This document shows positions 1-64,000 of a stretch of 64,000 bases of DNA, piece after piece. Positions within the stretch are counted from its first letter, which is position 1. Each line of letters opens with the position of its first letter. Below the pieces are notes generated by a model. The model worked only from the letters and a program-made list of their open reading frames with translations, was not told the DNA's origin and made no database searches. The translations under genes were made by a program, and so were the position numbers. Source of the stretch: Brevibacillus ruminantium. Lineage in GTDB: Bacteria; Bacillota; Bacilli; Brevibacillales; Brevibacillaceae. The stretch covers positions 3,111,001-3,175,000 of the forward strand of contig NZ_CP098755.1 in the NCBI RefSeq assembly GCF_023746555.1, written 5' to 3'.

Positions 1-855
1 AAAACCAAGCTGGGCATGGAAGTCGAGCCTGTTCGTCTCGGTGAGATCAACAACGAAACAAAATTCGTGCTCGATACCTTTAAAGTGGAAGCTCCCCGCT
101 TGATTGAAACAGCGGCAAATGAAGTCGATCAGGTTATTTTGGTAGACCACAATGAACGTCAGCAAAGCGTAAGTGACATCGATAAGGTACAGGTGACGGA
201 AGTTATTGACCACCACCGCATTGCCAATTTTGAAACAAGCAATCCCTTGTATTACCGTGCAGAGCCTGTTGGCTGCACTACCACAATCTTGAAAAAGCTG
301 TACAAGGAAAACGGTGTCGAAATTCCCAAGCATATCGCGGGCCTGATGCTTTCCGCCATCATTTCCGACACACTCCTGCTGAAGTCCCCTACCTGCACGG
401 ATCAAGATGTGGCAGCAGCGCGTGAACTGGCTGAGATCGCCGGCGTGGACTTGGAGAGCTACGGACTGGAAATGCTGAAGGCTGGCGCTGATTTGAGCGA
501 CAAAACGATCCAACAGCTGATCTCCCTCGACTCGAAGGAGTTCCAAATGGGGAACTACAAAGTAGAAATCGCCCAAGTGAATGCCGTTGACGTACATGAT
601 GTCCTGGCACGTCAGGGAGAACTGGAAGATGCCCTTTCCGCGATCATTGCCGAGAAAGGACTGGACCTGTTCCTCTTCGTGGTAACCGATATCCTGAACA
701 ACGACTCAATTGGTCTGGCGCTGGGTAAAGCTTCTCATGCTGTAGAAAAGGCTTATCAAGTCACATTGGCAAATAACAAAGCGGAGCTGAAAGGCGTCGT
801 CTCTCGCAAGAAGCAAATCGTCCCAGTATTAACCGACACTTTGGCAAATATGTAA
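1..855 (+). CDS. ppaC: Manganese-dependent inorganic pyrophosphatase, 5'-truncated by window edge
   Basis: Family II pyrophosphatase, a cytosolic enzyme that hydrolyses PPi to two phosphates with Mn2+/Co2+. The frame is open from base 1 (it reads KTKLG before the first ATG at 16), so the true start lies outside the window; family members are about 310 residues and roughly 25 N-terminal residues are missing. Counting from the ATG at 16, the metal motifs VDHNE (43-47) and DHH (65-67) are present, followed by a DHHA2 domain with the substrate-binding RKK near the C-terminus (VSRKKQ). A strong terminator follows directly, so it is probably the last gene of its transcript. Confidence 0.95.
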
Positions 856-892
856 TTCTGCGCTCCGTTCTCTTCGTGGGTGCCGGATACGG

Positions 893-940
893 AAAAACTC
901 TCTCTTACCGGAAATACGGAAGAGAGTTTTTCTTTTTCTT
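893..940 (+). terminator. Rho-independent terminator after ppaC
   Basis: Perfect 11-bp stem AAAAACTCTCT (893-903) / AGAGAGTTTTT (921-931) with a 17-nt loop, followed by a T-rich tail to 940. It sits 38 bp after the ppaC stop. Confidence 0.9.
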
Positions 941-1055
941 GCCGCTCAGCCGGTTCACCAATCGTTCCTGGACTAGTGAACAACTGGCCGCTTTTCTTTC
1001 AGTCCTCTCTCGGCTATGATAGTCTTAGGAGTAGCAGGCAGGGAGAGGGATGACC

Positions 1056-1718
1056 ATGAACAAAGCCGACCGCATCAAGAAATACAGCAGGCAGGCTGCT
1101 ATGTATGAGCGGAATCGGAAAGCCCATTCACTTGGCCAATGGCGAAGCCGATTGGTCCAATCTGCTCGGGGCAGGGTCCTGGAAGCGGCTGTTGGAGCCG
1201 GTGCCAACTTCCCCTTTTATCCAAAGGAAATGGTGGACGAAGTAGTGGCTGTTGACTTCAGCCCTGAGATGCTCAGGAAAGCAAAGGAAGCAGCAAAAGA
1301 GTACGGGATTCCTACAACTTTTATGGAATCGGATATGGACCATCTCTCCTTTCCTCCCGATTCCTTTGATACGATTGTGTCTACGTTGTCACTTTGCAGC
1401 TATGAAGACCCGCTGACGGTGCTGCACCAGTTCAACCACTGGTGCAGGAGTGGCGGGAATATTCTGCTGATGGAGCATGGATTGAGTTCGAATCGCTTGC
1501 TTGCGATCGCGCAACAATCGCTGGACCCTCTCATTTTACGCATCGAAGGCTGCCACCATAATCGGGATATCATGAATATTGTTGACCGCTCTGACCTCCG
1601 TTTGAAAACGGCAGAGCATTACTGGGCAGGCTGTATTCATCTGATTTGGGCAGAGCCAAATAAAAAGGATCAAACAGATCCATCAACACTTTCAGAAAAC
1701 CCGAACATTTTTCAATGA
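1056..1718 (+). CDS. Class I SAM-dependent methyltransferase (UbiE-like)
   Basis: Putative cytosolic methyltransferase of about 220 residues; substrate unknown. Counting from the ATG at 1056, the SAM-binding motif I is VLEAAVGAGANF (41-52), followed by an acidic strand end VVAVD and a post-motif SDMDHLSFPPDSFDTIV resembling UbiE/COQ5-type enzymes. I chose the ATG at 1056 over that at 1050 because the ribosome-binding site GGGAGAGGG (1041-1049) abuts the earlier one but is 6 nt from the later. The gene stands alone between the ppaC terminator and the T-box leader, with no partner to hint at a substrate. The C-terminal 20 residues look polar and disordered. Confidence 0.8.
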   Translation: MNKADRIKKYSRQAAMYERNRKAHSLGQWRSRLVQSARGRVLEAAVGAGANFPFYPKEMVDEVVAVDFSPEMLRKAKEAAKEYGIPTTFMESDMDHLSFPPDSFDTIVSTLSLCSYEDPLTVLHQFNHWCRSGGNILLMEHGLSSNRLLAIAQQSLDPLILRIEGCHHNRDIMNIVDRSDLRLKTAEHYWAGCIHLIWAEPNKKDQTDPSTLSENPNIFQ

Positions 1719-1860
1719 ATTTCCCATTTTCTAGGAAACCTAATCCTTAACGTTCGTTTTTTACCCCTTTCAGGCTCCCTTTTCCCTTTCAAACATAGTT
1801 ATTTCACGAACAATAAATTCTATTTTAAAACTTTTGTTCATTTTTTCTGCTTTTTCATAC

Positions 1861-1889
1861 TTGACGCTCTCCGCTACCCGTGATATCGT
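1861..1889 (+). promoter_or_regulatory. Sigma-A promoter of the serine operon leader
   Basis: TTGACG (1861-1866), 17-bp spacer, then TGATATCGT, an extended -10 (TG at 1881-1882, TATCGT at 1884-1889). It lies just upstream of the T-box RNA, so transcription would start near 1896. The 140 bp between the methyltransferase stop and this site hold nothing else I can name. Confidence 0.6.
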
Positions 1890-1895
1890 AGAGAC

Positions 1896-2210
1896 AAATC
1901 TTAAAGAGTATGAATACTTGAACAGCGATGACGAAGAAACGCCTTGCCTGGAAACCCTCAGAGAGCCGATGGTTGCTGCGAATCGGTGGTTCCGCGTTAG
2001 GATAAGCACTTCCGAGTTGTTGCGTTGAACGGATGTCCCGGGCATCTCAGTAGACGCGAACGGTAGATCCGTTATCTCTACAGGTCATGTACCTGCCAAG
2101 GTTCTTCTTTGCGAAAAGAAGAACGAATGAGGGTGGCACCGCGAAGCTAAGCCTCTCGTCCCTCACCTGTTCCCGATTCTTAGGAGCAGTGTGAGATCGG
2201 GAGGCTTTTT
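1896..2210 (+). ncRNA. T-box riboswitch leader, probable tRNA-Ser sensor
   Basis: Leader RNA that senses uncharged tRNA and controls the downstream aminotransferase-serA operon. The invariant T-box sequence AGGGTGGCACCGCG is at 2130-2143. The stem I apical region AGAGAGCCGATGG (around 1960) is typical of the class. A terminator can form between AAGCCTCTCG (2149-2158) and CGGGAGGCTT (2198-2207) with a T run; the antiterminator uses the T-box bases and the CCCTC near 2160. The likely specifier codon is UCC (2011-2013, context CUUCCGAG), a serine codon, on the 3' side of a stem I whose base pairs AAC-GCGAU with GUUGCGUU. Class is certain, start coordinate and specifier are inferred. Confidence 0.88.
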
Positions 2211-2260
2211 ATTATGTTCTCAGTTTTCATGCAAAGAATGGTATCAAGGAGGAGAGAAAC

Positions 2261-3415
2261 ATGTTTACAGACAAAATGATTTTGCGAATTCCTGGCCCTA
2301 CCCCGATCCCGCCTCGCGTGCAGCAAGCGATGAATCAGCCGATGATCGGCCACCGCAGCGGACAATTTTCTGAGCTGTTTGCCCGCACAGAGCAGCGGCT
2401 TCGCCCCTACTTCGGAACTTCCGGAGAGGTGTTTATCCTCGCAGGCAGCGGAACCAGCGCTCTCGAAATGAGTGTTGTCAATACGCTCCAGCCCGGTGAA
2501 GAAGCGGTTGTTCTGGTCAGCGGTGCTTTTGGCGAACGCTTTGCAAAGATTTGCGAACGCTACGGCATTATCGTCCATCGCCTGGAGGTTGAATGGGGAG
2601 AAGCCGTCACACCTGAAGCACTCTCCTCTTTCTTGGCAGATAAGCCTCAGGTACAAGCGGTCTTTGCCACCTATTGTGAAACCTCGACCGGTGTTCAAAA
2701 TCCGATTCGCGAGCTGGCCCACATCGTCCGTGAAAAGTCCAATGCCCTCTTTATTGTGGACGCAGTAAGCTGTCTCGGAGCAGTTGCTTGTGAAATGGAC
2801 GCATGGGGTGTGGACATTGTCGTCACAGGCTCGCAAAAAGCTTTCATGCTTCCTACAGGTCTAGCCTTTCTGGCAGCCAGCAAACGCGCCTGGGATGTAA
2901 TTGACAGCAAAAAGCCGCTCGCTTTTTATCTGGACCTGAAAGCCTACCGGAAAAGCCTGGCAGACAAGACCACGCCTTATACCCCGGCTGTATCGCTGAT
3001 CTTTGGCCTGGTTGAGGTATGCAATATGCTGGATGAGGAAGGCTTGCCGGCGATTATCAAACGTCATGAACTGATGCGCGATATGACTCGCGCAGCCATG
3101 AGAGCGCTGGGCATTCCTTTGATGGCCTCCGAAGAATACGCAGCCACTACGGTTACCTCCTGCCATCCGCATGATGCTTTCGATGCCGAGCAGCTTCGCA
3201 AAGTGCTCAGAACCAAACACAATATCGTGATTGCAGGCGGCCAAGGCCATCTGAAAGGGAAAATTTTCCGCATTGGCCATATGGGCTTTTGCGAACCGCT
3301 CGATGTTTTGCAAGTCATTGCAGCCATTGAAATGTCTCTCCAACAAATCGGAGCTCCTGTCGAACTCGGAGCCGGTGTAAAAGCTGCCCAGGAGGTGCTA
3401 CTTGCCCATGTATAA
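2261..3415 (+). CDS. PLP-dependent class V aminotransferase (serine/alanine-glyoxylate type)
   Basis: Fold-type I aminotransferase of 384 residues, close to the family that includes serine-pyruvate and alanine-glyoxylate aminotransferases and the so-called soluble hydrogenase small subunit. The PLP lysine is K193 in VVTGSQKAF; the phosphate-binding segment is SGTSALE (63-69); IVDAVS (165-170) supplies the aspartate that pairs with the pyridine nitrogen. The gene begins 45 bp after the T-box terminator with a strong AAGGAGG site and overlaps serA by 14 bp. Being co-regulated with serA by a serine-type T-box, it probably takes the SerC (phosphoserine aminotransferase) step or a related serine transamination; that role is inferred from context. 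Confidence 0.88.
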   Translation: MFTDKMILRIPGPTPIPPRVQQAMNQPMIGHRSGQFSELFARTEQRLRPYFGTSGEVFILAGSGTSALEMSVVNTLQPGEEAVVLVSGAFGERFAKICERYGIIVHRLEVEWGEAVTPEALSSFLADKPQVQAVFATYCETSTGVQNPIRELAHIVREKSNALFIVDAVSCLGAVACEMDAWGVDIVVTGSQKAFMLPTGLAFLAASKRAWDVIDSKKPLAFYLDLKAYRKSLADKTTPYTPAVSLIFGLVEVCNMLDEEGLPAIIKRHELMRDMTRAAMRALGIPLMASEEYAATTVTSCHPHDAFDAEQLRKVLRTKHNIVIAGGQGHLKGKIFRIGHMGFCEPLDVLQVIAAIEMSLQQIGAPVELGAGVKAAQEVLLAHV

Positions 3416-4991
3416 AGTATTGATTACAGACCCCATCAGTGAATTTGGTATCAAACAGCTATTGGAAGCACCAGATGTAGAAGTTGTCCGCAATACGAAC
3501 CTCTCTCCGTCTGATCTCCTCTCCATCATTGGAGATTACGATGCCCTGTTGGTCCGCAGCCAAACCCAGGTAACCTCAGAAGTACTGGCGGCTGCCAAGA
3601 GGCTCAAGGCAGTTGGGCGGGCTGGCGTCGGTGTCGATAACATCGATGTCACGGCAGCCACCGAAGCTGGTATTGTCGTCATCAACGCACCGGACGGAAA
3701 CACCATTTCCACCGCAGAACATTCCTTTGCAATGCTGATGGCAGTGGCTCGCAATATTCCGCAGGCGTATCGCAAGCTGGCGGATGGCACGTGGGACAGA
3801 AAGAGCTTCCAGGGTGTCGAGCTGAATCAAAAAGTAATCGGTGTGATCGGGATGGGACGGATCGGTACCGAGGTGGCAAAGCGGGCAAAAGTATTCGGGA
3901 TGACCGTCCTGGCTTATGACCCGTTCCTGACCGAAGAACGGGCCCAGAAGCTGGGGGTTACGCACGCGACTGTGGATGACATTTGCCGCCAGGCTGATTT
4001 CATCACTGTGCACACGCCGCTGACCAAAGAAACGCGTTATCTGATCAGCAGCAAAGAATTCGACAAGATGAAAACGGGTGTTCGCGTCATCAACTGTGCA
4101 CGCGGTGGCATTATTGATGAAAAGGCGCTCTACGAAGCCATCATTACCGGTAAAGTTGCGGGCGCTGCACTGGATGTGTTTGAAGTAGAGCCACCTGTTG
4201 ATAACCCGCTGATCGGTTTGCCGCAAGTGGTTGTGACGCCTCACCTGGGTGCTTCTACAGTGGAAGCCCAGGAAAACGTCGCCGTTGACGTATCAGGAGA
4301 AATCCTCAAGGTGCTGCGCGGGGAGCCGTTCCGAAACGCAGTCAACCTGCCGTCCATCCCCCCTCACGTCATGGAGCGCATCGAGCCCTACTTTACCCTC
4401 GGGGAGAAGCTGGGACATTTCCTGGCACAGGTTACGGTTGGTTCCGTTCAGGAAATTGCGATCAGCTACAGTGGCGATTTGACCGAGGTGGATACGGCAC
4501 CGCTTACCCGCACCGTCGTAAAAGGAGTTCTCTCCTTCCATCTCGGAGAAGAAGTGAACTTTGTCAATGCTCCGTTGCTGGCAAAAGCCCGCGATATTAC
4601 CGTGACGGAGAAGAAATCCACACAAAATCGAGGCTTTACCAATCTGCTCACTGTCACTTTAAAAACGACGCAACAGACCCGCATGGTTGCAGGTACCCGC
4701 CTGAACGGTTATGGAGCGCGGATCGTAAAGATTGACGAGTTTGCGATTGACGTAGCACCGGAAGGATATCTGCTCTATATTCACCACAACGACCGCCCTG
4801 GCGTGATCGGACGAGTCGGTTCCATCCTGGGTGAAAACGGCGTAAACATTGCCACCATGCAGGTGGGTCGTCGCGATATGGGTGGAGATGCGATCATGAT
4901 GCTGTCCGTAGACAAACCGCTTACGGCTGAGCTGCTGGATACCATGGGTGAACTGCCAGAAGTGAAAAGCGTCACCCAAATCGAGCTTTAA
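3402..4991 (+). CDS. serA: D-3-phosphoglycerate dehydrogenase
   Basis: First enzyme of serine biosynthesis, oxidising 3-phosphoglycerate with NAD+. Residues about 1-320 form the D-2-hydroxyacid dehydrogenase core: GMGRIG (150-155) binds NAD, and the catalytic set is R234 (NCARGG), E263 (EVEPP) and H281 (TPHLG). An allosteric-substrate-binding domain follows (about 320-455), then a C-terminal ACT domain (about 455-529), the serine-feedback site; 529 residues fits the long form. The start is TTG at 3402, 6 nt after AGGAGG; ATG at 3408 is an alternative. It is translationally coupled to the preceding aminotransferase. Confidence 0.96.
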   Translation: MPMYKVLITDPISEFGIKQLLEAPDVEVVRNTNLSPSDLLSIIGDYDALLVRSQTQVTSEVLAAAKRLKAVGRAGVGVDNIDVTAATEAGIVVINAPDGNTISTAEHSFAMLMAVARNIPQAYRKLADGTWDRKSFQGVELNQKVIGVIGMGRIGTEVAKRAKVFGMTVLAYDPFLTEERAQKLGVTHATVDDICRQADFITVHTPLTKETRYLISSKEFDKMKTGVRVINCARGGIIDEKALYEAIITGKVAGAALDVFEVEPPVDNPLIGLPQVVVTPHLGASTVEAQENVAVDVSGEILKVLRGEPFRNAVNLPSIPPHVMERIEPYFTLGEKLGHFLAQVTVGSVQEIAISYSGDLTEVDTAPLTRTVVKGVLSFHLGEEVNFVNAPLLAKARDITVTEKKSTQNRGFTNLLTVTLKTTQQTRMVAGTRLNGYGARIVKIDEFAIDVAPEGYLLYIHHNDRPGVIGRVGSILGENGVNIATMQVGRRDMGGDAIMMLSVDKPLTAELLDTMGELPEVKSVTQIEL

Positions 4992-5002
4992 TCTTCATTA
5001 TT

Positions 5003-5030
5003 AGGCCTGGTCTTCTGGATCAGGCCTTTA
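5003..5030 (+). terminator. Weak terminator after serA
   Basis: AGGCCTG (5003-5009) pairs with CAGGCCT (5021-5027) across an 11-nt loop; only TTTA follows, so termination may be partial. The next promoter-like -10, TATAAT at 5049-5054, lies just downstream with a poor -35. Confidence 0.6.
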
Positions 5031-5107
5031 CCTCTGATAAAATTTGGTTATAATATTAGCATACAATTTAATCCCAGATTAATATCGTTCATTGAGAGGA
5101 GATTTAT

Positions 5108-6388
5108 ATGACCACCCAGGCAATCGTCGCAATCGGCATCTTTCTCATTACATACGCATTCATAATCAGTGAGAAGCTGCATCGGACCATCGTGGCCATG
5201 TTTGGCGGCATTCTGATGATCCTGTTTGGTGTCGTCAGTCAGGAACAGGCCGTACACCATATCGATTTTAATACACTTGGCTTATTGATCGGGATGATGA
5301 TCCTTGTCGCAATTACCGCGCAGACTGGTGTCTTCAAGTACATGGCGATCCGGGCAGCCAAGGCCGCTAACGGAAATCCCCTGCGAATTCTGATTTATCT
5401 GAGTATCATTACCGCAACTGCCTCTGCTTTTCTCGATAATGTGACCACCGTGCTCTTAATCGTACCGGTTACATTCAGTATCGCCAGACAGTTGCAGGTA
5501 AACCCTCTCCCTTATCTCATTTCTGAAATTATTTCATCCAACGTGGGCGGCACCGCTACTCTGATTGGTGATCCGCCGAATATCATGATTGGAAGCGCTG
5601 TCCCGGAATTGGACTTCATGGCGTTTCTGTTTAATCTGGCTCCTGTTATCATCATTATCATGATCGCTACTGTTTTTTGCTTAACCCTGATCTATCGGAA
5701 AGAGCTGAAGACTACACCGGAATTGCAGGCAAAAATCATGAACCTGAATGAAAAGGACGAAATTACGGACGCCAAGCTCCTGAAGAAGTCTTTATCGGTA
5801 CTTGCATTGACTATCGTCGGTTTTATGTTGCACGGTGCTCTTCACCTCGAATCAGCAACGATTGCCCTCACAGGTGCCTTCCTGCTGCTGTTGATCACGG
5901 GTGAGCATTACCTCGAAGAGGCGATCAGCAAGGTAGAGTGGACAACCATCTTCTTCTTCGTGGGACTTTTCGTACTCGTCTCGGGTCTGGTAGAAACGGG
6001 CGTGATTGCAAGGCTGGCTGAAGGAGCAATCCATTTGACCGGCGGAGATGCCATGAAAACCTCGTTCCTGATCTTGTGGCTCAGTGCCATTGCTTCCGCG
6101 TTTATCGACAACATTCCGTTTGTCGCCACCATGATCCCGATGATCAAGGAGATGGGGGCTCTTGGTATCACAAATCTGGAACCGCTTTGGTGGAGCCTCG
6201 CTCTGGGCGCCTGCCTCGGTGGAAACGGCACGCTCATCGGTGCCAGCGCCAACGTCATCGTAGCTGGTCTGGCTGCGAAGGAAGGCCACCACATTACCTT
6301 CATCGGCTTTTTGAAAATCGCTTTTCCTCTAATGATTATGTCGATCGTTCTGTCGCATCTGTACGTTTTTCTGCGCTATTTTCTCTGA
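5108..6388 (+). CDS. ArsB/NhaD family ion transporter
   Basis: Integral membrane protein of 426 residues with about 11-12 hydrophobic segments, belonging to the ion-transporter superfamily that contains ArsB, NhaD and the human P protein. The two inverted halves show matching signatures: TASAFLDNVTTVLLIVP and SAIASAFIDNIPFVATMIP in the membrane helices, and the re-entrant loops GGTATLIGDPPNIM and GNGTLIGASANVI. Substrate (arsenite, Na+/H+ or an organic anion) cannot be told from sequence; no arsR or arsC gene is near, which argues against arsenic resistance. The ribosome-binding site is GAGAGGAG before the ATG. A small protein gene follows after 15 bp and is probably co-transcribed. Confidence 0.85.
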   Translation: MTTQAIVAIGIFLITYAFIISEKLHRTIVAMFGGILMILFGVVSQEQAVHHIDFNTLGLLIGMMILVAITAQTGVFKYMAIRAAKAANGNPLRILIYLSIITATASAFLDNVTTVLLIVPVTFSIARQLQVNPLPYLISEIISSNVGGTATLIGDPPNIMIGSAVPELDFMAFLFNLAPVIIIIMIATVFCLTLIYRKELKTTPELQAKIMNLNEKDEITDAKLLKKSLSVLALTIVGFMLHGALHLESATIALTGAFLLLLITGEHYLEEAISKVEWTTIFFFVGLFVLVSGLVETGVIARLAEGAIHLTGGDAMKTSFLILWLSAIASAFIDNIPFVATMIPMIKEMGALGITNLEPLWWSLALGACLGGNGTLIGASANVIVAGLAAKEGHHITFIGFLKIAFPLMIMSIVLSHLYVFLRYFL

Positions 6389-6403
6389 TAGGGAGGCATA
6401 CAC

Positions 6404-6682
6404 GTGGTAACCTACACCTTTGACCACAATCAGATTTCCATTCAGGAAACGCAAAATGAACATGATGTTACCTTTACCCTCCAGGTATACTCCGATGAGA
6501 TGAGGAATCGACTGAAGCAGGTTCGCAGCTTTTTTGACGACAACAAGGACTATACAGACGCCCTGTTTTACACGCAGCAGGATGGCTCCTATGAAGTGAT
6601 CGTTCGCTCCGATGCCGTCATTCCCTTTTTGCTCCAAGCCTTCCGTTTTCGCTGCGTGGAATCCCTTTCATGGAAATCGTAG
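6404..6682 (+). CDS. Hypothetical 92-residue protein co-transcribed with transporter
   Basis: I do not recognise this family. The start is GTG at 6404, preceded by GGGAGG (about 6391-6396) with good spacing; the gene lies 15 bp after the transporter and before a shared terminator. The product is soluble, acidic and without a signal or membrane segment; it has alternating hydrophobic strands (VTYTF, VTFTLQVY, YEVIV) that suggest a small alpha/beta fold. It may be a partner of the transporter, inferred from position only. Confidence 0.65.
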   Translation: MVTYTFDHNQISIQETQNEHDVTFTLQVYSDEMRNRLKQVRSFFDDNKDYTDALFYTQQDGSYEVIVRSDAVIPFLLQAFRFRCVESLSWKS

Positions 6683-6690
6683 AAGGGGTC

Positions 6691-6722
6691 ACAACCGGTT
6701 CGCATAGAGCCGGTTGTTTTTT
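6691..6722 (+). terminator. Terminator of transporter operon
   Basis: ACAACCGG (6691-6698) and CCGGTTGT (6710-6717), 11-nt loop, followed by a run of T to 6722. Confidence 0.9.
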
Positions 6723-6731
6723 GTCTTCTGA

Positions 6732-6775
6732 CACAAAAAAACAAGCCAGCCAGGTCATCACCTTAGCCAGCTTGT
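6732..6775 (-). terminator. Terminator after HAD hydrolase gene
   Basis: On the minus strand ACAAGCTGGC (6775-6766) can pair with the region ending GGCTTGT (6747-6741), followed by seven T (6740-6734). It faces the plus-strand terminator just to its left and ends the resD-resE-HAD transcript. Confidence 0.75.
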
Positions 6776-6786
6776 CTGTCTCTTTC

Positions 6787-7926
6787 TTATGATTCCAAAA
6801 TTGAGAGAAGGTCCCGCACATCATCTAAAATATAGTCCGCTTTTGCCTCTTCAAATTTGCTGCGTGCAGCTTGGCCTGACAATCCGGTAAGGGTTGCAGC
6901 AAAACGACAGCCCATTGCACGTGCGGCCAGAAGGTCGGCTGGCGAATCCCCCACTACCAGTACTTCATCGCCATTCGGGATGGGGAGAGAGTAGCTGAGC
7001 ACGTCCAGGTTGGGCGTATCCAGCCCAAGCAAGCCTTTTACATAAGAAAAGGGATGCGGCTTGGAGAGTGGCGCATGCGCCGGCGACTCTTCTTCCGCTT
7101 CCAGAACATGGCTCGCAGTCACCACGCGGTTCGGATCAAACCATTCCAGTACTTTCAGCTCCTCGAGCGGCACATGCGTTTCGATGGTTGGGCGTCCGGT
7201 ACCGATGCCGATCGTATAGCCCTTTTCCTTCAGTGTGCGGAAAAGCTGAATCATTTCTTCCGGGCTGACGATCGGAATCTCATCATGGAGAAATCCTTTT
7301 TTCCCAGGCTGAACAGTTTCACGGCCAATCGAAGCGGCTACGCGCTCATCGCCCAGATACCACTCCTGAAACGTCTCCTGACAGAGCTTCCAGAGGTCGC
7401 TGTTACGCGAAAAAATATTGGTCACGATCCCGCAGCGTTCACGGGCAATCTGGTTCAAATACAACAGCATCTCAGCCTTTTGGGCATTGCCACGGGCAAA
7501 ATCGGTGGTAAACTTGGCGTACTCGATCGTAAAATCAGGCGCGTATGTTTTTGCCCATTCTGCCAAGCGGGCAATCGCAGCACGATTGATCTGACCTGTC
7601 AACAAATCTGTAACCTGTTGTCCCAGATCAGCTTTCAACCGCCCGCACAAACGGATAATCTGATAGGAGACAGCCAAATAGACCATATCCCAGTTCGAGT
7701 TGATCCCACGTGATTTGATAAAATTGAGAACCTCATCGTTTGCAAAGACCAGTTCGCGAACTCTGCGAATCTCAGCTTCCTTTGGCGAAGGCGTAAACAC
7801 ATCGGAATCAAGGCCAAGGTAAAGCGGGCTGTGCAGCAATTCCCAAACGGTCAGCGCCGAAGCGTCAAAATATCTTTCTTCACTCAACATGACTCCATCA
7901 ACATCAAACAGTATGGTCTTAATCAT
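6787..7926 (-). CDS. HAD superfamily hydrolase
   Basis: Cytosolic HAD-fold phosphatase-like protein of 379 residues. Motif I is FDVDGV (residues 7-12, nucleophile D8 and general acid D10), motif II is the GIGTGRP strand, motif III lysine is in SKPHPF, and motif IV is VGDSPAD near residue 330. The unusually long insert between motifs I and II (about 200 residues) forms a helical cap, larger than in common phosphoglycolate phosphatases. The gene begins 12 bp after resE with GAGGGG as ribosome site, so it is probably the last gene of the resDE transcript. Substrate unknown. Confidence 0.8.
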   Translation of the reverse strand: MIKTILFDVDGVMLSEERYFDASALTVWELLHSPLYLGLDSDVFTPSPKEAEIRRVRELVFANDEVLNFIKSRGINSNWDMVYLAVSYQIIRLCGRLKADLGQQVTDLLTGQINRAAIARLAEWAKTYAPDFTIEYAKFTTDFARGNAQKAEMLLYLNQIARERCGIVTNIFSRNSDLWKLCQETFQEWYLGDERVAASIGRETVQPGKKGFLHDEIPIVSPEEMIQLFRTLKEKGYTIGIGTGRPTIETHVPLEELKVLEWFDPNRVVTASHVLEAEEESPAHAPLSKPHPFSYVKGLLGLDTPNLDVLSYSLPIPNGDEVLVVGDSPADLLAARAMGCRFAATLTGLSGQAARSKFEEAKADYILDDVRDLLSILES

Positions 7927-7938
7927 TCTCTCGCCCCT

Positions 7939-9723
7939 CTATGCTTTTACAATTTTATGTTTATCAGGCAAGGCGATGGTAAAGGTCGTACCCTCTCCCA
8001 GCTTGCTCTGTACTCCAATGGTTCCTCCATGGGCCTCCACAATATTCTTGGCAATCGCAAGGCCAAGCCCGGTTCCGCCTGCCTTTCCGCGTGTACGCGC
8101 CTTGTCCGCCTTGTAAAAGCGTTCAAAGACAAATGGCAAGTCTTCCTGCGGAATCCCTGAACCGGTATCGCTTACTTCCAACAACAGGGTCTGGTCTCCG
8201 CGTGCACGCAGTACGACGGTTCCTCCCTCATGTGTATGGCGAATGGCATTGTCAATCAGATTCGTCAGCACCTGTTCCATCCGATCCGGGTCAATCCATG
8301 TGGTTTCCACGGATGTATTGATTTCCAGCAGCAAATGTATTTCCTGTTCCCTGGCCAGATTGACAAATTTCCGCTGAATGCGCTCCAGGTACGGACGCAC
8401 TTCGACCTGCTCCAGCGACACCTCAATATGACCCGCCTCCATCCTTGCCAGGCTCAGCAGTTCATTGACCAGCTTGGTCATACGCACCGACTCGTCATAG
8501 ATAATCTGGGCAAGCTCCTTATGCTCTTCCGGAGTAGCGGCGATGTCATCTACAATCGCTTCACTGTAGCCTTGCAGCATGGACAAAGGCGTACGGAGCT
8601 CATGGGAGACATTGGCGACAAAATCGTTACGCATCTTGTCCAGCTTTCGCTCCCGCGTGATCTCACGGATGACGGCAACAGCCCCCCGAATCTGATCGCG
8701 ATCAGTAAGCGGGATCATCACCAGAGACCAGATTCTTCCTTGTGCCGGAATCTCTTCCGTAACCTCATGGCCCGTGCGAACGACCATCTGGTAAAACGTG
8801 AACAGCGGAATCGGCTCGTCTGGATGCTCATAGGTCCAGTCGCGCAAAAAGTGTTCGGCTGGCGGGTTGGTCACGGCAATTTTGCCTTGTTCATCGATCA
8901 TGATGACGCCGTCCACCATACTCCGAAGCACACTGGAAAGCTGTTCCTTTTCCTTGGATAGGGCGTCTACCAATTGATTGAGGTGACTGGCCATACTGTT
9001 GAACGATGCAGCCAGTTCACCGATCTCATCCGTCGTTCTGATCGGAATTTCCGCATGAAAATCCCCTTCTGCAATCCGATGGGCTGTCTCCTTCATCTGG
9101 CGCAGCGGATACGTGATCCGCGACGACAGGAAGAAAGCAAACACGGTAGTCGAGATAAACCCAACCACACCCACGACAAAGATCAGCTTCCGCACTTCCT
9201 TCACGGTATCGTCGAAATCTTCAATCGCCTGGTACATCACGATGGCGCCGTTTTTTCCCGGTGTGAGCTCGATAGGTACGGCGATTGCCAGCAACTGAAT
9301 CGTACCGTTACGGTCCCCTGGATTATGTGAAAAATGTATCCGTTCGGGAGCCAGATGCTTTCCCTTTAAGGCCTCAGAAAGCTTCAAATCAGGTGATTGC
9401 AATAATTGCTCAATCGGAATGAACGCGAGGCCCGCCCCTTCACTTGCACCAATCTGCTTTCCATTTTCGTCAACCATAATTAGTCCCGTGCGATGAACGG
9501 CGCTGAAGCTGGATGCCATAGACAATGCTGTTGTTTTATCTGCATAGGTGGACAGTGTTTGTGAGAGACCCTCCGCCACATTCTGCAGATTCTTCGTTTG
9601 CCGCTGGAAATAGAAGCTGTCGAAGGACTCGACAATCATCAGACTGAACAAGGTTAAAACCAAAGCGAACAACGCGATGATCGTCATCCACAGTTTGCCA
9701 ACTACACTGCGAAGAATATCCAC
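7939..9723 (-). CDS. resE: Redox-responsive sensor histidine kinase ResE
   Basis: Membrane sensor kinase partner of ResD, controlling respiration and anaerobic genes. From the GTG at 9723 the protein has 594 residues: membrane helix 1 (about 12-30), an extracytoplasmic domain, membrane helix 2 (about 180-200), HAMP, a PAS domain (about 265-360), a HisKA domain with phosphoacceptor H374 (VSHELRTP), and an ATPase domain with N box NLIDNAIRHT, G1 DTGSGIP and G2 GGTGLGLAIA. A GTG further upstream at 9756 would put the start inside resD; the one at 9723, one base after the resD stop and read as MDILRSVVGKLW, matches family N-termini. Translationally coupled to resD. Confidence 0.93.
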   Translation of the reverse strand: MDILRSVVGKLWMTIIALFALVLTLFSLMIVESFDSFYFQRQTKNLQNVAEGLSQTLSTYADKTTALSMASSFSAVHRTGLIMVDENGKQIGASEGAGLAFIPIEQLLQSPDLKLSEALKGKHLAPERIHFSHNPGDRNGTIQLLAIAVPIELTPGKNGAIVMYQAIEDFDDTVKEVRKLIFVVGVVGFISTTVFAFFLSSRITYPLRQMKETAHRIAEGDFHAEIPIRTTDEIGELAASFNSMASHLNQLVDALSKEKEQLSSVLRSMVDGVIMIDEQGKIAVTNPPAEHFLRDWTYEHPDEPIPLFTFYQMVVRTGHEVTEEIPAQGRIWSLVMIPLTDRDQIRGAVAVIREITRERKLDKMRNDFVANVSHELRTPLSMLQGYSEAIVDDIAATPEEHKELAQIIYDESVRMTKLVNELLSLARMEAGHIEVSLEQVEVRPYLERIQRKFVNLAREQEIHLLLEINTSVETTWIDPDRMEQVLTNLIDNAIRHTHEGGTVVLRARGDQTLLLEVSDTGSGIPQEDLPFVFERFYKADKARTRGKAGGTGLGLAIAKNIVEAHGGTIGVQSKLGEGTTFTIALPDKHKIVKA

Positions 9724-9724
9724 G

Positions 9725-10441
9725 TTATTTGGGCACCTCAAGCTTGTAACCGACACCCCAAACTGTCGCGATCATCTGTGCGGCAACAGGCGACACACGA
9801 TTCAGTTTTTCTCGCAGCCGTTTGATATGGGTATCCACGGTTCGCAGATCACCAAAAAACTCATAATGCCAGACATCTTTCAGCAATTCCTCTCGCGTAA
9901 ACACTTTGTCCGGTGACAAAGCAAGATAATGCAAAAGCTCATACTCTTTGGGTGTCAGGCTGACTTCCTGTCCGCTGGCGATCACTTTATGCGCATCATG
10001 GTCGATCGTCAGCTCAGGAAACACGAGCACGGAATGGCTGTTGAACGTCTCCGTTTTCAGATAGGCTGTCGCTGAAGCTCGACGCAGGATCGCTTTGACT
10101 CGATACACGACCTCACGCGGGCTAAAGGGTTTGATCACATAATCATCTACTCCCGCTTCGAAGCCGTGTACGCGATTCGTCTCCTCCCCTTTTGCCGTGA
10201 GCATGATAATAGGCGTCGCTTTGCGCTCGCGAATCTTTTGACAAACCTCAATGCCATCCATACCAGGCAGCATCAGGTCCAGTAAAATGATATCGTAATC
10301 TGCCGTCATGGCCATGTCCAATGCCTGTTCACCGTTATCCGCCTCGTCAATCAGGAAGGATTCTCGCTCCAGATACATGCGAAGCAGTCGGCGAATGCGC
10401 TCCTCATCATCCACTACAAGGATACTCGCTTTTTTCTCCAT
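9725..10441 (-). CDS. resD: Response regulator ResD (OmpR/PhoB family)
   Basis: DNA-binding regulator of cytochrome biogenesis and anaerobic metabolism. Receiver domain residues 5-120 with acidic pair D11/D12, phosphoacceptor D55 (LLDLMLPG) and conserved K in VIKPF; C-terminal winged helix (about 140-236) with the TPKEYELL and VDTHIKRLREKL signatures. It is 238 residues, standard for the family. It starts 105 bp downstream of the resC stop, after a terminator, so resDE may have their own promoter in that gap, although I see no convincing -35/-10 pair there. Confidence 0.95.
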   Translation of the reverse strand: MEKKASILVVDDEERIRRLLRMYLERESFLIDEADNGEQALDMAMTADYDIILLDLMLPGMDGIEVCQKIRERKATPIIMLTAKGEETNRVHGFEAGVDDYVIKPFSPREVVYRVKAILRRASATAYLKTETFNSHSVLVFPELTIDHDAHKVIASGQEVSLTPKEYELLHYLALSPDKVFTREELLKDVWHYEFFGDLRTVDTHIKRLREKLNRVSPVAAQMIATVWGVGYKLEVPK

Positions 10442-10500
10442 AAGATCACCTCTTGGCTCTCGTTATTCATGCTACATTTTCATCTCGTACATGATAGTCC

Positions 10501-10530
10501 AAAAAGCTGGCGTCAAAACCAGCTTTTTTC
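10501..10530 (-). terminator. Terminator between resC and resD
   Basis: AAAAAGCTGG / CCAGCTTTTT, a 10-bp stem with an 8-nt loop (10501-10528). Read on the minus strand it ends resABC transcripts; read-through to resDE is possible because the T tail is short on that strand. Confidence 0.8.
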
Positions 10531-10546
10531 GACCATGTACGTTTGT

Positions 10547-11776
10547 TTACACCCCTGCATAAGAGTGCAGACCTGCAATTACCAGGTTTACCATGACCAG
10601 TGTGAGTAAGATAATCACAAAACCGATCACAGACATCCACGCGGATTTTGCTCCAATCCAGCCACGGGAGAGACGCAGGTGAAGATAAGCGCTGTAGAAG
10701 AGCCATACAATAAGAGCCCACACTTCCTTGGGATCCCACCCCCAGAAACGCCCCCATGCCTCTTCGGCCCAAATCATCGCAAAAATCAGGGCACCAAGCG
10801 TAAATACCGGATAACCGATGCTGATCGCGCGATAGCTGATCTCGTCAATCATCTCCGGATCGATATCCTTCAATGCCGGCTGCATCGCTGCCGCCAGTCT
10901 TTTCCGCAAGACCAAGCGAAGCACGCCATACAGTACCAGACCAGTCAAGACAGACCAGATCATCGTATTCAGCTTTCGTGCAGCGTCCTTGCCCTCCATC
11001 CAGGTCGGTGCGGTAAACAGAGGATTCATCGGGCCAGCTTTGATGATCGTCGAATCATTGGGAGCGACGATCGCCGGCATGGTATACTCTACCTTCATTT
11101 TCTCCATTTGTCCCGGATTATTCAATTGTTCTGTTGATAATTCAAAGACTGTTTTTTGATCAAGCCGAGAAAACGTAGATTCCATCCCGATAAAACCAAC
11201 CAGCATCAATACAACGGCCAGAACAACCTCCAGCCAACGAGTGCTTTTCGTTGCGACTTCCTGTGGCACGGTACGCACCAGATACATCAGGCCCGCCGCA
11301 AAACCAATCGCCAGAATCCCTTCACCGAGTGCTGCTGTCGTCACATGGATATGCAGCCAGTAGCTCTGCAGGGCAGGAATCAGTGGGGTTACTTCTTTGG
11401 GAAATACATAAGAATAGGCCAGCATGACAACCCCGAGCGGCAGGACGAAAGCACCGATCACCGTCAATCTGTAAATCCGGTAAATGATCAGATAAGCGAG
11501 AATGATACAGTAATCGAGGAAAGCCATAAATTCGAACATGTTGCTCGTCGGGCTGTGTCCGCCGGCGATCCAGCGAAAGACGACATAGCCTGTCTGTGCC
11601 ACAAATCCGACAACGGCGAGAAGATAGGCGATGCGCCCGTACTTTAATTCATGCTGTTTGGGATCCCGCCCGGCCCAATTCTTTCCCGTCATGGCCACGA
11701 CAAAAACGATCGAAGCCAACACGTACAGCACAAAGGCAATATCCAGCAATACGTCACTTAATTGAATTAGCTGCAC
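10547..11776 (-). CDS. resC: Cytochrome c biogenesis protein CcsA/ResC
   Basis: Integral membrane haem-handling subunit of the system II (Ccs) cytochrome c synthetase; with ResB it moves haem across the membrane and attaches it to apocytochrome c. The 409-residue protein has about eight membrane helices and the tryptophan-rich WWD signature WGRFWGWDPKEVW (341-353), plus histidines typical of haem ligands (for example in YWLHIHVTT). A large extracytoplasmic loop (about 205-275) precedes the WWD region. It starts 23 bp after resB and is the third gene of resABC. Confidence 0.94.
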   Translation of the reverse strand: MQLIQLSDVLLDIAFVLYVLASIVFVVAMTGKNWAGRDPKQHELKYGRIAYLLAVVGFVAQTGYVVFRWIAGGHSPTSNMFEFMAFLDYCIILAYLIIYRIYRLTVIGAFVLPLGVVMLAYSYVFPKEVTPLIPALQSYWLHIHVTTAALGEGILAIGFAAGLMYLVRTVPQEVATKSTRWLEVVLAVVLMLVGFIGMESTFSRLDQKTVFELSTEQLNNPGQMEKMKVEYTMPAIVAPNDSTIIKAGPMNPLFTAPTWMEGKDAARKLNTMIWSVLTGLVLYGVLRLVLRKRLAAAMQPALKDIDPEMIDEISYRAISIGYPVFTLGALIFAMIWAEEAWGRFWGWDPKEVWALIVWLFYSAYLHLRLSRGWIGAKSAWMSVIGFVIILLTLVMVNLVIAGLHSYAGV

Positions 11777-11799
11777 GCTAAAAACCTCCTCAAAGCCAA

Positions 11800-13428
11800 C
11801 TACGCTTTTGCTTTCTCTTCGATTGTGATTGGCAGCTTGACATGGTCAACCAGCGCTTCCACTTCCCGCTTCATGCCGTACCAGTTTTTATTGGTGTGGG
11901 CAGCCAGCAGGACCCTGTCTCCATGAAGCTGGAGCCAAATGCGGCGGTGCTGCCAGAAGAAGCCCATCGCTACGCCGATCATGAAGATAAAAGAACCAAA
12001 GTAGATGAGTGGAACTGCTCTATCCTTCCTGACCATCAGTCCACTGATGTCGATCAGATCAGGCATTTTGAATTCAAGCGTGTAGCGGGAATCCTGTTTT
12101 TCCGTGATCACCGTTCCACTGACGTACACCAGCTTCTCTGTCACTTGATCAGACTCCGATTTTACCTCAAGCACAACCATCGGGTTTTTGGGAAGATTGG
12201 TCTGTGTCGCCGGTTTCCCGTCACTCCCCATGACAAAGTCAGGGAAATAGTCAATGACACGTACTTTTACCCCATCTGCAACTTGTTGCTCGGGGCTCAT
12301 ATTATAGAGATCCAGTTTCATAGGGCCTACTTCTTTGTCCCCTGCCTTTTTATCGATCAGCATAAAGTTGAGGGCACCCAGCTGCATCTCCTGGAAACCG
12401 GTTTGATACAAAGACAGCCCTTCGTACTGCATCGGATGATTCACCACAATCGGACCGCTCTTGATTTCAACCAAATCAGGCTGAGACCCTGGGAGATCGG
12501 CATTTTTATTGAGGTAGAGAATCGCATCCGTCTGATAATTCTTCGCGATCGCCCCGCCTTTCAAGTCAAGTTTCTGGGCCATTTCCTCTTCGGACCAGTA
12601 CTCTGTTTTGTACTGCACGTTTTTCACGTAATAAGGCGTTTCTGGAATGGCGACAGTCTGCCCTTCACGCACCCAGATGAACTCGTCCATGTAAAAGCCG
12701 GGAAGGTTGCGCATCAACACCCCGAGCAGGAAGATGATCAGTCCGATATGGTTGATATAGGGTCCCCAACGACTGAACCGTCCTTTTTCCGCCATGACGG
12801 CATGACCGCTCGTAAAAATCCGGTAGCCTTTTTTCTTCAAGGCTGCTGAAGCTTCCGTGACCAATTCTTCCGGATCATCCGTCTGGGCTATTTCGGCCTC
12901 TCCAAACATCTTCTGTCCTTTCAAAAAAGAACGATGCTGGTTCACGCGCGGCTTGCTCAGCGCTTTATACAGCGGAACCACCCTGTCCAGGCTGCAGATC
13001 ACGAGTGAAGTGCCCAGCGCAACGAGTAAACTCACAAACCACCAGGAATCGTACATATTGTGGAAGCCTAGCGTGTAAAAAATCGTTCCCAGCTTTCCAT
13101 AGGTATTCGTGTAAAACCTGGCGACGTCCGCCTCTGTGGGAACAGGTACAGGAATGTACTGCTGCTGCGGAAAGATCGTTCCCACTGCTGAAGCAATCAA
13201 AATGACAAGAATAATGCCAATGGCTACTTTGACGGAAGAAAAGTAATTCCACGTCCGGTCAATGATAGTTCTCGTGTAGGTTTGGGAACGACGGGCCATG
13301 CCTTCATAGCGCATATCCGGGAAGGAAGCTTCATCTTTGACTTCCCACTCCAGCGGTTTCCCACATGATTCACAGAGCAGTGTTCCTACCGGATTGGTAT
13401 GACCGCAATCGCATTTTCTCTGATCCAT
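11800..13428 (-). CDS. resB: Cytochrome c biogenesis protein ResB
   Basis: Membrane partner of ResC in the haem lyase complex. I start it at the ATG at 13428 (MDQRKCDCG), with GAGGAG just upstream; an in-frame GTG at 13440 lacks a ribosome site. Residues 1-25 form a cytoplasmic zinc-ribbon (CxC then CxxC in LCESCGK); membrane helices follow at about 65-85, 125-150 and 205-225, then a long extracytoplasmic domain and a last helix near 480-500. 542 residues is typical for Bacillales ResB. Starts 9 bp after the resA stop. Confidence 0.93.
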   Translation of the reverse strand: MDQRKCDCGHTNPVGTLLCESCGKPLEWEVKDEASFPDMRYEGMARRSQTYTRTIIDRTWNYFSSVKVAIGIILVILIASAVGTIFPQQQYIPVPVPTEADVARFYTNTYGKLGTIFYTLGFHNMYDSWWFVSLLVALGTSLVICSLDRVVPLYKALSKPRVNQHRSFLKGQKMFGEAEIAQTDDPEELVTEASAALKKKGYRIFTSGHAVMAEKGRFSRWGPYINHIGLIIFLLGVLMRNLPGFYMDEFIWVREGQTVAIPETPYYVKNVQYKTEYWSEEEMAQKLDLKGGAIAKNYQTDAILYLNKNADLPGSQPDLVEIKSGPIVVNHPMQYEGLSLYQTGFQEMQLGALNFMLIDKKAGDKEVGPMKLDLYNMSPEQQVADGVKVRVIDYFPDFVMGSDGKPATQTNLPKNPMVVLEVKSESDQVTEKLVYVSGTVITEKQDSRYTLEFKMPDLIDISGLMVRKDRAVPLIYFGSFIFMIGVAMGFFWQHRRIWLQLHGDRVLLAAHTNKNWYGMKREVEALVDHVKLPITIEEKAKA

Positions 13429-13436
13429 ATTGCTCC

Positions 13437-13967
13437 TCACTTAGGCAAGATATTTGCCACTTTTTCTGAAATCATGTTCTCGTTGAGCGGTCCGATAAAA
13501 ATTTCCTTCACCTTTCCATCTGCATCGATGAAAAACGTGCTGGGGATGGGACCGATCCGATACATCCTGGTGATCTGAGATTGTTTATCCAAGAGAATGG
13601 GAAACGTAATCCCAAATTGCTTCACAAATGGCTCTACGGCGACCGGAGATTCTCCGATATTGATTCCGATGACAACCAGACCTTTATCCTTGTACGCTTC
13701 ATACTGTTGTTGCAGATCCGGCATTTCTTTTTTGCAGGGCTCGCACCAGCTTCCCCAAAAGTTCAAAACAACGCCTTTTCCTCGCAACTCGGACAGGGTC
13801 ATGGCAGGGCCGTTCAACTGCTCCAGACTGAAGTTGGGAGCCTCTCTCCCCACCTTGACTGCATTAGGGTCCTTGACGAAGCTGGAATAAATGGCGAAAA
13901 CAAGCGCCACCAGTAAAACGCCCAAGATCGCCACCCTGATGTATGTACGGTTACTTCTATCCATCAT
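13437..13967 (-). CDS. resA: Thiol-disulfide oxidoreductase ResA
   Basis: Membrane-anchored, extracytoplasmic thioredoxin-like protein that reduces the CXXCH cysteines of apocytochrome c before haem attachment. One N-terminal membrane anchor (about 11-30), then the TlpA-like fold with the active site WCEPC (74-78), identical to the motif known for ResA, and a cis-proline loop GPIPSTFFID. 176 residues. First gene of the resABC operon; the start may be either of two adjacent ATG codons (13967 or 13964). Confidence 0.96.
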   Translation of the reverse strand: MMDRSNRTYIRVAILGVLLVALVFAIYSSFVKDPNAVKVGREAPNFSLEQLNGPAMTLSELRGKGVVLNFWGSWCEPCKKEMPDLQQQYEAYKDKGLVVIGINIGESPVAVEPFVKQFGITFPILLDKQSQITRMYRIGPIPSTFFIDADGKVKEIFIGPLNENMISEKVANILPK

Positions 13968-14016
13968 TCCCTAGCTCCCATCTAATTCTTTTGGGATTTC
14001 CCCATATTTCCCTTCT

Positions 14017-14022
14017 ATTATA
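14017..14022 (-). promoter_or_regulatory. -10 element of the resABC promoter
   Basis: On the minus strand TATAAT (14022-14017) lies 50 bp before resA; the -35 (GCCGTC at 17-bp spacing) is poor, as expected for an activator-dependent promoter. The upstream sequence has TTCAAAATCTGTTCA-like direct elements where ResD could bind; this is inference. Confidence 0.5.
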
Positions 14023-14102
14023 GCCTCCCTTGTTTTTACGACGGCCCATAAGATATGAACAGATTTTGAACGTCTGAAAAACAAGCATTCTGGGGTTTGC
14101 GC

Positions 14103-14837
14103 TTATCGCCTGCGGTCTTTGGTCAATCCCCGCTTCAAACGCTCAACCTCTGCAGTGGTCAGCGGCCTGTATTGACCAGGCTCCAAGCCCTCCAGCGTCA
14201 AAAAGCCAAGCTGAATGCGCTCCAGTTTGATCACAGGGTGGCCAATGGCTTCACACATGCGGCGCACCTGCCGATTTCGTCCCTCATGAATTACCAACTC
14301 CAGCAGCGAACGATCATTTGCTGCTGTTGTTTTCAAGAGCTTTGCCTGACCTGGGGAAGTCATGCCGTCCTCCAGCTTGATCCCCTTTGCCAACAGATTC
14401 ACTTTTTCTTTGCTCGGCACGCCTTTTACCCAGGCGCGGTATACCTTGTCCATCTCGTAGGACGGGTGGGCCAGCATATGCGCCATTTCCCCGTCGTTGG
14501 TCAAAAGCAACAGTCCGGAGGTATCGTAGTCCAGCCGTCCCACCGGATAGACCCGTTCTTTGATCCCCCGGAGCAAATCGACCACGACTCGTCTCCCTTG
14601 CGGATCGGAGACACTGGTGATATATCCGGTAGGTTTGTGTAGCAGAACGTAAATTTTTCGTTCCAAGCGAACCAGCTTGCCGTCGACCTTGATCGCGTCT
14701 TGTTCAGGATCGACTCTTGTTCCCAGTTCTTTTACCACCTGACCATTCACCTGTACTCTTCCCTGAACGATCAGTTCCTCGCAATGACGCCGAGAGGCAA
14801 CCCCTGCGTTAGCCAGTACTTTTTGCAACCGTTCCAT
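14103..14837 (-). CDS. rluB: 23S rRNA pseudouridine synthase RluB
   Basis: Ribosomal large-subunit pseudouridine synthase (RluB/RsuA family; modifies U2605 in E. coli numbering). N-terminal S4 RNA-binding domain (1-60, MERLQKVLANAGVASRR), then the catalytic domain with the family motif GRLDYDTSG and catalytic D103, and a basic C-terminal tail. 244 residues. It lies 135 bp upstream of resA in the same direction, as in Bacillus subtilis, where rluB also precedes resA. Confidence 0.94.
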   Translation of the reverse strand: MERLQKVLANAGVASRRHCEELIVQGRVQVNGQVVKELGTRVDPEQDAIKVDGKLVRLERKIYVLLHKPTGYITSVSDPQGRRVVVDLLRGIKERVYPVGRLDYDTSGLLLLTNDGEMAHMLAHPSYEMDKVYRAWVKGVPSKEKVNLLAKGIKLEDGMTSPGQAKLLKTTAANDRSLLELVIHEGRNRQVRRMCEAIGHPVIKLERIQLGFLTLEGLEPGQYRPLTTAEVERLKRGLTKDRRR

Positions 14838-14931
14838 GTCGAATCACCTCTACCACATCATACCCATTCTTATCAGTGTGGACAAGAATCTCGGAAAAAC
14901 TTCCACTCACCGCGAAGTTTATCTGACTTCC

Positions 14932-14960
14932 TTGACAAAAAGGATGAGTCTTAGTATAGT
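14932..14960 (+). promoter_or_regulatory. Promoter of the MATE exporter gene
   Basis: TTGACA (14932-14937), 17-bp spacer, TATAGT (14955-14960): nearly consensus sigma-A promoter 45 bp before the start codon. Confidence 0.85.
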
Positions 14961-14964
14961 TTAG

Positions 14965-14978
14965 TTAAGTTAACTTAA
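14965..14978 (+). promoter_or_regulatory. Palindromic operator over the MATE transcription start
   Basis: TTAAGTTAACTTAA is a perfect 14-bp palindrome placed at about +1 of the preceding promoter. MarR-type repressors commonly bind such sites, and a marR gene lies immediately downstream; binding is inferred. Confidence 0.75.
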
Positions 14979-15004
14979 CCATTTGGTAGTCAGGAGTTTT
15001 TATC

Positions 15005-16369
15005 ATGATGACAGACACTACAATCAAACTTCGAGAAACACCTGTGCGAAAATTGTTCTTCTCCTATTTGGTCCCGTCCGTTCTGGGCATGCTTTTGATG
15101 TCGATCAATATCGTCGTAGACGGCATTTTTGTCGGACATGGCGTCGGACCACATGGACTTGCCGGAGTCAATGTCGCCGTTCCTGCCTTCTCCATTTTTT
15201 TGTCGATTTCTCTGTGGATCGGTATGGGCGGTGCCACGATGTACTCCATCGCACTGGGTCAAAATAACAGAGAGCATGCCCGAACCGTCTTTTCTCACGC
15301 TGTGACCCTGGCGGTCGTTCTGGTTGCCGTGATCACGATCCTTTGCCTGTGGAAAATGGATGAGATCGCCTATCTGTTTGGGGCCAATGAAGTCATCCTA
15401 CCCTATGTCCGTGATTATTTGTCGATTCTGCTTACCTTCGGCTTTGTCTATGTACTGGAAAACATCCTGAGCGTGTTTGTCCGAAATGACGGAAATCCTG
15501 CGCTTTCCATGGCTTCCCTGATTGTCACAGCTGTACTGAACGTTTTTTTCAATTACCTGTTCATTTTCGTCTGGGGCATGGGTGTGAAAGGAGCGGCTGC
15601 CGCCACTGTCCTTTCTGCCGGGCTCGGGTTCCTCGTGCTGCTCACCCACTTCCTACGGAAAAACAGCATCTTGCGTTTTGTGCGCTTTCGCTTCCAACCG
15701 GGCTTGATCAAAGACATTTTGACGATTGGCTTTCCCAGTTTTGTCGCCGAGATATCTATTGCTGTGGTCACCCTCGGTTATAATGTCGCTTTCATGCATG
15801 CCTTGGGTGAAACAGGCGTGGCTGCGTATGCCATCGTCAACTATATTCACACGGTCATGCTTCTGTTCTTCCTCGGAATCGGTGCCGCTCTCCAGCCGAT
15901 TTCCAGCTTCTTGTATGGAGCCGGTCTTCTGGAGCGCTTGCAAAAGAGTTTGCGTCTTAGTGTGCAGACGGCGTTGCTGGCAGGGGTCTTGGCCATTTGC
16001 TGCGGCATGCTTTTCGCCGGCTCGCTCGTCTCCTTATTTGACGTCCGTTCGGATGAGCTTTATCAATTATCCGTCAAGGGCTTGGGGCTGTTTTTCCTGA
16101 CGTACCTCTTCCTCGGATACAATCTGGTTTATGCCGAGTATTTTCAGTCCATCGGTCAGATCAGGAAGTCGTTGCTGATTATCGTCAGCCAGGGAGTCCT
16201 TCTCGTTCCCCCCTTCCTGTGGTTCATGCCGAAATGGCTTGGGGTAGACGGCATATGGCTCGTGCTTCCTGCTGTGCAGGCGATTACCGCACTTTCCGTT
16301 TTCGTGATGAATCGCTTGCAAAAGCCTGTGCCAACGACAGTGCTTTCGGCAGAGCTGAACAACAATTAG
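15005..16369 (+). CDS. MATE family multidrug exporter
   Basis: Multidrug and toxin extrusion protein (MepA/DinF-like) of 454 residues with 12 predicted membrane helices in two six-helix halves. Typical signatures are SVLGMLLMSINIVVDGIFVGHG in helix 1-2 (shortened here to its first 20 residues: SVLGMLLMSINIVVDGIFVG) and ALQPISSFLYGAG after helix 7. It uses a Na+ or H+ gradient to expel cationic compounds. AGGAG lies 8 nt before the ATG. It shares the plus strand with the marR gene 133 bp downstream and is likely repressed by it through the palindrome over its start site. Confidence 0.9.
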   Translation: MMTDTTIKLRETPVRKLFFSYLVPSVLGMLLMSINIVVDGIFVGHGVGPHGLAGVNVAVPAFSIFLSISLWIGMGGATMYSIALGQNNREHARTVFSHAVTLAVVLVAVITILCLWKMDEIAYLFGANEVILPYVRDYLSILLTFGFVYVLENILSVFVRNDGNPALSMASLIVTAVLNVFFNYLFIFVWGMGVKGAAAATVLSAGLGFLVLLTHFLRKNSILRFVRFRFQPGLIKDILTIGFPSFVAEISIAVVTLGYNVAFMHALGETGVAAYAIVNYIHTVMLLFFLGIGAALQPISSFLYGAGLLERLQKSLRLSVQTALLAGVLAICCGMLFAGSLVSLFDVRSDELYQLSVKGLGLFFLTYLFLGYNLVYAEYFQSIGQIRKSLLIIVSQGVLLVPPFLWFMPKWLGVDGIWLVLPAVQAITALSVFVMNRLQKPVPTTVLSAELNNN

Positions 16370-16378
16370 TTGACAATA

Positions 16379-16393
16379 ATAACATTATGTTAT
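16379..16393 (+). promoter_or_regulatory. Palindrome upstream of marR
   Basis: ATAACATTATGTTAT, a 15-bp palindrome with one central base, directly after a TTGACA (16370-16375) that follows the MATE stop. A -10 (TATCTT, 16391-16396) would give a 15-bp spacer; another -10-like TACAAT is at 16441-16446. It may be a second MarR operator for autoregulation. Confidence 0.55.
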
Positions 16394-16502
16394 CTTTTAT
16401 CGGGCGTTCAAAAGTCCTGTACGTTTTGGTACCGGACCGCTACAATAGGCAATGGTATTGCAAAATACCTGCCGTCATTCTACTTTCCCAGGAGTGTTGC
16501 GG

Positions 16503-16952
16503 ATGTTCGAGCAATATCAACAGGTAACAGCGGACTTGCATAAACTGCTGGATGACTTTAGCGCATTGATTTTGCATGATACGAAAGAACTGGATCAATA
16601 TAAACTGACGACACAGCAAGAAATCATCATGCTGCAGATCATCCAAAATGATTCCATTACCTCCAATGAGTTAGCGGGTAATTTCAACATCTCCAAAAGC
16701 GCTGTCAGTCAGGTGATCTCCAAGCTGGAAAGCCGCCAATTGATCTATCGGCAACCAAACCCGGCCAACAAGCGAGAGTTTTTTATCAAGCTGACCGCAG
16801 AAGGCGAGCAGTATAAACAATTATTGGCGACCATCGACGAGCGTTTGATCAGGAGCTACTATTCAAAAGTGGACATCGAGGAGCTGCGTCAGATGGTGAG
16901 GACGATGAAAAAGCTCGTCGATATTGCCAAGGAAGTCAATCAATCCAGATAA
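16503..16952 (+). CDS. MarR family transcriptional regulator
   Basis: Dimeric winged-helix repressor of 149 residues starting at ATG 16503 (MFEQYQQ), 8 nt after AGGAG; an ATG at 16452 is in frame but has no ribosome site. The wHTH core is about residues 45-100: ITSNELAGNFNISKSAVSQ recognition region, then the wing with the DKRE-like NKREFFIKLT. Flanking helices form the dimer interface. It probably represses the MATE gene and itself in response to a toxic ligand. Confidence 0.88.
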   Translation: MFEQYQQVTADLHKLLDDFSALILHDTKELDQYKLTTQQEIIMLQIIQNDSITSNELAGNFNISKSAVSQVISKLESRQLIYRQPNPANKREFFIKLTAEGEQYKQLLATIDERLIRSYYSKVDIEELRQMVRTMKKLVDIAKEVNQSR

Positions 16953-16977
16953 AATAAATCGCTGTAGCCCCGAAACT

Positions 16978-17021
16978 AAAAAGACAAACAATCTGGTTTG
17001 GTCTGGAGTGTTTGTCTTTTT
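16978..17021. terminator. Bidirectional terminator between marR and spmB
   Basis: AAAAAGACAAACA (16978-16990) and TGTTTGTCTTTTT (17009-17021): perfect 13-bp stem, A run on one side and T run on the other, serving both the plus-strand marR and the minus-strand spmB. Confidence 0.92.
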
Positions 17022-17031
17022 GCTGTTTTCC

Positions 17032-17565
17032 TTACGAAAACACATAAGATACGATCACCAGGGAAAAGATGACTCCGGCCAAATCAGACCATAACCCCAC
17101 ACGCAAGGCATAGGCGGAGTTGCGGATTCCCACTGCACCGAAATAGACTGTCAGAACATAAAGAGTGGTATCGGTACTCCCCTGCATCGTGGCTGCCAAT
17201 CTTCCCAAGAAAGAGTCGGGCCCGTACTGCGCGATCATATCTGTCGCTATCGCGAGCGAACCCGTACCAGTTATGGGACGCAAGAGGGCAAGCGGAACAA
17301 TCTCCTTCGGGATATGCAGGAAAGTTAGCAACGGTGCTAAAAAGGAGAGCAGCCAGTCCAGCGCCCCAGACTCGCGAAACATCGTTACCGCCACCATCAT
17401 CGCGATCAAGTGTGGGAGGATGCGGATCGTTGTGGTCAAACCACCTCTTGCCCCTTCGACAAATGTCTCATAAACCGGGACGCTTTTGCTCCAACCATAC
17501 ACCAAGATGAAGGCGATCATGACAGGAATCGCCCATAGAGAGATCAGCGATATCCATTGGTACAT
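17032..17565 (-). CDS. spmB: Spore maturation protein B
   Basis: Nucleoside-recognition (Gate) domain membrane protein needed, with SpmA, for proper spore-core dehydration. I start it at ATG 17565 (MYQWISLISLW), with GGGAGGG upstream, giving 177 residues like B. subtilis SpmB; further upstream sequence lies inside spmA-adjacent DNA. Five or so membrane helices; the Gate signature includes LRPITGTGSLAI and GSTDTTLYVLTVYFG. Last gene of scpA-scpB-dacB-spmA-spmB. Confidence 0.93.
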   Translation of the reverse strand: MYQWISLISLWAIPVMIAFILVYGWSKSVPVYETFVEGARGGLTTTIRILPHLIAMMVAVTMFRESGALDWLLSFLAPLLTFLHIPKEIVPLALLRPITGTGSLAIATDMIAQYGPDSFLGRLAATMQGSTDTTLYVLTVYFGAVGIRNSAYALRVGLWSDLAGVIFSLVIVSYVFS

Positions 17566-17578
17566 GCGGGTGCCCTCC

Positions 17579-18169
17579 CTATCCTGATTTACGGTGGTAC
17601 CGGTAACGATGCCAACGATCCAGTCCCAAGGCAACGATGGTGGCACCAAAGGAAGCAAGCAGGGTGGTACCGACGATCTCTACCGGATTGGCTGAGCCGT
17701 ATTGCATGCGGATGGCAATCATCGTCGTCGGAATCAAGGTAATGCTGGCCGTATTGATCGCAAGAAGGGTACACATGGCCGGCGTTGCGTTTTTTTTGTC
17801 AGGATTCAGCTTTTGCAGCTCTTCCATCGCTTTTAGCCCCATCGGCGTGGCCGCATTCCCCAGCCCGAGCAGATTGGCACTCATGTTGGACAAAATATAG
17901 CCCATCGCCGGATGCCCCTTCGGTACGTCGGGAAAAAGTCTGCTGATGATTGGAGACAGCAGGCGCGCAAGTCCTTCCAACAGACCAGCCTTTTCCGCAA
18001 TCCGCATCATCCCCATCCAGAAAGCAAGCACACTAAGCAGTCCAAAACAAACGGTCACACCCGTTTTCGCTCCTTCAAAAGCAGCCTGGTTAACGGCTTC
18101 AATCCTGCCATTCACTGCAGCTACGACAATACTGATAACGATCAGGGCTAACCAGATGACATTAAGCAC
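17579..18169 (-). CDS. spmA: Spore maturation protein A
   Basis: Membrane protein of 196 residues with a nucleoside-recognition (Gate) domain, partner of SpmB in spore-core dehydration. It shows the SpmA signature LGLGNAATPMGLKAMEEL and NTASITLIPTTMIAIR, and about five membrane helices. It overlaps dacB by 8 bp and precedes spmB by 13 bp, so the three sporulation genes are translationally linked. Confidence 0.94.
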   Translation of the reverse strand: MLNVIWLALIVISIVVAAVNGRIEAVNQAAFEGAKTGVTVCFGLLSVLAFWMGMMRIAEKAGLLEGLARLLSPIISRLFPDVPKGHPAMGYILSNMSANLLGLGNAATPMGLKAMEELQKLNPDKKNATPAMCTLLAINTASITLIPTTMIAIRMQYGSANPVEIVGTTLLASFGATIVALGLDRWHRYRYHRKSG

Positions 18170-19328
18170 TCCACATCCCCCCCGCCATGATCTCCCAGAG
18201 ACGACGCCAGAAGGACAGGTACTTGCTGCTTACAGCCATGGTCGGAGTATCGTCCTGAACCGTAAGCGGAATTTTCCTGATCAATTGGTCCCCCAGGTGT
18301 ATGTGCAAAAAGCCTACATGGCTTCCTGCCGGCTCTTTGTGTATGTTTTTCTTGAGCAGCACCACCTGCTTTTTTATCTGTTCCGATTCACCCGCCCGCA
18401 GTGGGTACACCCATTCGTTCAGCGCGGACAGCCGGATTGTTTCACCATTTGGCGCGAGACTCGTTTCAATCGTCTCCCCCTTTTCTACGATCATCGTCGG
18501 AGAGAATTGCTTGAAACCCCAATCCATCAGCATCATGGAGTCATTCCAATCGTCAGGTGCGTTTAACGTTATGGTTGCCAACTGTCTACCGTCCCTCGTT
18601 GCTGAAGATGCCAGACATCTTTTGGCCAGCTTGGTATAGCCCGTTTTCACTCCATCCGCTCCTTGATACAGGTGAAGCAGCTTGTTTTTGTTTTGCAACC
18701 GCCGATCGTACTCTTCACCCTCCCAGGAGATATTTTTCACCTTGGTAGACACGATCTGCCGAAATAGCGGATTCTTCAAGGCGTAAGCGGACAGCTTTGC
18801 CATATCTTCGGCCGTAGAATAATGCATATTGCTGTCATCGAGGCCGTGTGGATTGGTAAAATTGGTTTGGCTCATTCCAAGCATCGCGGCCTTTTCATTC
18901 ATCAAGTAGACAAAACCCGGGACCGAGCCTCCCACGTGATTGGCGACCGTTACCGCAGCGTCATTTCCGGACCGCAGCATGAGTCCGTAGAGAAGCTCTT
19001 CCAAGGTCAGCTTCTCTCCATTTTTCAGATAAATCGAGGAACCTTCCACGCCGACGGCTTCCTTCGGGACGCTGACAATATCATCCATTCGTCCGTTTTC
19101 AATGGCCACGATTGCTGTCATCGTTTTGGTCAAGCTGGCAATCCGCATCTTTTTCGTGCCATTTTTGGAATACAGGATTCGTCCGCTCGCCACGTCGATC
19201 AATGCCGCTGCCTCTGCAGATATTCCCGGGACTGAAGGTGCGGCATCCACCTTTCCTGCTATAGGTGCCATTAGCAGGAAAAAAAGAAAAACGACGAGTA
19301 CGCCGGACAGATGTTTCCGTACGTTCAT
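18162..19328 (-). CDS. dacB: D-alanyl-D-alanine carboxypeptidase (PBP5*-type, spore cortex)
   Basis: Class C low-molecular-mass penicillin-binding protein that trims peptide side chains of cortex peptidoglycan during sporulation. From ATG 19328 (MNVRKHLSG, GGGGAGG upstream) it has 388 residues: signal peptide (about 1-29), the serine peptidase S11 domain with SLTK (S65, K68), SGN and KTG motifs, a beta-rich C-terminal domain, and a terminal amphipathic helix for membrane binding. Its position before spmA-spmB matches the B. subtilis dacB operon, which is sigma-E dependent. Confidence 0.93.
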   Translation of the reverse strand: MNVRKHLSGVLVVFLFFLLMAPIAGKVDAAPSVPGISAEAAALIDVASGRILYSKNGTKKMRIASLTKTMTAIVAIENGRMDDIVSVPKEAVGVEGSSIYLKNGEKLTLEELLYGLMLRSGNDAAVTVANHVGGSVPGFVYLMNEKAAMLGMSQTNFTNPHGLDDSNMHYSTAEDMAKLSAYALKNPLFRQIVSTKVKNISWEGEEYDRRLQNKNKLLHLYQGADGVKTGYTKLAKRCLASSATRDGRQLATITLNAPDDWNDSMMLMDWGFKQFSPTMIVEKGETIETSLAPNGETIRLSALNEWVYPLRAGESEQIKKQVVLLKKNIHKEPAGSHVGFLHIHLGDQLIRKIPLTVQDDTPTMAVSSKYLSFWRRLWEIMAGGMWSA

Positions 19329-19415
19329 AACGTCCTCCCCATTTTGCGTTACCGGCAGTTTGTACCAGTATATGGGGACGAGACATTCGTTAGTACCGAA
19401 TCTGTCCAAGCATAG

Positions 19416-20000
19416 CTAGTCGTTTCCAGGTTCTTCCGTAGAGCCAAAGAGTGCCGCTGCCTCTGCTCTCGCTTCCTCGATGTTTACATGTACCGGTGGT
19501 TCTGGTAAATCGCTCAGTTCTCTCAGGCCAAAATGTTCGAGAAATTCTTTGGTCGTCGCATACAGGATCGGTCGGCCTACTCCTTCAGCTCTGCCCGCCT
19601 CTTTGATCAAGAGCTTGGAAAGCAGGGTGTTCAGGGCCTTCTCACATTTTACCCCGCGAATCTCTTCGATTTCCGAGCGCGTTATCGGCTGACGATAAGC
19701 GACGATCGCCAATGTTTCCAAAGCCGCTTGAGAAAGCGTGGATTGGCTCGGCGATGTCGCCAGCTTTTCAAAGAAAGGGACGTGCTCAGGCAGCGTTGTC
19801 AATTGGTACGCCTTGGCGACTTCAACGATTTGTATGCCTCTTCCCGCCCTGCGAAAATCAGCCTTCATATCTTCAATCAGGTCGACGACTTCTTCTTCCG
19901 GTATTTCGATGATCTCACTGATTTGTTTGGCGTCAATGCCCTCATCACCTGAAATAAAAAGCAAGCCCTCAATGACGCTTTTCAGCTTGTCATAGTCCAT
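19416..20000 (-). CDS. scpB: Chromosome segregation and condensation protein ScpB
   Basis: Kite-family subunit of the SMC-ScpA-ScpB condensin complex. Two tandem winged-helix domains (about 1-85 and 90-165) with the typical [20 protein letters not shown] in the second. The start at 20000 (MDYDKL) is 9 nt after AAGGAGG; an ATG six bases earlier would be too close. It overlaps scpA by 11 bp. Confidence 0.95.
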
Positions 20001-20757
20001 CCACATGGGCCTCCTTTTCAGATTGCTCACAGATCATGATGTCTTGAAAAAGCTTGTTTTGGACACACGTCACGTGCTTGGCCTTCATCAGTTCAAGCAA
20101 GGCGAGAAAGGTCGTAACAATTTCCGTACGGGTCGGATTTTCAGAGAATAGCTGAAAAAATCGGACCATTCCCCCGCCCACTTTTACTAATTGGCGGATT
20201 TCCTTCATTCGCTCCTTGATCGAAATCTCATCCCGCGATACCTTGGCGACAGGATCAGTTTGGGATACGCGTTTGACCAGCTTCTCCAGCGCATGCAGCA
20301 AATCGTACAAGGAAACGTCTTTGATCGTATTCTCCTCTTCCCGAACGTAAGGTGCAAGATTTTCTGCCGGACGGGTGAACACCTGGTTCCGCCCAATTTC
20401 CATCTCACGCAAGTTTTCCGCAAGCATCTTGTAGCGCTTGTACTCCAAAAGGCGCTGAACCAGCTCTTCACGCGGATCAACCTCTTCGAAGTCCATATCC
20501 ATATGCGGTTGAAAAACATGCTCTTCCTTTCGGGGCAGCAGCAGCTTGCTTTTGATCGACAAAAGGGTAGCCGCCATCACGACAAACTCACTGGCTATAT
20601 CAAGCTGCAGCTCCTGCATCGTGTCAATCGTAGCCAAATACTGTTCCGTGATCTCTGCGATGGGAATATCGTAGATGTCCACTTCCGCCTTATCGATGAG
20701 ATGCAAAAGGAGGTCAAGCGGCCCTTCAAAAGAATCCAGTTTGATGCTGTACGACAC
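19990..20757 (-). CDS. scpA: Chromosome segregation and condensation protein ScpA
   Basis: Kleisin subunit that bridges the SMC heads. The N-terminal signature [12 protein letters not shown] (residues 9-20) and the C-terminal winged helix (about 180-250) that contacts the other SMC head are both present; 255 residues. Ends within the scpB start, so translation is coupled. It follows the M50 protease in reverse order (the protease gene lies 21 bp downstream in coordinate but upstream in transcription), suggesting one transcript protease-scpA-scpB-dacB-spmAB. Confidence 0.96.
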
Positions 20758-20778
20758 GACTTTTCCCTCGTTTCTTGA

Positions 20779-21453
20779 TTAGAACAACGATAAGATCGAT
20801 TTGGCCACGCTGCTCACCCAGGTGATGACCATCGTGAGCGGCAGATTGAGAATCAATCCCCGCAATGCCGGCAGAAAAATCAGCAGAAGCAACAGCCAAG
20901 GGCCGTAAATTTCCCATTTATGGAAGAATCCATCAAATCTGCGCGGGAGTAAAAAGCGCAAAATCTTTGAACCATCCAACGGGTGTATTGGCAAAAGGTT
21001 AAAGACAAACAATGCCGAGTTGATAACGACGCAATAAAAAAGCGTTTCACTGATGGCAATAGCCGCCATCTCGTTCATCGTCAAAAGTATTTGAGTCTTC
21101 CCGACCCAGCCGTAGATCGTCATGAAGAACACCGCGAGGATCAGGTTTACCAGCGGGCCCGCCGCAGCGACGTAGACAATCCCCATCCGCTTGTTGCCGC
21201 GAAAATTGATCGGATTGAAAGGCACCGGCTTGGCCCATCCAAACGGTCCAAACAAGATCAAAATCAGTCCAAAGGGATCGATATGCGGGATCGGATTGAC
21301 TGTCAGCCGTCCCTCCATTTTTGCTGTATCGTCACCAAGTTTCCACGCGACGTAAGCATGCGCCCACTCGTGCAAGGAAAAAGCGATGACAAAGGCGATC
21401 AAGCGAAACGGTACCGTCTCCCAGTCAAAGTGAAACAAGTTAGGAAAATCCAT
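20779..21453 (-). CDS. M50 family site-2-type metalloprotease
   Basis: Intramembrane zinc protease homologue of the rhomboid-independent site-2 family (YwhC-like), 224 residues. Zinc ligands are HEWAH (28-32) and the aspartate of NLLPIHPLDG (152-161), each in a membrane helix; six hydrophobic segments in all. No PDZ domain is present. Start at ATG 21453 behind GGAGGAGG. Its neighbours scpA-scpB and this protease are adjacent in many Bacillales; the substrate is unknown. Its ribosome-binding site lies in one arm of a long inverted repeat. Confidence 0.88.
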   Translation of the reverse strand: MDFPNLFHFDWETVPFRLIAFVIAFSLHEWAHAYVAWKLGDDTAKMEGRLTVNPIPHIDPFGLILILFGPFGWAKPVPFNPINFRGNKRMGIVYVAAAGPLVNLILAVFFMTIYGWVGKTQILLTMNEMAAIAISETLFYCVVINSALFVFNLLPIHPLDGSKILRFLLPRRFDGFFHKWEIYGPWLLLLLIFLPALRGLILNLPLTMVITWVSSVAKSILSLF

Positions 21454-21459
21454 TCCGTC

Positions 21460-21536
21460 CTCCTCCGTAAAATGGCTATTTACTAGAATACCAGCAGAAC
21501 GCCGGTGATACAAGCCCGGGCCTCACTACGGAGGAG
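21460..21536 (-). promoter_or_regulatory. Inverted repeat that can mask the protease ribosome site, with internal promoter
   Basis: CTCCTCCGTA (plus strand 21460-21469) and TACGGAGGAG (21527-21536) are perfect 10-bp complements; the downstream arm contains the ribosome-binding site of the M50 gene. Between the arms lies a likely promoter on the minus strand: TTGTAT (21513-21508), 17 bp, TATTCT with TGG before it (21490-21485). Only transcripts coming from azlD would contain both arms. Confidence 0.6.
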
Positions 21537-21543
21537 AATCGGC

Positions 21544-21867
21544 TCAATCCGATCCAAGGATTTTCGCCAAAATCACGGCAAGGAGACTTAAACCAAAGCC
21601 CAGAAAGACATTTTTCCAGAGAAGCATGATAAGTACACAAAGCAAGCTCGCCCCGACAAACAGCGGGTCCGCGCTAAATGCCCCCTCTTTTACAAACAGG
21701 GAAGGAAAAATCAGCCCGGCAAAGATGCCGATCGGGATCATTTCAAGCCCGTTTTTCAGGCGCGAGTTAAAAAATGAATCAGGCACCCTCAAAAACGCCC
21801 GGCGCGAGATGTAGGTAACACCTCCCATCGCGACAATCAAGAAAATGAGGTACAGTTCACTTTTCAT
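21544..21867 (-). CDS. azlD: AzlD family branched-chain amino acid export subunit
   Basis: Small (107-residue) membrane protein with four hydrophobic segments; the AzlD/LIV-E small subunit, which with AzlC exports branched-chain amino acids and analogues such as azaleucine. Family features include TYISRRAFLRVP and IPIGIFAGLIFPSLF. It overlaps azlC by 4 bp (ATGA), the usual arrangement. Confidence 0.9.
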   Translation of the reverse strand: MKSELYLIFLIVAMGGVTYISRRAFLRVPDSFFNSRLKNGLEMIPIGIFAGLIFPSLFVKEGAFSADPLFVGASLLCVLIMLLWKNVFLGFGLSLLAVILAKILGSD

Positions 21868-22589
21868 CCGGCAGGCTTCTCCCCTTCCACCATTTGGTTA
21901 CTCCCGGCAGGCATCCTCCAGTATCCCGCTGCAAAAGCGAGGACGCCTGCTGCCAGCACATGCAAACCATTGACGGACCATGCGCTGAGAAGGCACGCGG
22001 CTGCACCGCACCCCAAAAACACAGCTACCCGGACTTTAGAGCTTAACATGCCGACTGACAAGGCGAGAAACATCGCCGTAAAACTGTACTCGAGTCCAAA
22101 ACGGTGCGGGTCCGGCAACAGATGACCCGCTATGCTTCCCAGCCAAGTACCCAGCGCCCAAAACAAATGAAGGAAAAGACTGACCGACAAGATGTAAGCG
22201 GAATCGAAGCCGTACAAGCGAATCCGGTTATAGGTAATCGCATACTGTTCATCGGACATGAAGAAAGCAATCAGATTAGCGAACCTTCTGCTCTGTTTTG
22301 AGTAATACGGTGCAAGCGACAGACCCATGAGAAAATACCGCGAGTTGAGCAGCAACGTTACCAAGACCATCGCCCAAAAGCCGGCTCCTTCGGCCAGCAT
22401 GGGCAAAACGGCAAATTGGGCTGACCCGGCGTGAACGAAAAAGGACATCAGCACATTTTCCGCAGTAGACAAGCCAGCTTGCAAACCCAGCATGCCAAAA
22501 ATCCCACCAAACACCAAAAAGCTTACGCCGATCGGCACAGAGTCGACAATTCCCTGCTGCCAGGCTGGTCGACAAGCTTTTTCGCTCAT
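21864..22589 (-). CDS. azlC: AzlC family branched-chain amino acid permease
   Basis: Large subunit (241 residues) of the AzlCD exporter, with about six membrane helices. Conserved segments are SVPIGVSFLVFGGIFG and FFVHAGSAQFAVLPML near the N-terminus and FFMSDEQYAITYNR in the middle. It overlaps alaX by 4 bp (ATGA) and azlD by 4 bp, so alaX-azlC-azlD form one translationally coupled operon. Confidence 0.92.
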   Translation of the reverse strand: MSEKACRPAWQQGIVDSVPIGVSFLVFGGIFGMLGLQAGLSTAENVLMSFFVHAGSAQFAVLPMLAEGAGFWAMVLVTLLLNSRYFLMGLSLAPYYSKQSRRFANLIAFFMSDEQYAITYNRIRLYGFDSAYILSVSLFLHLFWALGTWLGSIAGHLLPDPHRFGLEYSFTAMFLALSVGMLSSKVRVAVFLGCGAAACLLSAWSVNGLHVLAAGVLAFAAGYWRMPAGSNQMVEGEKPAG

Positions 22590-23320
22590 CGGTTTTCACC
22601 CGCACTTGGAGGAATTGCCCGAACTTCGAGCCGTTTATTGTTCTTTCCCTTGCTCTTGATATCTGCGATCTCTAATGTGCCGATTTCCTTGGTGCGATTC
22701 ACGTGTGTTCCCCCGCATGCCTGTTCGTCAACCTTGTCAATGGTCACAAGCCGTAACTCCGTGACAGATGGAGGCAGCAGACTGATCATCGTTTTGATCA
22801 TGCCGGGAATCGCTTCTGCCTCCTCTCTGCTGACAGTCCGGTAAGTAATCGGGTGATCTTCTGCAATAATTTGATTGGCTTTCTCGACAATCTCACTGAC
22901 ATCCGCTCCTGTCAGGTCCTGCAATTGGTTAAAATCGATGCGGGCACGCTCCGAATAAATCTGATTGCCGGTACACAGCGCCCCGTATTTTTCATACACG
23001 ACAGCCCCCAGGACATGCAGCAGGCTATGGTGCCGCATGAGACCGTATCGGCGCGACCAATCGATTTTTGCCAGTATGGAGCCTGTCCGCACATTTTCCG
23101 CTCCTTTTACATAATGAACGATGGTCTCCCCTTCTTTTTTCACCTGGTAGACCTCAAATGCTTGTCCGTCTTGAATCAGCATGCCAGTATCGCACTCCTG
23201 GCCCCCGCCCGTCGGATAAAAAATCGTTTGATCCAGCACGATCTTCTCTCCCATGATTTCACAAACGTTCACAGTCAATTCCCGGATGTAGCTGTCCTCC
23301 AAAAATAAACGCTTTGTCAT
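22586..23320 (-). CDS. AlaX-type alanyl-tRNA editing protein
   Basis: Free-standing editing hydrolase of 244 residues related to the AlaRS second domain; it removes serine or glycine wrongly attached to tRNA-Ala. Visible are the YPTGGGQ motif (35-41), the first zinc/catalytic motif HxxxH (H98, H102) and the second CxxxH (C202, H206 in ACGGTHV). The N-terminal beta-barrel part makes it an AlaX-M/L type. Being first in an operon with the AzlCD exporter and preceded by a TrmB-like regulator suggests a role when a non-cognate amino acid accumulates. Confidence 0.9.
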   Translation of the reverse strand: MTKRLFLEDSYIRELTVNVCEIMGEKIVLDQTIFYPTGGGQECDTGMLIQDGQAFEVYQVKKEGETIVHYVKGAENVRTGSILAKIDWSRRYGLMRHHSLLHVLGAVVYEKYGALCTGNQIYSERARIDFNQLQDLTGADVSEIVEKANQIIAEDHPITYRTVSREEAEAIPGMIKTMISLLPPSVTELRLVTIDKVDEQACGGTHVNRTKEIGTLEIADIKSKGKNNKRLEVRAIPPSAGENR

Positions 23321-23338
23321 TCTTATCCCCCTAAAGAA

Positions 23339-23359
23339 GTTAGTTTTATAACTACTAAC
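23339..23359. promoter_or_regulatory. Operator-like inverted repeat before alaX
   Basis: GTTAGT (23339-23344) and ACTAAC (23354-23359) form an inverted repeat that covers a TATAAA -10-like element on the minus strand. It contains the word ATAACTACTA (23348-23357), which recurs exactly in front of the trmB-like gene. Confidence 0.55.
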
Positions 23360-23370
23360 GTGATGGCAAG

Positions 23371-23397
23371 AAAAAACGGTTCCTATTCGCTGAACCG
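23371..23397 (-). terminator. Terminator overlapping the trmB-like gene end
   Basis: On the minus strand CGGTTC (23397-23392) pairs with GAACCG (23382-23377) across 9 nt and is followed by six T. The left arm lies in the last codons of the regulator gene, so alaX-azlCD need their own promoter. Confidence 0.8.
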
Positions 23398-24195
23398 CTT
23401 TCCTGTTACGACTTCGGACAAAATTCGATTACCGCGCCAGAGCTTTTCCAGTTTTTCCGGGCCAAATTCACGTGTCAGTTCCTCGATCATGATGTCATGC
23501 CGTATGTATTCCACAGCCACCTGTACAAGCGCCGGGTCGGCGGTTTTCACTGCCCAAGCCATGCCGCCTTCGGAAAAGTGGGCGATCACTACCTCTTCCC
23601 TGTCCCGCGCTGCTATACTCAGGCGTCCCCCCATGCGCTCTTCAACGACCTTTGGCGACATGTAATTATGATGAAAGGTGTTGCCCAAGCGCTTCTCCTC
23701 ACTGCCAAACAGAATCGAGTAAACAGAAACACCTCTCCCCGCCAGGGCCTGCACGCAGGGCTGCAAAACCTCATGTTGCTGCTCCCATACAGAGAGCCAG
23801 CACTCCCGTTCGCTTCGCTCCATGACTCCCAGCATTTCGTTCAAGACAGGCCGCGATCCGCGAATATGCAAGATCACATCCATGTTTTCCGGCTGGCCCA
23901 TAGAACCGAGCGCTTCTTCGAGAAAATCAAAGGTTTCCTCAATGTCCTTGCGCAATCGCCCCATCAGTTCCTTGGCCGGCACCGGTGCATACCTCACCGG
24001 GTCGGAAGGAACCGTGTGGACCGCCCCTTTATCCAGCAGTTTGCCGAGCACTTCGTAAATCATGGAGCGAGGAACGCCCGTGCGCTTGCTTAATTCATAG
24101 CCCGTCACCGGAGAGCCTTGCAGCAAGCCTACGTAGGCCTTGCATTCGTACAAGGAAAAATTCAGTTTTTGCAGCTCTTTGTATATGTCCTCCAT
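23383..24195 (-). CDS. TrmB family transcriptional regulator
   Basis: Regulator of 270 residues starting at ATG 24195 (MEDIYKEL), with AGAGGTGA upstream. Residues about 1-75 are the TrmB winged helix (SLYECKAYVGLLQGSPVTGYELSKRTGVPRS shown in part: YELSKRTGVPRSMIYEVLGK); about 75-105 form a helical linker and the rest a phospholipase-D-like sensor domain of the kind found in TrmB proteins of Bacillales. No sugar-binding C-terminal domain of the archaeal type is evident. It lies just upstream of alaX-azlC-azlD in the same direction, and both promoters share a 10-bp word, so it probably regulates itself and that operon. Effector unknown. Confidence 0.85.
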   Translation of the reverse strand: MEDIYKELQKLNFSLYECKAYVGLLQGSPVTGYELSKRTGVPRSMIYEVLGKLLDKGAVHTVPSDPVRYAPVPAKELMGRLRKDIEETFDFLEEALGSMGQPENMDVILHIRGSRPVLNEMLGVMERSERECWLSVWEQQHEVLQPCVQALAGRGVSVYSILFGSEEKRLGNTFHHNYMSPKVVEERMGGRLSIAARDREEVVIAHFSEGGMAWAVKTADPALVQVAVEYIRHDIMIEELTREFGPEKLEKLWRGNRILSEVVTGKRFSE

Positions 24196-24216
24196 AGTCA
24201 CCTCTTTAGTCGTTTG

Positions 24217-24258
24217 TATGATAACTACTATTTATCATATCTCTCTATTCCCTGTCAA
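24217..24258 (-). promoter_or_regulatory. Promoter and palindromic operator of the trmB-like gene
   Basis: On the minus strand TTGACA (24258-24253) is followed after 16 bp by GATAAA. Overlapping and downstream lies an inverted repeat with perfect 8-bp arms, TATGATAA (24217-24224) and TTATCATA (24232-24239). The word ATAACTACTA (24221-24230) also occurs in front of alaX. Confidence 0.65.
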
Positions 24259-24372
24259 CTTTTTACTTTTTACTTTTGCCTGTTGCTGCCCCGGCGGAAA
24301 CTTAATCTCTACAGGCTGCATACAGAGCAGCCATATTTCTGCCCGTTTCCTCGCACATATTCCCGCCATGAA

Positions 24373-24404
24373 AATAAAAAAACCCGAGATGACGCTCTCG
24401 GGTT
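24373..24404 (-). terminator. Terminator of ppiB
   Basis: AACCCGAGA/TCTCGGGTT, a 9-bp stem with 6-nt loop (24381-24404), followed on the minus strand by TTTTTATTTT. Confidence 0.9.
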
Positions 24405-24430
24405 CGGTACACTGTGCTTTTAAAAGCTGT

Positions 24431-24865
24431 TTACTCCGAAATGGCAACTTCCTTCATTTTGTCGCCTTGCTTGATTTTGTCCACATTTTCCATGCCTTCT
24501 ACGACCTGTCCAAAAACAGTGTGAACGCCGTCCAGATGCGGGAATGCATCGTAGCAAATAAAGAACTGGCTGCCGCCGGTATCTTTTCCTGCGTGCGCCA
24601 TCGACAGGGCACCGCGAACGTGCTTGTGCGGGTTGTTAGCCGTTTCACATTTGATGGTATAGCCAGGACCGCCTGTTCCACTGCCGTACGGGCAGCCGCC
24701 TTGGGCTACAAATCCGGGGATGACGCGGTGAAAGGTCAATCCGTTGTAAAAGCCTTCGTTAATCAGTTTTTCAAAGTTGGCTACAGTACCCGGTGCTTCC
24801 TTGTCAAACAGTTCAATTTTGATCGAACCGCCATTTTCCAAATCGATGGTCGCGTATTTGCTCAT
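24431..24865 (-). CDS. ppiB: Cyclophilin-type peptidyl-prolyl cis-trans isomerase
   Basis: Cytosolic prolyl isomerase of 144 residues (start ATG 24865, MSKYATID, after AAAGGGGT). The cyclophilin core is present: [13 protein letters not shown] with the catalytic arginine, GSQFFIC and the [12 protein letters not shown] strand. No signal peptide. Monocistronic, with its own terminator. Confidence 0.94.
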
Positions 24866-24999
24866 TATGTAAGAACCCCTTTCAGACATGAAAAGTATGT
24901 ACGAATTCGATTATACGCGAAACTGCCCAAAAAGGAAAACGGTTGCGAAACCATGAAGCCACCTTGCAACCAAAGAACGGGGCAAGGTGACTGTCTGTT

Positions 25000-27267
25000 T
25001 TACATGTCCGCCGCTAGGATTCGTTCATCCATTCTGTCGGAGACAAACACGGTTCCGGGCATGTTTTTTGCGACTTGCTTAAGAGAAGCGGCCTGTTCCG
25101 CTAGATCCTCCACACTGGCAAAGCGGCCCGGCGAAAGCAGCACGCCAGCCATCGACATGGACAGGTCGTTGCCGTCTTTGATGTTGCGCTTGTGATAGAT
25201 ATCGTAGAAATAGGAAGAAAAAACATGGATGATGTAGGTTGTCATGGTATCCGCAAAATGCGGGGTCGTGATGACAATAAAATCGTCGCCACCAATATGG
25301 CCCAAAAAGTCGGCAGTTCCTCCATAAAGCTGCACCGCTTCCTTTAAAAGTGCGGCCGTCCGTACGATGATTTGATCCCCTACCTCAAAACCATAGCGAT
25401 CATTAAACCATTTAAACCGATCCAGGTCACAATAGATCACGACCTGCTGTTCCTCCCGCTTGAGGCGGGCGTGCAGTTCTCGTTCGATCTGAATATTTCC
25501 CGGCAGTCCGGTGAGTGGATTGGCCAGAGCTGCCATCTCCAGCTTGATGGAAGCCATCTTATCCAGCAAGCTTTGAACGGTGATAATGCCGATATATTCA
25601 CCTTCGTCTCCGGTGATCAGCACGACATCATAGAGATGATAGGAATCACGAGCCATCGCCCGTTTCGCTACTTCGTCGATCTGGTCATCTTTTTTGGCCG
25701 TCAGCGGATTGGTATTCATGATCTGCGAGATCGGCCGCTCATAGTAGAGGGCAATCCCGTATTGTCCCCCCAATACCTGATAGAGCTGAAATCGCATGAT
25801 CAGCCCGATCGGTTTTCCTGCCTCCAGAACCACGACGCTTTCGATGCGTTGATTTTGTTCAAAAATCTGGTGGACCTGGCGCACCTTGGCCTGCTTTTCC
25901 ACGCAAATCGTCTTGGTCAACACGTCTGTGATCACAGGCGCAAAAACGCGGGGCTCCCGGTCCTTTTTCATTTTCTGCTCGCGAATACCACGAAGAAAAT
26001 TCATCGCTTTTCCAGAAATATGGACCATTCCCTTTGCCGGCGGCCCGAGGTAGTACCCCTGTCCATAGGTTACCCCCAGTGCCATCAAGGTTTCCAACTC
26101 ACGCTCTGTTTCGATGCCTTCGGCGATGATTTTACACTTCACTTTTTCAGCAAATTGCACAATCGTCTCCAGCAGAGCCTGTTTGATCGGATCGACATCA
26201 ATGTTGCGGATCAGTGACATATCCATCTTGATAAAATCCGGGTAAATCTCAGTAATGGACTCCAGACTGGAATAACCGGCGCCTGCATCATCGACTGCCA
26301 ACAGGTATCCCTTTTTCCGGTATTCCTCAATTATTTTTCGAAAGACGCTGTAATTGGTGATGGCATGCCGCTCGGTAATCTCTAGTACGATATTATGGGG
26401 ATTCAGTTTTGTACTTTCGAGCAGCTTAAGTAAATCTCCGCGCAGCAAATACGGGTCGTCGATCGCTCTCGGGTCCAGGTTGATAAACAGTTTTTGCTGC
26501 GGCTTGAGATAGCGGAGGTGTTCCAGCGCCCGCTTCCTGCATATTTGTTCCAGACGAAATACCGTATCTGTTTCTTCTGCATAGGCAAATAACGAAGCGG
26601 GAGAATAGAACGGCGTTTTCTCCGGTCCTCTGGCAAGGGCTTCCCATCCCAGCGGCATTCCGTCACGCAAATCGACGATGGGCATAAACCGCATCTGAAT
26701 CTCTTCTTGCTGCAACAGCCGGTGATACTGTGTGACAAAGGTATATTTTTCTGAGGTAATCCCGTATTTCGCCATATGAACCGCGTGCTTGACGGAAGTA
26801 TACATCTCTTTTACGACATCTTGACCGTGAAAAATCGCATACCCGATATGAATGTGCAGATCCCCTCGGTTGACAAAGCTGATTTGGCGGTTAAGCTGCG
26901 CTTCCACCTGCTGTTGCACACTGATCGAAAGCAAACGGCACTCTTCCTCGTGAGAACCTTGCGGAAACGAGACGTAGATGGCAAAATCATCGCCCCACAT
27001 TTTTTGTATCGCCAGTACCTGGCCTTTGATTTCCAGTACATCTCTGCATACACCCGGCAAAATCCGTTCGAAAATATGCAGCACTCTCTTCGCGATCAGA
27101 TCTCCATATCGATTTTCGATATCTGTCATTTTCACGATATCTACGTAGAACAAGACCACCGTCTTTCCCACCCGAACCTCTTGCCCGATCAGGGACGTGA
27201 TAGTACTGCGCCGATCCAATGAAAAGATGGAAAATCGTCGGAGCCTCTTCGTCAATTTCGACCACAT
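25000..27267 (-). CDS. GGDEF-EAL-CBS-GGDEF cyclic-di-GMP signalling protein
   Basis: Large cytosolic protein of 755 residues, no membrane helix. Order of domains from ATG 27267: a degenerate GGDEF domain (about 25-190; signature reads MWGDDF), an EAL phosphodiesterase domain (about 192-440) with EALARGP (209-215), NLDP, EITE, DDAGAGYSS, IKMDMS and AEGIET, a pair of CBS domains (about 460-580), and a C-terminal GGDEF domain with an intact GGDDF signature and DLDRFKWFND. The RxxD inhibitory site is absent upstream of GGDDF. It may both make and degrade c-di-GMP, with CBS domains sensing a nucleotide; direction of activity is unknown. It stands alone between ppiB and lysA. Confidence 0.9.
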   Translation of the reverse strand: MWSKLTKRLRRFSIFSLDRRSTITSLIGQEVRVGKTVVLFYVDIVKMTDIENRYGDLIAKRVLHIFERILPGVCRDVLEIKGQVLAIQKMWGDDFAIYVSFPQGSHEEECRLLSISVQQQVEAQLNRQISFVNRGDLHIHIGYAIFHGQDVVKEMYTSVKHAVHMAKYGITSEKYTFVTQYHRLLQQEEIQMRFMPIVDLRDGMPLGWEALARGPEKTPFYSPASLFAYAEETDTVFRLEQICRKRALEHLRYLKPQQKLFINLDPRAIDDPYLLRGDLLKLLESTKLNPHNIVLEITERHAITNYSVFRKIIEEYRKKGYLLAVDDAGAGYSSLESITEIYPDFIKMDMSLIRNIDVDPIKQALLETIVQFAEKVKCKIIAEGIETERELETLMALGVTYGQGYYLGPPAKGMVHISGKAMNFLRGIREQKMKKDREPRVFAPVITDVLTKTICVEKQAKVRQVHQIFEQNQRIESVVVLEAGKPIGLIMRFQLYQVLGGQYGIALYYERPISQIMNTNPLTAKKDDQIDEVAKRAMARDSYHLYDVVLITGDEGEYIGIITVQSLLDKMASIKLEMAALANPLTGLPGNIQIERELHARLKREEQQVVIYCDLDRFKWFNDRYGFEVGDQIIVRTAALLKEAVQLYGGTADFLGHIGGDDFIVITTPHFADTMTTYIIHVFSSYFYDIYHKRNIKDGNDLSMSMAGVLLSPGRFASVEDLAEQAASLKQVAKNMPGTVFVSDRMDERILAADM

Positions 27268-27354
27268 AAGGGATCTTGCCTCCTTGCCACCCATTATGAC
27301 AAGAGACTCTTAAGATCTTGTGAAGAGATGATGAACAATTGATAAAGGCATTGG

Positions 27355-27387
27355 AAAAGGCCTTCCCCAAGCTGGAGAAGGCCTTCT
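27355..27387 (-). terminator. Terminator of lysA
   Basis: AAGGCCTTC...GAAGGCCTT repeat: on the minus strand AGAAGGCCTTCTCC pairs with GGGGAAGGCCTT and is followed by TTCC; a strong hairpin with a moderate T tail. Confidence 0.8.
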
Positions 27388-27392
27388 GTAGA

Positions 27393-28715
27393 TTATTTGG
27401 TTACTTTGCTGCCCGCGGGAAGCAAGTCGTGGTTAACGATATCCGCGTACGTTTCACGTTTCACTACCAGCTCTGCATTGCCTTCGTGAACGAATACAAC
27501 GGCTGGACGTGGAATCCGGTTGTAGTTGTTGGACATCGCATAACCGTACGCGCCAGTACTGGAAACCGCCAGAATGTCACCCGCCTTTGCTACAGGAAGA
27601 GCAATATCATGGATCAGCATGTCCCCACTTTCACAACATTTTCCTGCGATAGAGACCGTTTCAGCATTTTGCTCGTTCATCCGATTGGCAATCGCCGCTT
27701 CGTACTGTGCCTGATACAAGGCAGGTCGCAAATTATCCGTCATCCCACCATTGACCGCTACGTATTTACGCAGCTGCGGAATTTCCTTGTGAGAGCCAAT
27801 CTGATAAAGGGTCGTTCCGGCATCGCCAACAATACTGCGGCCCGGCTCAATCCACAGCTCCGGCAAAGGAAGCTGTCGGGTGGTGAACTCCTCGCGAACT
27901 GCTTTCGTGATCGCTTCCACATAATACTCGGGAGGCATTGGGGTGTCCCCTTCGACATAACGGATTCCAAAACCGCCGCCAACATTCAACACCTGCGGTA
28001 CAAATCCGCTTTTTTCCCTGGCCTCATCCAGCAATCCCGCCAAACGGCCAATCGCAATCAGAAAACCGTCTGCTTCAAAAATTTGCGAGCCGATATGGCT
28101 GTGAATCCCCAGCAGATGCAGCCAGTTGCTTTCATAAGCCTGTTGGATGGCTGCAAGTGCCTGCCCGCTCATGACGTCAAAGCCGAATTTGGAGTCTTGC
28201 TGGCCGGTTGAGATATATTCATGTGTATGGGCTTCCACACCAGGTGTCACCCGTAACAGCACGGCTACCTTTTCCATCCTTTGCTCTCCGATGTCTGCAA
28301 GGAGAGAAAGTTCATAGAAGTTATCGACGACAAAGCAGCCAATCTTCGCGTCAAGGGCCATCGTGATTTCTTCTACAGATTTGTTGTTTCCGTGAAAATG
28401 GATGCGTTCAGCCGGAAAGCCGGCTTGCAACGCCGTGTACAATTCTCCCCCTGAGACGACGTCCAGCGACAAGCCTTCTTCTTCTACCAGCTTGCACATC
28501 GCCATCGTACAGAAGGCTTTGCTTGCGTAAGCCACCTGAAAAGAAAAACCGGATGTCCGAAAAGCATTGACAAATGCCCGGCATTTGCTGCGGATCAGCG
28601 CTTCATCATAGACATACAAAGGCGTGCCGTACTCTGCGGCCAGTTGTGTTGTATCGCAGCCGCCGATTTCCAAATGTCCGTGTTCGTTGACTCGACTTGT
28701 TCCGTGTAAATACAT
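27393..28715 (-). CDS. lysA: Diaminopimelate decarboxylase
   Basis: PLP enzyme of fold type III that makes L-lysine from meso-diaminopimelate, the last step of lysine synthesis. The PLP lysine is K66 (VAYASKAF); HSHIGSQI, the glycine-rich phosphate loop NVGGGFGIRY, and EPGRSIVG follow, and CCESGD carries the catalytic cysteine. 440 residues. Start at ATG 28715, 8 nt after GGGGAGG. In B. subtilis lysA also lies next to the spoVA operon, and here it follows spoVAF in the same direction. Confidence 0.96.
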   Translation of the reverse strand: MYLHGTSRVNEHGHLEIGGCDTTQLAAEYGTPLYVYDEALIRSKCRAFVNAFRTSGFSFQVAYASKAFCTMAMCKLVEEEGLSLDVVSGGELYTALQAGFPAERIHFHGNNKSVEEITMALDAKIGCFVVDNFYELSLLADIGEQRMEKVAVLLRVTPGVEAHTHEYISTGQQDSKFGFDVMSGQALAAIQQAYESNWLHLLGIHSHIGSQIFEADGFLIAIGRLAGLLDEAREKSGFVPQVLNVGGGFGIRYVEGDTPMPPEYYVEAITKAVREEFTTRQLPLPELWIEPGRSIVGDAGTTLYQIGSHKEIPQLRKYVAVNGGMTDNLRPALYQAQYEAAIANRMNEQNAETVSIAGKCCESGDMLIHDIALPVAKAGDILAVSSTGAYGYAMSNNYNRIPRPAVVFVHEGNAELVVKRETYADIVNHDLLPAGSKVTK

Positions 28716-28783
28716 CCCCAAATCCTCCCCAATACGCTGCAGAATATGTGATAGAGTTCAGCCCTGTCTATCTATACGAGAAA

Positions 28784-28808
28784 GGCAACTGTAATGAGAA
28801 CAGTTGCC
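28784..28808 (-). terminator. Hairpin between spoVAF and lysA
   Basis: GGCAACTG (28784-28791) and CAGTTGCC (28801-28808), perfect 8-bp stem; on the minus strand TTTC follows. Probably ends the spoVA transcript, perhaps incompletely. Confidence 0.6.
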
Positions 28809-28864
28809 GCATCTACCAGATAAATTCTCAAGAATCAATTTACTACAAGGAGGGACGTTTGACA

Positions 28865-28948
28865 ATGGGTGAAGCCGCTGTTGTCAGAATATTTATTGAC
28901 GCGTCGAGTCGTGCGAACGAACGATACTGGGCCGATTGTTTTTCATAG
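28865..28948 (+). CDS. Possible 27-codon ORF, convergent with spoVAF
   Basis: ATG 28865 to TAG 28948, preceded by AAGGAGGG (about 28850) and an alternative TTG six bases upstream. Its last 56 bp overlap the spoVAF 3' end in antisense. The product has no membrane segment and matches nothing I know. The good ribosome site is the only reason to list it. Confidence 0.2.
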   Translation: MGEAAVVRIFIDASSRANERYWADCFS

Positions 28949-30365
28949 GCACTGCCATCCGGATCAGGATATCCTTGAATCCCTTGAAATTGAAGGGAAT
29001 AAACGGCCAAAGGTACGGGGTATCCAGCGAACGTGTAGACGCCAATGCAACCAGGACAACCAACAACCCGATCATTAGACCGGTCGTGGAGAAAAAGCCG
29101 ACCATCAGGAGCAGGAAAAGACGCACCAGCCGATTGGCCAGACTCAGCTCGTAGCTGGGGGTTGCGTACATCCCGATCGCGGCTACCGCCAGGTACAAAA
29201 TCACTTCGGGAGCAAAAAGCCCCACCTTGATTGCGACATCTCCGACCAGGATCGCCGCCAGCAAACCAATCGCAATGGACAGCGGCGAAGGCGTATGAAT
29301 CGCGGCCATCCGCATCAGGTCCAAACCGATCTCGGCCACCAAAAACTGTGCCAGCAGTGGAATACTCCCCGTTTTCTTTATTCCAATAAAATGCAGCACA
29401 TCAGGGACCATGGAAGGATTCATGGCAAGCAAGAGCCATATCGGCAGCAAAAACACAGACACAAAGATTCCCAAAAACCGCACCCAACGCAGATATGCGC
29501 CAACTACGGGAGTCTGTCTGTATTCCTCTGCGTGCTGGACGTGATGAAAGTATGTTGCGGGCGTGATCATGACACTGGGAGAGGTATCTACATAGATCAG
29601 AACATGACCTTCCAAAAGGTGGACGGCAGCGACATCAGGTCGTTCCGTATAGCGAACCAAGGGAAAAGGGTGAAGAGTCTTTCCGATAATAAATTCCTCG
29701 ACCGTCTTCTCTGCCATGGGAATGCCATCGATATCGATATTTTGCAAACGTTCCTTTAAGGTTGCAATTAGTTCCTTGTTTGCGACGCCTTTCAAATAAG
29801 CGATCGCCACATCGGTTTTTGTCCGTTTGCCGATTTGCATGATCTCAAATCGCAAGCGTTCATCCCGTATACGTCTCCGGGTCAGGACGGTATTGATGAC
29901 TAGTGTTTCCGTAAAGCCGTCATGCGCCCCCCGAACAATCCGCTCCGTGTCAGGTTCCTCTGGCGTGCGGGTCGGATAAATCTTGGCATCAATCAAAATT
30001 GCTTTTTCCGACCCCTCGATGACCAGACCGACCTGCCCTACCAGCAATTTGTCAATAAACTCATTGGCAGTCGCGATTTTGGCCAGTTGAAAATAAGGAA
30101 TGTATTTATGGAACAGATGTTCGAAAACGTCAGCAGGCAGATCTCTTTCTCTCAGATCATTCAAATCTCGCAGGACTTGCGTGATGATGTTGTCGCTGGC
30201 AAATCCATTGATGTAGTACAGTAGTACACGCGTTCGTCCCACCGTAAACTCATGAAGTCCGATATCAAAGTTTTCTCCGATGCCGAGTGCATGGTTGAGG
30301 TACGTTTTATTTTCATCCAGGTTTTCGACAATCAGTCGCTTTTTCTCCACCTGTTGTGTTGTCAT
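28893..30365 (-). CDS. spoVAF: Stage V sporulation protein AF
   Basis: GerA-family-like inner-membrane protein of the spore (490 residues). A soluble N-terminal region (about 1-290) precedes four or five membrane helices (about 300-450) and a short tail. It resembles the A subunits of germinant receptors (for example PFPLVRYTERPDVAAVHLLEGHV shown in part: RYTERPDVAAVHLLEGHV) but belongs to the spoVA operon; in B. subtilis SpoVAF is reported to affect germination efficiency. The first 53 bp overlap spoVAEa. Confidence 0.94.
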   Translation of the reverse strand: MTTQQVEKKRLIVENLDENKTYLNHALGIGENFDIGLHEFTVGRTRVLLYYINGFASDNIITQVLRDLNDLRERDLPADVFEHLFHKYIPYFQLAKIATANEFIDKLLVGQVGLVIEGSEKAILIDAKIYPTRTPEEPDTERIVRGAHDGFTETLVINTVLTRRRIRDERLRFEIMQIGKRTKTDVAIAYLKGVANKELIATLKERLQNIDIDGIPMAEKTVEEFIIGKTLHPFPLVRYTERPDVAAVHLLEGHVLIYVDTSPSVMITPATYFHHVQHAEEYRQTPVVGAYLRWVRFLGIFVSVFLLPIWLLLAMNPSMVPDVLHFIGIKKTGSIPLLAQFLVAEIGLDLMRMAAIHTPSPLSIAIGLLAAILVGDVAIKVGLFAPEVILYLAVAAIGMYATPSYELSLANRLVRLFLLLMVGFFSTTGLMIGLLVVLVALASTRSLDTPYLWPFIPFNFKGFKDILIRMAVPMKNNRPSIVRSHDSTRQ

Positions 30366-30933
30366 GGAACCCGCTCCTTTCCAGTATCCAATTTACTGCG
30401 GCCAAGGTGATCGGGCAGCCATTGCGCAAGCTGTCTCTTCCCTGCATTTTGCCGATGTCGCCAATCCCGATGATGTGTGGGACCTGAAGCTTGCCCAAAA
30501 TATCGACGGTATCGCCATAGATGCGATTCTCCAGATCTGTTTCCGCAAAGCCATCCTTGTCCACTGCCTCTTCGACAATTCTGCCGCGATTATCTACAGA
30601 GACTTTCACCACGGCTCCGCTGACCCACTTTGTATTAGAAGCAACAGCAATGGCACCCAGCACCTCAATGTCGGGATGATGGACGACGTATTCCAATGCT
30701 TGCTCGCCTCTCCCGCGTCCGCGATCCCCGTTGTCATCAAACATCAACAGGACTGGATCTTGCGGAGTCATTTTGATCAGTTCCACCATCTGAGGCCCGC
30801 TGAGCGGAGTGGGATTGCCAGCAGAAAGCGAAATGGAGCGTCCTCCGATCTGTCTGGCTACGGTCTCAACCGCTCTTTGGGCGATATGATCACCATCTGT
30901 AATGAGAATCACGCGACGTCGTCTATTTGCCAT
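30313..30933 (-). CDS. spoVAEA: Stage V sporulation protein AEa
   Basis: Soluble forespore protein of 206 residues encoded in the spoVA operon. Segments RRRVILITDGDHIAQ, SAGNPTPLSGPQMVELIK and LMFDDNGDRGRGRGEQAL are typical of the SpoVAEa (SpoVAE first part) family. The C-terminal 17 or so residues overlap spoVAF in another frame by 53 bp, an unusually long overlap for this operon. Starts 27 bp after spoVAEb. Confidence 0.92.
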   Translation of the reverse strand: MANRRRRVILITDGDHIAQRAVETVARQIGGRSISLSAGNPTPLSGPQMVELIKMTPQDPVLLMFDDNGDRGRGRGEQALEYVVHHPDIEVLGAIAVASNTKWVSGAVVKVSVDNRGRIVEEAVDKDGFAETDLENRIYGDTVDILGKLQVPHIIGIGDIGKMQGRDSLRNGCPITLAAVNWILERSGFHDNTTGGEKATDCRKPG

Positions 30934-30960
30934 ACAGCCCTCACCATCCTTGAGGCGGGA

Positions 30961-31311
30961 TCACCCCCTTGGTTTAAAAACCAAAGAGGCCAGAAAGCCA
31001 AAGGCGATCGCAGCGGAGATGCCCGCACTCGTTACTTCAAAAATGCCCGTGACGATTCCGATCAGGCCGTGTTGCTCTGCCTCCGAGATCGCTCCGTGAT
31101 ACAGAGAGTGGCCAAAGCTGGTAATGGGAACAGTGGCACCCGCACCGGCAAAATCAATAAATTTGTCGTAGAGACCCAGAAAATCGAGGACAACTCCGGT
31201 GACGACCAGCGTACTCATGACATGGGCCGGTGTTAGCTTGGCGACGTCCATCAAAAGCTGTCCCACTACACAAATCAGCCCGCCAACGGCAAAGGCAATC
31301 ACATATTCCAT
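30961..31311 (-). CDS. spoVAE: Stage V sporulation protein AEb
   Basis: Membrane protein of 116 residues with three or four hydrophobic segments, homologous to SpoVAC (both share [17 protein letters not shown] / YAGAGSAVPVTGFANSI-type loops). Part of the channel that carries dipicolinic acid into the forespore and out during germination. Its ATG (31311) overlaps the spoVAD TGA stop by one base. Confidence 0.94.
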
Positions 31312-32339
31312 CAAGCCACTCCTCCTTCCAATGCGACGGCGTGTGCGATGCAGGGAATCGAATGACCTTGCTGGTAACTGATTGGACTCAGCAAAGCCCC
31401 CGTAGCACAGACCAGTACTTTTTTCAGCAAGCCTTTGTTCAACTGGCTGACAATATGGCTGTAGGTAACCACGGCACTGCTGGCACAGCCGCTGCCGCCT
31501 GCAAACACCTCTTGATCAGGTGAGTAGACCATCAGCCCGCAATCATTGTAGACTCGATCCATATCATAACCATCCCGCTTCATCAGATCCTTCAAGATGG
31601 GAAATCCAACCGCGGCCAAATCACCCGTCACGATCAAATCGTAATCCTGGGGACTGCGGCCAGTGTCGATAAAATGCGCCTGCAGGGTGGAGGAGGCGGC
31701 AGGAGCCATCGCCGAGCCCATATCAAAAGGATCTTTGATTCCCATATCGATGACTTTCCCAATTGTGGCGTACGTGATTCTGGGGCCCTGCCCGCCAATC
31801 CCGACGACTGCTGCGCCGGCTCCCGTAACGGTCCACTGGGCTGACGGCGGTTTTTGCCCCCCGTATTCCGTCGGATATCGAAACTGTCTTTCAGCCGTCG
31901 CATTGTGGCTGCTGCAAGCTGCTACTGCCTTGTTGGCATATCCCGCGTTCACCAGCGAAGCTGCATTGGCCAAAGTCAGCATCGAGGTGGAGCAGGCTCC
32001 GTACATTCCCATCAAGGGAATCGCCAGCTTTTCGGCCGCAAAACTGGTGGTGATATTTTGGTTCAATAAATCGCCGGCAAATATCACATCGATATCAGTG
32101 CTTGTAAGCTTTGCTTTCTCCAGGGCGATGGATACCGCATCCTCGAGCAATCGCCTCTCAGCAGCCTCCCAGGAATCCTGACCGGCGTACATATCGTTAT
32201 AGATTTGGTCGTACAGGCTGCCGAGCGGTCCTTCCCCTTCTTTTGGACCAACGGCAGTGGCGGTTGATAGAATCCGCACATCTTGTGGAAAGTGCCAAGT
32301 CTGTCTACCGATTCGGCACTCTGCTGAACGGTTTGTCAT
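31311..32339 (-). CDS. spoVAD: Stage V sporulation protein AD (dipicolinate-binding)
   Basis: Thiolase-fold protein of 342 residues on the spore inner membrane; in B. subtilis it binds dipicolinic acid. Signatures are [17 protein letters not shown] and [15 protein letters not shown]. Start at ATG 32339 (MTNRSAEC), 9 nt after AGGAG; an upstream TTG in the spoVAC end is less likely. Essential partner of the SpoVA channel. Confidence 0.95.
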
Positions 32340-32352
32340 CGTCTCTTTCTCC

Positions 32353-32832
32353 TCACACAATCATCTTCCATATCGTCTTCAGCAAACCCGCGATAAAGGC
32401 AGCCACCACACCAAAGACGATCACGGAGCCGGCCAGCTTGAACATATTCCCTCCGACCCCCAATACTAGTCCCTCGCTGCGGTGTTCGATCGCAGAAGAG
32501 GCGATCGAGTTGGCGAACCCTGTTACCGGTACAGCCGAACCGGCACCGGCATACTGGCCGATATTGTCATAAATCCCGAGGCCGGTCAGCACAATCGCAA
32601 TGAAAATTAACGTGGCAACAGTTGGATTGCCCGCCGTTTTTTCAGTGAAGCCAAAGAAATGAATGTACATGTTCTGCAGAATCTGACCCAGCAAGCAAAT
32701 TGTTCCACCAACCCAAAAGGCTCGAAATGAATTGAGCAAGACATTCCGTTTTGGCTGGAATTTGGCTGCATGCTGTTGGTAGAGCTGCTTGGTCATCTGG
32801 TTCGATCCCTTTGATTTTGCTTTTGTTGCCAT
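32353..32832 (-). CDS. spoVAC: Stage V sporulation protein AC
   Basis: Membrane protein of 159 residues with four helices, core of the SpoVA dipicolinic-acid channel; reported as mechanosensitive in B. subtilis. The loop GQYAGAGSAVPVTGFANSIA is characteristic. It follows spoVAB after a 99-bp gap that has only the AAGGGGGT ribosome site I can name. Confidence 0.95.
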   Translation of the reverse strand: MATKAKSKGSNQMTKQLYQQHAAKFQPKRNVLLNSFRAFWVGGTICLLGQILQNMYIHFFGFTEKTAGNPTVATLIFIAIVLTGLGIYDNIGQYAGAGSAVPVTGFANSIASSAIEHRSEGLVLGVGGNMFKLAGSVIVFGVVAAFIAGLLKTIWKMIV

Positions 32833-32931
32833 GGTGATACCCCCTTCGCATCCGTTCTGTCTGCACTCGTGATATCCATATCTTGTCTGCCTCTACCCTC
32901 TTCTATGAATGGGTCAATTTTCCATTTTCAG

Positions 32932-33351
32932 CTACAGCTTCAGGCACCATTGCACCAGCGACCCGATGATCTTTCCGAGCACCATCGCCATCAGAAGTGA
33001 AAGGAGTCGAGAATCCATATGCATCCGTTTTGCCAGAATCGGAAAGACATTCAGGGCTTCCGTCAAGCCAGCCGCCAGTGTACCGACAAAAACCCCCGCC
33101 AGAAGACCGTAAACGGAAGTGAAAACGAGGGGCAGTTTGGCAACCCAATGAAAAAAGTCAGCCATGGTAAAAAAGAGTGTTCCGCTGATTAAGGCCCACT
33201 CCAGTGCTCTGATATGCCGATGTGCATTGGTCAATTGTGCAAGCCGGGGAATAATGTCCAGAACCGTAATAAATGCAACGAACCCGCTGCCCACAGCGAG
33301 TCCTCCCCCCAGTCCGAGGATCATGAGTACCGCCATTTGCCACAAATTCAT
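32932..33351 (-). CDS. spoVAB: Stage V sporulation protein AB
   Basis: Membrane protein of 139 residues with four hydrophobic segments (about 7-30, 50-70, 75-95, 115-135). SpoVAB family features include GLGGGLAVGSGFVAFITVLDIIPRL (shown here from GSGFVAFITVLDIIPRL). Its ATG overlaps the spoVAA stop (ATGA). Confidence 0.93.
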   Translation of the reverse strand: MNLWQMAVLMILGLGGGLAVGSGFVAFITVLDIIPRLAQLTNAHRHIRALEWALISGTLFFTMADFFHWVAKLPLVFTSVYGLLAGVFVGTLAAGLTEALNVFPILAKRMHMDSRLLSLLMAMVLGKIIGSLVQWCLKL

Positions 33352-33962
33352 GGCTTGGACCGCTCATTCTCCTTGTTTTCATGCTGGATATAATACTGAT
33401 CCAGGTTTTGCTGGTACAAGAACAACTCAACCTCCAGGGGACTGGGTTCCTCGTTGATCCGCTTTTGGAAAATATGGTTAAAAAACAGAATCATCCCTAG
33501 TCCGATGCCGATGGAATAAGGGATTTGAAGCCAGAGCGGCTGTTTATTTTCTTGTCCTGTGATCAAATAAAAGATGCGCTGATGTACCTGCCCCATACTG
33601 ACATCGGTATGGAAGTTCATGATGGCGAGCCCCGCCCCGACAAACAGCAGAATCCACACCAGAACAACCAGCATGGTGTTTGCCTTTTTGCGCGAATTCA
33701 ACACCTCGACGATGATGTGAGAGGCTCCCTGCACTTCCAAGGCAGCTTCAGGATATACACTGCGAATCTGTTTGATCACCTGCATGATATCCACGACGAT
33801 CAGATTGCCGTCTGTTGGCTTTACCTGATAAACCGGCATTCGTGCCAACGCCTTCTCCCGATCACCGTCCCAAAAGAGCTGACAAATATCTCCCAAGGTG
33901 ATGAGCGCCCCTGGCTTGACCTCCAGACGCTTGCGCAGCTTGAGAAACAGCGGTTCGTTCAT
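33348..33962 (-). CDS. spoVAA: Stage V sporulation protein AA
   Basis: First gene of the spoVA operon; 204 residues from ATG 33962, which AGGAGGGGG precedes. N-terminal soluble domain (about 1-95, with LKLRKRLEVKPG and ITLGDICQLF), two membrane helices (about 97-117 and 150-170), short C-terminal tail. Needed for dipicolinate uptake. Transcribed from the sigma-G type promoter 40 bp upstream. Confidence 0.94.
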   Translation of the reverse strand: MNEPLFLKLRKRLEVKPGALITLGDICQLFWDGDREKALARMPVYQVKPTDGNLIVVDIMQVIKQIRSVYPEAALEVQGASHIIVEVLNSRKKANTMLVVLVWILLFVGAGLAIMNFHTDVSMGQVHQRIFYLITGQENKQPLWLQIPYSIGIGLGMILFFNHIFQKRINEEPSPLEVELFLYQQNLDQYYIQHENKENERSKP

Positions 33963-34001
33963 CGGCCCCCTCCTCCTTTGTTCAATCTGCAGTGTACTCG
34001 C

Positions 34002-34031
34002 TAGTATGCGCCTTGCAGAAAAAGCCATTCA
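34002..34031 (-). promoter_or_regulatory. Sigma-G promoter of the spoVA operon
   Basis: On the minus strand TGAATG (34031-34026), 17-bp spacer, CATACTA (34008-34002). This matches the sigma-G consensus (TGMATA / CATACTA) in all but one position, directly before spoVAA and after the sigF terminator. Confidence 0.85.
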
Positions 34032-34035
34032 CGCA

Positions 34036-34071
34036 AAAGACCAGAGAGAGCTAATGCTCAATCTGGTCTTT
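34036..34071 (-). terminator. Terminator overlapping the sigF stop codon
   Basis: AAAGACCAGA (34071-34062) and TCTGGTCTTT (34045-34036), a perfect 10-bp stem on the minus strand. The loop contains the sigF TAG stop. A short TTTT follows. It separates spoIIA from spoVA transcripts. Confidence 0.75.
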
Positions 34072-34812
34072 GATCGTTTGCAGGATTCTCTTTTCGAGTC
34101 GCGATACCTGTACCTGGGAAATGCCAAGTCGCTCTGCCACTTCTGATTGTGTCTGATCCTTGTAATAGCGCAAATAGACGATGAGCTGTTCTCTTTCGCT
34201 CAAGCGGCTGATCGCATCCTTCAAGGCAATTTTTTCAAACCACTTCCCCACACTCTCGTCTGCAATCTGGTCGATGAGTGTGATCGGATCGCCGTCATTT
34301 TCAAAGACAGTCTCATGAATCGACGAAGGGGCTCTGCTGGCCTCCTGGGCAAAGACGACTTCCTCCGGAGTGATTCCGACCGCTTCTGCCACTTCTGAAA
34401 TCGTCGGAGCCCGTCCAAACTGTTTGTACAGCTCATCCTTCGTTCTTCTTACCCGATTCGCTGTTTCCTTCAGCGAACGGCTTACCTTGACAGTGCCATC
34501 GTCCCGCAGGAAGCGCTGGATCTCACCGATGATCATCGGGACGGCGTACGTGGAGAACTTCACATCATAATTCAGGTCAAACTTGTCCACAGCTTTCAAT
34601 AGTCCGATGCAACCGATCTGAAACAGATCGTCGGCCTCGTAACCGCGGTTAATAAAACGCTGAACCACTGACCAGACCAACCGAATGTTGCTATTGACGA
34701 GCAACTCTCGGGCTTGTGTATCTCCACTCTGGCTCATTGCGATCAGTTCTTTCACTTGCTCATTGGTAAGAAACGGCTGACTGGCGTTTTTAATATCGGC
34801 ACCCATAGGCAC
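34051..34812 (-). CDS. sigF: Forespore-specific sigma factor SigF
   Basis: RNA polymerase sigma-70 family factor (253 residues) that starts forespore gene expression. Region 2 has IRLVWSVVQRF and FQIGCIGLLKAVDKFD, region 3 has RFLRDDGTVKVSRSLKE, region 4 HTH has QSEVAERLGISQVQVSRLEK. It is held by SpoIIAB. It follows spoIIAB after 5 bp. Confidence 0.97.
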   Translation of the reverse strand: MPMGADIKNASQPFLTNEQVKELIAMSQSGDTQARELLVNSNIRLVWSVVQRFINRGYEADDLFQIGCIGLLKAVDKFDLNYDVKFSTYAVPMIIGEIQRFLRDDGTVKVSRSLKETANRVRRTKDELYKQFGRAPTISEVAEAVGITPEEVVFAQEASRAPSSIHETVFENDGDPITLIDQIADESVGKWFEKIALKDAISRLSEREQLIVYLRYYKDQTQSEVAERLGISQVQVSRLEKRILQTIKDQIEH

Positions 34813-34817
34813 TGCTC

Positions 34818-35264
34818 CTAATTTTGTAATGCTTTGGCAAAAGAAAGGCGTTTTGTCAGTCGGACTTTCGTCCCTTTTCCGACACCCGTTGCCACTTCAA
34901 GTGAGTCCATGAAGTTTTCCATGATCGTAAAGCCCATCCCTGAGCGTTCCAGCTCCGGCTTGCTGGTGAACAGCGGCTGCATCGCCTGATCGACATCCTC
35001 GATTCCTTTTCCCTCGTCCTCCACTACCAGTTCCACGATGTTTTCTTCAATCTTGACCGTGATGTGTACGATCCCTTCCGGATTTTCATCGTAACCGTGA
35101 ATAATCGAATTCGTTACGGCTTCGGAAACAACCGTTTTAATCTCTTCCAGCTCATCAACCGAGACATCCAGTTGAGAGATGAAGGAAGCGACAGCCACCC
35201 GGGCAAACGCCTCATTTTGACTAAGCGCAGCAAACGAAACACTCATAAAATTGCGCTGTGCCAT
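34818..35264 (-). CDS. spoIIAB: Anti-sigma F factor and serine kinase SpoIIAB
   Basis: GHKL-fold protein of 148 residues that binds SigF in the predivisional cell and phosphorylates SpoIIAA. N box [12 protein letters not shown]1 motif DEGKGIED and G2 [10 protein letters not shown] are present. The start ATG follows GGGGGTGG. The gene lies 2 bp after spoIIAA. Confidence 0.97.
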
Positions 35265-35266
35265 CT

Positions 35267-35617
35267 CTACGCCACCCCCAAAATGTGAAGTGCTTCTGCT
35301 TCGTTTTCACGAAACTTGATCACTTTAAACAAGCCAGACATCTCGAAGATCCGGTAGATCGTCGGGTTAATGGAACAGACGACCATTTCTCCGGAGCGTG
35401 CTGAAATCTGCTTGTAGCGCCCGAGGATCACTCCGATTCCGGAGCTGTCCATAAAAGCCAGATCGGCCAGGCTGAGCACAATATGACGGATGGATGATTG
35501 GCGCAGCAAATCATCTACTTTTCCCCTCAATTCCTCTGCAGTGTGATGGTCAAGCTCACCCTGCAGGCGGACAACCAAAACATCCTGTTTGGTTTCCATA
35601 CTGATGCGTAAACTCAT
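35267..35617 (-). CDS. spoIIAA: Anti-anti-sigma factor SpoIIAA
   Basis: STAS-domain protein of 116 residues. The phosphorylation site is S58 in FMDSSGIGV, the same residue number as in B. subtilis. In its dephosphorylated form it frees SigF from SpoIIAB in the forespore. AGGAG lies upstream of the ATG. Confidence 0.96.
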
Positions 35618-35656
35618 GGCTGAAACACTCCTTCATCCCGTAGTCTTCTCTCTCTT

Positions 35657-35680
35657 CTTCTCTCTTCAATCCATTTCCTG
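35657..35680 (-). promoter_or_regulatory. Probable sigma-H promoter of spoIIA
   Basis: On the minus strand CAGGAAAT (35680-35673) resembles the sigma-H -35 (RnAGGAWWW), and after 12 bp GAAG (35660-35657) resembles the -10 core GAAT. It lies 40 bp before spoIIAA, where the B. subtilis operon has its sigma-H promoter. Confidence 0.45.
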
Positions 35681-35764
35681 CCAGTCGACAAAAGAACAAA
35701 AAAATCGAGCGGCCACATGATACAATTCGAGGCAACCCGATTCTTTTCGCGTTCTAGCTGTGTG

Positions 35765-36952
35765 TCAATACTGGATAAATACGTTTCTCGTTGTCCGCTT
35801 GAGAATCTCCCACATGCCTGCCCTGTCAATCGTTTGCTCGGGGTAAAGATTGACCCGGTTTACTTCCTTGCCATCCTTTGTCCGAATAAAGATATGTCCG
35901 ACGACCTGCTCTTTATTAAGTGGGGCATCCACCCTCGACTGCAAAACCACTTCCCGTTCAAATTGTTCCGCTGACTCTCCGCGCTTCATCAGCAGGCTGA
36001 CAGAGTGAGGGGTCACCGCTTTGACAGAAGGCAGTTTTCCCTTGTCTACCGTCAGTTCTTGGACGATCTCCCCTTTCTTGTAGAGCGGAGCCACCTGGTA
36101 ATGGGCAAATGCGTAGTTAAAGAGCGTCGATACTTCCGCATTTCTCGTTTTCGTATCGGGCTCACCCATCACAACGGCAATCACCCTCATGTTGTTTCGT
36201 TTGGCGGTTGCGGTCAAACAATACTTGGCCTCACTTGTATACCCTGTCTTTAATCCGTCTACCCCTTCGTAAAAGCGGACAAGGCGATTGGTGTTGACCA
36301 GCCAGAAGGGATTGGAGCTTTCTTTCCGCAAATAATCCTGGTAGATACCCGTATATTTGGTGATTTGTTCATGCTTTAAAAGTTCGCGGGACATAATGGC
36401 AATATCCATGGCGGAAGCGACATGTCCCGGAGCAGGCAAGCCGTTTGAGTTGACAAAATGAGTATGTTTCATCCCAAGCTCCTTGGCCCGTTCGTTCATC
36501 TTGGCCACAAACGCTTCTTCTGTCCCTGCAAGATGTTCTGCCATGGCGACGGACGCATCATTACCCGAGGCGATCGCGATTCCTTTGATCATCTCCTCTA
36601 CCGTCATTTCTTCACCGGGCTGGAGAAAAATCTGGGAGCCGCCCATGGATGCAGCCCGTTCGCTCGTGCGGACTTTATCTGTTAAATTGATTTCTCCGCG
36701 GTCCAGGGCTTCCATGATGAGCAACATCGTCATCACTTTGGTAATACTGGCAGGAGGCAGCTTCTCGTTCGCATTTTTTTCAAATAAGACAGTCCCCGTA
36801 TCCGCTTCCATCAGTATCGCGGAGGTTGCTCGCGGTGCAAAGTTCATCTGCCCTTCTTTGGCAGGCGTTTTCTCCTTTGCCGCTACCGATAACGGAGAAA
36901 AGAACGCAACGCATAAGATGAAGCATAAGCTCAGATACAGACTTCTTTTCAT
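35765..36952 (-). CDS. dacF: D-alanyl-D-alanine carboxypeptidase DacF
   Basis: Forespore-side penicillin-binding protein that trims cortex peptides. Signal peptide (about 1-25, ending SVAAKE), peptidase S11 domain with SITK, SGN and KTG motifs (S69 ITK72; SGN near 128; KTG near 235), PBP5-type C-terminal domain and a terminal amphipathic helix. 395 residues. As in B. subtilis it precedes spoIIAA; the 147-bp gap holds the sigma-H promoter and an imperfect hairpin with a long T run (plus-strand 35696-35705). Confidence 0.93.
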   Translation of the reverse strand: MKRSLYLSLCFILCVAFFSPLSVAAKEKTPAKEGQMNFAPRATSAILMEADTGTVLFEKNANEKLPPASITKVMTMLLIMEALDRGEINLTDKVRTSERAASMGGSQIFLQPGEEMTVEEMIKGIAIASGNDASVAMAEHLAGTEEAFVAKMNERAKELGMKHTHFVNSNGLPAPGHVASAMDIAIMSRELLKHEQITKYTGIYQDYLRKESSNPFWLVNTNRLVRFYEGVDGLKTGYTSEAKYCLTATAKRNNMRVIAVVMGEPDTKTRNAEVSTLFNYAFAHYQVAPLYKKGEIVQELTVDKGKLPSVKAVTPHSVSLLMKRGESAEQFEREVVLQSRVDAPLNKEQVVGHIFIRTKDGKEVNRVNLYPEQTIDRAGMWEILKRTTRNVFIQY

Positions 36953-36980
36953 AGCAAACTCTTCCCTCCATTCATGTTCC

Positions 36981-37011
36981 TATTCTCACCATTCGCTCAG
37001 GAAAATATTCA
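36981..37011 (-). promoter_or_regulatory. Sigma-F/sigma-G promoter of dacF
   Basis: On the minus strand TGAATA (37011-37006), then a 15-bp spacer and GGTGAGAATA (36990-36981), which fits the sigma-F -10 consensus GGnrAnAnTw at every position. The -35 fits sigma-G. In B. subtilis dacF is read by both. Confidence 0.7.
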
Positions 37012-37032
37012 CAATCATTTCTTCACGCAAAA

Positions 37033-37064
37033 AGACTCCCCTCTGTACATCAAAAGGGAGTCTT
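37033..37064. terminator. Bidirectional-looking terminator between mcp and dacF
   Basis: AGACTCCC (37033-37040) and GGGAGTCT (37056-37063); on the minus strand TTTTT follows, ending the chemoreceptor transcript before the dacF promoter. Confidence 0.88.
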
Positions 37065-37074
37065 CCAATTTGGA

Positions 37075-39141
37075 TTAAATCACAAATTTCCTGACATTCT
37101 CAGCTAATTCATCGGCCAACAGCTTCAATTCTTCTACATTTTCACTGATCCGTGCGATAGAATGCAACTGTTCATCTACCGTCGAAACGACGCCGCCCAG
37201 GGACTGGTTAATCTCATCAGAGACGAGAGAGAGACGCTGCATGGAACTGGTGACCACTTGATTGCCGGCGGCCATTTCTTCCGAAGCAGCCGACATCGCT
37301 TCGCTCTGCTCGGCGGCGGACTGAATATCGGAGACAATATGATGAAAAGCCGTGCCTACCGTTTCCACAGACTGAAGACCAGAGGTGACCATCGTCACGA
37401 TCTCATCCATGTGTTTGCTCATGTCCATCGCTTCATCATTGATTGAATGAGCTATAGCGGCGATGCGCTCAGAGAAGGTGCTGCTTTCTTCGGCCAGCTT
37501 TCTGACTTCGCTGGCGACGACGGAAAAGCCTCTGCCTGCATCCCCCGCTCGCGCTGCTTCAATCGCGGCATTCAACGCAAGCAGATTGGTTTGCGACGCA
37601 ATGCTGCTGATCATCTCCACAATGCTGGTAATCTGTCTGGCACGGTCTCGCAAACCATGCATCTGTTCGGCTGTACGCCCCACTTCCCCGCTTGCCTGGC
37701 GTACGGTTGAAATGACGTTCTCAACCAGTTTCATACCATCTTGCGCGCGTTCAAAGGTACGAGAAGTCGCACGTGTGGTCGATTCGGCAGCAATGGCAAC
37801 CTGCTCGACACCCTGGGAGATTTCTGAAACGGTCGTAGCCGCAGAAAGAACCTCTTTCGTTTGTTGGGACACTCGCTCAGAAATCATTGAGATATTTTCC
37901 GTAATGGCATGGATCGATCCGGTGTTTTGTTGGGCCGATACATTCAATTCCTCTGCCGCCGAATTCAATCGGTTGGCCTGGCTTTGTACCAGAGACACAA
38001 GCTTTCTCAGTTCGCCAGCCATGTCGTTCATCTTCTGGCCCACCAAGGCAAGCTCGTCATTTCCTCTCACTTGCACTTGTACATCAAAGCGCCCGGAACC
38101 GATTTTTTCCATATCCTGCGCAATAGCCAGAAGGGAGCGGCGAATCTTTTTAGCAAACCACCATATCGAAAGAGCTGCCAGAACAAGTATCGGTAGACTG
38201 ATGAGCGCAAAAGAGATGCCCATGCCATTTAAGGCCCCGTAAACTTCAGACGAGGCTGTCGTCAGCACGAGGCTCCATCCCAAAGCGGAAATCGGGGCCA
38301 AGGCTGCAAACGAATTTACGCCATCTGCTTTGTACTGGAGACTGTTGCTCTCTTGGCTTTGTACCATTTCCAGCAAATCTGCGTAGTCCGGATTCCCCGC
38401 CAGGGAGAGCTTATTGTTGTTGGCCGGATCTTTATGGGCAGTAACCAAGCCATCCTTCCTGACCACGAACGCATACCCATTTTGCATGAACGGAATTTCT
38501 TCCGCCTTTTTAATAATGGGATCAAGCTGGAATCCTACTACAAGCAGACGAGAGGTGTCCTGATTCTTTTCTCCGATCGGCGAAGCCAGATAGAGAAAGC
38601 TCTTCTCTGTTCCAAGCTCCACTTCTTCATCGGAGAAAACCGGTCCCGCTGTTGCTAGTGCTTGTTGCATGTACTGCTTTTGCTTAAAATCGATTTCATT
38701 TTTTCCGGTCAAAGAAAAAACAGACTTGCCAGTTGTCGAATCGACGAGATAGATCTTGGATACCTCTTTGTGAGCTTGACGCAAGAGCCGGAACTGTTCC
38801 ATGATCAACGGTTCGAGATCAGTCGTCATGACTCGTTTGGAAGCTGTCTCCAATGATGATTTCTTCAGGTTATCAATCCAGTCCTCCATACTGTCAGCAT
38901 ATTGTTCAGCCAACATTCTGGCCTGGTTGGAGGTGATCGTAATCAATGTGTTCTTTGAAAAGGAAAGAGCTATGTATTGCAAAGCGCCAATAATGACAAT
39001 AACGAGAATAATACCAAAGGTAATCATTTTTTTAGCCATCGAGCCTTGAAGACTTCTCGGAACGAAATCTACGGTGCCAGACAGCTTATTCGAAAGCGTT
39101 TTCTCTTTTTGGCGAAGTTGAGGCAATCGGATTTTCTTCAT
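37075..39141 (-). CDS. Methyl-accepting chemotaxis protein with dCACHE domain
   Basis: Transmembrane chemoreceptor of 688 residues (ATG 39141 behind AAGGGGG). Helix 1 at about 40-60, a double-Cache-like extracytoplasmic domain (about 60-300, with FSLTGKNEIDFKQKQYMQQA and YAFVVRKDGLVTAHKDP), helix 2 at about 305-325, HAMP, and a cytoplasmic signalling domain with the conserved tip SSIASQTNLLALNAAIEAAR. No methylesterase or other chemotaxis gene is near. The N-terminus before helix 1 is a basic, cytosolic stretch of about 38 residues, longer than usual. The leader contains a terminator-like hairpin. Confidence 0.92.
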   Translation of the reverse strand: MKKIRLPQLRQKEKTLSNKLSGTVDFVPRSLQGSMAKKMITFGIILVIVIIGALQYIALSFSKNTLITITSNQARMLAEQYADSMEDWIDNLKKSSLETASKRVMTTDLEPLIMEQFRLLRQAHKEVSKIYLVDSTTGKSVFSLTGKNEIDFKQKQYMQQALATAGPVFSDEEVELGTEKSFLYLASPIGEKNQDTSRLLVVGFQLDPIIKKAEEIPFMQNGYAFVVRKDGLVTAHKDPANNNKLSLAGNPDYADLLEMVQSQESNSLQYKADGVNSFAALAPISALGWSLVLTTASSEVYGALNGMGISFALISLPILVLAALSIWWFAKKIRRSLLAIAQDMEKIGSGRFDVQVQVRGNDELALVGQKMNDMAGELRKLVSLVQSQANRLNSAAEELNVSAQQNTGSIHAITENISMISERVSQQTKEVLSAATTVSEISQGVEQVAIAAESTTRATSRTFERAQDGMKLVENVISTVRQASGEVGRTAEQMHGLRDRARQITSIVEMISSIASQTNLLALNAAIEAARAGDAGRGFSVVASEVRKLAEESSTFSERIAAIAHSINDEAMDMSKHMDEIVTMVTSGLQSVETVGTAFHHIVSDIQSAAEQSEAMSAASEEMAAGNQVVTSSMQRLSLVSDEINQSLGGVVSTVDEQLHSIARISENVEELKLLADELAENVRKFVI

Positions 39142-39186
39142 GGGAACTACCCCCTTCTCTCTTTTTCGGTCCGATATAAGCCAGAT

Positions 39187-39240
39187 AAATAAAAGCCTCC
39201 ACAAACTACAGGGATCAGAAACCCATCCATTCGCGGAGGC
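39187..39240 (-). promoter_or_regulatory. Terminator-like hairpin in the chemoreceptor leader
   Basis: GCCTCC (39195-39200) pairs with GGAGGC (39235-39240) around a 34-nt loop, and on the minus strand CTTTTATTT follows. It lies 50 bp before the mcp start and after the opp terminator, so it may be a second opp terminator or an attenuator of mcp. I could not match it to a known riboswitch class. Confidence 0.45.
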
Positions 39241-39260
39241 CAACATATTTCGATGAGGGA

Positions 39261-39297
39261 AAGACAGGATTCCCCACGTACAGGAAATCCTGTCCTT
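39261..39297 (-). terminator. Terminator of the opp operon
   Basis: AAGACAGGATT (39261-39271) and AATCCTGTCCTT (39286-39297), 10-bp stem; on the minus strand it reads GACAGGATT...AATCCTGTCTTT. Confidence 0.8.
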
Positions 39298-39303
39298 TTA
39301 TTC

Positions 39304-40263
39304 TTAGTTGTACAAATGGCAAGCAGCGAAGTGGCCAGGCTCTATTTCTTTCCAAACAGGCTCAGCGGCCGCACACTCCGGCATAGCTTTCGGGCAACGC
39401 GTGCGGAAGTGGCATCCACTTGGTGGATTCATCGGGCTTGGAACATCCCCTTGCAAAACAATACGCTCACGCTTGCGCTCTACTTCTGGGTCCGGAATCG
39501 GAATCGCAGACAGAAGCGCTTGTGTATACGGATGAAGCGGTTTTTCGTAGAGTTTATCGCTGTCTGCGAGCTCAACCATTTTTCCAAGATACATGACAGC
39601 CACACGGTCAGAGATGTATTTCACCATCGACAAATCGTGGGCAATGAACATATAGGTCAGACCCATTTTCTCCTGCAACTGCTCCAGCAGGTTTACCACT
39701 TGCGCTTGTACCGATACGTCAAGTGCAGAGATCGGCTCGTCGCAAACGATGAATTTAGGCTCTACAGCCAGCGCACGGGCAATCCCGATCCGCTGACGTT
39801 GGCCGCCAGAGAATTCGTGAGGGAAACGGTTCATATGCTCTGGGTTCAGGCTGACCAGGGACAGAAGCTCCTGAATGCGCTCCTTGCGCTTTTGGCCAGT
39901 CGCCAGATTATGGATATCAAGAGCTTCTCCGATAATATCCCCGACCGTCATCCGTGGATTGAGCGATGCGTACGGGTCTTGGAAAATCATCTGCATATTT
40001 CGGCGCATCGCCTTCATTTCCTGTGTGTTCAGGTTCATAATGCTTTTGCCTTCAAACAGGACGTCTCCTCCTGTCGCATCATAGAGACGGAGCAGCGTAC
40101 GGCCGGCCGTAGACTTTCCGCACCCTGATTCACCTACGACCCCAAGGGTTTCCCCGCGCTTGATCTCGAAGGAGATATCATTAACCGCTTTTAACGTATT
40201 ATCGCCAACTTTGAAGAATTTTTTTAGATTACGGACTTCTAACAATGTTTCACGATTATCCAC
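39304..40263 (-). CDS. oppF: Oligopeptide ABC transporter ATP-binding protein OppF
   Basis: One of two ATPase subunits on the cytoplasmic face of the peptide importer. Walker [10 protein letters not shown], signature SGGQRQR, Walker B FIVCDEP, switch histidine in YMFIAHDLS, and the C-terminal oligopeptide-transporter extension with clustered cysteines ([15 protein letters not shown]) that binds an iron-sulphur cluster in homologues. 319 residues, last gene of oppABCDF. Confidence 0.94.
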
Positions 40264-40278
40264 TTGTTTCCCTCCTCC

Positions 40279-41277
40279 TTACGATCCTGCACGATTCTGA
40301 GCCAGGGGATGTTGGAGCCAGCAAGCTGCACGTTGAGACTGGCTAACATCATTCAACTCGGGATCGAACTCTTGGCACACACGCATCGCCGATTCACAAC
40401 GTGCAGTGAACCCGCAGCCAACTGGTGGACGAAGCAAATCCGGCGGCGTACCAAAGATCGGAGTCAGCGGTTCATCACGGTTCAAGTCAAGACGCGGTAC
40501 AGAGCGCAGCAAGCCTTTTGTGTACGGATGCTGCGGATTGTAAAAGATATCGTCAACGGTACCTGTTTCGATTACTTTTCCGGCGTACATAACGATGACG
40601 CGATCGCACATCTCGGCAACAACACCCAGATCGTGCGTAATCAGAATAATCGAAGTACCTGTCTTTTTCTGAAGGTCCTTCATTAGATCCAGAATTTGCG
40701 CCTGAATCGTCACGTCCAATGCAGTCGTTGGCTCGTCAGCGATCAAAAGCTGCGGAGAGCATGCCAAGGCGATCGCGATCATCGCGCGTTGACGCATCCC
40801 TCCAGAGAATTCGTGCGGATATTGATCCACACGTTTCTCCGGTTGGGGAATCCCTACCAGCGTGAGCAAATCAATTGCCCGTTTGCGCGCATCGCCGCGA
40901 GACAATTTTTGGTGTTTGATCAATCCCTCCATGATCTGGTTTCCGATCGTGAGGGTAGGGTTGAGAGAAGTCATCGGGTCTTGGAAGATCATTCCAATAT
41001 CTTTTCCACGAATGGCTTCCATTTCCTTGCTGGATTTATGAACAAGATTTTCTCCATTGAAGAGAATCTCACCTTTTTTAATTTCACCTGGCGGCATCGG
41101 AATCAGTTTCATCAATGTTTGAGCGGTTACAGATTTCCCGCAGCCAGACTCCCCTACGATGGCAACTGCTTCACCGCGATTGACGTGAAAATTTACACCG
41201 CGTACCGCTTTGACTTCTCCCGCATAGGTGTGGAAGGAGACGTGCAGGTCTTTTACATCAAGAATGCGTTCATTCAT
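40279..41277 (-). CDS. oppD: Oligopeptide ABC transporter ATP-binding protein OppD
   Basis: ATPase subunit of 332 residues with Walker [10 protein letters not shown], signature SGGMRQR, Walker B LLIADEPT and ILITHDLG. The C-terminal extension has PPVGCGFTARCESAMRVC, the same cysteine cluster as OppF. 15 bp before oppF. Confidence 0.94.
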   Translation of the reverse strand: MNERILDVKDLHVSFHTYAGEVKAVRGVNFHVNRGEAVAIVGESGCGKSVTAQTLMKLIPMPPGEIKKGEILFNGENLVHKSSKEMEAIRGKDIGMIFQDPMTSLNPTLTIGNQIMEGLIKHQKLSRGDARKRAIDLLTLVGIPQPEKRVDQYPHEFSGGMRQRAMIAIALACSPQLLIADEPTTALDVTIQAQILDLMKDLQKKTGTSIILITHDLGVVAEMCDRVIVMYAGKVIETGTVDDIFYNPQHPYTKGLLRSVPRLDLNRDEPLTPIFGTPPDLLRPPVGCGFTARCESAMRVCQEFDPELNDVSQSQRAACWLQHPLAQNRAGS

Positions 41278-41291
41278 CTCTGTAATCCCTC

Positions 41292-42206
41292 CTATTTCCG
41301 CAAGCGTGGGTCTACTGCGTCACGCAGACCGTCACCGAGCAAGTTAAAAGCCAACATCGTAACGGAGATAAACAACGCCGGGAACATCAAGCGCCATGGA
41401 TAGTACTTCATCGCAGACAAGCCTTCATTGGACATCGTCCCCCACGATGCAACCGGAGCAGATACCCCCAAACCGATAAAGGAAAGGAAGGACTCCGCAA
41501 AGATTGCAGACGGCACTGTCAAGCTCAGCGTAACGATAATCGGGCCCAGAGTGTTCGGAATCAGGTGTTTGAAAATCAGACGTCTGCTATCGGCACCCAG
41601 AGAGCGAGCTGCCAGTACAAATTCCTGTGACTTTAGTTGCAGAATCTGCCCGCGTACGATCCTCGCCATCCCGATCCATCCGGTTATCGTTAAGGCGATA
41701 ATAATCGTCCCGACACCAGGCTCTAGCACAACCATGAGCAAAATGACGACTAGCAAATAGGGAATCGCATACAAAATATCGGCAACGCGCATCATGAACT
41801 CATCTATTTTACCACCGTAGAAGCCGGCGAGGCCTCCCCAAATCACACCAATAATCAGGTCGATAAAGGCTGCGGCAAAACCAACTTCCAACGAAATACG
41901 CGCACCATACCAAACGCGGACGAATACATCGCGTCCCAGGTCATCCGTACCAAACCAATGTTCAGCAGAAGGTTTCTTGTTCTTTCCAGCAAGATCTGTC
42001 GTAAAATAATCATTGGAGCTAAGCATCGGTATGAAAATCGCACAAGCGACTAAAACCAGGATAAACACCAGGGAGAACATGGCCACCTTATTCATTTTCA
42101 GGCGGCGCCATACATCCGCCCAAAAGGAAAGGCTTGGGCGCTTGATGCTCTCTGCCTGTCTCAGGTCTACAGCAATCGGCTCAAAATGCTCTTTTGTCAG
42201 TTGCAT
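41292..42206 (-). CDS. oppC: Oligopeptide ABC transporter permease OppC
   Basis: Inner-membrane permease of 304 residues with a cytosolic N-terminus, five or six membrane helices, the binding-protein-dependent permease loop (EAARSLGADSRRLIFKHLIPN, read here from AARSLGADSRRLIFKHLIPN) and an N-terminal OppC domain (about 25-75). Short gaps on both sides (6 and 14 bp). Confidence 0.95.
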   Translation of the reverse strand: MQLTKEHFEPIAVDLRQAESIKRPSLSFWADVWRRLKMNKVAMFSLVFILVLVACAIFIPMLSSNDYFTTDLAGKNKKPSAEHWFGTDDLGRDVFVRVWYGARISLEVGFAAAFIDLIIGVIWGGLAGFYGGKIDEFMMRVADILYAIPYLLVVILLMVVLEPGVGTIIIALTITGWIGMARIVRGQILQLKSQEFVLAARSLGADSRRLIFKHLIPNTLGPIIVTLSLTVPSAIFAESFLSFIGLGVSAPVASWGTMSNEGLSAMKYYPWRLMFPALFISVTMLAFNLLGDGLRDAVDPRLRK

Positions 42207-42212
42207 GTCATC

Positions 42213-43145
42213 TTACTCCTTTCCTGTATCACTTAACTTGATCCGCGGGTCAACCAGCGTGTAGGCAATATCCACAAGAAGGATGCTCACAACCAGAATA
42301 ATCGAGTAGAAAACCGTGGTCCCCATAATTACGGTGTAGTCGCGGTTACCAATAGAGAGAACGAACTCGCGTCCCAGACCAGGGATACCGAAGATTCTTT
42401 CGATTACGAAAGCACCGGTCAGAATATTGGCCAGAAGTGGTCCCAAATAAGTAATAACAGGCAGCAGAGCGTTACGGATTGCATGTTTTACGGTAATGGT
42501 AAATGTATTTAAACCTTTGGCTTTAGCTGTTTTGATGTAGTCTTGACCCAAAACCTCCAGCATGTTGGAGCGCGTCAGACGTGCGATAAATGCGATCGGC
42601 ATCGCAGCCAAGGCCAAGGAAGGCAGTACGGTGTATTGAAATCCTTCCCACTTCGCAATGGGAAATAATCCCCACTTGATCGCAAAGAAATATTGTAAAA
42701 ATGATGCCAAAATAAAACCGGGGACGGATAGTCCTATGACTGCGACTAACATCGCTGTGTAGTCTTGCCATTTATTATGCTTGAGTGCCGCGATGACCCC
42801 CAGAATGATGCCGCCGAAGACCGCAATCAACAGGGCTTGCGCTCCCAAATGGGCGGATACAGGGAACCCGCGATTGATCATGTCATTAACAGTAGAGGAT
42901 TTTTCTGCGAACGAAGGTCCCAGATCCCACGTAATGACACCTTTCAAATAATCGAGATACTGCTCATGCAACGGAAGATTCAATTTGTATTTGGCTTCCA
43001 AAGCAGCTCGAATTTCATCGGGCACATTTTTTTCAGAAGTAAATGGACCGCCGGGCACCGCTTTCATAATGAAGAAGGTGGCCGTTACGATCAAGAAAAG
43101 CGAGATAATCATAAAAACGATACGCTTACCTAGATAACGGATCAA
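42213..43145 (-). CDS. oppB: Oligopeptide ABC transporter permease OppB
   Basis: Inner-membrane permease of 310 residues, six helices, with the coupling loop [20 protein letters not shown] typical of this family. The N-terminus [17 protein letters not shown] is a first membrane helix. It lies 263 bp after oppA, with a strong hairpin in the gap. Confidence 0.95.
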
Positions 43146-43334
43146 CTAACTTACCCCCTTGCAGTTTTTTTTGCTTTCACGTCCCATCTTTACACTGCTC
43201 CCTGCAGATCAGTGCAAAAATCGACTGTGTAAATTCCCCATGTTCGAATCTCTTGCGGCTTTGTCTTGCTCTCTCTCTTTTTCTAGTGTGCTGGCTTTTC
43301 GCCATTTCATTGTTATATCGGAACGGTCGGCATA

Positions 43335-43369
43335 AGATAAGGTATATGGTTCGTCCATATACCTTATCT
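43335..43369. other. Intercistronic hairpin between oppA and oppB
   Basis: AGATAAGGTATATGG (43335-43349) and CCATATACCTTATCT (43355-43369): a perfect 15-bp stem with a 5-nt loop and no T tail. Probably stabilises the oppA mRNA 3' end or lowers read-through, giving more binding protein than membrane subunits. The remainder of the 263-bp gap holds no gene. Confidence 0.75.
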
Positions 43370-43408
43370 CTGCAAACCGATTTCCTTTGTGCTTTGCGGA
43401 TAACAGAA

Positions 43409-45064
43409 TTACTCTACCGAAGCCCATTTCCAATCGACATCGCCGAGACCGCCGATTACCACGCCTTTGACATTCTCTTTCTGCACCCAAGAGTTGGTGT
43501 AGAAGTAGATTGGCGCGATTGGCATTTCGTCCATGAGGATCGTTTCAGCATCCAACAGGATTTTTTTCCGTTTTTCGGGATCAGATTCGGAATTGGATTG
43601 GATCAACAGTTCCTTGTACTTTGGATGCTCCCAACGTGTATCGTTGTTGCCGCCATCCTTATCCCTGTACAATTCGAGGAAGTTGATCGGGTCGTTAAAG
43701 TCACCCAGCCAACCCATACGGCCGACCTGATAATTTCCTTGGTGCATGTCTTCGAGGTAGACTTTCCATTCTTTGTTTTCCAGCTTCACTTCTACGCCGA
43801 GGTTTTTCTTCCACTGATCTTGAATCGCCGCTGCGATCTTTTGGTGGCCCTCAGACGTATTGTAGGACAGAGTAATGGCGGGAAGCTTGGTGATGCCCAG
43901 CTCCTTCATACCTTCTTCCAACAGCTTTTTCGCTGTTTCGATGTCATTGTCCTTGAAGTAGCCGTCCGCTTTGAGTGCCATCGACGGGGGAACTGCCCCG
44001 GTGGCAGGAATTTGGCCAGTTTGCAGGATATTGTCAATCAGGGACTTACGATCGATGGAATACGTGAAAGCCTTGCGAATCTTCACGTTGTTAAACGGCG
44101 GTTTTTCTACATTGAATTTGTACCAGTACGTACCCGCGATCGGCTGGGTTGTAATCTTGTTCTGGTCCTTCAAAGCTGGAATCGCATCCGTCGGCAAAGA
44201 GCTCGTCGGAGATCCAGCCCAGTCAATCTCGCCATTATCAAACATGGACAACTCAGTATTCTCGTCTTCCACCATAGCAAACTCGATTCGATCAAGCTTT
44301 ACTGTATCTTTGTCCCAGTAATTTTCATTTTTTACAAGTACGAGCTTGCTCTTATGTTCCCAAGTCTCCATCTTGAACGGACCGTTACCCATATGCGTTT
44401 TTGCTTCCGTCGCCCACTTCGGATCAGATTCAATCAGCTTTTGATTCACTGGGAAATAGGTCGGGAATGCGGTCAGCTCCAGGAAGAATGGAGTTGGGTT
44501 TTCCAGTTTTACTTCTAAGGTTTTGTCATCAAGTGCCTTGACGCCAACGTCGTCACGACTGACTTTGCCTTTGTTGAAGGCTTCACCATTTTTTACGTAG
44601 TAAAGCTGATAAGCGTAGTTAGATGCGGTATTCGGGTCTAGTGCCCGTTTCCATGCGTATTCAAAGTCTTTGGCCGTAACCGGCTCGCCATTTGCCCATT
44701 TCGTGTCGCGAAGTTTAAACGTGTAAGTAAGCAAATCATCGGAAAGTTGGTAGCTTTCTGCTACGGACATTTCCGGTTTTTGATCCGCACTGATACGGGT
44801 GAGACCGTCAAAAGTAGCACGGATAATAGCAGCGGAAGTCGTATCCTCCGAAATACCCGGGTCTGCCGTAGGCGGCTCGGAATGGAGATTCAACTTCAGT
44901 ACTTGCGGTTTCTTCTCAGTTGGCGCTGCGGCCGGCTGTTGGGTTTGACCTGTGTTTTCGGCAGGCTTTGGTTCGGTTGTCGCCTGTTGGCCACCGCCGC
45001 AACCAGCGAGAGCTACACCCAAAACAGCTACGGAACTGACAAGAGCAAACACGTTTTTTTTCAA
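43409..45064 (-). CDS. oppA: Oligopeptide-binding lipoprotein OppA
   Basis: Extracytoplasmic solute-binding protein (SBP family 5) that captures peptides for the Opp importer. I prefer TTG 45064, giving MKKNVFALV with a lipobox GVALAGC (lipidated C22) and GGGGG upstream; ATG 45085 would add seven residues before the signal. A glycine/proline/threonine-rich linker of about 40 residues precedes the binding domain. FEYAWKRALDP and GPFKMETWEH are family signatures. About 551 residues. First gene of oppABCDF. Confidence 0.93.
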   Translation of the reverse strand: MKKNVFALVSSVAVLGVALAGCGGGQQATTEPKPAENTGQTQQPAAAPTEKKPQVLKLNLHSEPPTADPGISEDTTSAAIIRATFDGLTRISADQKPEMSVAESYQLSDDLLTYTFKLRDTKWANGEPVTAKDFEYAWKRALDPNTASNYAYQLYYVKNGEAFNKGKVSRDDVGVKALDDKTLEVKLENPTPFFLELTAFPTYFPVNQKLIESDPKWATEAKTHMGNGPFKMETWEHKSKLVLVKNENYWDKDTVKLDRIEFAMVEDENTELSMFDNGEIDWAGSPTSSLPTDAIPALKDQNKITTQPIAGTYWYKFNVEKPPFNNVKIRKAFTYSIDRKSLIDNILQTGQIPATGAVPPSMALKADGYFKDNDIETAKKLLEEGMKELGITKLPAITLSYNTSEGHQKIAAAIQDQWKKNLGVEVKLENKEWKVYLEDMHQGNYQVGRMGWLGDFNDPINFLELYRDKDGGNNDTRWEHPKYKELLIQSNSESDPEKRKKILLDAETILMDEMPIAPIYFYTNSWVQKENVKGVVIGGLGDVDWKWASVE

Positions 45065-45179
45065 CGCAATAACCCCCAATGTCATTGTCTTTTTCTGTCT
45101 CTCTTTTGTATGTTTTCTGAAAATTAAAAAAGATAAAAAATCACGATGCTGCCGTTTCCTCCATTACCAACCCCTTTCA

Positions 45180-45647
45180 TCAGATGGCCACATCATCATC
45201 ACGAACGAATGAGAAGGAATCTTTGTATTGTTTAAGCTCCAGCGAGACATCTGCCGCCAAAATACCTTCACATTGTGAGAGTCGTTCGTTTACAAATGTG
45301 ATCAACTCGTCGTTATTATGGAAACACGCTTGAATGATCAAGTCGTGCTTACCGCTAAATGCACCCACAAAGCGAACCTCAGGAAACTTGCTCAGTTCCT
45401 CAGCCACACTGTTTTGCAGCCCGAGCTTGGTGGTCAATCCGATGATCGCCTGTACATGTAAGCCCAGCTTTTCTGGGTCAGGGTGGATAACAAACTGAAA
45501 CACTCCATCTTGTAACAGGCGTGTAATGCGTGAACGGATGGTCCCTTCGCTCAAGCCAAGTTGATGAGCTATTTCTGTATAAGCTCGTCTGCCATCCTCC
45601 TGGAGGATTTGCAATATCTGCATATCAACATGGTCCAGCTTTTTCAT
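45180..45647 (-). CDS. Lrp/AsnC family transcriptional regulator
   Basis: Feast/famine regulator of 155 residues: N-terminal HTH (about 4-60, LDHVDMQILQILQEDGR and LGLSEGTIRSRITRLLQ) and a C-terminal RAM ligand-binding domain (about 70-145) that usually binds an amino acid. It lies 115 bp before oppA in the same direction, without a terminator between, and probably controls the opp genes; that link is inferred from position. Confidence 0.9.
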   Translation of the reverse strand: MKKLDHVDMQILQILQEDGRRAYTEIAHQLGLSEGTIRSRITRLLQDGVFQFVIHPDPEKLGLHVQAIIGLTTKLGLQNSVAEELSKFPEVRFVGAFSGKHDLIIQACFHNNDELITFVNERLSQCEGILAADVSLELKQYKDSFSFVRDDDVAI

Positions 45648-45723
45648 ACTACGATTTTTTAAGAACCTCCATCTGATTTTTACGAATTTCGCATAATTCT
45701 TTTACATATTGCCTGTCACAATA

Positions 45724-45752
45724 AACATAATCTGAAATGATAGCGGTGTCAA
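45724..45752 (-). promoter_or_regulatory. Promoter of the lrp-like gene
   Basis: On the minus strand TTGACA (45752-45747), 17-bp spacer, TATGTT (45729-45724). The rest of the 430-bp AT-rich gap up to 46031 contains runs of A and T and no open frame worth naming. Confidence 0.7.
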
Positions 45753-46030
45753 CGAAATTTGACTTATAGAATAATAAAAAATTATAAAGCGAATCCGAAC
45801 AATAAATATTTTTTTAACGGAGCTCGTTTGTTTTCTTTCACTCTATTGAACATGAAATCACTTGATTAATCAATAAAAATTTATCGAGAAAGACGTATTT
45901 TTTACCGGACTACAGTATATTTATGACCGCATTTTACCGTACTCCATCCAAGTTTTCGCAGAAAAACCATCGTTCGATATTTGTTTATATTCATAATATT
46001 CAATGTTTATTAGTTTGGATGCTTGGATAG

Positions 46031-46060
46031 AAAACAAACGCCGGACATTCGCCCGACGTT
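46031..46060 (-). terminator. Terminator of the nucleoside operon
   Basis: AACGCCGG (46037-46044) and CCGACGTT (46053-46060) form an 8-bp stem with one G-T pair; on the minus strand TGTTTTC follows. Confidence 0.8.
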
Positions 46061-46077
46061 AGGAATTGCCATTTTCC

Positions 46078-47385
46078 CTATTCTAATATCGTTTTGTAAA
46101 TTAATGGTTGACTCCAGGCAGGCTCCGTGCTGTATCCATAAGCACCCGCGAGCTCTACTTCAGCCTGTTGAAGCAGTGCAGCATCATTTGCGTAAATCGT
46201 AGCGAGAACATCCCCTTTTCGCACCTGTTCGCCGCGTTTCTTCGCCAATACAATTCCCACTGCCAGGTCGATTGGCATCTCTTTCGTCAAACGGCCTGCC
46301 CCCAGGACGACAGACGCGTGCCCCACTTTCTCAGCGTCAATCGCCGTAATGTACCCATCCTGAGTGGCTGTTACCTGCGCGGTCAGGGATGCCCTCGGAA
46401 GGCGGGATGGATCATATACATCCTGTTTGTCCCCACCCTGCGCTTCGATCATCTGCGCCAGCTTCTCCACAGCTTCGCCACGCTGAATAATCTCTTCCAG
46501 GCGTTTTCTTCCTTCCTCCACATCCTTCACCAGCTCACCGAGAACGAGCATGTGGGCACCGATGGATAGTGCCAGCTCTGTCAGGTCACGAGGCCCTCTG
46601 CCAGCCAAGGTATCGATTGCTTCTTGCACTTCCAAAGCATTGCCCACAGCAAAGCCAAGCGGCTGATCCATGTCGCTGATCACCGCAATGGTTTTTCGGC
46701 CCACCTGTGTGCCGATCTTGACCATGGCAGATGCCAGGGTCTCGGCTTGTTCCAAAGTCTTCATGAAAGCCCCGCTGCCTACTTTCACGTCAAGCAAGAT
46801 CGCATCTGCCCCTGCAGCGATCTTTTTGGACATGATCGAGCTTGCGATCAGGGGAACAGCCTCTACAGTGGCTGTTACATCGCGCAAAGCATACAGCTTC
46901 TTATCCGCGGGAGTGAGATTTCCTGATTGTCCGATGACAGATACGCCTATCTCTTTCACCTGGTCTAAAAACTGCTCCCGTGTCCGTTCTACCTGAAACC
47001 CGGAAAATGACTCCAGCTTGTCAATGGTACCCCCAGAATAGCCAAGACCGCGCCCAGACATTTTGGCTACAGGAATCCCGGCAGCAGCTACCAACGGAGC
47101 CACGACAAGTGTCGTCTTGTCGCCTACACCGCCCGTGCTGTGCTTATCCACCTTGATACCGGGCAGCGAAGACAAGTCGAGTTGTTCACCTGAGCCGGCC
47201 ATTGCAAGCGTCAGGTCGCCTGTTTCCCGCGGAGTCATGCCGCGCAGCAGGACGGCCATCGCCCAAGCTGCCATTTGATAATCAGGAATGCTTCCATCGG
47301 TATATCCACGAACCAGAAATTGAATTTCATCCGTACTCAATTCATGTCCGTCTCGTTTTTTTGCGATGATATCTACCATGCGCAT
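46078..47385 (-). CDS. pdp: Pyrimidine-nucleoside phosphorylase
   Basis: Phosphorolyses uridine, thymidine and deoxyuridine to base and (deoxy)ribose-1-phosphate. From ATG 47385 ([10 protein letters not shown], after GAGGTGA) it has 435 residues. The phosphate/anion loop [10 protein letters not shown] and the [14 protein letters not shown] motif are present, followed by the pyrimidine-nucleoside phosphorylase C-terminal barrel (about 345-420). Last gene of deoB-punA-pdp; its sugar phosphate product feeds DeoB. Confidence 0.96.
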
Positions 47386-47433
47386 TATTTGTTCACCTCG
47401 TTGGCAATCTTTAATCATAAACCAAGCAGAAAG

Positions 47434-47459
47434 AAGGGTATGCATAATTCACATACCCT
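47434..47459 (-). other. Hairpin between punA and pdp
   Basis: AGGGTATG (47434-47441) and CATACCCT (47452-47459), perfect 8-bp stem; on the minus strand TCTTTCT follows. Could be a weak terminator that lowers pdp expression. Confidence 0.5.
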
Positions 47460-47471
47460 CTGTTTCCTTTA

Positions 47472-48281
47472 TCAGAGCTTGGCGATAATCCCGTTGACCA
47501 ATGCAAGGAACTGGGTCTTCACTCGCTCTGTTGTCTCCATTACCTCTTCGTGAGACAAAGGCTGCTCCAAAATGCCCGCAGCCATGTTGCTGATGCAAGA
47601 GATACCGAGAACGTTCATTCTCATATGGCGGGCCACAATGACTTCCGGCACAGTGGACATACCCACGGCATCACCGCCGAGCATGCGAAGCATCCGGATT
47701 TCAGCAGGCGTTTCGTAGGAAGGACCCAAGAGACCTACATAAATCCCCTCTTGCAGCTTGATTCCCTGCTCGGCTGCCACTTCCTTGGCTACACCGCGGA
47801 GTGCTTTTGAGTAAGCCTCCGACATATCAGGGAAGCGCGCACCCAGCTCATCATCGTTTGGCCCGATCAACGGGTTGCGGAACGTCATATTGATGTGATC
47901 GGCGATCAGCATCAGATTGCCAGGCTCATAGCTTTCGTTGATCCCCCCTGCCGCATTGGTGACGATGATGGTTTCAACGCCCAGCATTTTCATCACGCGG
48001 ATCGGGAACACCACTGCATCCAGACCATGCCCTTCATAATAATGGAAGCGTCCTTGCATGGCGACGACTTGCTTGCCTTGCAGTTTGCCAATGACCAATT
48101 GACCTTTGTGGCCAACCACTGTGGACACGGTAAAGCCGGGAATTTCATGATAAGGAATGACAACCGGATTTTCGATCTCATCCGCGAGTACTCCCAAACC
48201 GGAGCCAAGTACAAGTCCAATCGTTGGTTTTTCCGTCAATTTGGGTTCAATCGCACGAACGGCTTCTTGAAAAGTAGTCAT
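47472..48281 (-). CDS. punA: Purine-nucleoside phosphorylase
   Basis: Trimeric-type PNP that releases purine bases from inosine/guanosine and deoxy forms. Motifs: GLVLGSGLG (phosphate), GRFHYYEGH, TNAAGGI, GPSYETPAEIR and GMSTVPE. 269 residues from ATG 48281, which GAGAGGAG precedes. Located after deoB and before pdp, as in the drm-pupG operon of B. subtilis with pdp added. Confidence 0.96.
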   Translation of the reverse strand: MTTFQEAVRAIEPKLTEKPTIGLVLGSGLGVLADEIENPVVIPYHEIPGFTVSTVVGHKGQLVIGKLQGKQVVAMQGRFHYYEGHGLDAVVFPIRVMKMLGVETIIVTNAAGGINESYEPGNLMLIADHINMTFRNPLIGPNDDELGARFPDMSEAYSKALRGVAKEVAAEQGIKLQEGIYVGLLGPSYETPAEIRMLRMLGGDAVGMSTVPEVIVARHMRMNVLGISCISNMAAGILEQPLSHEEVMETTERVKTQFLALVNGIIAKL

Positions 48282-48338
48282 TTTATTTGCTCCTCTCAAA
48301 TTCTTGTATTTGTCTGATCCTATTTATTCTTATCCCTG

Positions 48339-49514
48339 TTACAGCTTGGACAAAAAGCTTTCTCCGATCGTCGGCGGCTGTACCCCAAAATTATCCGCGA
48401 TCGTAGCACCCAAATCGGCAAACGTACCGCGAACCCCCAAATTGTTTGCGTTCGCAATCCCTTTGTGGTACACCAACAGCGGCACATACTCACGGGTATG
48501 GTCCGTCCCATGGTGAACCGGGTCATTTCCGTGGTCGGCGGTGATCACCAACAGGTCGTCTTCAGTCAGCGCCGCCAGCAATTCGGGAACGCGGGCGTCA
48601 AACTCCATCAAAGCATGGCCGTACCCTTCCGGATCACGACGATGGCCAAATTTTGCATCGAAGTCAACCAGATTGACAAAGCTGAGGCCGGTAAACGATT
48701 CCCTCATTGTATCCAGCAGTTTATCAACCCCGTCCATATTGTCCGTGGTACGGATTGCTTTCGTCACGCCCTCATCCGCATAGATGTCGCTGATTTTTCC
48801 AATCGCGATGGAGGTGAAACCCGCATCCTGCAGACGGTTCATGACCGTCGGAGAAAACGGCTTTACGGAATAATCATGTCGATTGGATGTCCGAGTGAAA
48901 GAGCCTGGCTCTCCCGTAAACGGACGGGCAATCACCCGGGTCACCGCAAACTCATCACGCAGCGTCAATTCACGAGCGACCTGGCAAATCCGGTACAGCT
49001 CTTCCAGCGGTACCACGTCCTCATGAGCCGCAACCTGGAACACGCTATCCGCAGACGTATAGACGATCACGCCGCCTGTGCGCATATGTTCCTCGCCAAG
49101 TTCTTCGATGATCCCGGTGCCAGACGCAACCTTGTTACCCAACACTTTACGACCAATCCGCTCTTCAAATTCGTGGATTAATTCGGCTGGGAAGCCATCC
49201 GGATAGGTGCGAAATGGCGTCGATACATGCAAGCCCATGATTTCCCAGTGTCCAGTCGTGGTGTCCTTGCCTATGGAAATTTCCTTCATTTTTCCAAAAT
49301 GAGCCTGCGGATGCTGAGCTGGTGGAACATTGGCCAGCGGAGCGATATTGCCGAGGCCCAGAGCTTCCATATGTGGAACACGAAAACCGGCTACCCGTTC
49401 GGCAATATGCCCCAGCGTGTGGGCCCCTTCATCCTGGAAGCGGGCTGCATCCGGCAGTTCTCCAATTCCGACACTATCCAAAACAATCAAGAAAACTCTT
49501 GAGAAACGTGGCAA
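48339..49514 (-). CDS. deoB: Phosphopentomutase
   Basis: Alkaline-phosphatase-superfamily enzyme that converts (deoxy)ribose-1-phosphate to the 5-phosphate. Metal ligands are visible in [12 protein letters not shown] (D13), the catalytic threonine region [18 protein letters not shown] and [11 protein letters not shown]. 391 residues. The start is TTG 49514, 9 nt after AGGAGG; no ATG is well placed. First gene of its operon, with a palindrome over the promoter. Confidence 0.95.
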
Positions 49515-49550
49515 AAAAACCGCCTCCTAAAAAGTAAAGTCCGTACATCT

Positions 49551-49584
49551 ATCATACCAAGTCGTCAGACGTCTGACGAGGAAA
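49551..49584 (-). promoter_or_regulatory. Promoter and 18-bp palindrome upstream of deoB
   Basis: TCGTCAGACGTCTGACGA (49562-49579) is a perfect 18-bp palindrome. On the minus strand an extended -10, TGGTATGAT (49559-49551), lies 17 bp after TCGTCA, the left half of the palindrome serving as a weak -35. A repressor or activator bound there would control deoB-punA-pdp; which one is unknown. Confidence 0.6.
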
Positions 49585-49594
49585 AAAAGAGAGA

Positions 49595-50482
49595 CTACGC
49601 TCTCGGGTGTGTTTTCGCATAAATATCCTTAATGCGAGTTCGGGTCACATGCGTGTAAATCTGAGTCGTGGAAATGTCGGCATGACCGAGCATTTCTTGT
49701 ACAGAACGAAGGTCAGCTCCGTTCTCCAGCAGGTGGGTTGCAAAGGAGTGGCGCAGTGTGTGCGGCGTAATCTCTGTCCGGACATTGGCTTTCAGTGCAT
49801 AGCGTTTAATAATTTTCCAAAAGCCCTGCCGTGTGATCTGTTTGCCCAAATGGTTCAGAAACAACGCAGTTTCGCCTGGGTCTTTGACCAAACGCGGCCG
49901 GCCGGCTTGCAAATAGGTGCGCACCATCTGGATGGCGACAGATCCGAGTGGAATGATTCTCTCCTTTGACCCTTTTCCCATGCATTTGACGAAGCCCATA
50001 TCCAGATTGACATCCGTGACATTGAGATTCACCAGTTCTGATACGCGGATGCCAGTTGCGTACAACAATTCCAGCATTGCTTTGTCACGCAGGCCTGCGG
50101 GATGATTCACGGGCGGGCTGTCAAGCAGACGCTCCACTTCTTCCACCGATAATACCTGGGGCAGCCTTTTCTCAATTTTTGGGGTTTCCAAATGAATGGA
50201 GGGATCTTTTTCTATGTATTTGTCACGCACGAGAAATTGATAAAAGGCACGGATGGAGGCCATATTTCGAGAAAGTGTAGCGGTGGCCCTGCCTTTTTCC
50301 TGCAGGCTCATCAGATAACCGATGATCTGGGTCCGGGTAGAGTCCTCAATCCGCGTCACTCCCTGCTCGCGCAAGAAAGAGGTGTAGGCAACCATGTCCC
50401 GCTGGTAGGATTCCAAGGTGTTGGGTGATAGTCCTTTTTCGACAGAAAGAAAATGGATAAACTGGTCAATCAACATGTCCAT
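49595..50482 (-). CDS. xerD: Site-specific tyrosine recombinase XerD
   Basis: Resolves chromosome dimers at dif together with XerC (CodV). From ATG 50482 (MDMLIDQF, AAGGGG upstream) it has 295 residues: core-binding domain (about 1-95) and catalytic domain with R146, K170, H241, R244, H267 and the nucleophile Y276. Its place between a DUF4227 gene and deoB matches ripX/xerD in B. subtilis. Confidence 0.95.
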   Translation of the reverse strand: MDMLIDQFIHFLSVEKGLSPNTLESYQRDMVAYTSFLREQGVTRIEDSTRTQIIGYLMSLQEKGRATATLSRNMASIRAFYQFLVRDKYIEKDPSIHLETPKIEKRLPQVLSVEEVERLLDSPPVNHPAGLRDKAMLELLYATGIRVSELVNLNVTDVNLDMGFVKCMGKGSKERIIPLGSVAIQMVRTYLQAGRPRLVKDPGETALFLNHLGKQITRQGFWKIIKRYALKANVRTEITPHTLRHSFATHLLENGADLRSVQEMLGHADISTTQIYTHVTRTRIKDIYAKTHPRA

Positions 50483-50570
50483 GAAGTTGTCCCCTTCAGG
50501 TGAAAAGTATCTCGTATTGCTTTCCACACCAAAAAGAAAAGTCCTCTTTTTTTCATGAACGTAAAAACCA

Positions 50571-50810
50571 TTATTCTCCGGTTACATAAAAAAGCTGCAG
50601 ACGGGCGATGTATCCATCCAGGTCGTTTGGCGGAGGAGAATTAATCAGTTTAACCACTTTAACCGCGTTGCCATTGGGCTCTTTATACTGATTACCAGAC
50701 CAGATTTTGTCGGTGAGCAGGCTGATAATTCCGTATGAGATTAACGTACAGGTTACAAACAGAAGGAAAAAGCGCAGTACCTCCATAAGGCGCCGAACCG
50801 GTATACGCAT
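50571..50810 (-). CDS. DUF4227 family protein (YqzK-like)
   Basis: Small protein of 79 residues with one membrane helix near the N-terminus (about 10-32). The conserved part reads YKEPNGNAVKV and ends ARLQLFYVTGE, which fits the YqzK family as I remember it. Function unknown. It sits between fur and xerD, the same place as in B. subtilis. Start at ATG 50810 after AAGGATG is my choice; an earlier ATG at 50831 has no ribosome site. Confidence 0.75.
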   Translation of the reverse strand: MRIPVRRLMEVLRFFLLFVTCTLISYGIISLLTDKIWSGNQYKEPNGNAVKVVKLINSPPPNDLDGYIARLQLFYVTGE

Positions 50811-50962
50811 AGGCCTACATCCTTCCTGCATTCTTTCCTTCCATTATATGCGCCTGTCAGGCACTCCATTCAGCAGCGAAGAGCAATGACCTAAAGGGAC
50901 TTCGCGCACTTCTCTTAGCATGCCACGAAAACCTGGATTTACACAAAGTGCTGGAAAACAAG

Positions 50963-50994
50963 AAAAACTTCTCCTGTTAAAAGAGAAGTTTTTT
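50963..50994 (-). terminator. Terminator of fur
   Basis: AAAAACTTCTC (50963-50973) and GAGAAGTTTTTT (50983-50994), 11-bp stem, 9-nt loop; the upstream arm starts at the fur stop codon. Bidirectional in shape. The remaining gap to the DUF4227 gene (50811-50962) shows nothing else. Confidence 0.9.
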
Positions 50995-51457
50995 ACTTGA
51001 AGTCATCTACGTTGACTTTGTCGATACAGCGACTGCAAATCCCGTAAAAAACGAGCCGGTGATCGGTAATATAAAAGTTATAAACATTCTTTACCTTTTC
51101 CTCAGCAGATACCAGCAAATCTTCGAAAATCTCATCCACCGTACCGCAATTATTGCAAATCAGGTGATGGTGGTGGTATTCCGAATTATCGTCACGAAGG
51201 TCGTAGCGCGCTACGCCATCCCCGAAGTTCATCTTGTGTATGATCTTCAACTCGCTGAGCAATTCGAGTGTCCGGTAGACGGTTGCCAGTCCGATCTCGG
51301 GTGCTTTGTCTTTTACCAGGAGGTAAACATCCTCTGCGCTCAGATGATCCTCTTCATGCTCCAGCAAAACGCGAACAGTGGCTTCACGCTGTGGCGTCAG
51401 TTTGTAGTTTTGGGAATGAAGTTGCTGCTTGATCTTCTCTAACTTTTCATCCAACAT
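50993..51457 (-). CDS. fur: Ferric uptake regulator family protein Fur
   Basis: Metal-dependent repressor of 154 residues: N-terminal winged helix (about 10-85, with LTPQREATVRVLLEH and GLATVYRTLELL) and C-terminal dimerisation domain. Metal residues visible are the structural zinc cysteines CNNC and CSRC and the HHHH cluster (near 93-98). In the position of B. subtilis fur between spoIIM and yqzK, so Fur rather than PerR or Zur is the best call. Confidence 0.9.
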   Translation of the reverse strand: MLDEKLEKIKQQLHSQNYKLTPQREATVRVLLEHEEDHLSAEDVYLLVKDKAPEIGLATVYRTLELLSELKIIHKMNFGDGVARYDLRDDNSEYHHHHLICNNCGTVDEIFEDLLVSAEEKVKNVYNFYITDHRLVFYGICSRCIDKVNVDDFK

Positions 51458-51491
51458 GATTGCCCCTCCCGCTCACATGAAACCTGCTCCT

Positions 51492-51521
51492 ATTATAGTA
51501 GAGGGGCATCCAAGAAGTCAA
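51492..51521 (-). promoter_or_regulatory. Promoter of fur
   Basis: On the minus strand TTGACT (51521-51516), 18-bp spacer, TATAAT (51497-51492), 35 bp before the fur start. Confidence 0.75.
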
Positions 51522-51523
51522 AT

Positions 51524-51553
51524 ACATAAGTTCTTATGTGAGAATCATTATTG
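51524..51553. promoter_or_regulatory. Palindrome and Fur-box-like site upstream of fur
   Basis: ACATAAG (51524-51530) and CTTATGT (51533-51539) form a palindrome just before the fur -35. Directly next to it TGAGAATCATTATTG (51539-51553) matches the 7-1-7 Fur box (TGATAATnATTATCA) at 11 of 14 positions. This second part reaches into the spoIIM stop codon. Confidence 0.5.
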
Positions 51554-52177
51554 ATTAAGTACAATCTGCATCAGCTTGGGCGAGACATAGGACTCAAACG
51601 TCGCAGCCGCCGTAAGCACCAGCAGCATCGCGATTACGAGCACCGAATAGCCGATAAAATGGGACATGATGCCGTCGCGTTTGCTAAGCAGCCTTGTTTT
51701 AATCAAGCGGAGTGAGAAGGAAATTCCGCTGACACCTACGATGATGAGCGCGGGAACCACCAGCAGATTTTGCGGCAGCACCCCCATCAGCGCAAAGTTT
51801 ACCCCTTGCCATTGCAGTTGGTTCACCAGAAACCCGACGGTAAAGCCGATGACAACCCCTTTGAGAAAAAGCATCAGCAGGATCATCGGCAGCCCGATAA
51901 TTGACAGGCCCAACACCCACATGATTGCTACCGTTTTTGCATAGTAACCCAGCGACTGTTGAAAGTGCAGCGACGGCTCAGGAATCCCTTTTTCTCCCAA
52001 ACTGCTGAAAAAAAACTGCAGGAATCCGAACAAATCCTGTCTTTGCGAGAGTGGCAACGAGTTGACTATGACAGCACCAAATATAATCCCCATGGTGAAC
52101 AGGACGATGGTAAACCAGTATAGTGATTGGTGTTCTTTGGCATACACCTGGATTGTTTGTCCAATACGGCTTCGCAA
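51548..52177 (-). CDS. spoIIM: Stage II sporulation protein M
   Basis: Membrane protein of 209 residues with five or six hydrophobic segments; part of the SpoIID-SpoIIM-SpoIIP peptidoglycan machine that drives engulfment. Typical are the GFTVGFLVNQLQWQGVNF and GVLPQNLLVVPALI segments. The start is TTG 52177, 8 nt after GGGAGGCG. A sigma-E promoter is expected in the 57-bp gap upstream; GCATAGTT and CATAAGCT at suitable spacing on the minus strand are weak candidates. Confidence 0.93.
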   Translation of the reverse strand: MRSRIGQTIQVYAKEHQSLYWFTIVLFTMGIIFGAVIVNSLPLSQRQDLFGFLQFFFSSLGEKGIPEPSLHFQQSLGYYAKTVAIMWVLGLSIIGLPMILLMLFLKGVVIGFTVGFLVNQLQWQGVNFALMGVLPQNLLVVPALIIVGVSGISFSLRLIKTRLLSKRDGIMSHFIGYSVLVIAMLLVLTAAATFESYVSPKLMQIVLNQ

Positions 52178-52234
52178 AGCAGCTCGCCTCCCGCATCCCC
52201 GATTACTCTACAGCTTATGCGGGGACTTGGACAA

Positions 52235-53446
52235 CTATGCCTTGTCCTTTGGTTCGAGCACCTTGCCATACGTGCCGGCTCCACCTGCTTTCACCTCGAG
52301 CTTGCCCTCCCTGGCGAGCACAATCATCCCGGCAATGCGCTCTCCGGCTATCGCAGCCAGCTCGTTTTGACTTGTCCGGTGCAAAACAGACATCTCGGTG
52401 CCAAACTTCTGATACAGCTTCTCTTTTAGTTTGGGTCCAACCCCCGGAATAAACTCCAGCGGCACCTGCTCTACATAGGGCGGTCGATAGGCGGGATGAT
52501 CGCCGGGCGGCAAATCAGCCAGTTGTTCAATCCGCGCGGAAACACCGCGAACAACACGTTTGAAACCGCACTGTGGGCAGCGGCCTTCCGGGTCTGCAGG
52601 CAGGAGCGACTGACAGGATTGGCAGGCTGTTTGGTGGTATTTTCCAAGCTGAGGATGGAGGCCGTAGTTGACCTTCACCCCTCGCCCCGCCTCCCTTTTC
52701 AAGGCCATCACCCACTCCTGGAATGATCTCTCCCGCATGGTAATCATTTGATACTCTCGACCGATTTTGGCCAGGGAGTGCGCATCCGAGTTGGTTAAAA
52801 ACGTTTTGTCATGAAGCTCTGACAAACGGTCAGCCATCTCCGTATTGGCACTGAGCCCCAGCTCCACGGCATGGATCATTGCGGGATCAGCCACCTCTGC
52901 GAGTGAATCCGTACAGCTTCCGTACAACCCCTTGTGCGGTGTAAAAATATGTGCGGGAATGATAACCCCGTCCCAGGCAGCTACTGCCTCTTGCAGTTCT
53001 CGCAGCGTGGTGCGGATTCGCTGGGAACTGAGCTGGACGTTTTTACAGCGCTGAGAGAGCCAGTGGGTAAACTCCCGCATCCTTGCCAAATCCGGCAGAT
53101 AGCAGAGAAAATGGGCTTCTCCTCTGTTTTCCTCTTTGATCTCTACCTCGCAGCCGAGTATCAGCATCGTCTGTTTGTACAAAACTCCCCCGTCAGTGTG
53201 CGGGGTGACTTCCCCTTTTTGCATCAAAAGCTGAAGCTCTTCCTGTACCTCGGGCGAATGCGCGTCGATGATACCGATCATATCCATCCCTTTTCGCTCC
53301 GAAGCTTCTTCCAGGATGCAAGTCAAGGTCATGGATCGTGAAGCCGTGATTTTTACGGGTTTGCCGGTCATCGTGCCACCGACGTGAATATGAAGATCAC
53401 AGAAAAAGTCGGACAGCTTCTGATTACTTAGTTCCATAGAACTCAC
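52235..53446 (-). CDS. Endonuclease Q family PHP-domain protein
   Basis: Protein of about 400 residues: a PHP phosphoesterase domain (about 10-265, metal motif FCDLHIHVGG and later NSDAHS), a zinc ribbon with CQSC and CPQC (about 280-305), and a helix-hairpin-helix region (FIPGVGPKLKEKLYQKFG, near 345). This layout matches endonuclease Q (EndoQ), known from archaea and some Bacillales to nick DNA 5' of deoxyinosine or deoxyuridine. The start is GTG 53446 or ATG 53437. It overlaps nudF by 23 bp, so both are one transcript. Confidence 0.85.
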   Translation of the reverse strand: MSSMELSNQKLSDFFCDLHIHVGGTMTGKPVKITASRSMTLTCILEEASERKGMDMIGIIDAHSPEVQEELQLLMQKGEVTPHTDGGVLYKQTMLILGCEVEIKEENRGEAHFLCYLPDLARMREFTHWLSQRCKNVQLSSQRIRTTLRELQEAVAAWDGVIIPAHIFTPHKGLYGSCTDSLAEVADPAMIHAVELGLSANTEMADRLSELHDKTFLTNSDAHSLAKIGREYQMITMRERSFQEWVMALKREAGRGVKVNYGLHPQLGKYHQTACQSCQSLLPADPEGRCPQCGFKRVVRGVSARIEQLADLPPGDHPAYRPPYVEQVPLEFIPGVGPKLKEKLYQKFGTEMSVLHRTSQNELAAIAGERIAGMIVLAREGKLEVKAGGAGTYGKVLEPKDKA

Positions 53447-53990
53447 GACTCTCCCAGGCGAACAAGGCTACGACGGTTTTTGCATCTCCAATCTCCCCGC
53501 TGCGATGCAGCTCACGCGCTTCTTCCAAAGTCAGCTCAACGACATCCACGAACTCATCCTCATCCGGTTGGCTCTCCCCTTTTTTCAAACCGGTTGCTAC
53601 GAAGAGGTGCAGAAGCTCGTCCGCAAAACCGGGAGATGTGTAAAACAAGCTGAGATGGGTGAAGGTTTCGGCCTCGTATCCGGTCTCTTCCTTTAGCTCA
53701 CGTATGGCACAGGCAAGCGGTTCTTCTCCCGGCTCCAGCTTGCCAGCTGGCAATTCGACGATGGCCCGCTCCAACGGCTTGCGAAATTGGCGCACTGCGA
53801 CCAGCTTTCCTTCATCGGTCAAAGCCATGACAGCAACCGCCCCCTGATGATTGACAATTTCCCGCTTCGCCGTTTTTCCGTTGGGAAGCAGGACTTCATC
53901 GACACGAAGCTTGATTACTTTTCCTTCAAAAATCTGCTGGGTGGACAGTGTTTTTTCATATAGATGCTTGCTATCGTTCACGAGGATCAT
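53424..53990 (-). CDS. nudF: Nudix hydrolase, ADP-ribose pyrophosphatase
   Basis: Cytosolic Nudix enzyme of 188 residues. The Nudix box GX5EX7REUXEEXGU spans residues 83-105 (G83, E89, R97, E101, E102, G104). N-terminal swapped strands and TSPGFADELLHLF after the box are features of the ADP-ribose pyrophosphatase group. It overlaps the endonuclease Q-like gene. In B. subtilis nudF also lies near spoIIM and mciZ. Confidence 0.92.
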   Translation of the reverse strand: MILVNDSKHLYEKTLSTQQIFEGKVIKLRVDEVLLPNGKTAKREIVNHQGAVAVMALTDEGKLVAVRQFRKPLERAIVELPAGKLEPGEEPLACAIRELKEETGYEAETFTHLSLFYTSPGFADELLHLFVATGLKKGESQPDEDEFVDVVELTLEEARELHRSGEIGDAKTVVALFAWESREFYGTK

Positions 53991-54088
53991 CCTTTTTCGA
54001 TTTTATGGCTGGTTCTAAACAAGCCGCGCCCTCCATATGCTGGGAGCAAGAGACTTGTCCACCATCATTGTATCGGAGGAGATGGCAG

Positions 54089-54229
54089 ATGAAAACCTAT
54101 GTAGGTGAAAAGCAGTTGCGCATGGTCGGAAAAGCCTGGGAAATTCGGGCTACGCTCCGCTCCTGGTCAAAAAAAGACCTAACGCTGCAAGAATATCTGG
54201 CGCGGAGAAGCAAGCCTGGCCGTCATTAG
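54089..54229 (+). CDS. mciZ: Mother-cell inhibitor of FtsZ, MciZ
   Basis: A 46-residue peptide encoded from ATG 54089, 8 nt after GGAGGAGA. Residues 13-21 read VGKAWEIRA, the same as the core of B. subtilis MciZ as I remember it; the known peptide is 40 residues and caps FtsZ filaments in the sporulating mother cell. The C-terminal part (LTLQEYLARRS) corresponds to the second helix region, with a few extra residues. It is divergent from nudF, as expected for this locus. The last 80 bp overlap the DUF3866 gene tail-to-tail. Sigma-E control is known for B. subtilis; no clear promoter is readable here. Confidence 0.85.
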   Translation: MKTYVGEKQLRMVGKAWEIRATLRSWSKKDLTLQEYLARRSKPGRH

Positions 54230-55337
54230 ACTTTTCTTTTAGAAACGCGATGCATTGGGCAGCAAGTCGTCCTGCCAACACGGCAGCCTGAAAAGGAGAG
54301 GGATCTTGGCGCCAGTTTCTGCCCATCGTGGAAAAATGCAGACTGTACTTCCTTTCGAGGACTTCCAGCTCTGTCTCAATGGGAGCCGGTTGAGGCAAGA
54401 GGAGATGTGCGGTCTGCTGATCGATTCCCTTCAGTTGCGCAGAAATATGAATGTCCCGTTCATCGTTCCAAATCGGGAGAGGCAGTAAAACGGGACGAAG
54501 CGTAAATCTTTTCAACAGCGTGACCGTATGATGGCTCACGCCCAGATGACGCTCCCGCGGGTCCGAAAAGCTGATGCGCGGGATAAAAAAGGGAGTGCCT
54601 CCCAGCAAGCTCGTCGCATGGATCACTTCGGCCAGCTCCATGCCGGAAAATCCGAACGGTGTACCTGTACCAGCCACACCCGGTCCCAATATGCACAGAA
54701 TGATGTCTGCTTTTGCCACCAGACGAGCCGCGAGCAATCCGGTGTGAATCGTGATGCTTTCCCACTCTCCCCCCCACGCATGTCCCGTGGTGATCGTGTT
54801 GTTTACGATTCCCTTTTTTTGTAGATGATCTACCTGATGGCTGAGACCGAGTGGAAGCGAAGCGGCGTCGGGCATCACATATACGACCTGCAGGTGGGGT
54901 GCCGCGTGCTTAATAGCAGCCGCGACAGCCGGCAGCATGCTGTGAAGCTCTCCAATTACGACTGGCGTACCTGATAAAGAGGCCTCTTCGTCGAGAAAGA
55001 GAGCATGGTACGGACTTTGCTGTTCTTCCACTGCATCTACGGCGATCTGCCACGGGGAGTAGCGCATTTTGACCGCATGTCCCCAAACGCTGGGATACAC
55101 ATCTGCCCCGCTCGTCCCGCCGCATTTTCCGACGACGATATGATACCCGCCTGTGCCAAGCTGAAGGCGAACAGCGGTCGTATTCAGCAACAGTACATCC
55201 CCCTCCTGATACTGCTCCCTCGCATAGGAGATTGCCTGTTCAATCAGACCGCTGCCAGGGATCAGCACCTCCACTACTTGCATACTCTGGTTCTGTTTGA
55301 CTATTTTTTTTACAACTCCGAACTCCAGGCGTAGCAA
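54150..55337 (-). CDS. DUF3866 family protein
   Basis: Protein of 395 residues without signal or membrane helices. It matches the DUF3866 family as far as I recognise it: a conserved beginning (LEFGVVKKIV, then AISYAREQYQEGDVLLLNTTAV shown in part) and a central ILGPGVAGTGTPFGFSGME with DP...HLGVSHHT later. Function unknown. The 3' end overlaps mciZ by 80 bp on the other strand. The ribosome site and start are plausible (ATG 55337 after GGGGGG), but an upstream GTG cannot be excluded. Confidence 0.75.
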   Translation of the reverse strand: MLRLEFGVVKKIVKQNQSMQVVEVLIPGSGLIEQAISYAREQYQEGDVLLLNTTAVRLQLGTGGYHIVVGKCGGTSGADVYPSVWGHAVKMRYSPWQIAVDAVEEQQSPYHALFLDEEASLSGTPVVIGELHSMLPAVAAAIKHAAPHLQVVYVMPDAASLPLGLSHQVDHLQKKGIVNNTITTGHAWGGEWESITIHTGLLAARLVAKADIILCILGPGVAGTGTPFGFSGMELAEVIHATSLLGGTPFFIPRISFSDPRERHLGVSHHTVTLLKRFTLRPVLLPLPIWNDERDIHISAQLKGIDQQTAHLLLPQPAPIETELEVLERKYSLHFSTMGRNWRQDPSPFQAAVLAGRLAAQCIAFLKEKSNDGQACFSAPDILAALGLFLTRSGA

Positions 55338-55383
55338 TCCACATCCCCCCTCGATCGCCAGCAGATCGCTGAGTTATCTTCGT

Positions 55384-55482
55384 TTTCGGCTCTATCGTAT
55401 TCTGCATTATCCTCGTTTCGGTTCTATATTCATTTTCGATCTTTTGTCGCTTTCGACTCTTCTCGCTTTCGGTATCTTTTCG
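55384..55482. repeat. Degenerate pyrimidine-rich 16-18-bp repeat
   Basis: TTTCG recurs at 55384, 55416, 55434, 55451, 55467 and 55478, most copies being followed by a CT-rich stretch; spacings are 32, 18, 17, 16 and 11. It lies in the 373-bp gap between the DUF3866 gene and the M20 peptidase gene, which otherwise holds only the terminator at 55604-55637. Confidence 0.4.
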
Positions 55483-55603
55483 TCTCGCCATTTTGCTTTG
55501 TCTTACCATTTTGGACCAGCACCCGCTTTTCCAAGCCTATGGGTATCCAGTTCTCCCTTTTCCTCTGGGAAAGCTTGAACATTGTAGCCTATGGGAAACA
55601 AGT

Positions 55604-55637
55604 CAAAAAAAGAACCGGACACCCAAAGGCGCCCGGT
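55604..55637 (-). terminator. Terminator of the M20 peptidase gene
   Basis: ACCGGACACC (55614-55623) and GGCGCCCGGT (55628-55637), stem with one G-T and one mismatch; on the minus strand TCTTTTTTTG follows. Confidence 0.85.
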
Positions 55638-55710
55638 CCCAACGATCTTCTGTTTTTTTGTAAAAACTGCACGCGCATTTGCAAAGACATGCGGTTCTCA
55701 AAAACGCCTG

Positions 55711-56826
55711 TTATTCCAGTACCTCTGCAATCACAGCCAGCACCAATTCTGCTGCCTTGTTCAGCTCGGCAATCGGCATGCGTTCATTTTTGGTATGAAT
55801 CTCTTCATAGCCGATGGCAAAGTTCACGCTTGGAACCCCATAGCCATTAAAGACATTCCCGTCGCTGCCCCCGCCGCTGGACACCAGCTCAGGGTTGCGG
55901 CCGATACGCTTTACTGCTCCAATCGCCTTTTTCACGACAGGCGTCTCTTCGTTATATTTATAACCGTGGTACATAAAGATCACTTCATTTTCGCAGCTTC
56001 CTCCCATTTCGGCAGCCGCTTCTTCAAATGCTGTCGTCATGGTTTTTACCTGCGCTTCCAGTTTGTCCATCACGAGGCTGCGTGCCTCAGACCAAACCTC
56101 GACGTAATCGGTTACGATATTGTAAGCCTTGCCGCCCTCAAATTTCCCGATATTGGCCGTCGTATCAGAATCGATACGTCCCAGCGGCATGCGGGCAATT
56201 GCTTTGCTGGCAATGGTGATGGCACTCACGCCATCTTCCGGATTAACTCCAGCATGCGCGGCTTTTCCGTGAATTTTGGTAACGATCCGATACTGTCCTG
56301 CCCCTGCTGAAGTAATGATGCCTACTGGACCGTCGGAGTCAAGGATGAAGCCCATTTCTGCTTTCAGCAGACTGGCATCCATCGCACGCGAGCCTACCAG
56401 TCCTGATTCTTCTCCAACTGTCAGCACGACCTGAATGGTTGGATGCGGCAGATTTTGCTCTTTCAGAGTGCGAATCCCTTCAAAAATGGCGGCAATGCCT
56501 GCTTTATCATCTGCACCGAGAATCGTGGTTCCATCTGAATAGACGTAGCCGTCGCGCACCTGCGGCTTGATGCCATTGCCGGGAACGACTGTGTCCATAT
56601 GACTGCTGAAGAGAATCGTCGGTCCTTTCGCATTTCCTTCCAGCGTAGCGATCAGGTTATTACCGCCATGTCCTGTTTTGGCGGCCGCGTCGTCTTCCTC
56701 CACCGTAAAGCCCATTTCCGTCAGTTTTTCTTTCAACACCTTGTTGATTTGCGCTTCGTTTTTGGTTTCGCTGTCGATTTGGACGAGCTCCAAAAACTCG
56801 CTAAGCAAACGCTCCTCGTTGATCAC
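55711..56826 (-). CDS. M20/M25 family metallopeptidase (YqjE-like, peptidase T-like)
   Basis: Cytosolic zinc aminopeptidase-like protein of 371 residues, the same length as B. subtilis YqjE. The start is GTG 56826 (MINEERLL), 7 nt after AAGGAGGA. Metal ligands and catalytic residues: H76 in SSHMDT, D106 in GADDKAG, E139/E140 in GEESG, and a late histidine in YEEIHTKNE. Residues about 185-290 form the dimerisation (lid) domain. It follows the carboxyltransferase gene, as yqjE follows yqjD in B. subtilis, but a terminator lies between. Confidence 0.9.
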   Translation of the reverse strand: MINEERLLSEFLELVQIDSETKNEAQINKVLKEKLTEMGFTVEEDDAAAKTGHGGNNLIATLEGNAKGPTILFSSHMDTVVPGNGIKPQVRDGYVYSDGTTILGADDKAGIAAIFEGIRTLKEQNLPHPTIQVVLTVGEESGLVGSRAMDASLLKAEMGFILDSDGPVGIITSAGAGQYRIVTKIHGKAAHAGVNPEDGVSAITIASKAIARMPLGRIDSDTTANIGKFEGGKAYNIVTDYVEVWSEARSLVMDKLEAQVKTMTTAFEEAAAEMGGSCENEVIFMYHGYKYNEETPVVKKAIGAVKRIGRNPELVSSGGGSDGNVFNGYGVPSVNFAIGYEEIHTKNERMPIAELNKAAELVLAVIAEVLE

Positions 56827-56950
56827 GCTGACTCCTCCTTGGAAAACGTAATTCTTCAGTCTGGCATACTGATGTGGCCTTTTTTGACAATATGCCAAGG
56901 CGAAAGGTATGTATCACAAAAACAAGCGTTAATCCGCAAAAGGCCACATA

Positions 56951-56985
56951 AAGCCCCGAAGTCCTGAAAAGTGACTGCGGGGCCT
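56951..56985 (-). terminator. Terminator after the methylmalonyl-CoA operon
   Basis: AAGCCCCGAAGTCC (56951-56964) pairs with GACTGCGGGGCCT (56973-56985) with one mismatch; on the minus strand TTTAT follows. Confidence 0.8.
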
Positions 56986-57063
56986 CTCTGATTTCGTGGA
57001 CTACATGGTACCAGTATACAGCAAAATATTTTTTTCTACCATGTCATGCCAGTTTTTTTGGTG

Positions 57064-58620
57064 TTAGAGCGGAATATTTCCGTGTTTTTTGTAGGGTCTT
57101 TGTTCTGATTTCTTTTTCAGCATCTCCAGAGAAAGCTTTAAATATTTGCGAGTTTCCCGCGGATCAATCACGTCGTCGACCATCCCGTTTTCCGCAGCCA
57201 CATAAGGGTTGGCAAATCGCTCCCGGTACTCGGCAATTTTGGCTTGGCGAGTTAGCGAAGGTTCATCACTCTGCTCGATGTCGCGGGCGAAGATGACATT
57301 GGCAGCCCCCTCCGGTCCCATCACAGCGATTTCCGCATTGGGCCAAGCGTATACGACATCTGCCCCAATTGCTTTGGAGTTGAGAGCCACATATGCCCCG
57401 CCGTATGCTTTTCGCGTAATCACGCTGATTTTGGGTACCGTTGCCTCTGAGTAGGCATACAGGATTTTTGCTCCATGCCGGATAATGCCGCCATGCTCCT
57501 GATTAATGCCAGGGAAAAAACCGGTTACATCGACAAAGGTAATCAGTGGAATATTGTAGCAATCGCAGGTTCGGATAAAGCGAGCCAGCTTGTCAGAGGA
57601 ATCAATATCCAGCCCCCCTGCCATAACTTTGGGCTGATTGGCGATAAGACCAACCGTCTGTCCAAAGATGCGGCCGTATCCGATAACGATGTTGCGGGCA
57701 AAATCCGGTTGGATTTCCAGAAACTCGCCGTCGTCTACGATTTTCTCCAATACCTTTTTGACATCGTAAACCTTGGTCCCCGCTACCGGCACCAGCTCAA
57801 TCAATTCTTCCAGCCAGTCCCCGTCCTCGCCCTGGTACTCTTTATGCGGAGGCTCCTCCCGATTATTTTGCGGCAGGAAGCTGAGGAGATGCCGCACCTC
57901 TTGCAAGACCTCTTCTTCTGTCTCCGCAGTGAAATGAGCATTGCCGCTGATCGCCGAGTGGACAGAGGCTCCGCCCAGATCCTCACTGGAGATTTTTTCA
58001 CCTGTCACGGTTTCAATCACTTTTGGACCGGTAATAAACATTTGTGAGGTTTTCTCTACCATGAAGACAAAGTCGGTAATGGCCGGTGAATATACGGCTC
58101 CGCCCGCGCATGGGCCCAAAATGACAGAGATTTGCGGGATCACCCCGGAATAAATGGAGTTGCGGTAGAAAATATGGCCGTATCCATCCAAAGAGACGAC
58201 GCCTTCCTGAATGCGCGCACCGCCAGAGTCATTCAGCCCGATCACCGGAGCACCGTTTTTTGCAGCAAGGTCCATGATGTTGGCGATTTTTTTGGCATGC
58301 ATTTCGCCAAGCGCTCCGCCAAATACCGTGAAATCCTGCGCGAAGATATAGACCTGCCGACCGTTTATTTTCCCGTAGCCGGTGACAACGCCCTCCCCTG
58401 GCGCCTCCAATTTGTCCATGCCAAAGTGAGTGGCCCGGTGTTTGACGAAGGGTTGCAGCTCGACAAATGAATCCTCATCCAGCAGCAAAGCGATCCGCTC
58501 GCGAGCTGTCAGCTTTCCCCGATTATGCTGGGCAGCAATCCGTTCATCGCCGCCGCCCATCTCTACTTTCCTCTTTCGCTCGTACAATTCGTCGATTTTC
58601 TCAAACATCGCGTCACTCAT
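57064..58620 (-). CDS. mmdA: Acyl-CoA carboxylase carboxyltransferase / methylmalonyl-CoA decarboxylase alpha type
   Basis: Carboxyltransferase subunit of 518 residues (ATG 58620 behind AGGAGGGAG). Two crotonase-like halves (about 1-260 and 270-515) with acyl-CoA and biotin oxyanion holes: [25 protein letters not shown] and the second-half [10 protein letters not shown]. It is either the beta subunit of propionyl-CoA carboxylase or the decarboxylase subunit; sequence alone cannot tell, and no biotin carboxylase gene lies in the window. It overlaps the preceding B12/epimerase gene by 8 bp and works on the same metabolite, (S)-methylmalonyl-CoA. Confidence 0.9.
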
Positions 58621-59464
58621 CAGCTTCTCCCTCCTTTCCATTTACGGTATGGGGATACTGGCATAATTCAAACAGAACGCCGCCCGCTGCCTTTGGATGA
58701 ATGAACGCGATTTGCGCGCCGTGTGCACCTGGTTTTGGTTCCTCGTTGATCAAGGGAATCCCGTTTTCCCTCAGTTGTTGCAGGCGTTCTCCCACATTCT
58801 CCACATCAAAAGCGATATGATGAATGCCTTCGCCCCGTTTTTCAATGAACTTGGCAATCGGACTTTCCGCCTGTAGGGGTTCCAGCAGTTCGATGCGGCT
58901 CTCGCCAATCTGCAAAAAAGCAATCCGCACCTGCTCGCTGGCCACTTCTTCCCTGCCCACCAACGGCAGACCAAGCTTCTGTGTATAAAAAGGCAGCGCC
59001 GCATCCAGACTGCGAACCGCAATGCCGATATGCGCAATTTTCTTTGGCGGCGATTGCAGCGTCATCCGCTTTTTCTTTACGCGAGACCGGATAAAGTCAG
59101 CCGTCACATGTGTGGGCGTCCCGGGTGTAAATACTTCCGCTACTCCTTGCTCCTTCAAAAACGGAATATCCTCCTGCGGGATCACACCGCCGCCAACGAC
59201 TAAAATGTCCTCTGCCCCTTGTTCCCGGAGCAGACGAACTACTTCTGGAAAAAGTTCGTTATGGGCACCTGACAGACAAGAAAGACCAATACAGTCAACG
59301 TCCTCCTGAATGGCTGCCGCTGCAATCTGTGCCGGCGTTTGACGAAGACCTGTGTAAACGACCTCCATTCCTTCGTCACGCAGCGCTTGCGCAATAACCA
59401 GCGCTCCCCGATCATGTCCGTCGAGTCCGGGTTTCGCAACCAGCACACGTATCCTTTGTTCCAT
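58613..59464 (-). CDS. Fused methylmalonyl-CoA mutase B12-binding subunit and methylmalonyl-CoA epimerase
   Basis: Two-domain protein of 283 residues. Residues about 1-130 are a cobalamin-binding domain with DGHDRG (15-20, H17 is the lower axial ligand), GLSCLSG and VGGGVIP. Residues about 141-275 are a glyoxalase/VOC-type methylmalonyl-CoA epimerase ([10 protein letters not shown]; metal ligands probably H145, H216 and E266). The linker [12 protein letters not shown] carries an ATG, but no ribosome site precedes it, so one polypeptide is expected. The gene lies 41 bp after the mutase large subunit and overlaps the carboxyltransferase gene by 8 bp. It would supply both the B12 part of the mutase and the epimerisation of (S)- to (R)-methylmalonyl-CoA. 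Confidence 0.9.
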
Positions 59465-59505
59465 CCTTCGCTCCTCCTTGTCACTTGAACCTTCAACGAT
59501 TTGGA

Positions 59506-61158
59506 TTAAACAGCCCGGTATTCACCGAAGATGTCACGCAGAACCCCGCAGATTTCTCCGATGGTCGCATAACTGCGTACACAGTCCAAAATGTACGGCA
59601 TCAGATTTTCTGCTCCTTCTGCAGCAGTTCGCAACTGAGCGAGCGTTTGGTCGACTAGCTCATTATCCCGCTTCGCCCGCAAGGCATCCAGACGTTCTTT
59701 CTGTTTTCGCCCCAGTGAAGGGTCTACGCGCAATAGCTCGGGCTGAGGCTCATGCTCCAGCTGGAAGCAGTTCATGCCAACCACTTTTTCCTCACCGGAT
59801 TCAATATTCCTTTGCGTATCGTAGGCTTGCTTGTGGATTTCACGCTGCATGTAGCCTGCTTCCACCGCTGCTACCGCTCCGCCCATTTGTTCGATTTTTT
59901 GCAGGTATTCCAGCGCTTTTGCCTCTACCTGGTCGGTCAGATATTCGACGAAATACGAACCTGCCAGCGGGTCCACAGTATCCGTAACACCGCTTTCAAA
60001 AGCGATGATCTGCTGAGTTCGAAGAGCGATGCGAGCCGATTCTTCTGTGGGCAGTGCCAGTGCCTCATCGCGTGAGTTGGTATGCAGACTTTGCGTGCCT
60101 CCCAGCACTGCTGCCAATGCCTGCAAGGTTACCCGGACGATATTGTTGTCAGGCTGCTGAGCCGTCAGGGTGGAGCCGCCTGTCTGGGTATGCACACGGA
60201 ACTGCCAAGACTTCGGATTTTTCGCACCGTATTTTTCTTTCATCAAACGCGCCCACATCCGGCGAGCGGCACGGAACTTCGCAATCTCTTCAAAAAAGTG
60301 ATTATGACCGTTAAAGAAGAAGGACAATTGCGGTGCAAACTGGTCGATGTCCAGACCTGCCTTGAGAGCTGCTTCCACATAAGCGATTCCATCCGCGATG
60401 GTAAAAGCCACCTCTTGCACAGCAGTCGAGCCCGCTTCACGGATATGGTAACCGCTGATGGAAATCGTGTTCCACTTTGGCACATTTTCTGCACAGTAAG
60501 CAAAGATGTCCGTAATCAGGCGCATGGATGGCTTAGGTGGAAAAATATACGTCCCCCGCGCAATATATTCTTTCAAAATATCGTTTTGTATGGTACCAGA
60601 CAGCTTCTCGGCCGTAACGCCTTGTTTCTCACCAACGGCGATATACATGGCAAGCAGCACTGAAGCCGGGGCATTGATGGTCATCGAGGTACTTACCTTG
60701 TCAAGCGGGATGCCCTCGAGCAGGACTTCCATATCCTCCAGTGAATCAATGGCTACCCCTACTTTGCCCACTTCTCCCGAAGCCATCGGATCGTCTGAAT
60801 CATATCCGATTTGGGTAGGCAGATCAAATGCAACACTCAGTCCAGTTTGTCCCTGTTCGAGCAGATAACGAAAGCGTTTATTCGTCTCTTCGGCTGAGCC
60901 AAAACCGGCGTATTGCCTCATCGTCCACAGTCTTCCGCGATACATATTGGGCTGTACTCCCCGCGTATACGGATATTGCCCCGGAAACCCGACATTTTGC
61001 ACATACGCTTCATCGATCTGTTCAGGCGTATACAGCGGATCAATCGGGATATCAGACGAGGTGGCAAACTGCTGTTTTCTTTCGGGCGACTTGGCCAGTC
61101 GTTCGTTCAGCTCCTGTTGCCACTTTCGATACAGTTCGGTACAATCATTAGTAGTCAA
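59506..61158 (-). CDS. Methylmalonyl-CoA mutase large (catalytic) subunit
   Basis: Substrate-binding TIM-barrel subunit of 550 residues, without the B12 domain, which is encoded separately in the next gene. It interconverts succinyl-CoA and (R)-methylmalonyl-CoA. Signatures: [69 protein letters not shown] and [19 protein letters not shown] use the TTG at 61158 ([10 protein letters not shown]), 8 nt after GAGGTGT; further in-frame upstream codons have no ribosome site. No MeaB-type chaperone gene is visible nearby. Confidence 0.92.
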
Positions 61159-61219
61159 CTGCGGACACCTCGTTTTCGATGGTAGTAACGAAGAGGAGAG
61201 CCTACTCTCCCTTTTCATA

Positions 61220-61290
61220 ATTCTAGCACAGCGAGTTACATAAAAACGCGACAATTTCCACTTTTCGAGCGGGAAATTTTTAATTGCGCG
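61220..61290. promoter_or_regulatory. Divergent region with nested inverted repeats before the mutase gene
   Basis: On the minus strand TGCTAGAAT (61228-61220) is an extended -10 for the mutase operon. Just upstream lie an outer repeat CGCGACAATT (61247-61256) / AATTGCGCG (61282-61290) and an inner repeat AATTTCC (61253-61259) / GGAAATT (61272-61278). A regulator may bind between the mutase operon and the plus-strand microprotein gene. Confidence 0.45.
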
Positions 61291-61307
61291 AATTTGGGAG
61301 GTTATCC

Positions 61308-61397
61308 ATGCGTAAACAATCTACCTTTGCCAAAATTTTAATCGGAATTTTGATTGTCTCACTAATCCTTCCGATGTTCTTCTATTTCCAATCATAA
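61308..61397 (+). CDS. 29-residue membrane microprotein
   Basis: ATG 61308 to TAA 61397, 7 nt after GGGAGG. The product starts with [10 protein letters not shown] and continues as one hydrophobic helix (about residues 9-27) ending FFYFQS: a single-pass peptide with basic N-terminus inside. It resembles in size and layout the Prli42-type stressosome-anchoring peptides, but I cannot show a match. It stands divergent from the mutase gene and before a strong terminator. Confidence 0.6.
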
Positions 61398-61476
61398 TTT
61401 CCGCATCAAATCTTACGACATGGCACACATTCGCTACTCTTGCTTTCATTCTCATGAGCCAAGCAAGGAGACGGCA

Positions 61477-61506
61477 AAAAACCCTTCCCGGCAGGAAGGG
61501 TTTTTT
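61477..61506. terminator. Bidirectional terminator between microprotein and surface-protein genes
   Basis: AAACCCTTCC (61479-61488) and GGAAGGGTTT (61494-61503), 5-nt loop, with A run before and T run after; works for the plus-strand microprotein and the minus-strand surface protein. Confidence 0.92.
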
Positions 61507-61540
61507 CTTGTGAGCAAGCTTCGGTTGCCCGAGAACCTCT

Positions 61541-63700
61541 TTAGTTGTAAACGTATACGCTGGAAGTGGCTGCATCCCAGCCCACTTTGTAGCCCAAATT
61601 GTCGGTAACGAAGCGCACCGGAATCATCGGCATTCCATTTTTCAGTGCAACAGGTGCTGGCAGCGTAAATTCTTGATTTCCAGCTGTTGCTTTGTTCGAC
61701 CCGACAGTGAGGCGAATCACTTTGCTACCACTGGAAATGGTTACGGCATTGTTGTTCCAGAACGTAGTCAGCGCCATGGCTTCTTTGAAGAATTGAGCCG
61801 GTACCATGGTGGTATTGCCATTTGCCAGATAAGGTGCTTCCTGCAATGGATACGATTTGCCATTCAGCTGGAATGTGTTCGTATTAATTTTGAACAAAGC
61901 CGCGTTCGCTGGAACGTTTACGGATGGCTGCGGCTGTGGTGTTGGAGTTGTTGGCTGCGGTTGCGCTGGCTGTGGTACGCCCACCCCTACGACGCGGTTA
62001 AACAGCAAGCCTTTTTCCTCCGAGCTGAACACGCTGATGCTGTACGTATTTTTTGCAGCCGGGTTGACGATGTTAGCTGCCGCACTGATTGCGATGTTGG
62101 CGCCAGATCCGGCAGGAATGTCTTGTGCAGGGTAGACCAGCACATTTTGGCCGCGAACGGCTACGAAGCTGGAAGCCACACCGTTAACAGAAACGGTACC
62201 TGGTGCGATGTATGCCGGCACTTTGTAGCCAACTGGGAAAACAACCTCGACGAAGTCGCGCTGTTTCGCAAGCGCTGCTCCAAATGCCTTAACAGAGATG
62301 TTCACACCTGTCTGTTGTCCAACTGCCGTGTTTGTCAGACCAACGGTAGCCGTGTTGTTGTTGGCTGGCACAGTTGTTCCTGTATTTGGCGCGGTCGGAG
62401 TTGTCGGTGTAGTGATCGAAGAGCCCGCACCATCGATTCTGAATGATTTGGATGTTGCTGTCTTTCCATCCACCGTAACTTTGATTGTGTAATCACCAGC
62501 GGCCTTTGGATTGGTAATCCAGGCACTCTGCGCAATATTGATGCGAACCTGTTTGCTTGGCGAGAAGTTGTACGGTGTCGTCAGGGACAGCTTGTTTCCG
62601 GAGAAGCCTACCTTCCGCGCAGCTTTGCCGTTAATCGTGAAGTCTTGCGGATCCAAAAAGCCCGGGATCATGTCGGAGGATGGCAATTCAATCAACACTG
62701 TGCTGTCATCCTTCAGTTCTGTTTTACCAAAGTCAGCTTCAAAGCTGTAGCTGGAGCGTGCTCCAGGGGCGTTGTCGGAAAGCGTAACCGTAAAATCAGT
62801 GCCTGTCGAGGTTGTGGAGCTGGAAGAACCTGATTTTTTGATGCTGAACGATTCAGATTCGTAGGTGTCACGATCCCATTCAACTTTAATTGTGTAGGAA
62901 TTGCCTGCGGACGGGTTCGTAATCCCTGCGCTCTTGTAGAATTTCAGCGTCAGTTCCTTGTCGCTCTTTGCCTTGGAAGGCACTTTGATTTCAACTTTTT
63001 TACCCGAAACCGACACAGAATCAGGGCTGTATTTGTTGATGTCGATATCGTTTTTGGAGATCTTCGAAGGCAGCATGTCAGAGCTTGGGAAGGTAACAGT
63101 GATCCAATCCCCTTCTGTCAGCTTTTCTTTGAGTTTGATCGGTCCAATTACGTATTGGGTTTCTTTCTTTTCGGTATTGTCGTCGATCTCTACATCGTAA
63201 TCATCGTAGCTGCTTTTTTTGTTGCTTCCGCTTTTGCTGCTTCCGCCATCGGTGATTTTGACGGAACCTGACTTGGATTTTTCGGAAGTCGTTTCGATGT
63301 CAATGTCATATGTACCCTTGGAGCGCGGGTTGGTAATTCCTCTTCGGATGTCAAAGGACACATTATCGTCCTCGTCAATGGATTCGCCAACTTTAATCGT
63401 AATCTTTTTGCCGCTCACACTGACGCTTTTTACTTTAAAGTCTGCATCGATATCGCTTTTATCGATATTGCGATCAACAGTGAAATCTTTGGGAAAGGTT
63501 ACAGTAATTTCGTCTCCGGAATCCAGGTCTTTGTCCAGGGTGAATTCGATCGTATATTCACTGTCTGCTTCTGTTTCGTCATCATCTGCTTTAATTTTGA
63601 TTTTGCTGATTGCACTAGCCGGATGTGGAGCTACGACAAACGGCGTTGCTGCCAGAGCAGTCGCCAGCATAATTGGAAGTACTTTTTTGCTCTTCTCCAT
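61541..63700 (-). CDS. Secreted protein with four repeated modules and copper-amine-oxidase-N-like C-terminus
   Basis: Exported protein of 719 residues (ATG 63700 after GGGAGGAAG). Signal peptide about 1-29 (ends PASA). Four related beta-rich modules follow (about 32-160, 175-305, 315-440, 460-590), each ending in a phrase like ITNPxxxGxYxIxV (GITNPRSKGTYDI, GITNPSAGNSYTIKV, WITNPKAAGDYTIKV, NIVNPAAKNTYSISV). A proline/glutamine/threonine linker precedes a C-terminal domain of about 110 residues of the copper amine oxidase N-terminal-like type, with VPAQFFKEAM and MIPVRFVTDNLGYKVGWD. The latter domain often anchors proteins at the cell surface in these bacteria. No enzyme motif is visible; an adhesive or cell-wall-associated role is inference. 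Confidence 0.85.
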   Translation of the reverse strand: MEKSKKVLPIMLATALAATPFVVAPHPASAISKIKIKADDDETEADSEYTIEFTLDKDLDSGDEITVTFPKDFTVDRNIDKSDIDADFKVKSVSVSGKKITIKVGESIDEDDNVSFDIRRGITNPRSKGTYDIDIETTSEKSKSGSVKITDGGSSKSGSNKKSSYDDYDVEIDDNTEKKETQYVIGPIKLKEKLTEGDWITVTFPSSDMLPSKISKNDIDINKYSPDSVSVSGKKVEIKVPSKAKSDKELTLKFYKSAGITNPSAGNSYTIKVEWDRDTYESESFSIKKSGSSSSTTSTGTDFTVTLSDNAPGARSSYSFEADFGKTELKDDSTVLIELPSSDMIPGFLDPQDFTINGKAARKVGFSGNKLSLTTPYNFSPSKQVRINIAQSAWITNPKAAGDYTIKVTVDGKTATSKSFRIDGAGSSITTPTTPTAPNTGTTVPANNNTATVGLTNTAVGQQTGVNISVKAFGAALAKQRDFVEVVFPVGYKVPAYIAPGTVSVNGVASSFVAVRGQNVLVYPAQDIPAGSGANIAISAAANIVNPAAKNTYSISVFSSEEKGLLFNRVVGVGVPQPAQPQPTTPTPQPQPSVNVPANAALFKINTNTFQLNGKSYPLQEAPYLANGNTTMVPAQFFKEAMALTTFWNNNAVTISSGSKVIRLTVGSNKATAGNQEFTLPAPVALKNGMPMIPVRFVTDNLGYKVGWDAATSSVYVYN

Positions 63701-63887
63701 GTTCTTCCTCCCGTATTTCTCTCGTAATCGTTCAAATTTTTTTGGAAACGCTATAAGTTTACCATATCTACGAAAATGAGGGAATCTTTCCGAAATAAAT
63801 TGGTAGAACTCGCGGCATTCAATAAGTATGACGACAAATGATGGGAAAAGGTTACAAAGGTTTAGCAAAGAATTTTTTTAAAAAAAT

Positions 63888-63922
63888 CAAGACGAGCTGA
63901 ATACTAGCCCGTCTTGTTTTTT
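63888..63922. terminator. Hairpin terminator near window end
   Basis: CAAGACGAGCT (63888-63898) and AGCCCGTCTTG (63906-63916), one mismatch, T run on the plus side and A run on the other. On the minus strand it would end a gene lying beyond the window. Confidence 0.75.
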
Positions 63923-63938
63923 GACTTGTTGTATTTCG

Positions 63939-63986
63939 TTTTGTCTCATTTTGTCTCATTTTGTCTTGTTTTGTCTTGTATTGTCC
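63939..63986. repeat. Phased 10-bp direct repeat
   Basis: TTGTC occurs at 63941, 63951, 63961, 63971 and 63981, exactly 10 bp apart, within units such as TTTTGTCTCA and TTTTGTCTTG. It lies upstream of the surface-protein gene and beside a terminator. The 64-kb edge cuts off what follows. Confidence 0.7.
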
Positions 63987-64000
63987 AGTCTGCTTAATAC

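Follow-up and report, generated by a model that had tools for sequence, protein, structure and literature searches.

An mciZ gene overlapping a DUF3866 gene tail to tail in Brevibacillus ruminantium, and MciZ-like peptides at the same locus in Clostridia-type genomes

MciZ of Bacillus subtilis is a peptide that is expressed under the control of sigma-E and caps the minus ends of FtsZ filaments, its beta-hairpin joining the FtsZ sheet (PMC7430163; PMC4929429); chain J of PDB entry 4u39 is the MciZ chain of the FtsZ:MciZ complex. The papers we consulted describe MciZ only in Bacillus and draw no connection to Clostridia, although the Pfam/InterPro species lists may already include clostridial members. 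A second described system that bears on the present locus is the noncontiguous operon, which has been defined with the menE-menC-MW1733-ytkD-MW1731 genes of Staphylococcus aureus as an example (PMC7154746). Here we analyze a 64,000-nucleotide stretch of the B. ruminantium genome (contig NZ_CP098755.1, positions 3,111,001 to 3,175,000; hereafter the window), in which an earlier note, made from the sequence alone, had assigned a 46-codon open reading frame (ORF) to mciZ.

The ORF occupies positions 54089–54229 on the plus strand, begins with ATG, ends with TAG and encodes the 46-residue peptide MKTYVGEKQLRMVGKAWEIRATLRSWSKKDLTLQEYLARRSKPGRH. Comparison of this peptide with the Pfam model for MciZ (PF13072) gave 39 bits (E 6.8e-10) against a curated cut-off of 22.2, which places it in the family, and a search of PDB sequences matched it to the MciZ chains 2mrw and 4u39; NCBIfam gave no match for it. 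The AlphaFold model of the peptide has the order strand-strand-helix-helix (strands at residues 2–5 and 10–13, helices at 16–27 and 33–40), thus containing a beta-hairpin and helix as in the FtsZ complex, and its best match in the PDB is 4u39_J (TM 0.76 by target, 1.6 Å). For the two peptide models we built, Foldseek gave weak E-values (0.48 and 1.2), which is not surprising for queries of 40 residues. The ORF is preceded by a Shine-Dalgarno sequence, GGAGGAG, at 54075–54081, 7 nt before the ATG, which shows almost no variation over 26 species of the genus and bears out the strong ribosome site that had been proposed. Adjoining mciZ and divergent from it, the position expected of an MciZ locus, is a gene for a nudF-like Nudix hydrolase (53424–53990, minus strand; PF00293, E 1.4e-21); nudF adjoins mciZ in all 42 loci that we compared first, as well as in the Bacillus-type loci examined. 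The mciZ gene is present in a single copy in each of 26 Brevibacillus-genus genomes, and the genome of B. ruminantium encodes FtsZ once. Taken together, the profile match, the predicted fold and the conserved locus confirm that 54089–54229 is a genuine mciZ, a member of the known family.

Upstream of mciZ lies a putative promoter of the sigma-E type, TTCTA-N16-CATATGCT (54013–54041, plus strand), which is conserved in the genus. Genome-wide, the TTCTA-CATA pattern has 16 matches compared to 26 for a reversed control, and because it is not enriched the case for a promoter comes only from placement before sporulation genes: other sites with the pattern precede spoIVA, spoIIP, spoIID, a ylxY-like deacetylase gene, a gene for a gerR/RsfA-family regulator and a YkwD-like gene. 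Sigma-E of B. subtilis controls spoIID, spoIIP, spoIVA and ylbO/gerR (PMC517825). We therefore consider it likely that the putative mciZ promoter is of the sigma-E type. The form TTCTA-N15-17-CATANNNT found before spoIVA, spoIIP, spoIID and other sporulation genes (L046–L058) could seed a sigma-E motif for Brevibacillus. If the peptide acts as it does in B. subtilis, sigma-E would transcribe mciZ in the mother cell after asymmetric division, the beta-hairpin would join the C-terminal sheet of FtsZ, and filament minus ends would be capped, so that further Z-rings would be prevented.

Convergent with mciZ is a DUF3866 gene (54150–55337, minus strand; PF12982, E 7e-110), and the two genes overlap tail to tail by 80 nt, exactly at 54150–54229 as the earlier note had it, with both stop codons inside the overlap. 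The closest relatives of this DUF3866 come almost entirely from named Brevibacillus species, which puts the window in Brevibacillus broadly defined. What that note called the 3′ third of mciZ is in fact 57% of the ORF (80 of 141 nt), namely codons 21–46 and the stop codon. The VGKAWEIRA core is situated almost entirely upstream of the overlap, and on the other strand the antisense codons and stop of DUF3866 (54150–54229) follow its Pfam domain, whose last residue is 356. First codon positions of the two frames stand opposite each other, and the mciZ wobble position stands opposite the second position of the DUF3866 codon. The gene order nudF (minus), mciZ (plus), DUF3866 (minus) is kept in 26 of 26 Brevibacillus-genus genomes together with the overlap, whose phase is identical throughout and whose length is 80–86 nt, with a single case of 116 nt. 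Five more members of the family, from three other genera (L029–L033), also have an 80-nt overlap in the same phase; the 3′ half of mciZ was already antisense to the DUF3866 tail before the genus diverged. Outside these genera the overlap varies in length and phase or is absent, with the qualification that the DUF3866 end at L037 and a few divergent loci is unreliable, having been extended from BLAST ends, and in Bacillus-type genomes mciZ is present without an adjoining DUF3866. Two loci stand apart. In B. reuszeri NIT02 (L117, the same locus as L005) the usual mciZ stop is lost, giving a peptide of 56 residues and the overlap of 116 nt; in B. dissolubilis (L126) DUF3866 stops 24 residues past its TMGR motif and overlaps mciZ by 4 nt, which provides a natural tail-less comparison.

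Because the mciZ wobble position faces the second codon position of DUF3866, changes that are synonymous in mciZ are mostly replacements in DUF3866. Codon 31 of mciZ (CTA, 54179–54181) ends in A in 26 of 26 species even though its residue varies among Leu, Val and Ala, and CTA makes up 3.6% of the Leu codons in flanking genes; this wobble A keeps a Leu codon in DUF3866. Similarly, Q34 is CAA in 26 of 26 species, and codon 9 is mixed. The constancy at codons 31 and 34 means that Leu residues are kept in the extended DUF3866 tail, which has the pattern LxxLxL[FY]LTR in the genus. We compared the observed sequences with a column-transplant null, in which the mciZ residues are kept and codon columns for the same amino acid are drawn from flanking genes. 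Under this null an internal stop arose in the DUF3866 tail in a mean of 10.2 of 26 species, and 1.75% of draws were stop-free, compared to the 0 of 26 species with a stop that we observe; the observed similarity of the tails was surpassed in 0.95% of draws, a figure that becomes just borderline (about 0.09) among the 35 stop-free draws. A test of mean wobble constraint, however, did not separate the overlap from the rest of mciZ, the non-overlapping part being equally constrained, so that average wobble conservation alone is no proof of selection on DUF3866. The proposed double constraint on the shared bases is thus sustained, to a moderate degree, by the codon pattern at specific positions and not by the mean. 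We consider it probable that selection is dual and acts on the DUF3866 tail as well.

An ORF this short, with more than half its length antisense to a coding gene, might be there by chance, or might be conserved as a by-product of the DUF3866 frame. We regard this as having next to no probability, given the match to a curated profile and the retention of mciZ in relatives with a 4-nt overlap or none and in those Bacillus-type genomes where DUF3866 does not adjoin it. It is already refuted by the distribution of conservation in mciZ, which is highest in codons 1–20, outside the overlap; the earlier note had named conservation no greater than the DUF3866 frame requires as what would speak against the gene. 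A different possibility, doubtful but deserving more weight, is that the overlap is neutral, compaction or loss of a stop codon having run DUF3866 into mciZ so that the tail is simply what mciZ allows. The tail past the TMGR motif comprises 22–50 residues in clostridial relatives and 53–59 residues at the Brevibacillus loci with overlaps of 80–116 nt, and this spread, like the short tail of B. dissolubilis and the variable overlap outside the genus, fits with neutrality; the stop-free tail in all 26 species, reached in so few null draws, and the invariant wobble A at codon 31 do not.

The overlap might instead be regulatory. Transcripts of DUF3866, which may continue through nudF and the PHP gene to spoIIM, and the sigma-E transcript of mciZ would then interfere with or anneal to one another, and the inverted mciZ would be part of a noncontiguous operon by which vegetative expression is kept apart from expression in the mother cell. 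In line with this idea, mciZ-like genes are found between co-directional DUF3866 and nudF genes across Bacilli and Clostridia. In 59 DUF3866–nudF loci we measured the distance between the DUF3866 stop codon and the beginning of the match to nudF. The 38 loci that have an MciZ-like ORF all show 149 nt or more, and the 21 that lack one show a median of 29 nt and a maximum of 103 nt; this clean split indicates that mciZ lies in reverse orientation within genes that are otherwise closely packed on one strand. In addition, no terminator-like site was found on their strand between DUF3866 and nudF in any of the 26 species, but shuffled controls at that stringency have almost none either, so their absence says little. 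Against a regulatory role stand the shortening or loss of the coding overlap in several relatives, the occurrence of mciZ without DUF3866 in Bacillus-type genomes, and a site that could drive nudF separately: a sigma-70-like TTTTCA-N17-TACAAT at 54095–54067 (minus strand), which points toward nudF and overlaps the ribosome site and first codons of mciZ. We think it unlikely that regulation explains the overlap, although the antisense idea of the earlier note is, in its wider noncontiguous-operon form, a sensible hypothesis. The most likely origin of the overlap is an extension of the C-terminal tail of DUF3866 into mciZ, and the upkeep of the overlap would be due in part to mild selection on the extended tail itself, an antisense-RNA switch not being the main cause. 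We are highly confident in the combined explanation in which 54089–54229 is mciZ, overlapped through extension of the DUF3866 tail, with a divergent clostridial branch and, as inferred, a role like that in B. subtilis.

The surprise of the analysis is the reach of the MciZ family beyond Bacilli. Between DUF3866 and nudF in Clostridia-type genomes we found short antisense ORFs, mostly of 38–47 residues, whose products resemble MciZ and mostly fall under the Pfam cut-off (L139, L163, L164, L166, L172, L175, L181 and L188–L307). Profiles built from 7 of these peptides (A2) and from 36 (A4) were aligned with Bacilli MciZ by hhalign with probabilities of 95.9 (E 5.7e-9) and 97.9 (E 4.4e-13), respectively. 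We then searched 398 genomes of the phylum with A4 by sequence only, making no use of synteny. There were matches in 101 genomes, one in each, from 72 genera, including the true MciZ sites of two Bacillus-type genomes; some of the 36 members of A4 had been collected from the same genome sample, but 69 further matches had not been among them. We examined the surroundings of all 99 matches outside Bacilli, and 98 of these adjoin DUF3866, nudF, the PHP gene or spoIIM in matching orientation, whereas the sole off-locus match (G397) is recognized by the Pfam model itself. The PF13072 model found 15 of the 398 genomes, 11 of them outside Bacilli (one with an in-frame stop), and in genomes matched by both models the same ORF was chosen. 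Since most of the clostridial branch is missed at the PF13072 cut-off, we label these peptides MciZ-like and do not file them in that family. That small genes are easily missed in annotation, as had been remarked of the window mciZ, is truer of these homologues than of mciZ itself, which Pfam detects.

A template-free AlphaFold model of one such peptide (L181, Desulfitobacteriaceae) has 4u39_J as its best match in the PDB (TM 0.84 by target, 1.1 Å, probability 0.93), and profile comparison, fold and synteny agree on homology of the clostridial branch to MciZ. Upstream of the genes, CATANNNT, which resembles the −10 element recognized by mother-cell sigma factors, is present at a distance of 17–60 nt in 22 of 31 loci, compared to 3.4 in shuffles, and also in further clostridial sets (13 of 20 and 32 of 50 loci). 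A spoIVA match is present in 100 of the 101 A4-positive genomes, compared to 336 of the 398 overall (Fisher p 5.7e-8, with kinship ignored); the sole MciZ-like genome without one (G350:C276:19401-19526, L280) is 97% complete and may have either a loss or an assembly gap. Sequence and model comparisons thus indicate that the MciZ family extends beyond Bacilli, and that numerous Clostridia-type spore-formers encode a divergent branch of it, antisense and at the corresponding place. By inference, the clostridial peptides would also inhibit FtsZ.

In the window, the minus-strand run in which mciZ is inverted consists of DUF3866, nudF, a gene for a TIGR00375-like PHP-domain protein (52235–53446; PHP_C 28.8 bits, above its cut-off, with 282.7 bits for TIGR00375, under the cut-off of 326.6), spoIIM (51548–52177; TIGR02831, 199 bits, cut-off 100.2) and fur. 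The nearest terminator-like sites on this strand are at 46037–46060 and, upstream of DUF3866, at 55611–55640, where a strong hairpin and T-run lie between DUF3866 and a PepT-like peptidase gene (55711–56898); this hairpin suggests that DUF3866 may be the first gene of its unit. At the sigma-70-like site, which could be a promoter of nudF's own, the block ATTGTATCGGAGG is nearly invariant in the 26 species and may serve both mciZ and nudF. An opposite-strand gene between co-directional genes is the layout of a noncontiguous operon, and mciZ is a candidate for membership of one. More speculative, and in our judgment improbable, is the proposal that MciZ is an ancient, Bacillota-wide inhibitor of division in sporulation, inverted in a DUF3866-nudF-(PHP)-spoIIM operon such that transcription of the operon and sigma-E transcription of mciZ would be mutually exclusive, with DUF3866 tied to sporulation or division.

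The window thus contributes an MciZ identified with confidence, whose gene has a conserved antisense overlap, and DUF3866, a family of unknown function, is tied to a fixed neighborhood with mciZ, nudF and spoIIM. Should the clostridial peptides act alike, a block of division in the mother cell would belong to endospore formation in general, and approximately 70 more genera would offer natural peptide inhibitors of FtsZ for study.

Compared with the noncontiguous operon of S. aureus, the locus has the same arrangement of an opposite-strand gene between co-directional genes; joint transcription of the flanking genes across mciZ, with reciprocal regulation, the other mark of such an operon, would be a prediction for this locus. 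Like B. subtilis MciZ (PF13072; 2mrw, 4u39), the window peptide has the VGKAWEIRA core, a length of about 40 residues and a beta-hairpin with a helix, and its gene is divergent from nudF and has a promoter, putative here, of the sigma-E type; unlike B. subtilis MciZ, it is 46 residues long with a longer C-terminus, and its gene overlaps a convergent DUF3866 gene. The clostridial peptides differ from the window MciZ in having no Trp after the Gly-Lys and a core of the GKVKDL type in place of GKAWEIR, but they share with it the locus, the orientation, the Gly-Lys core, the predicted fold and, in many loci, CATANNNT upstream.
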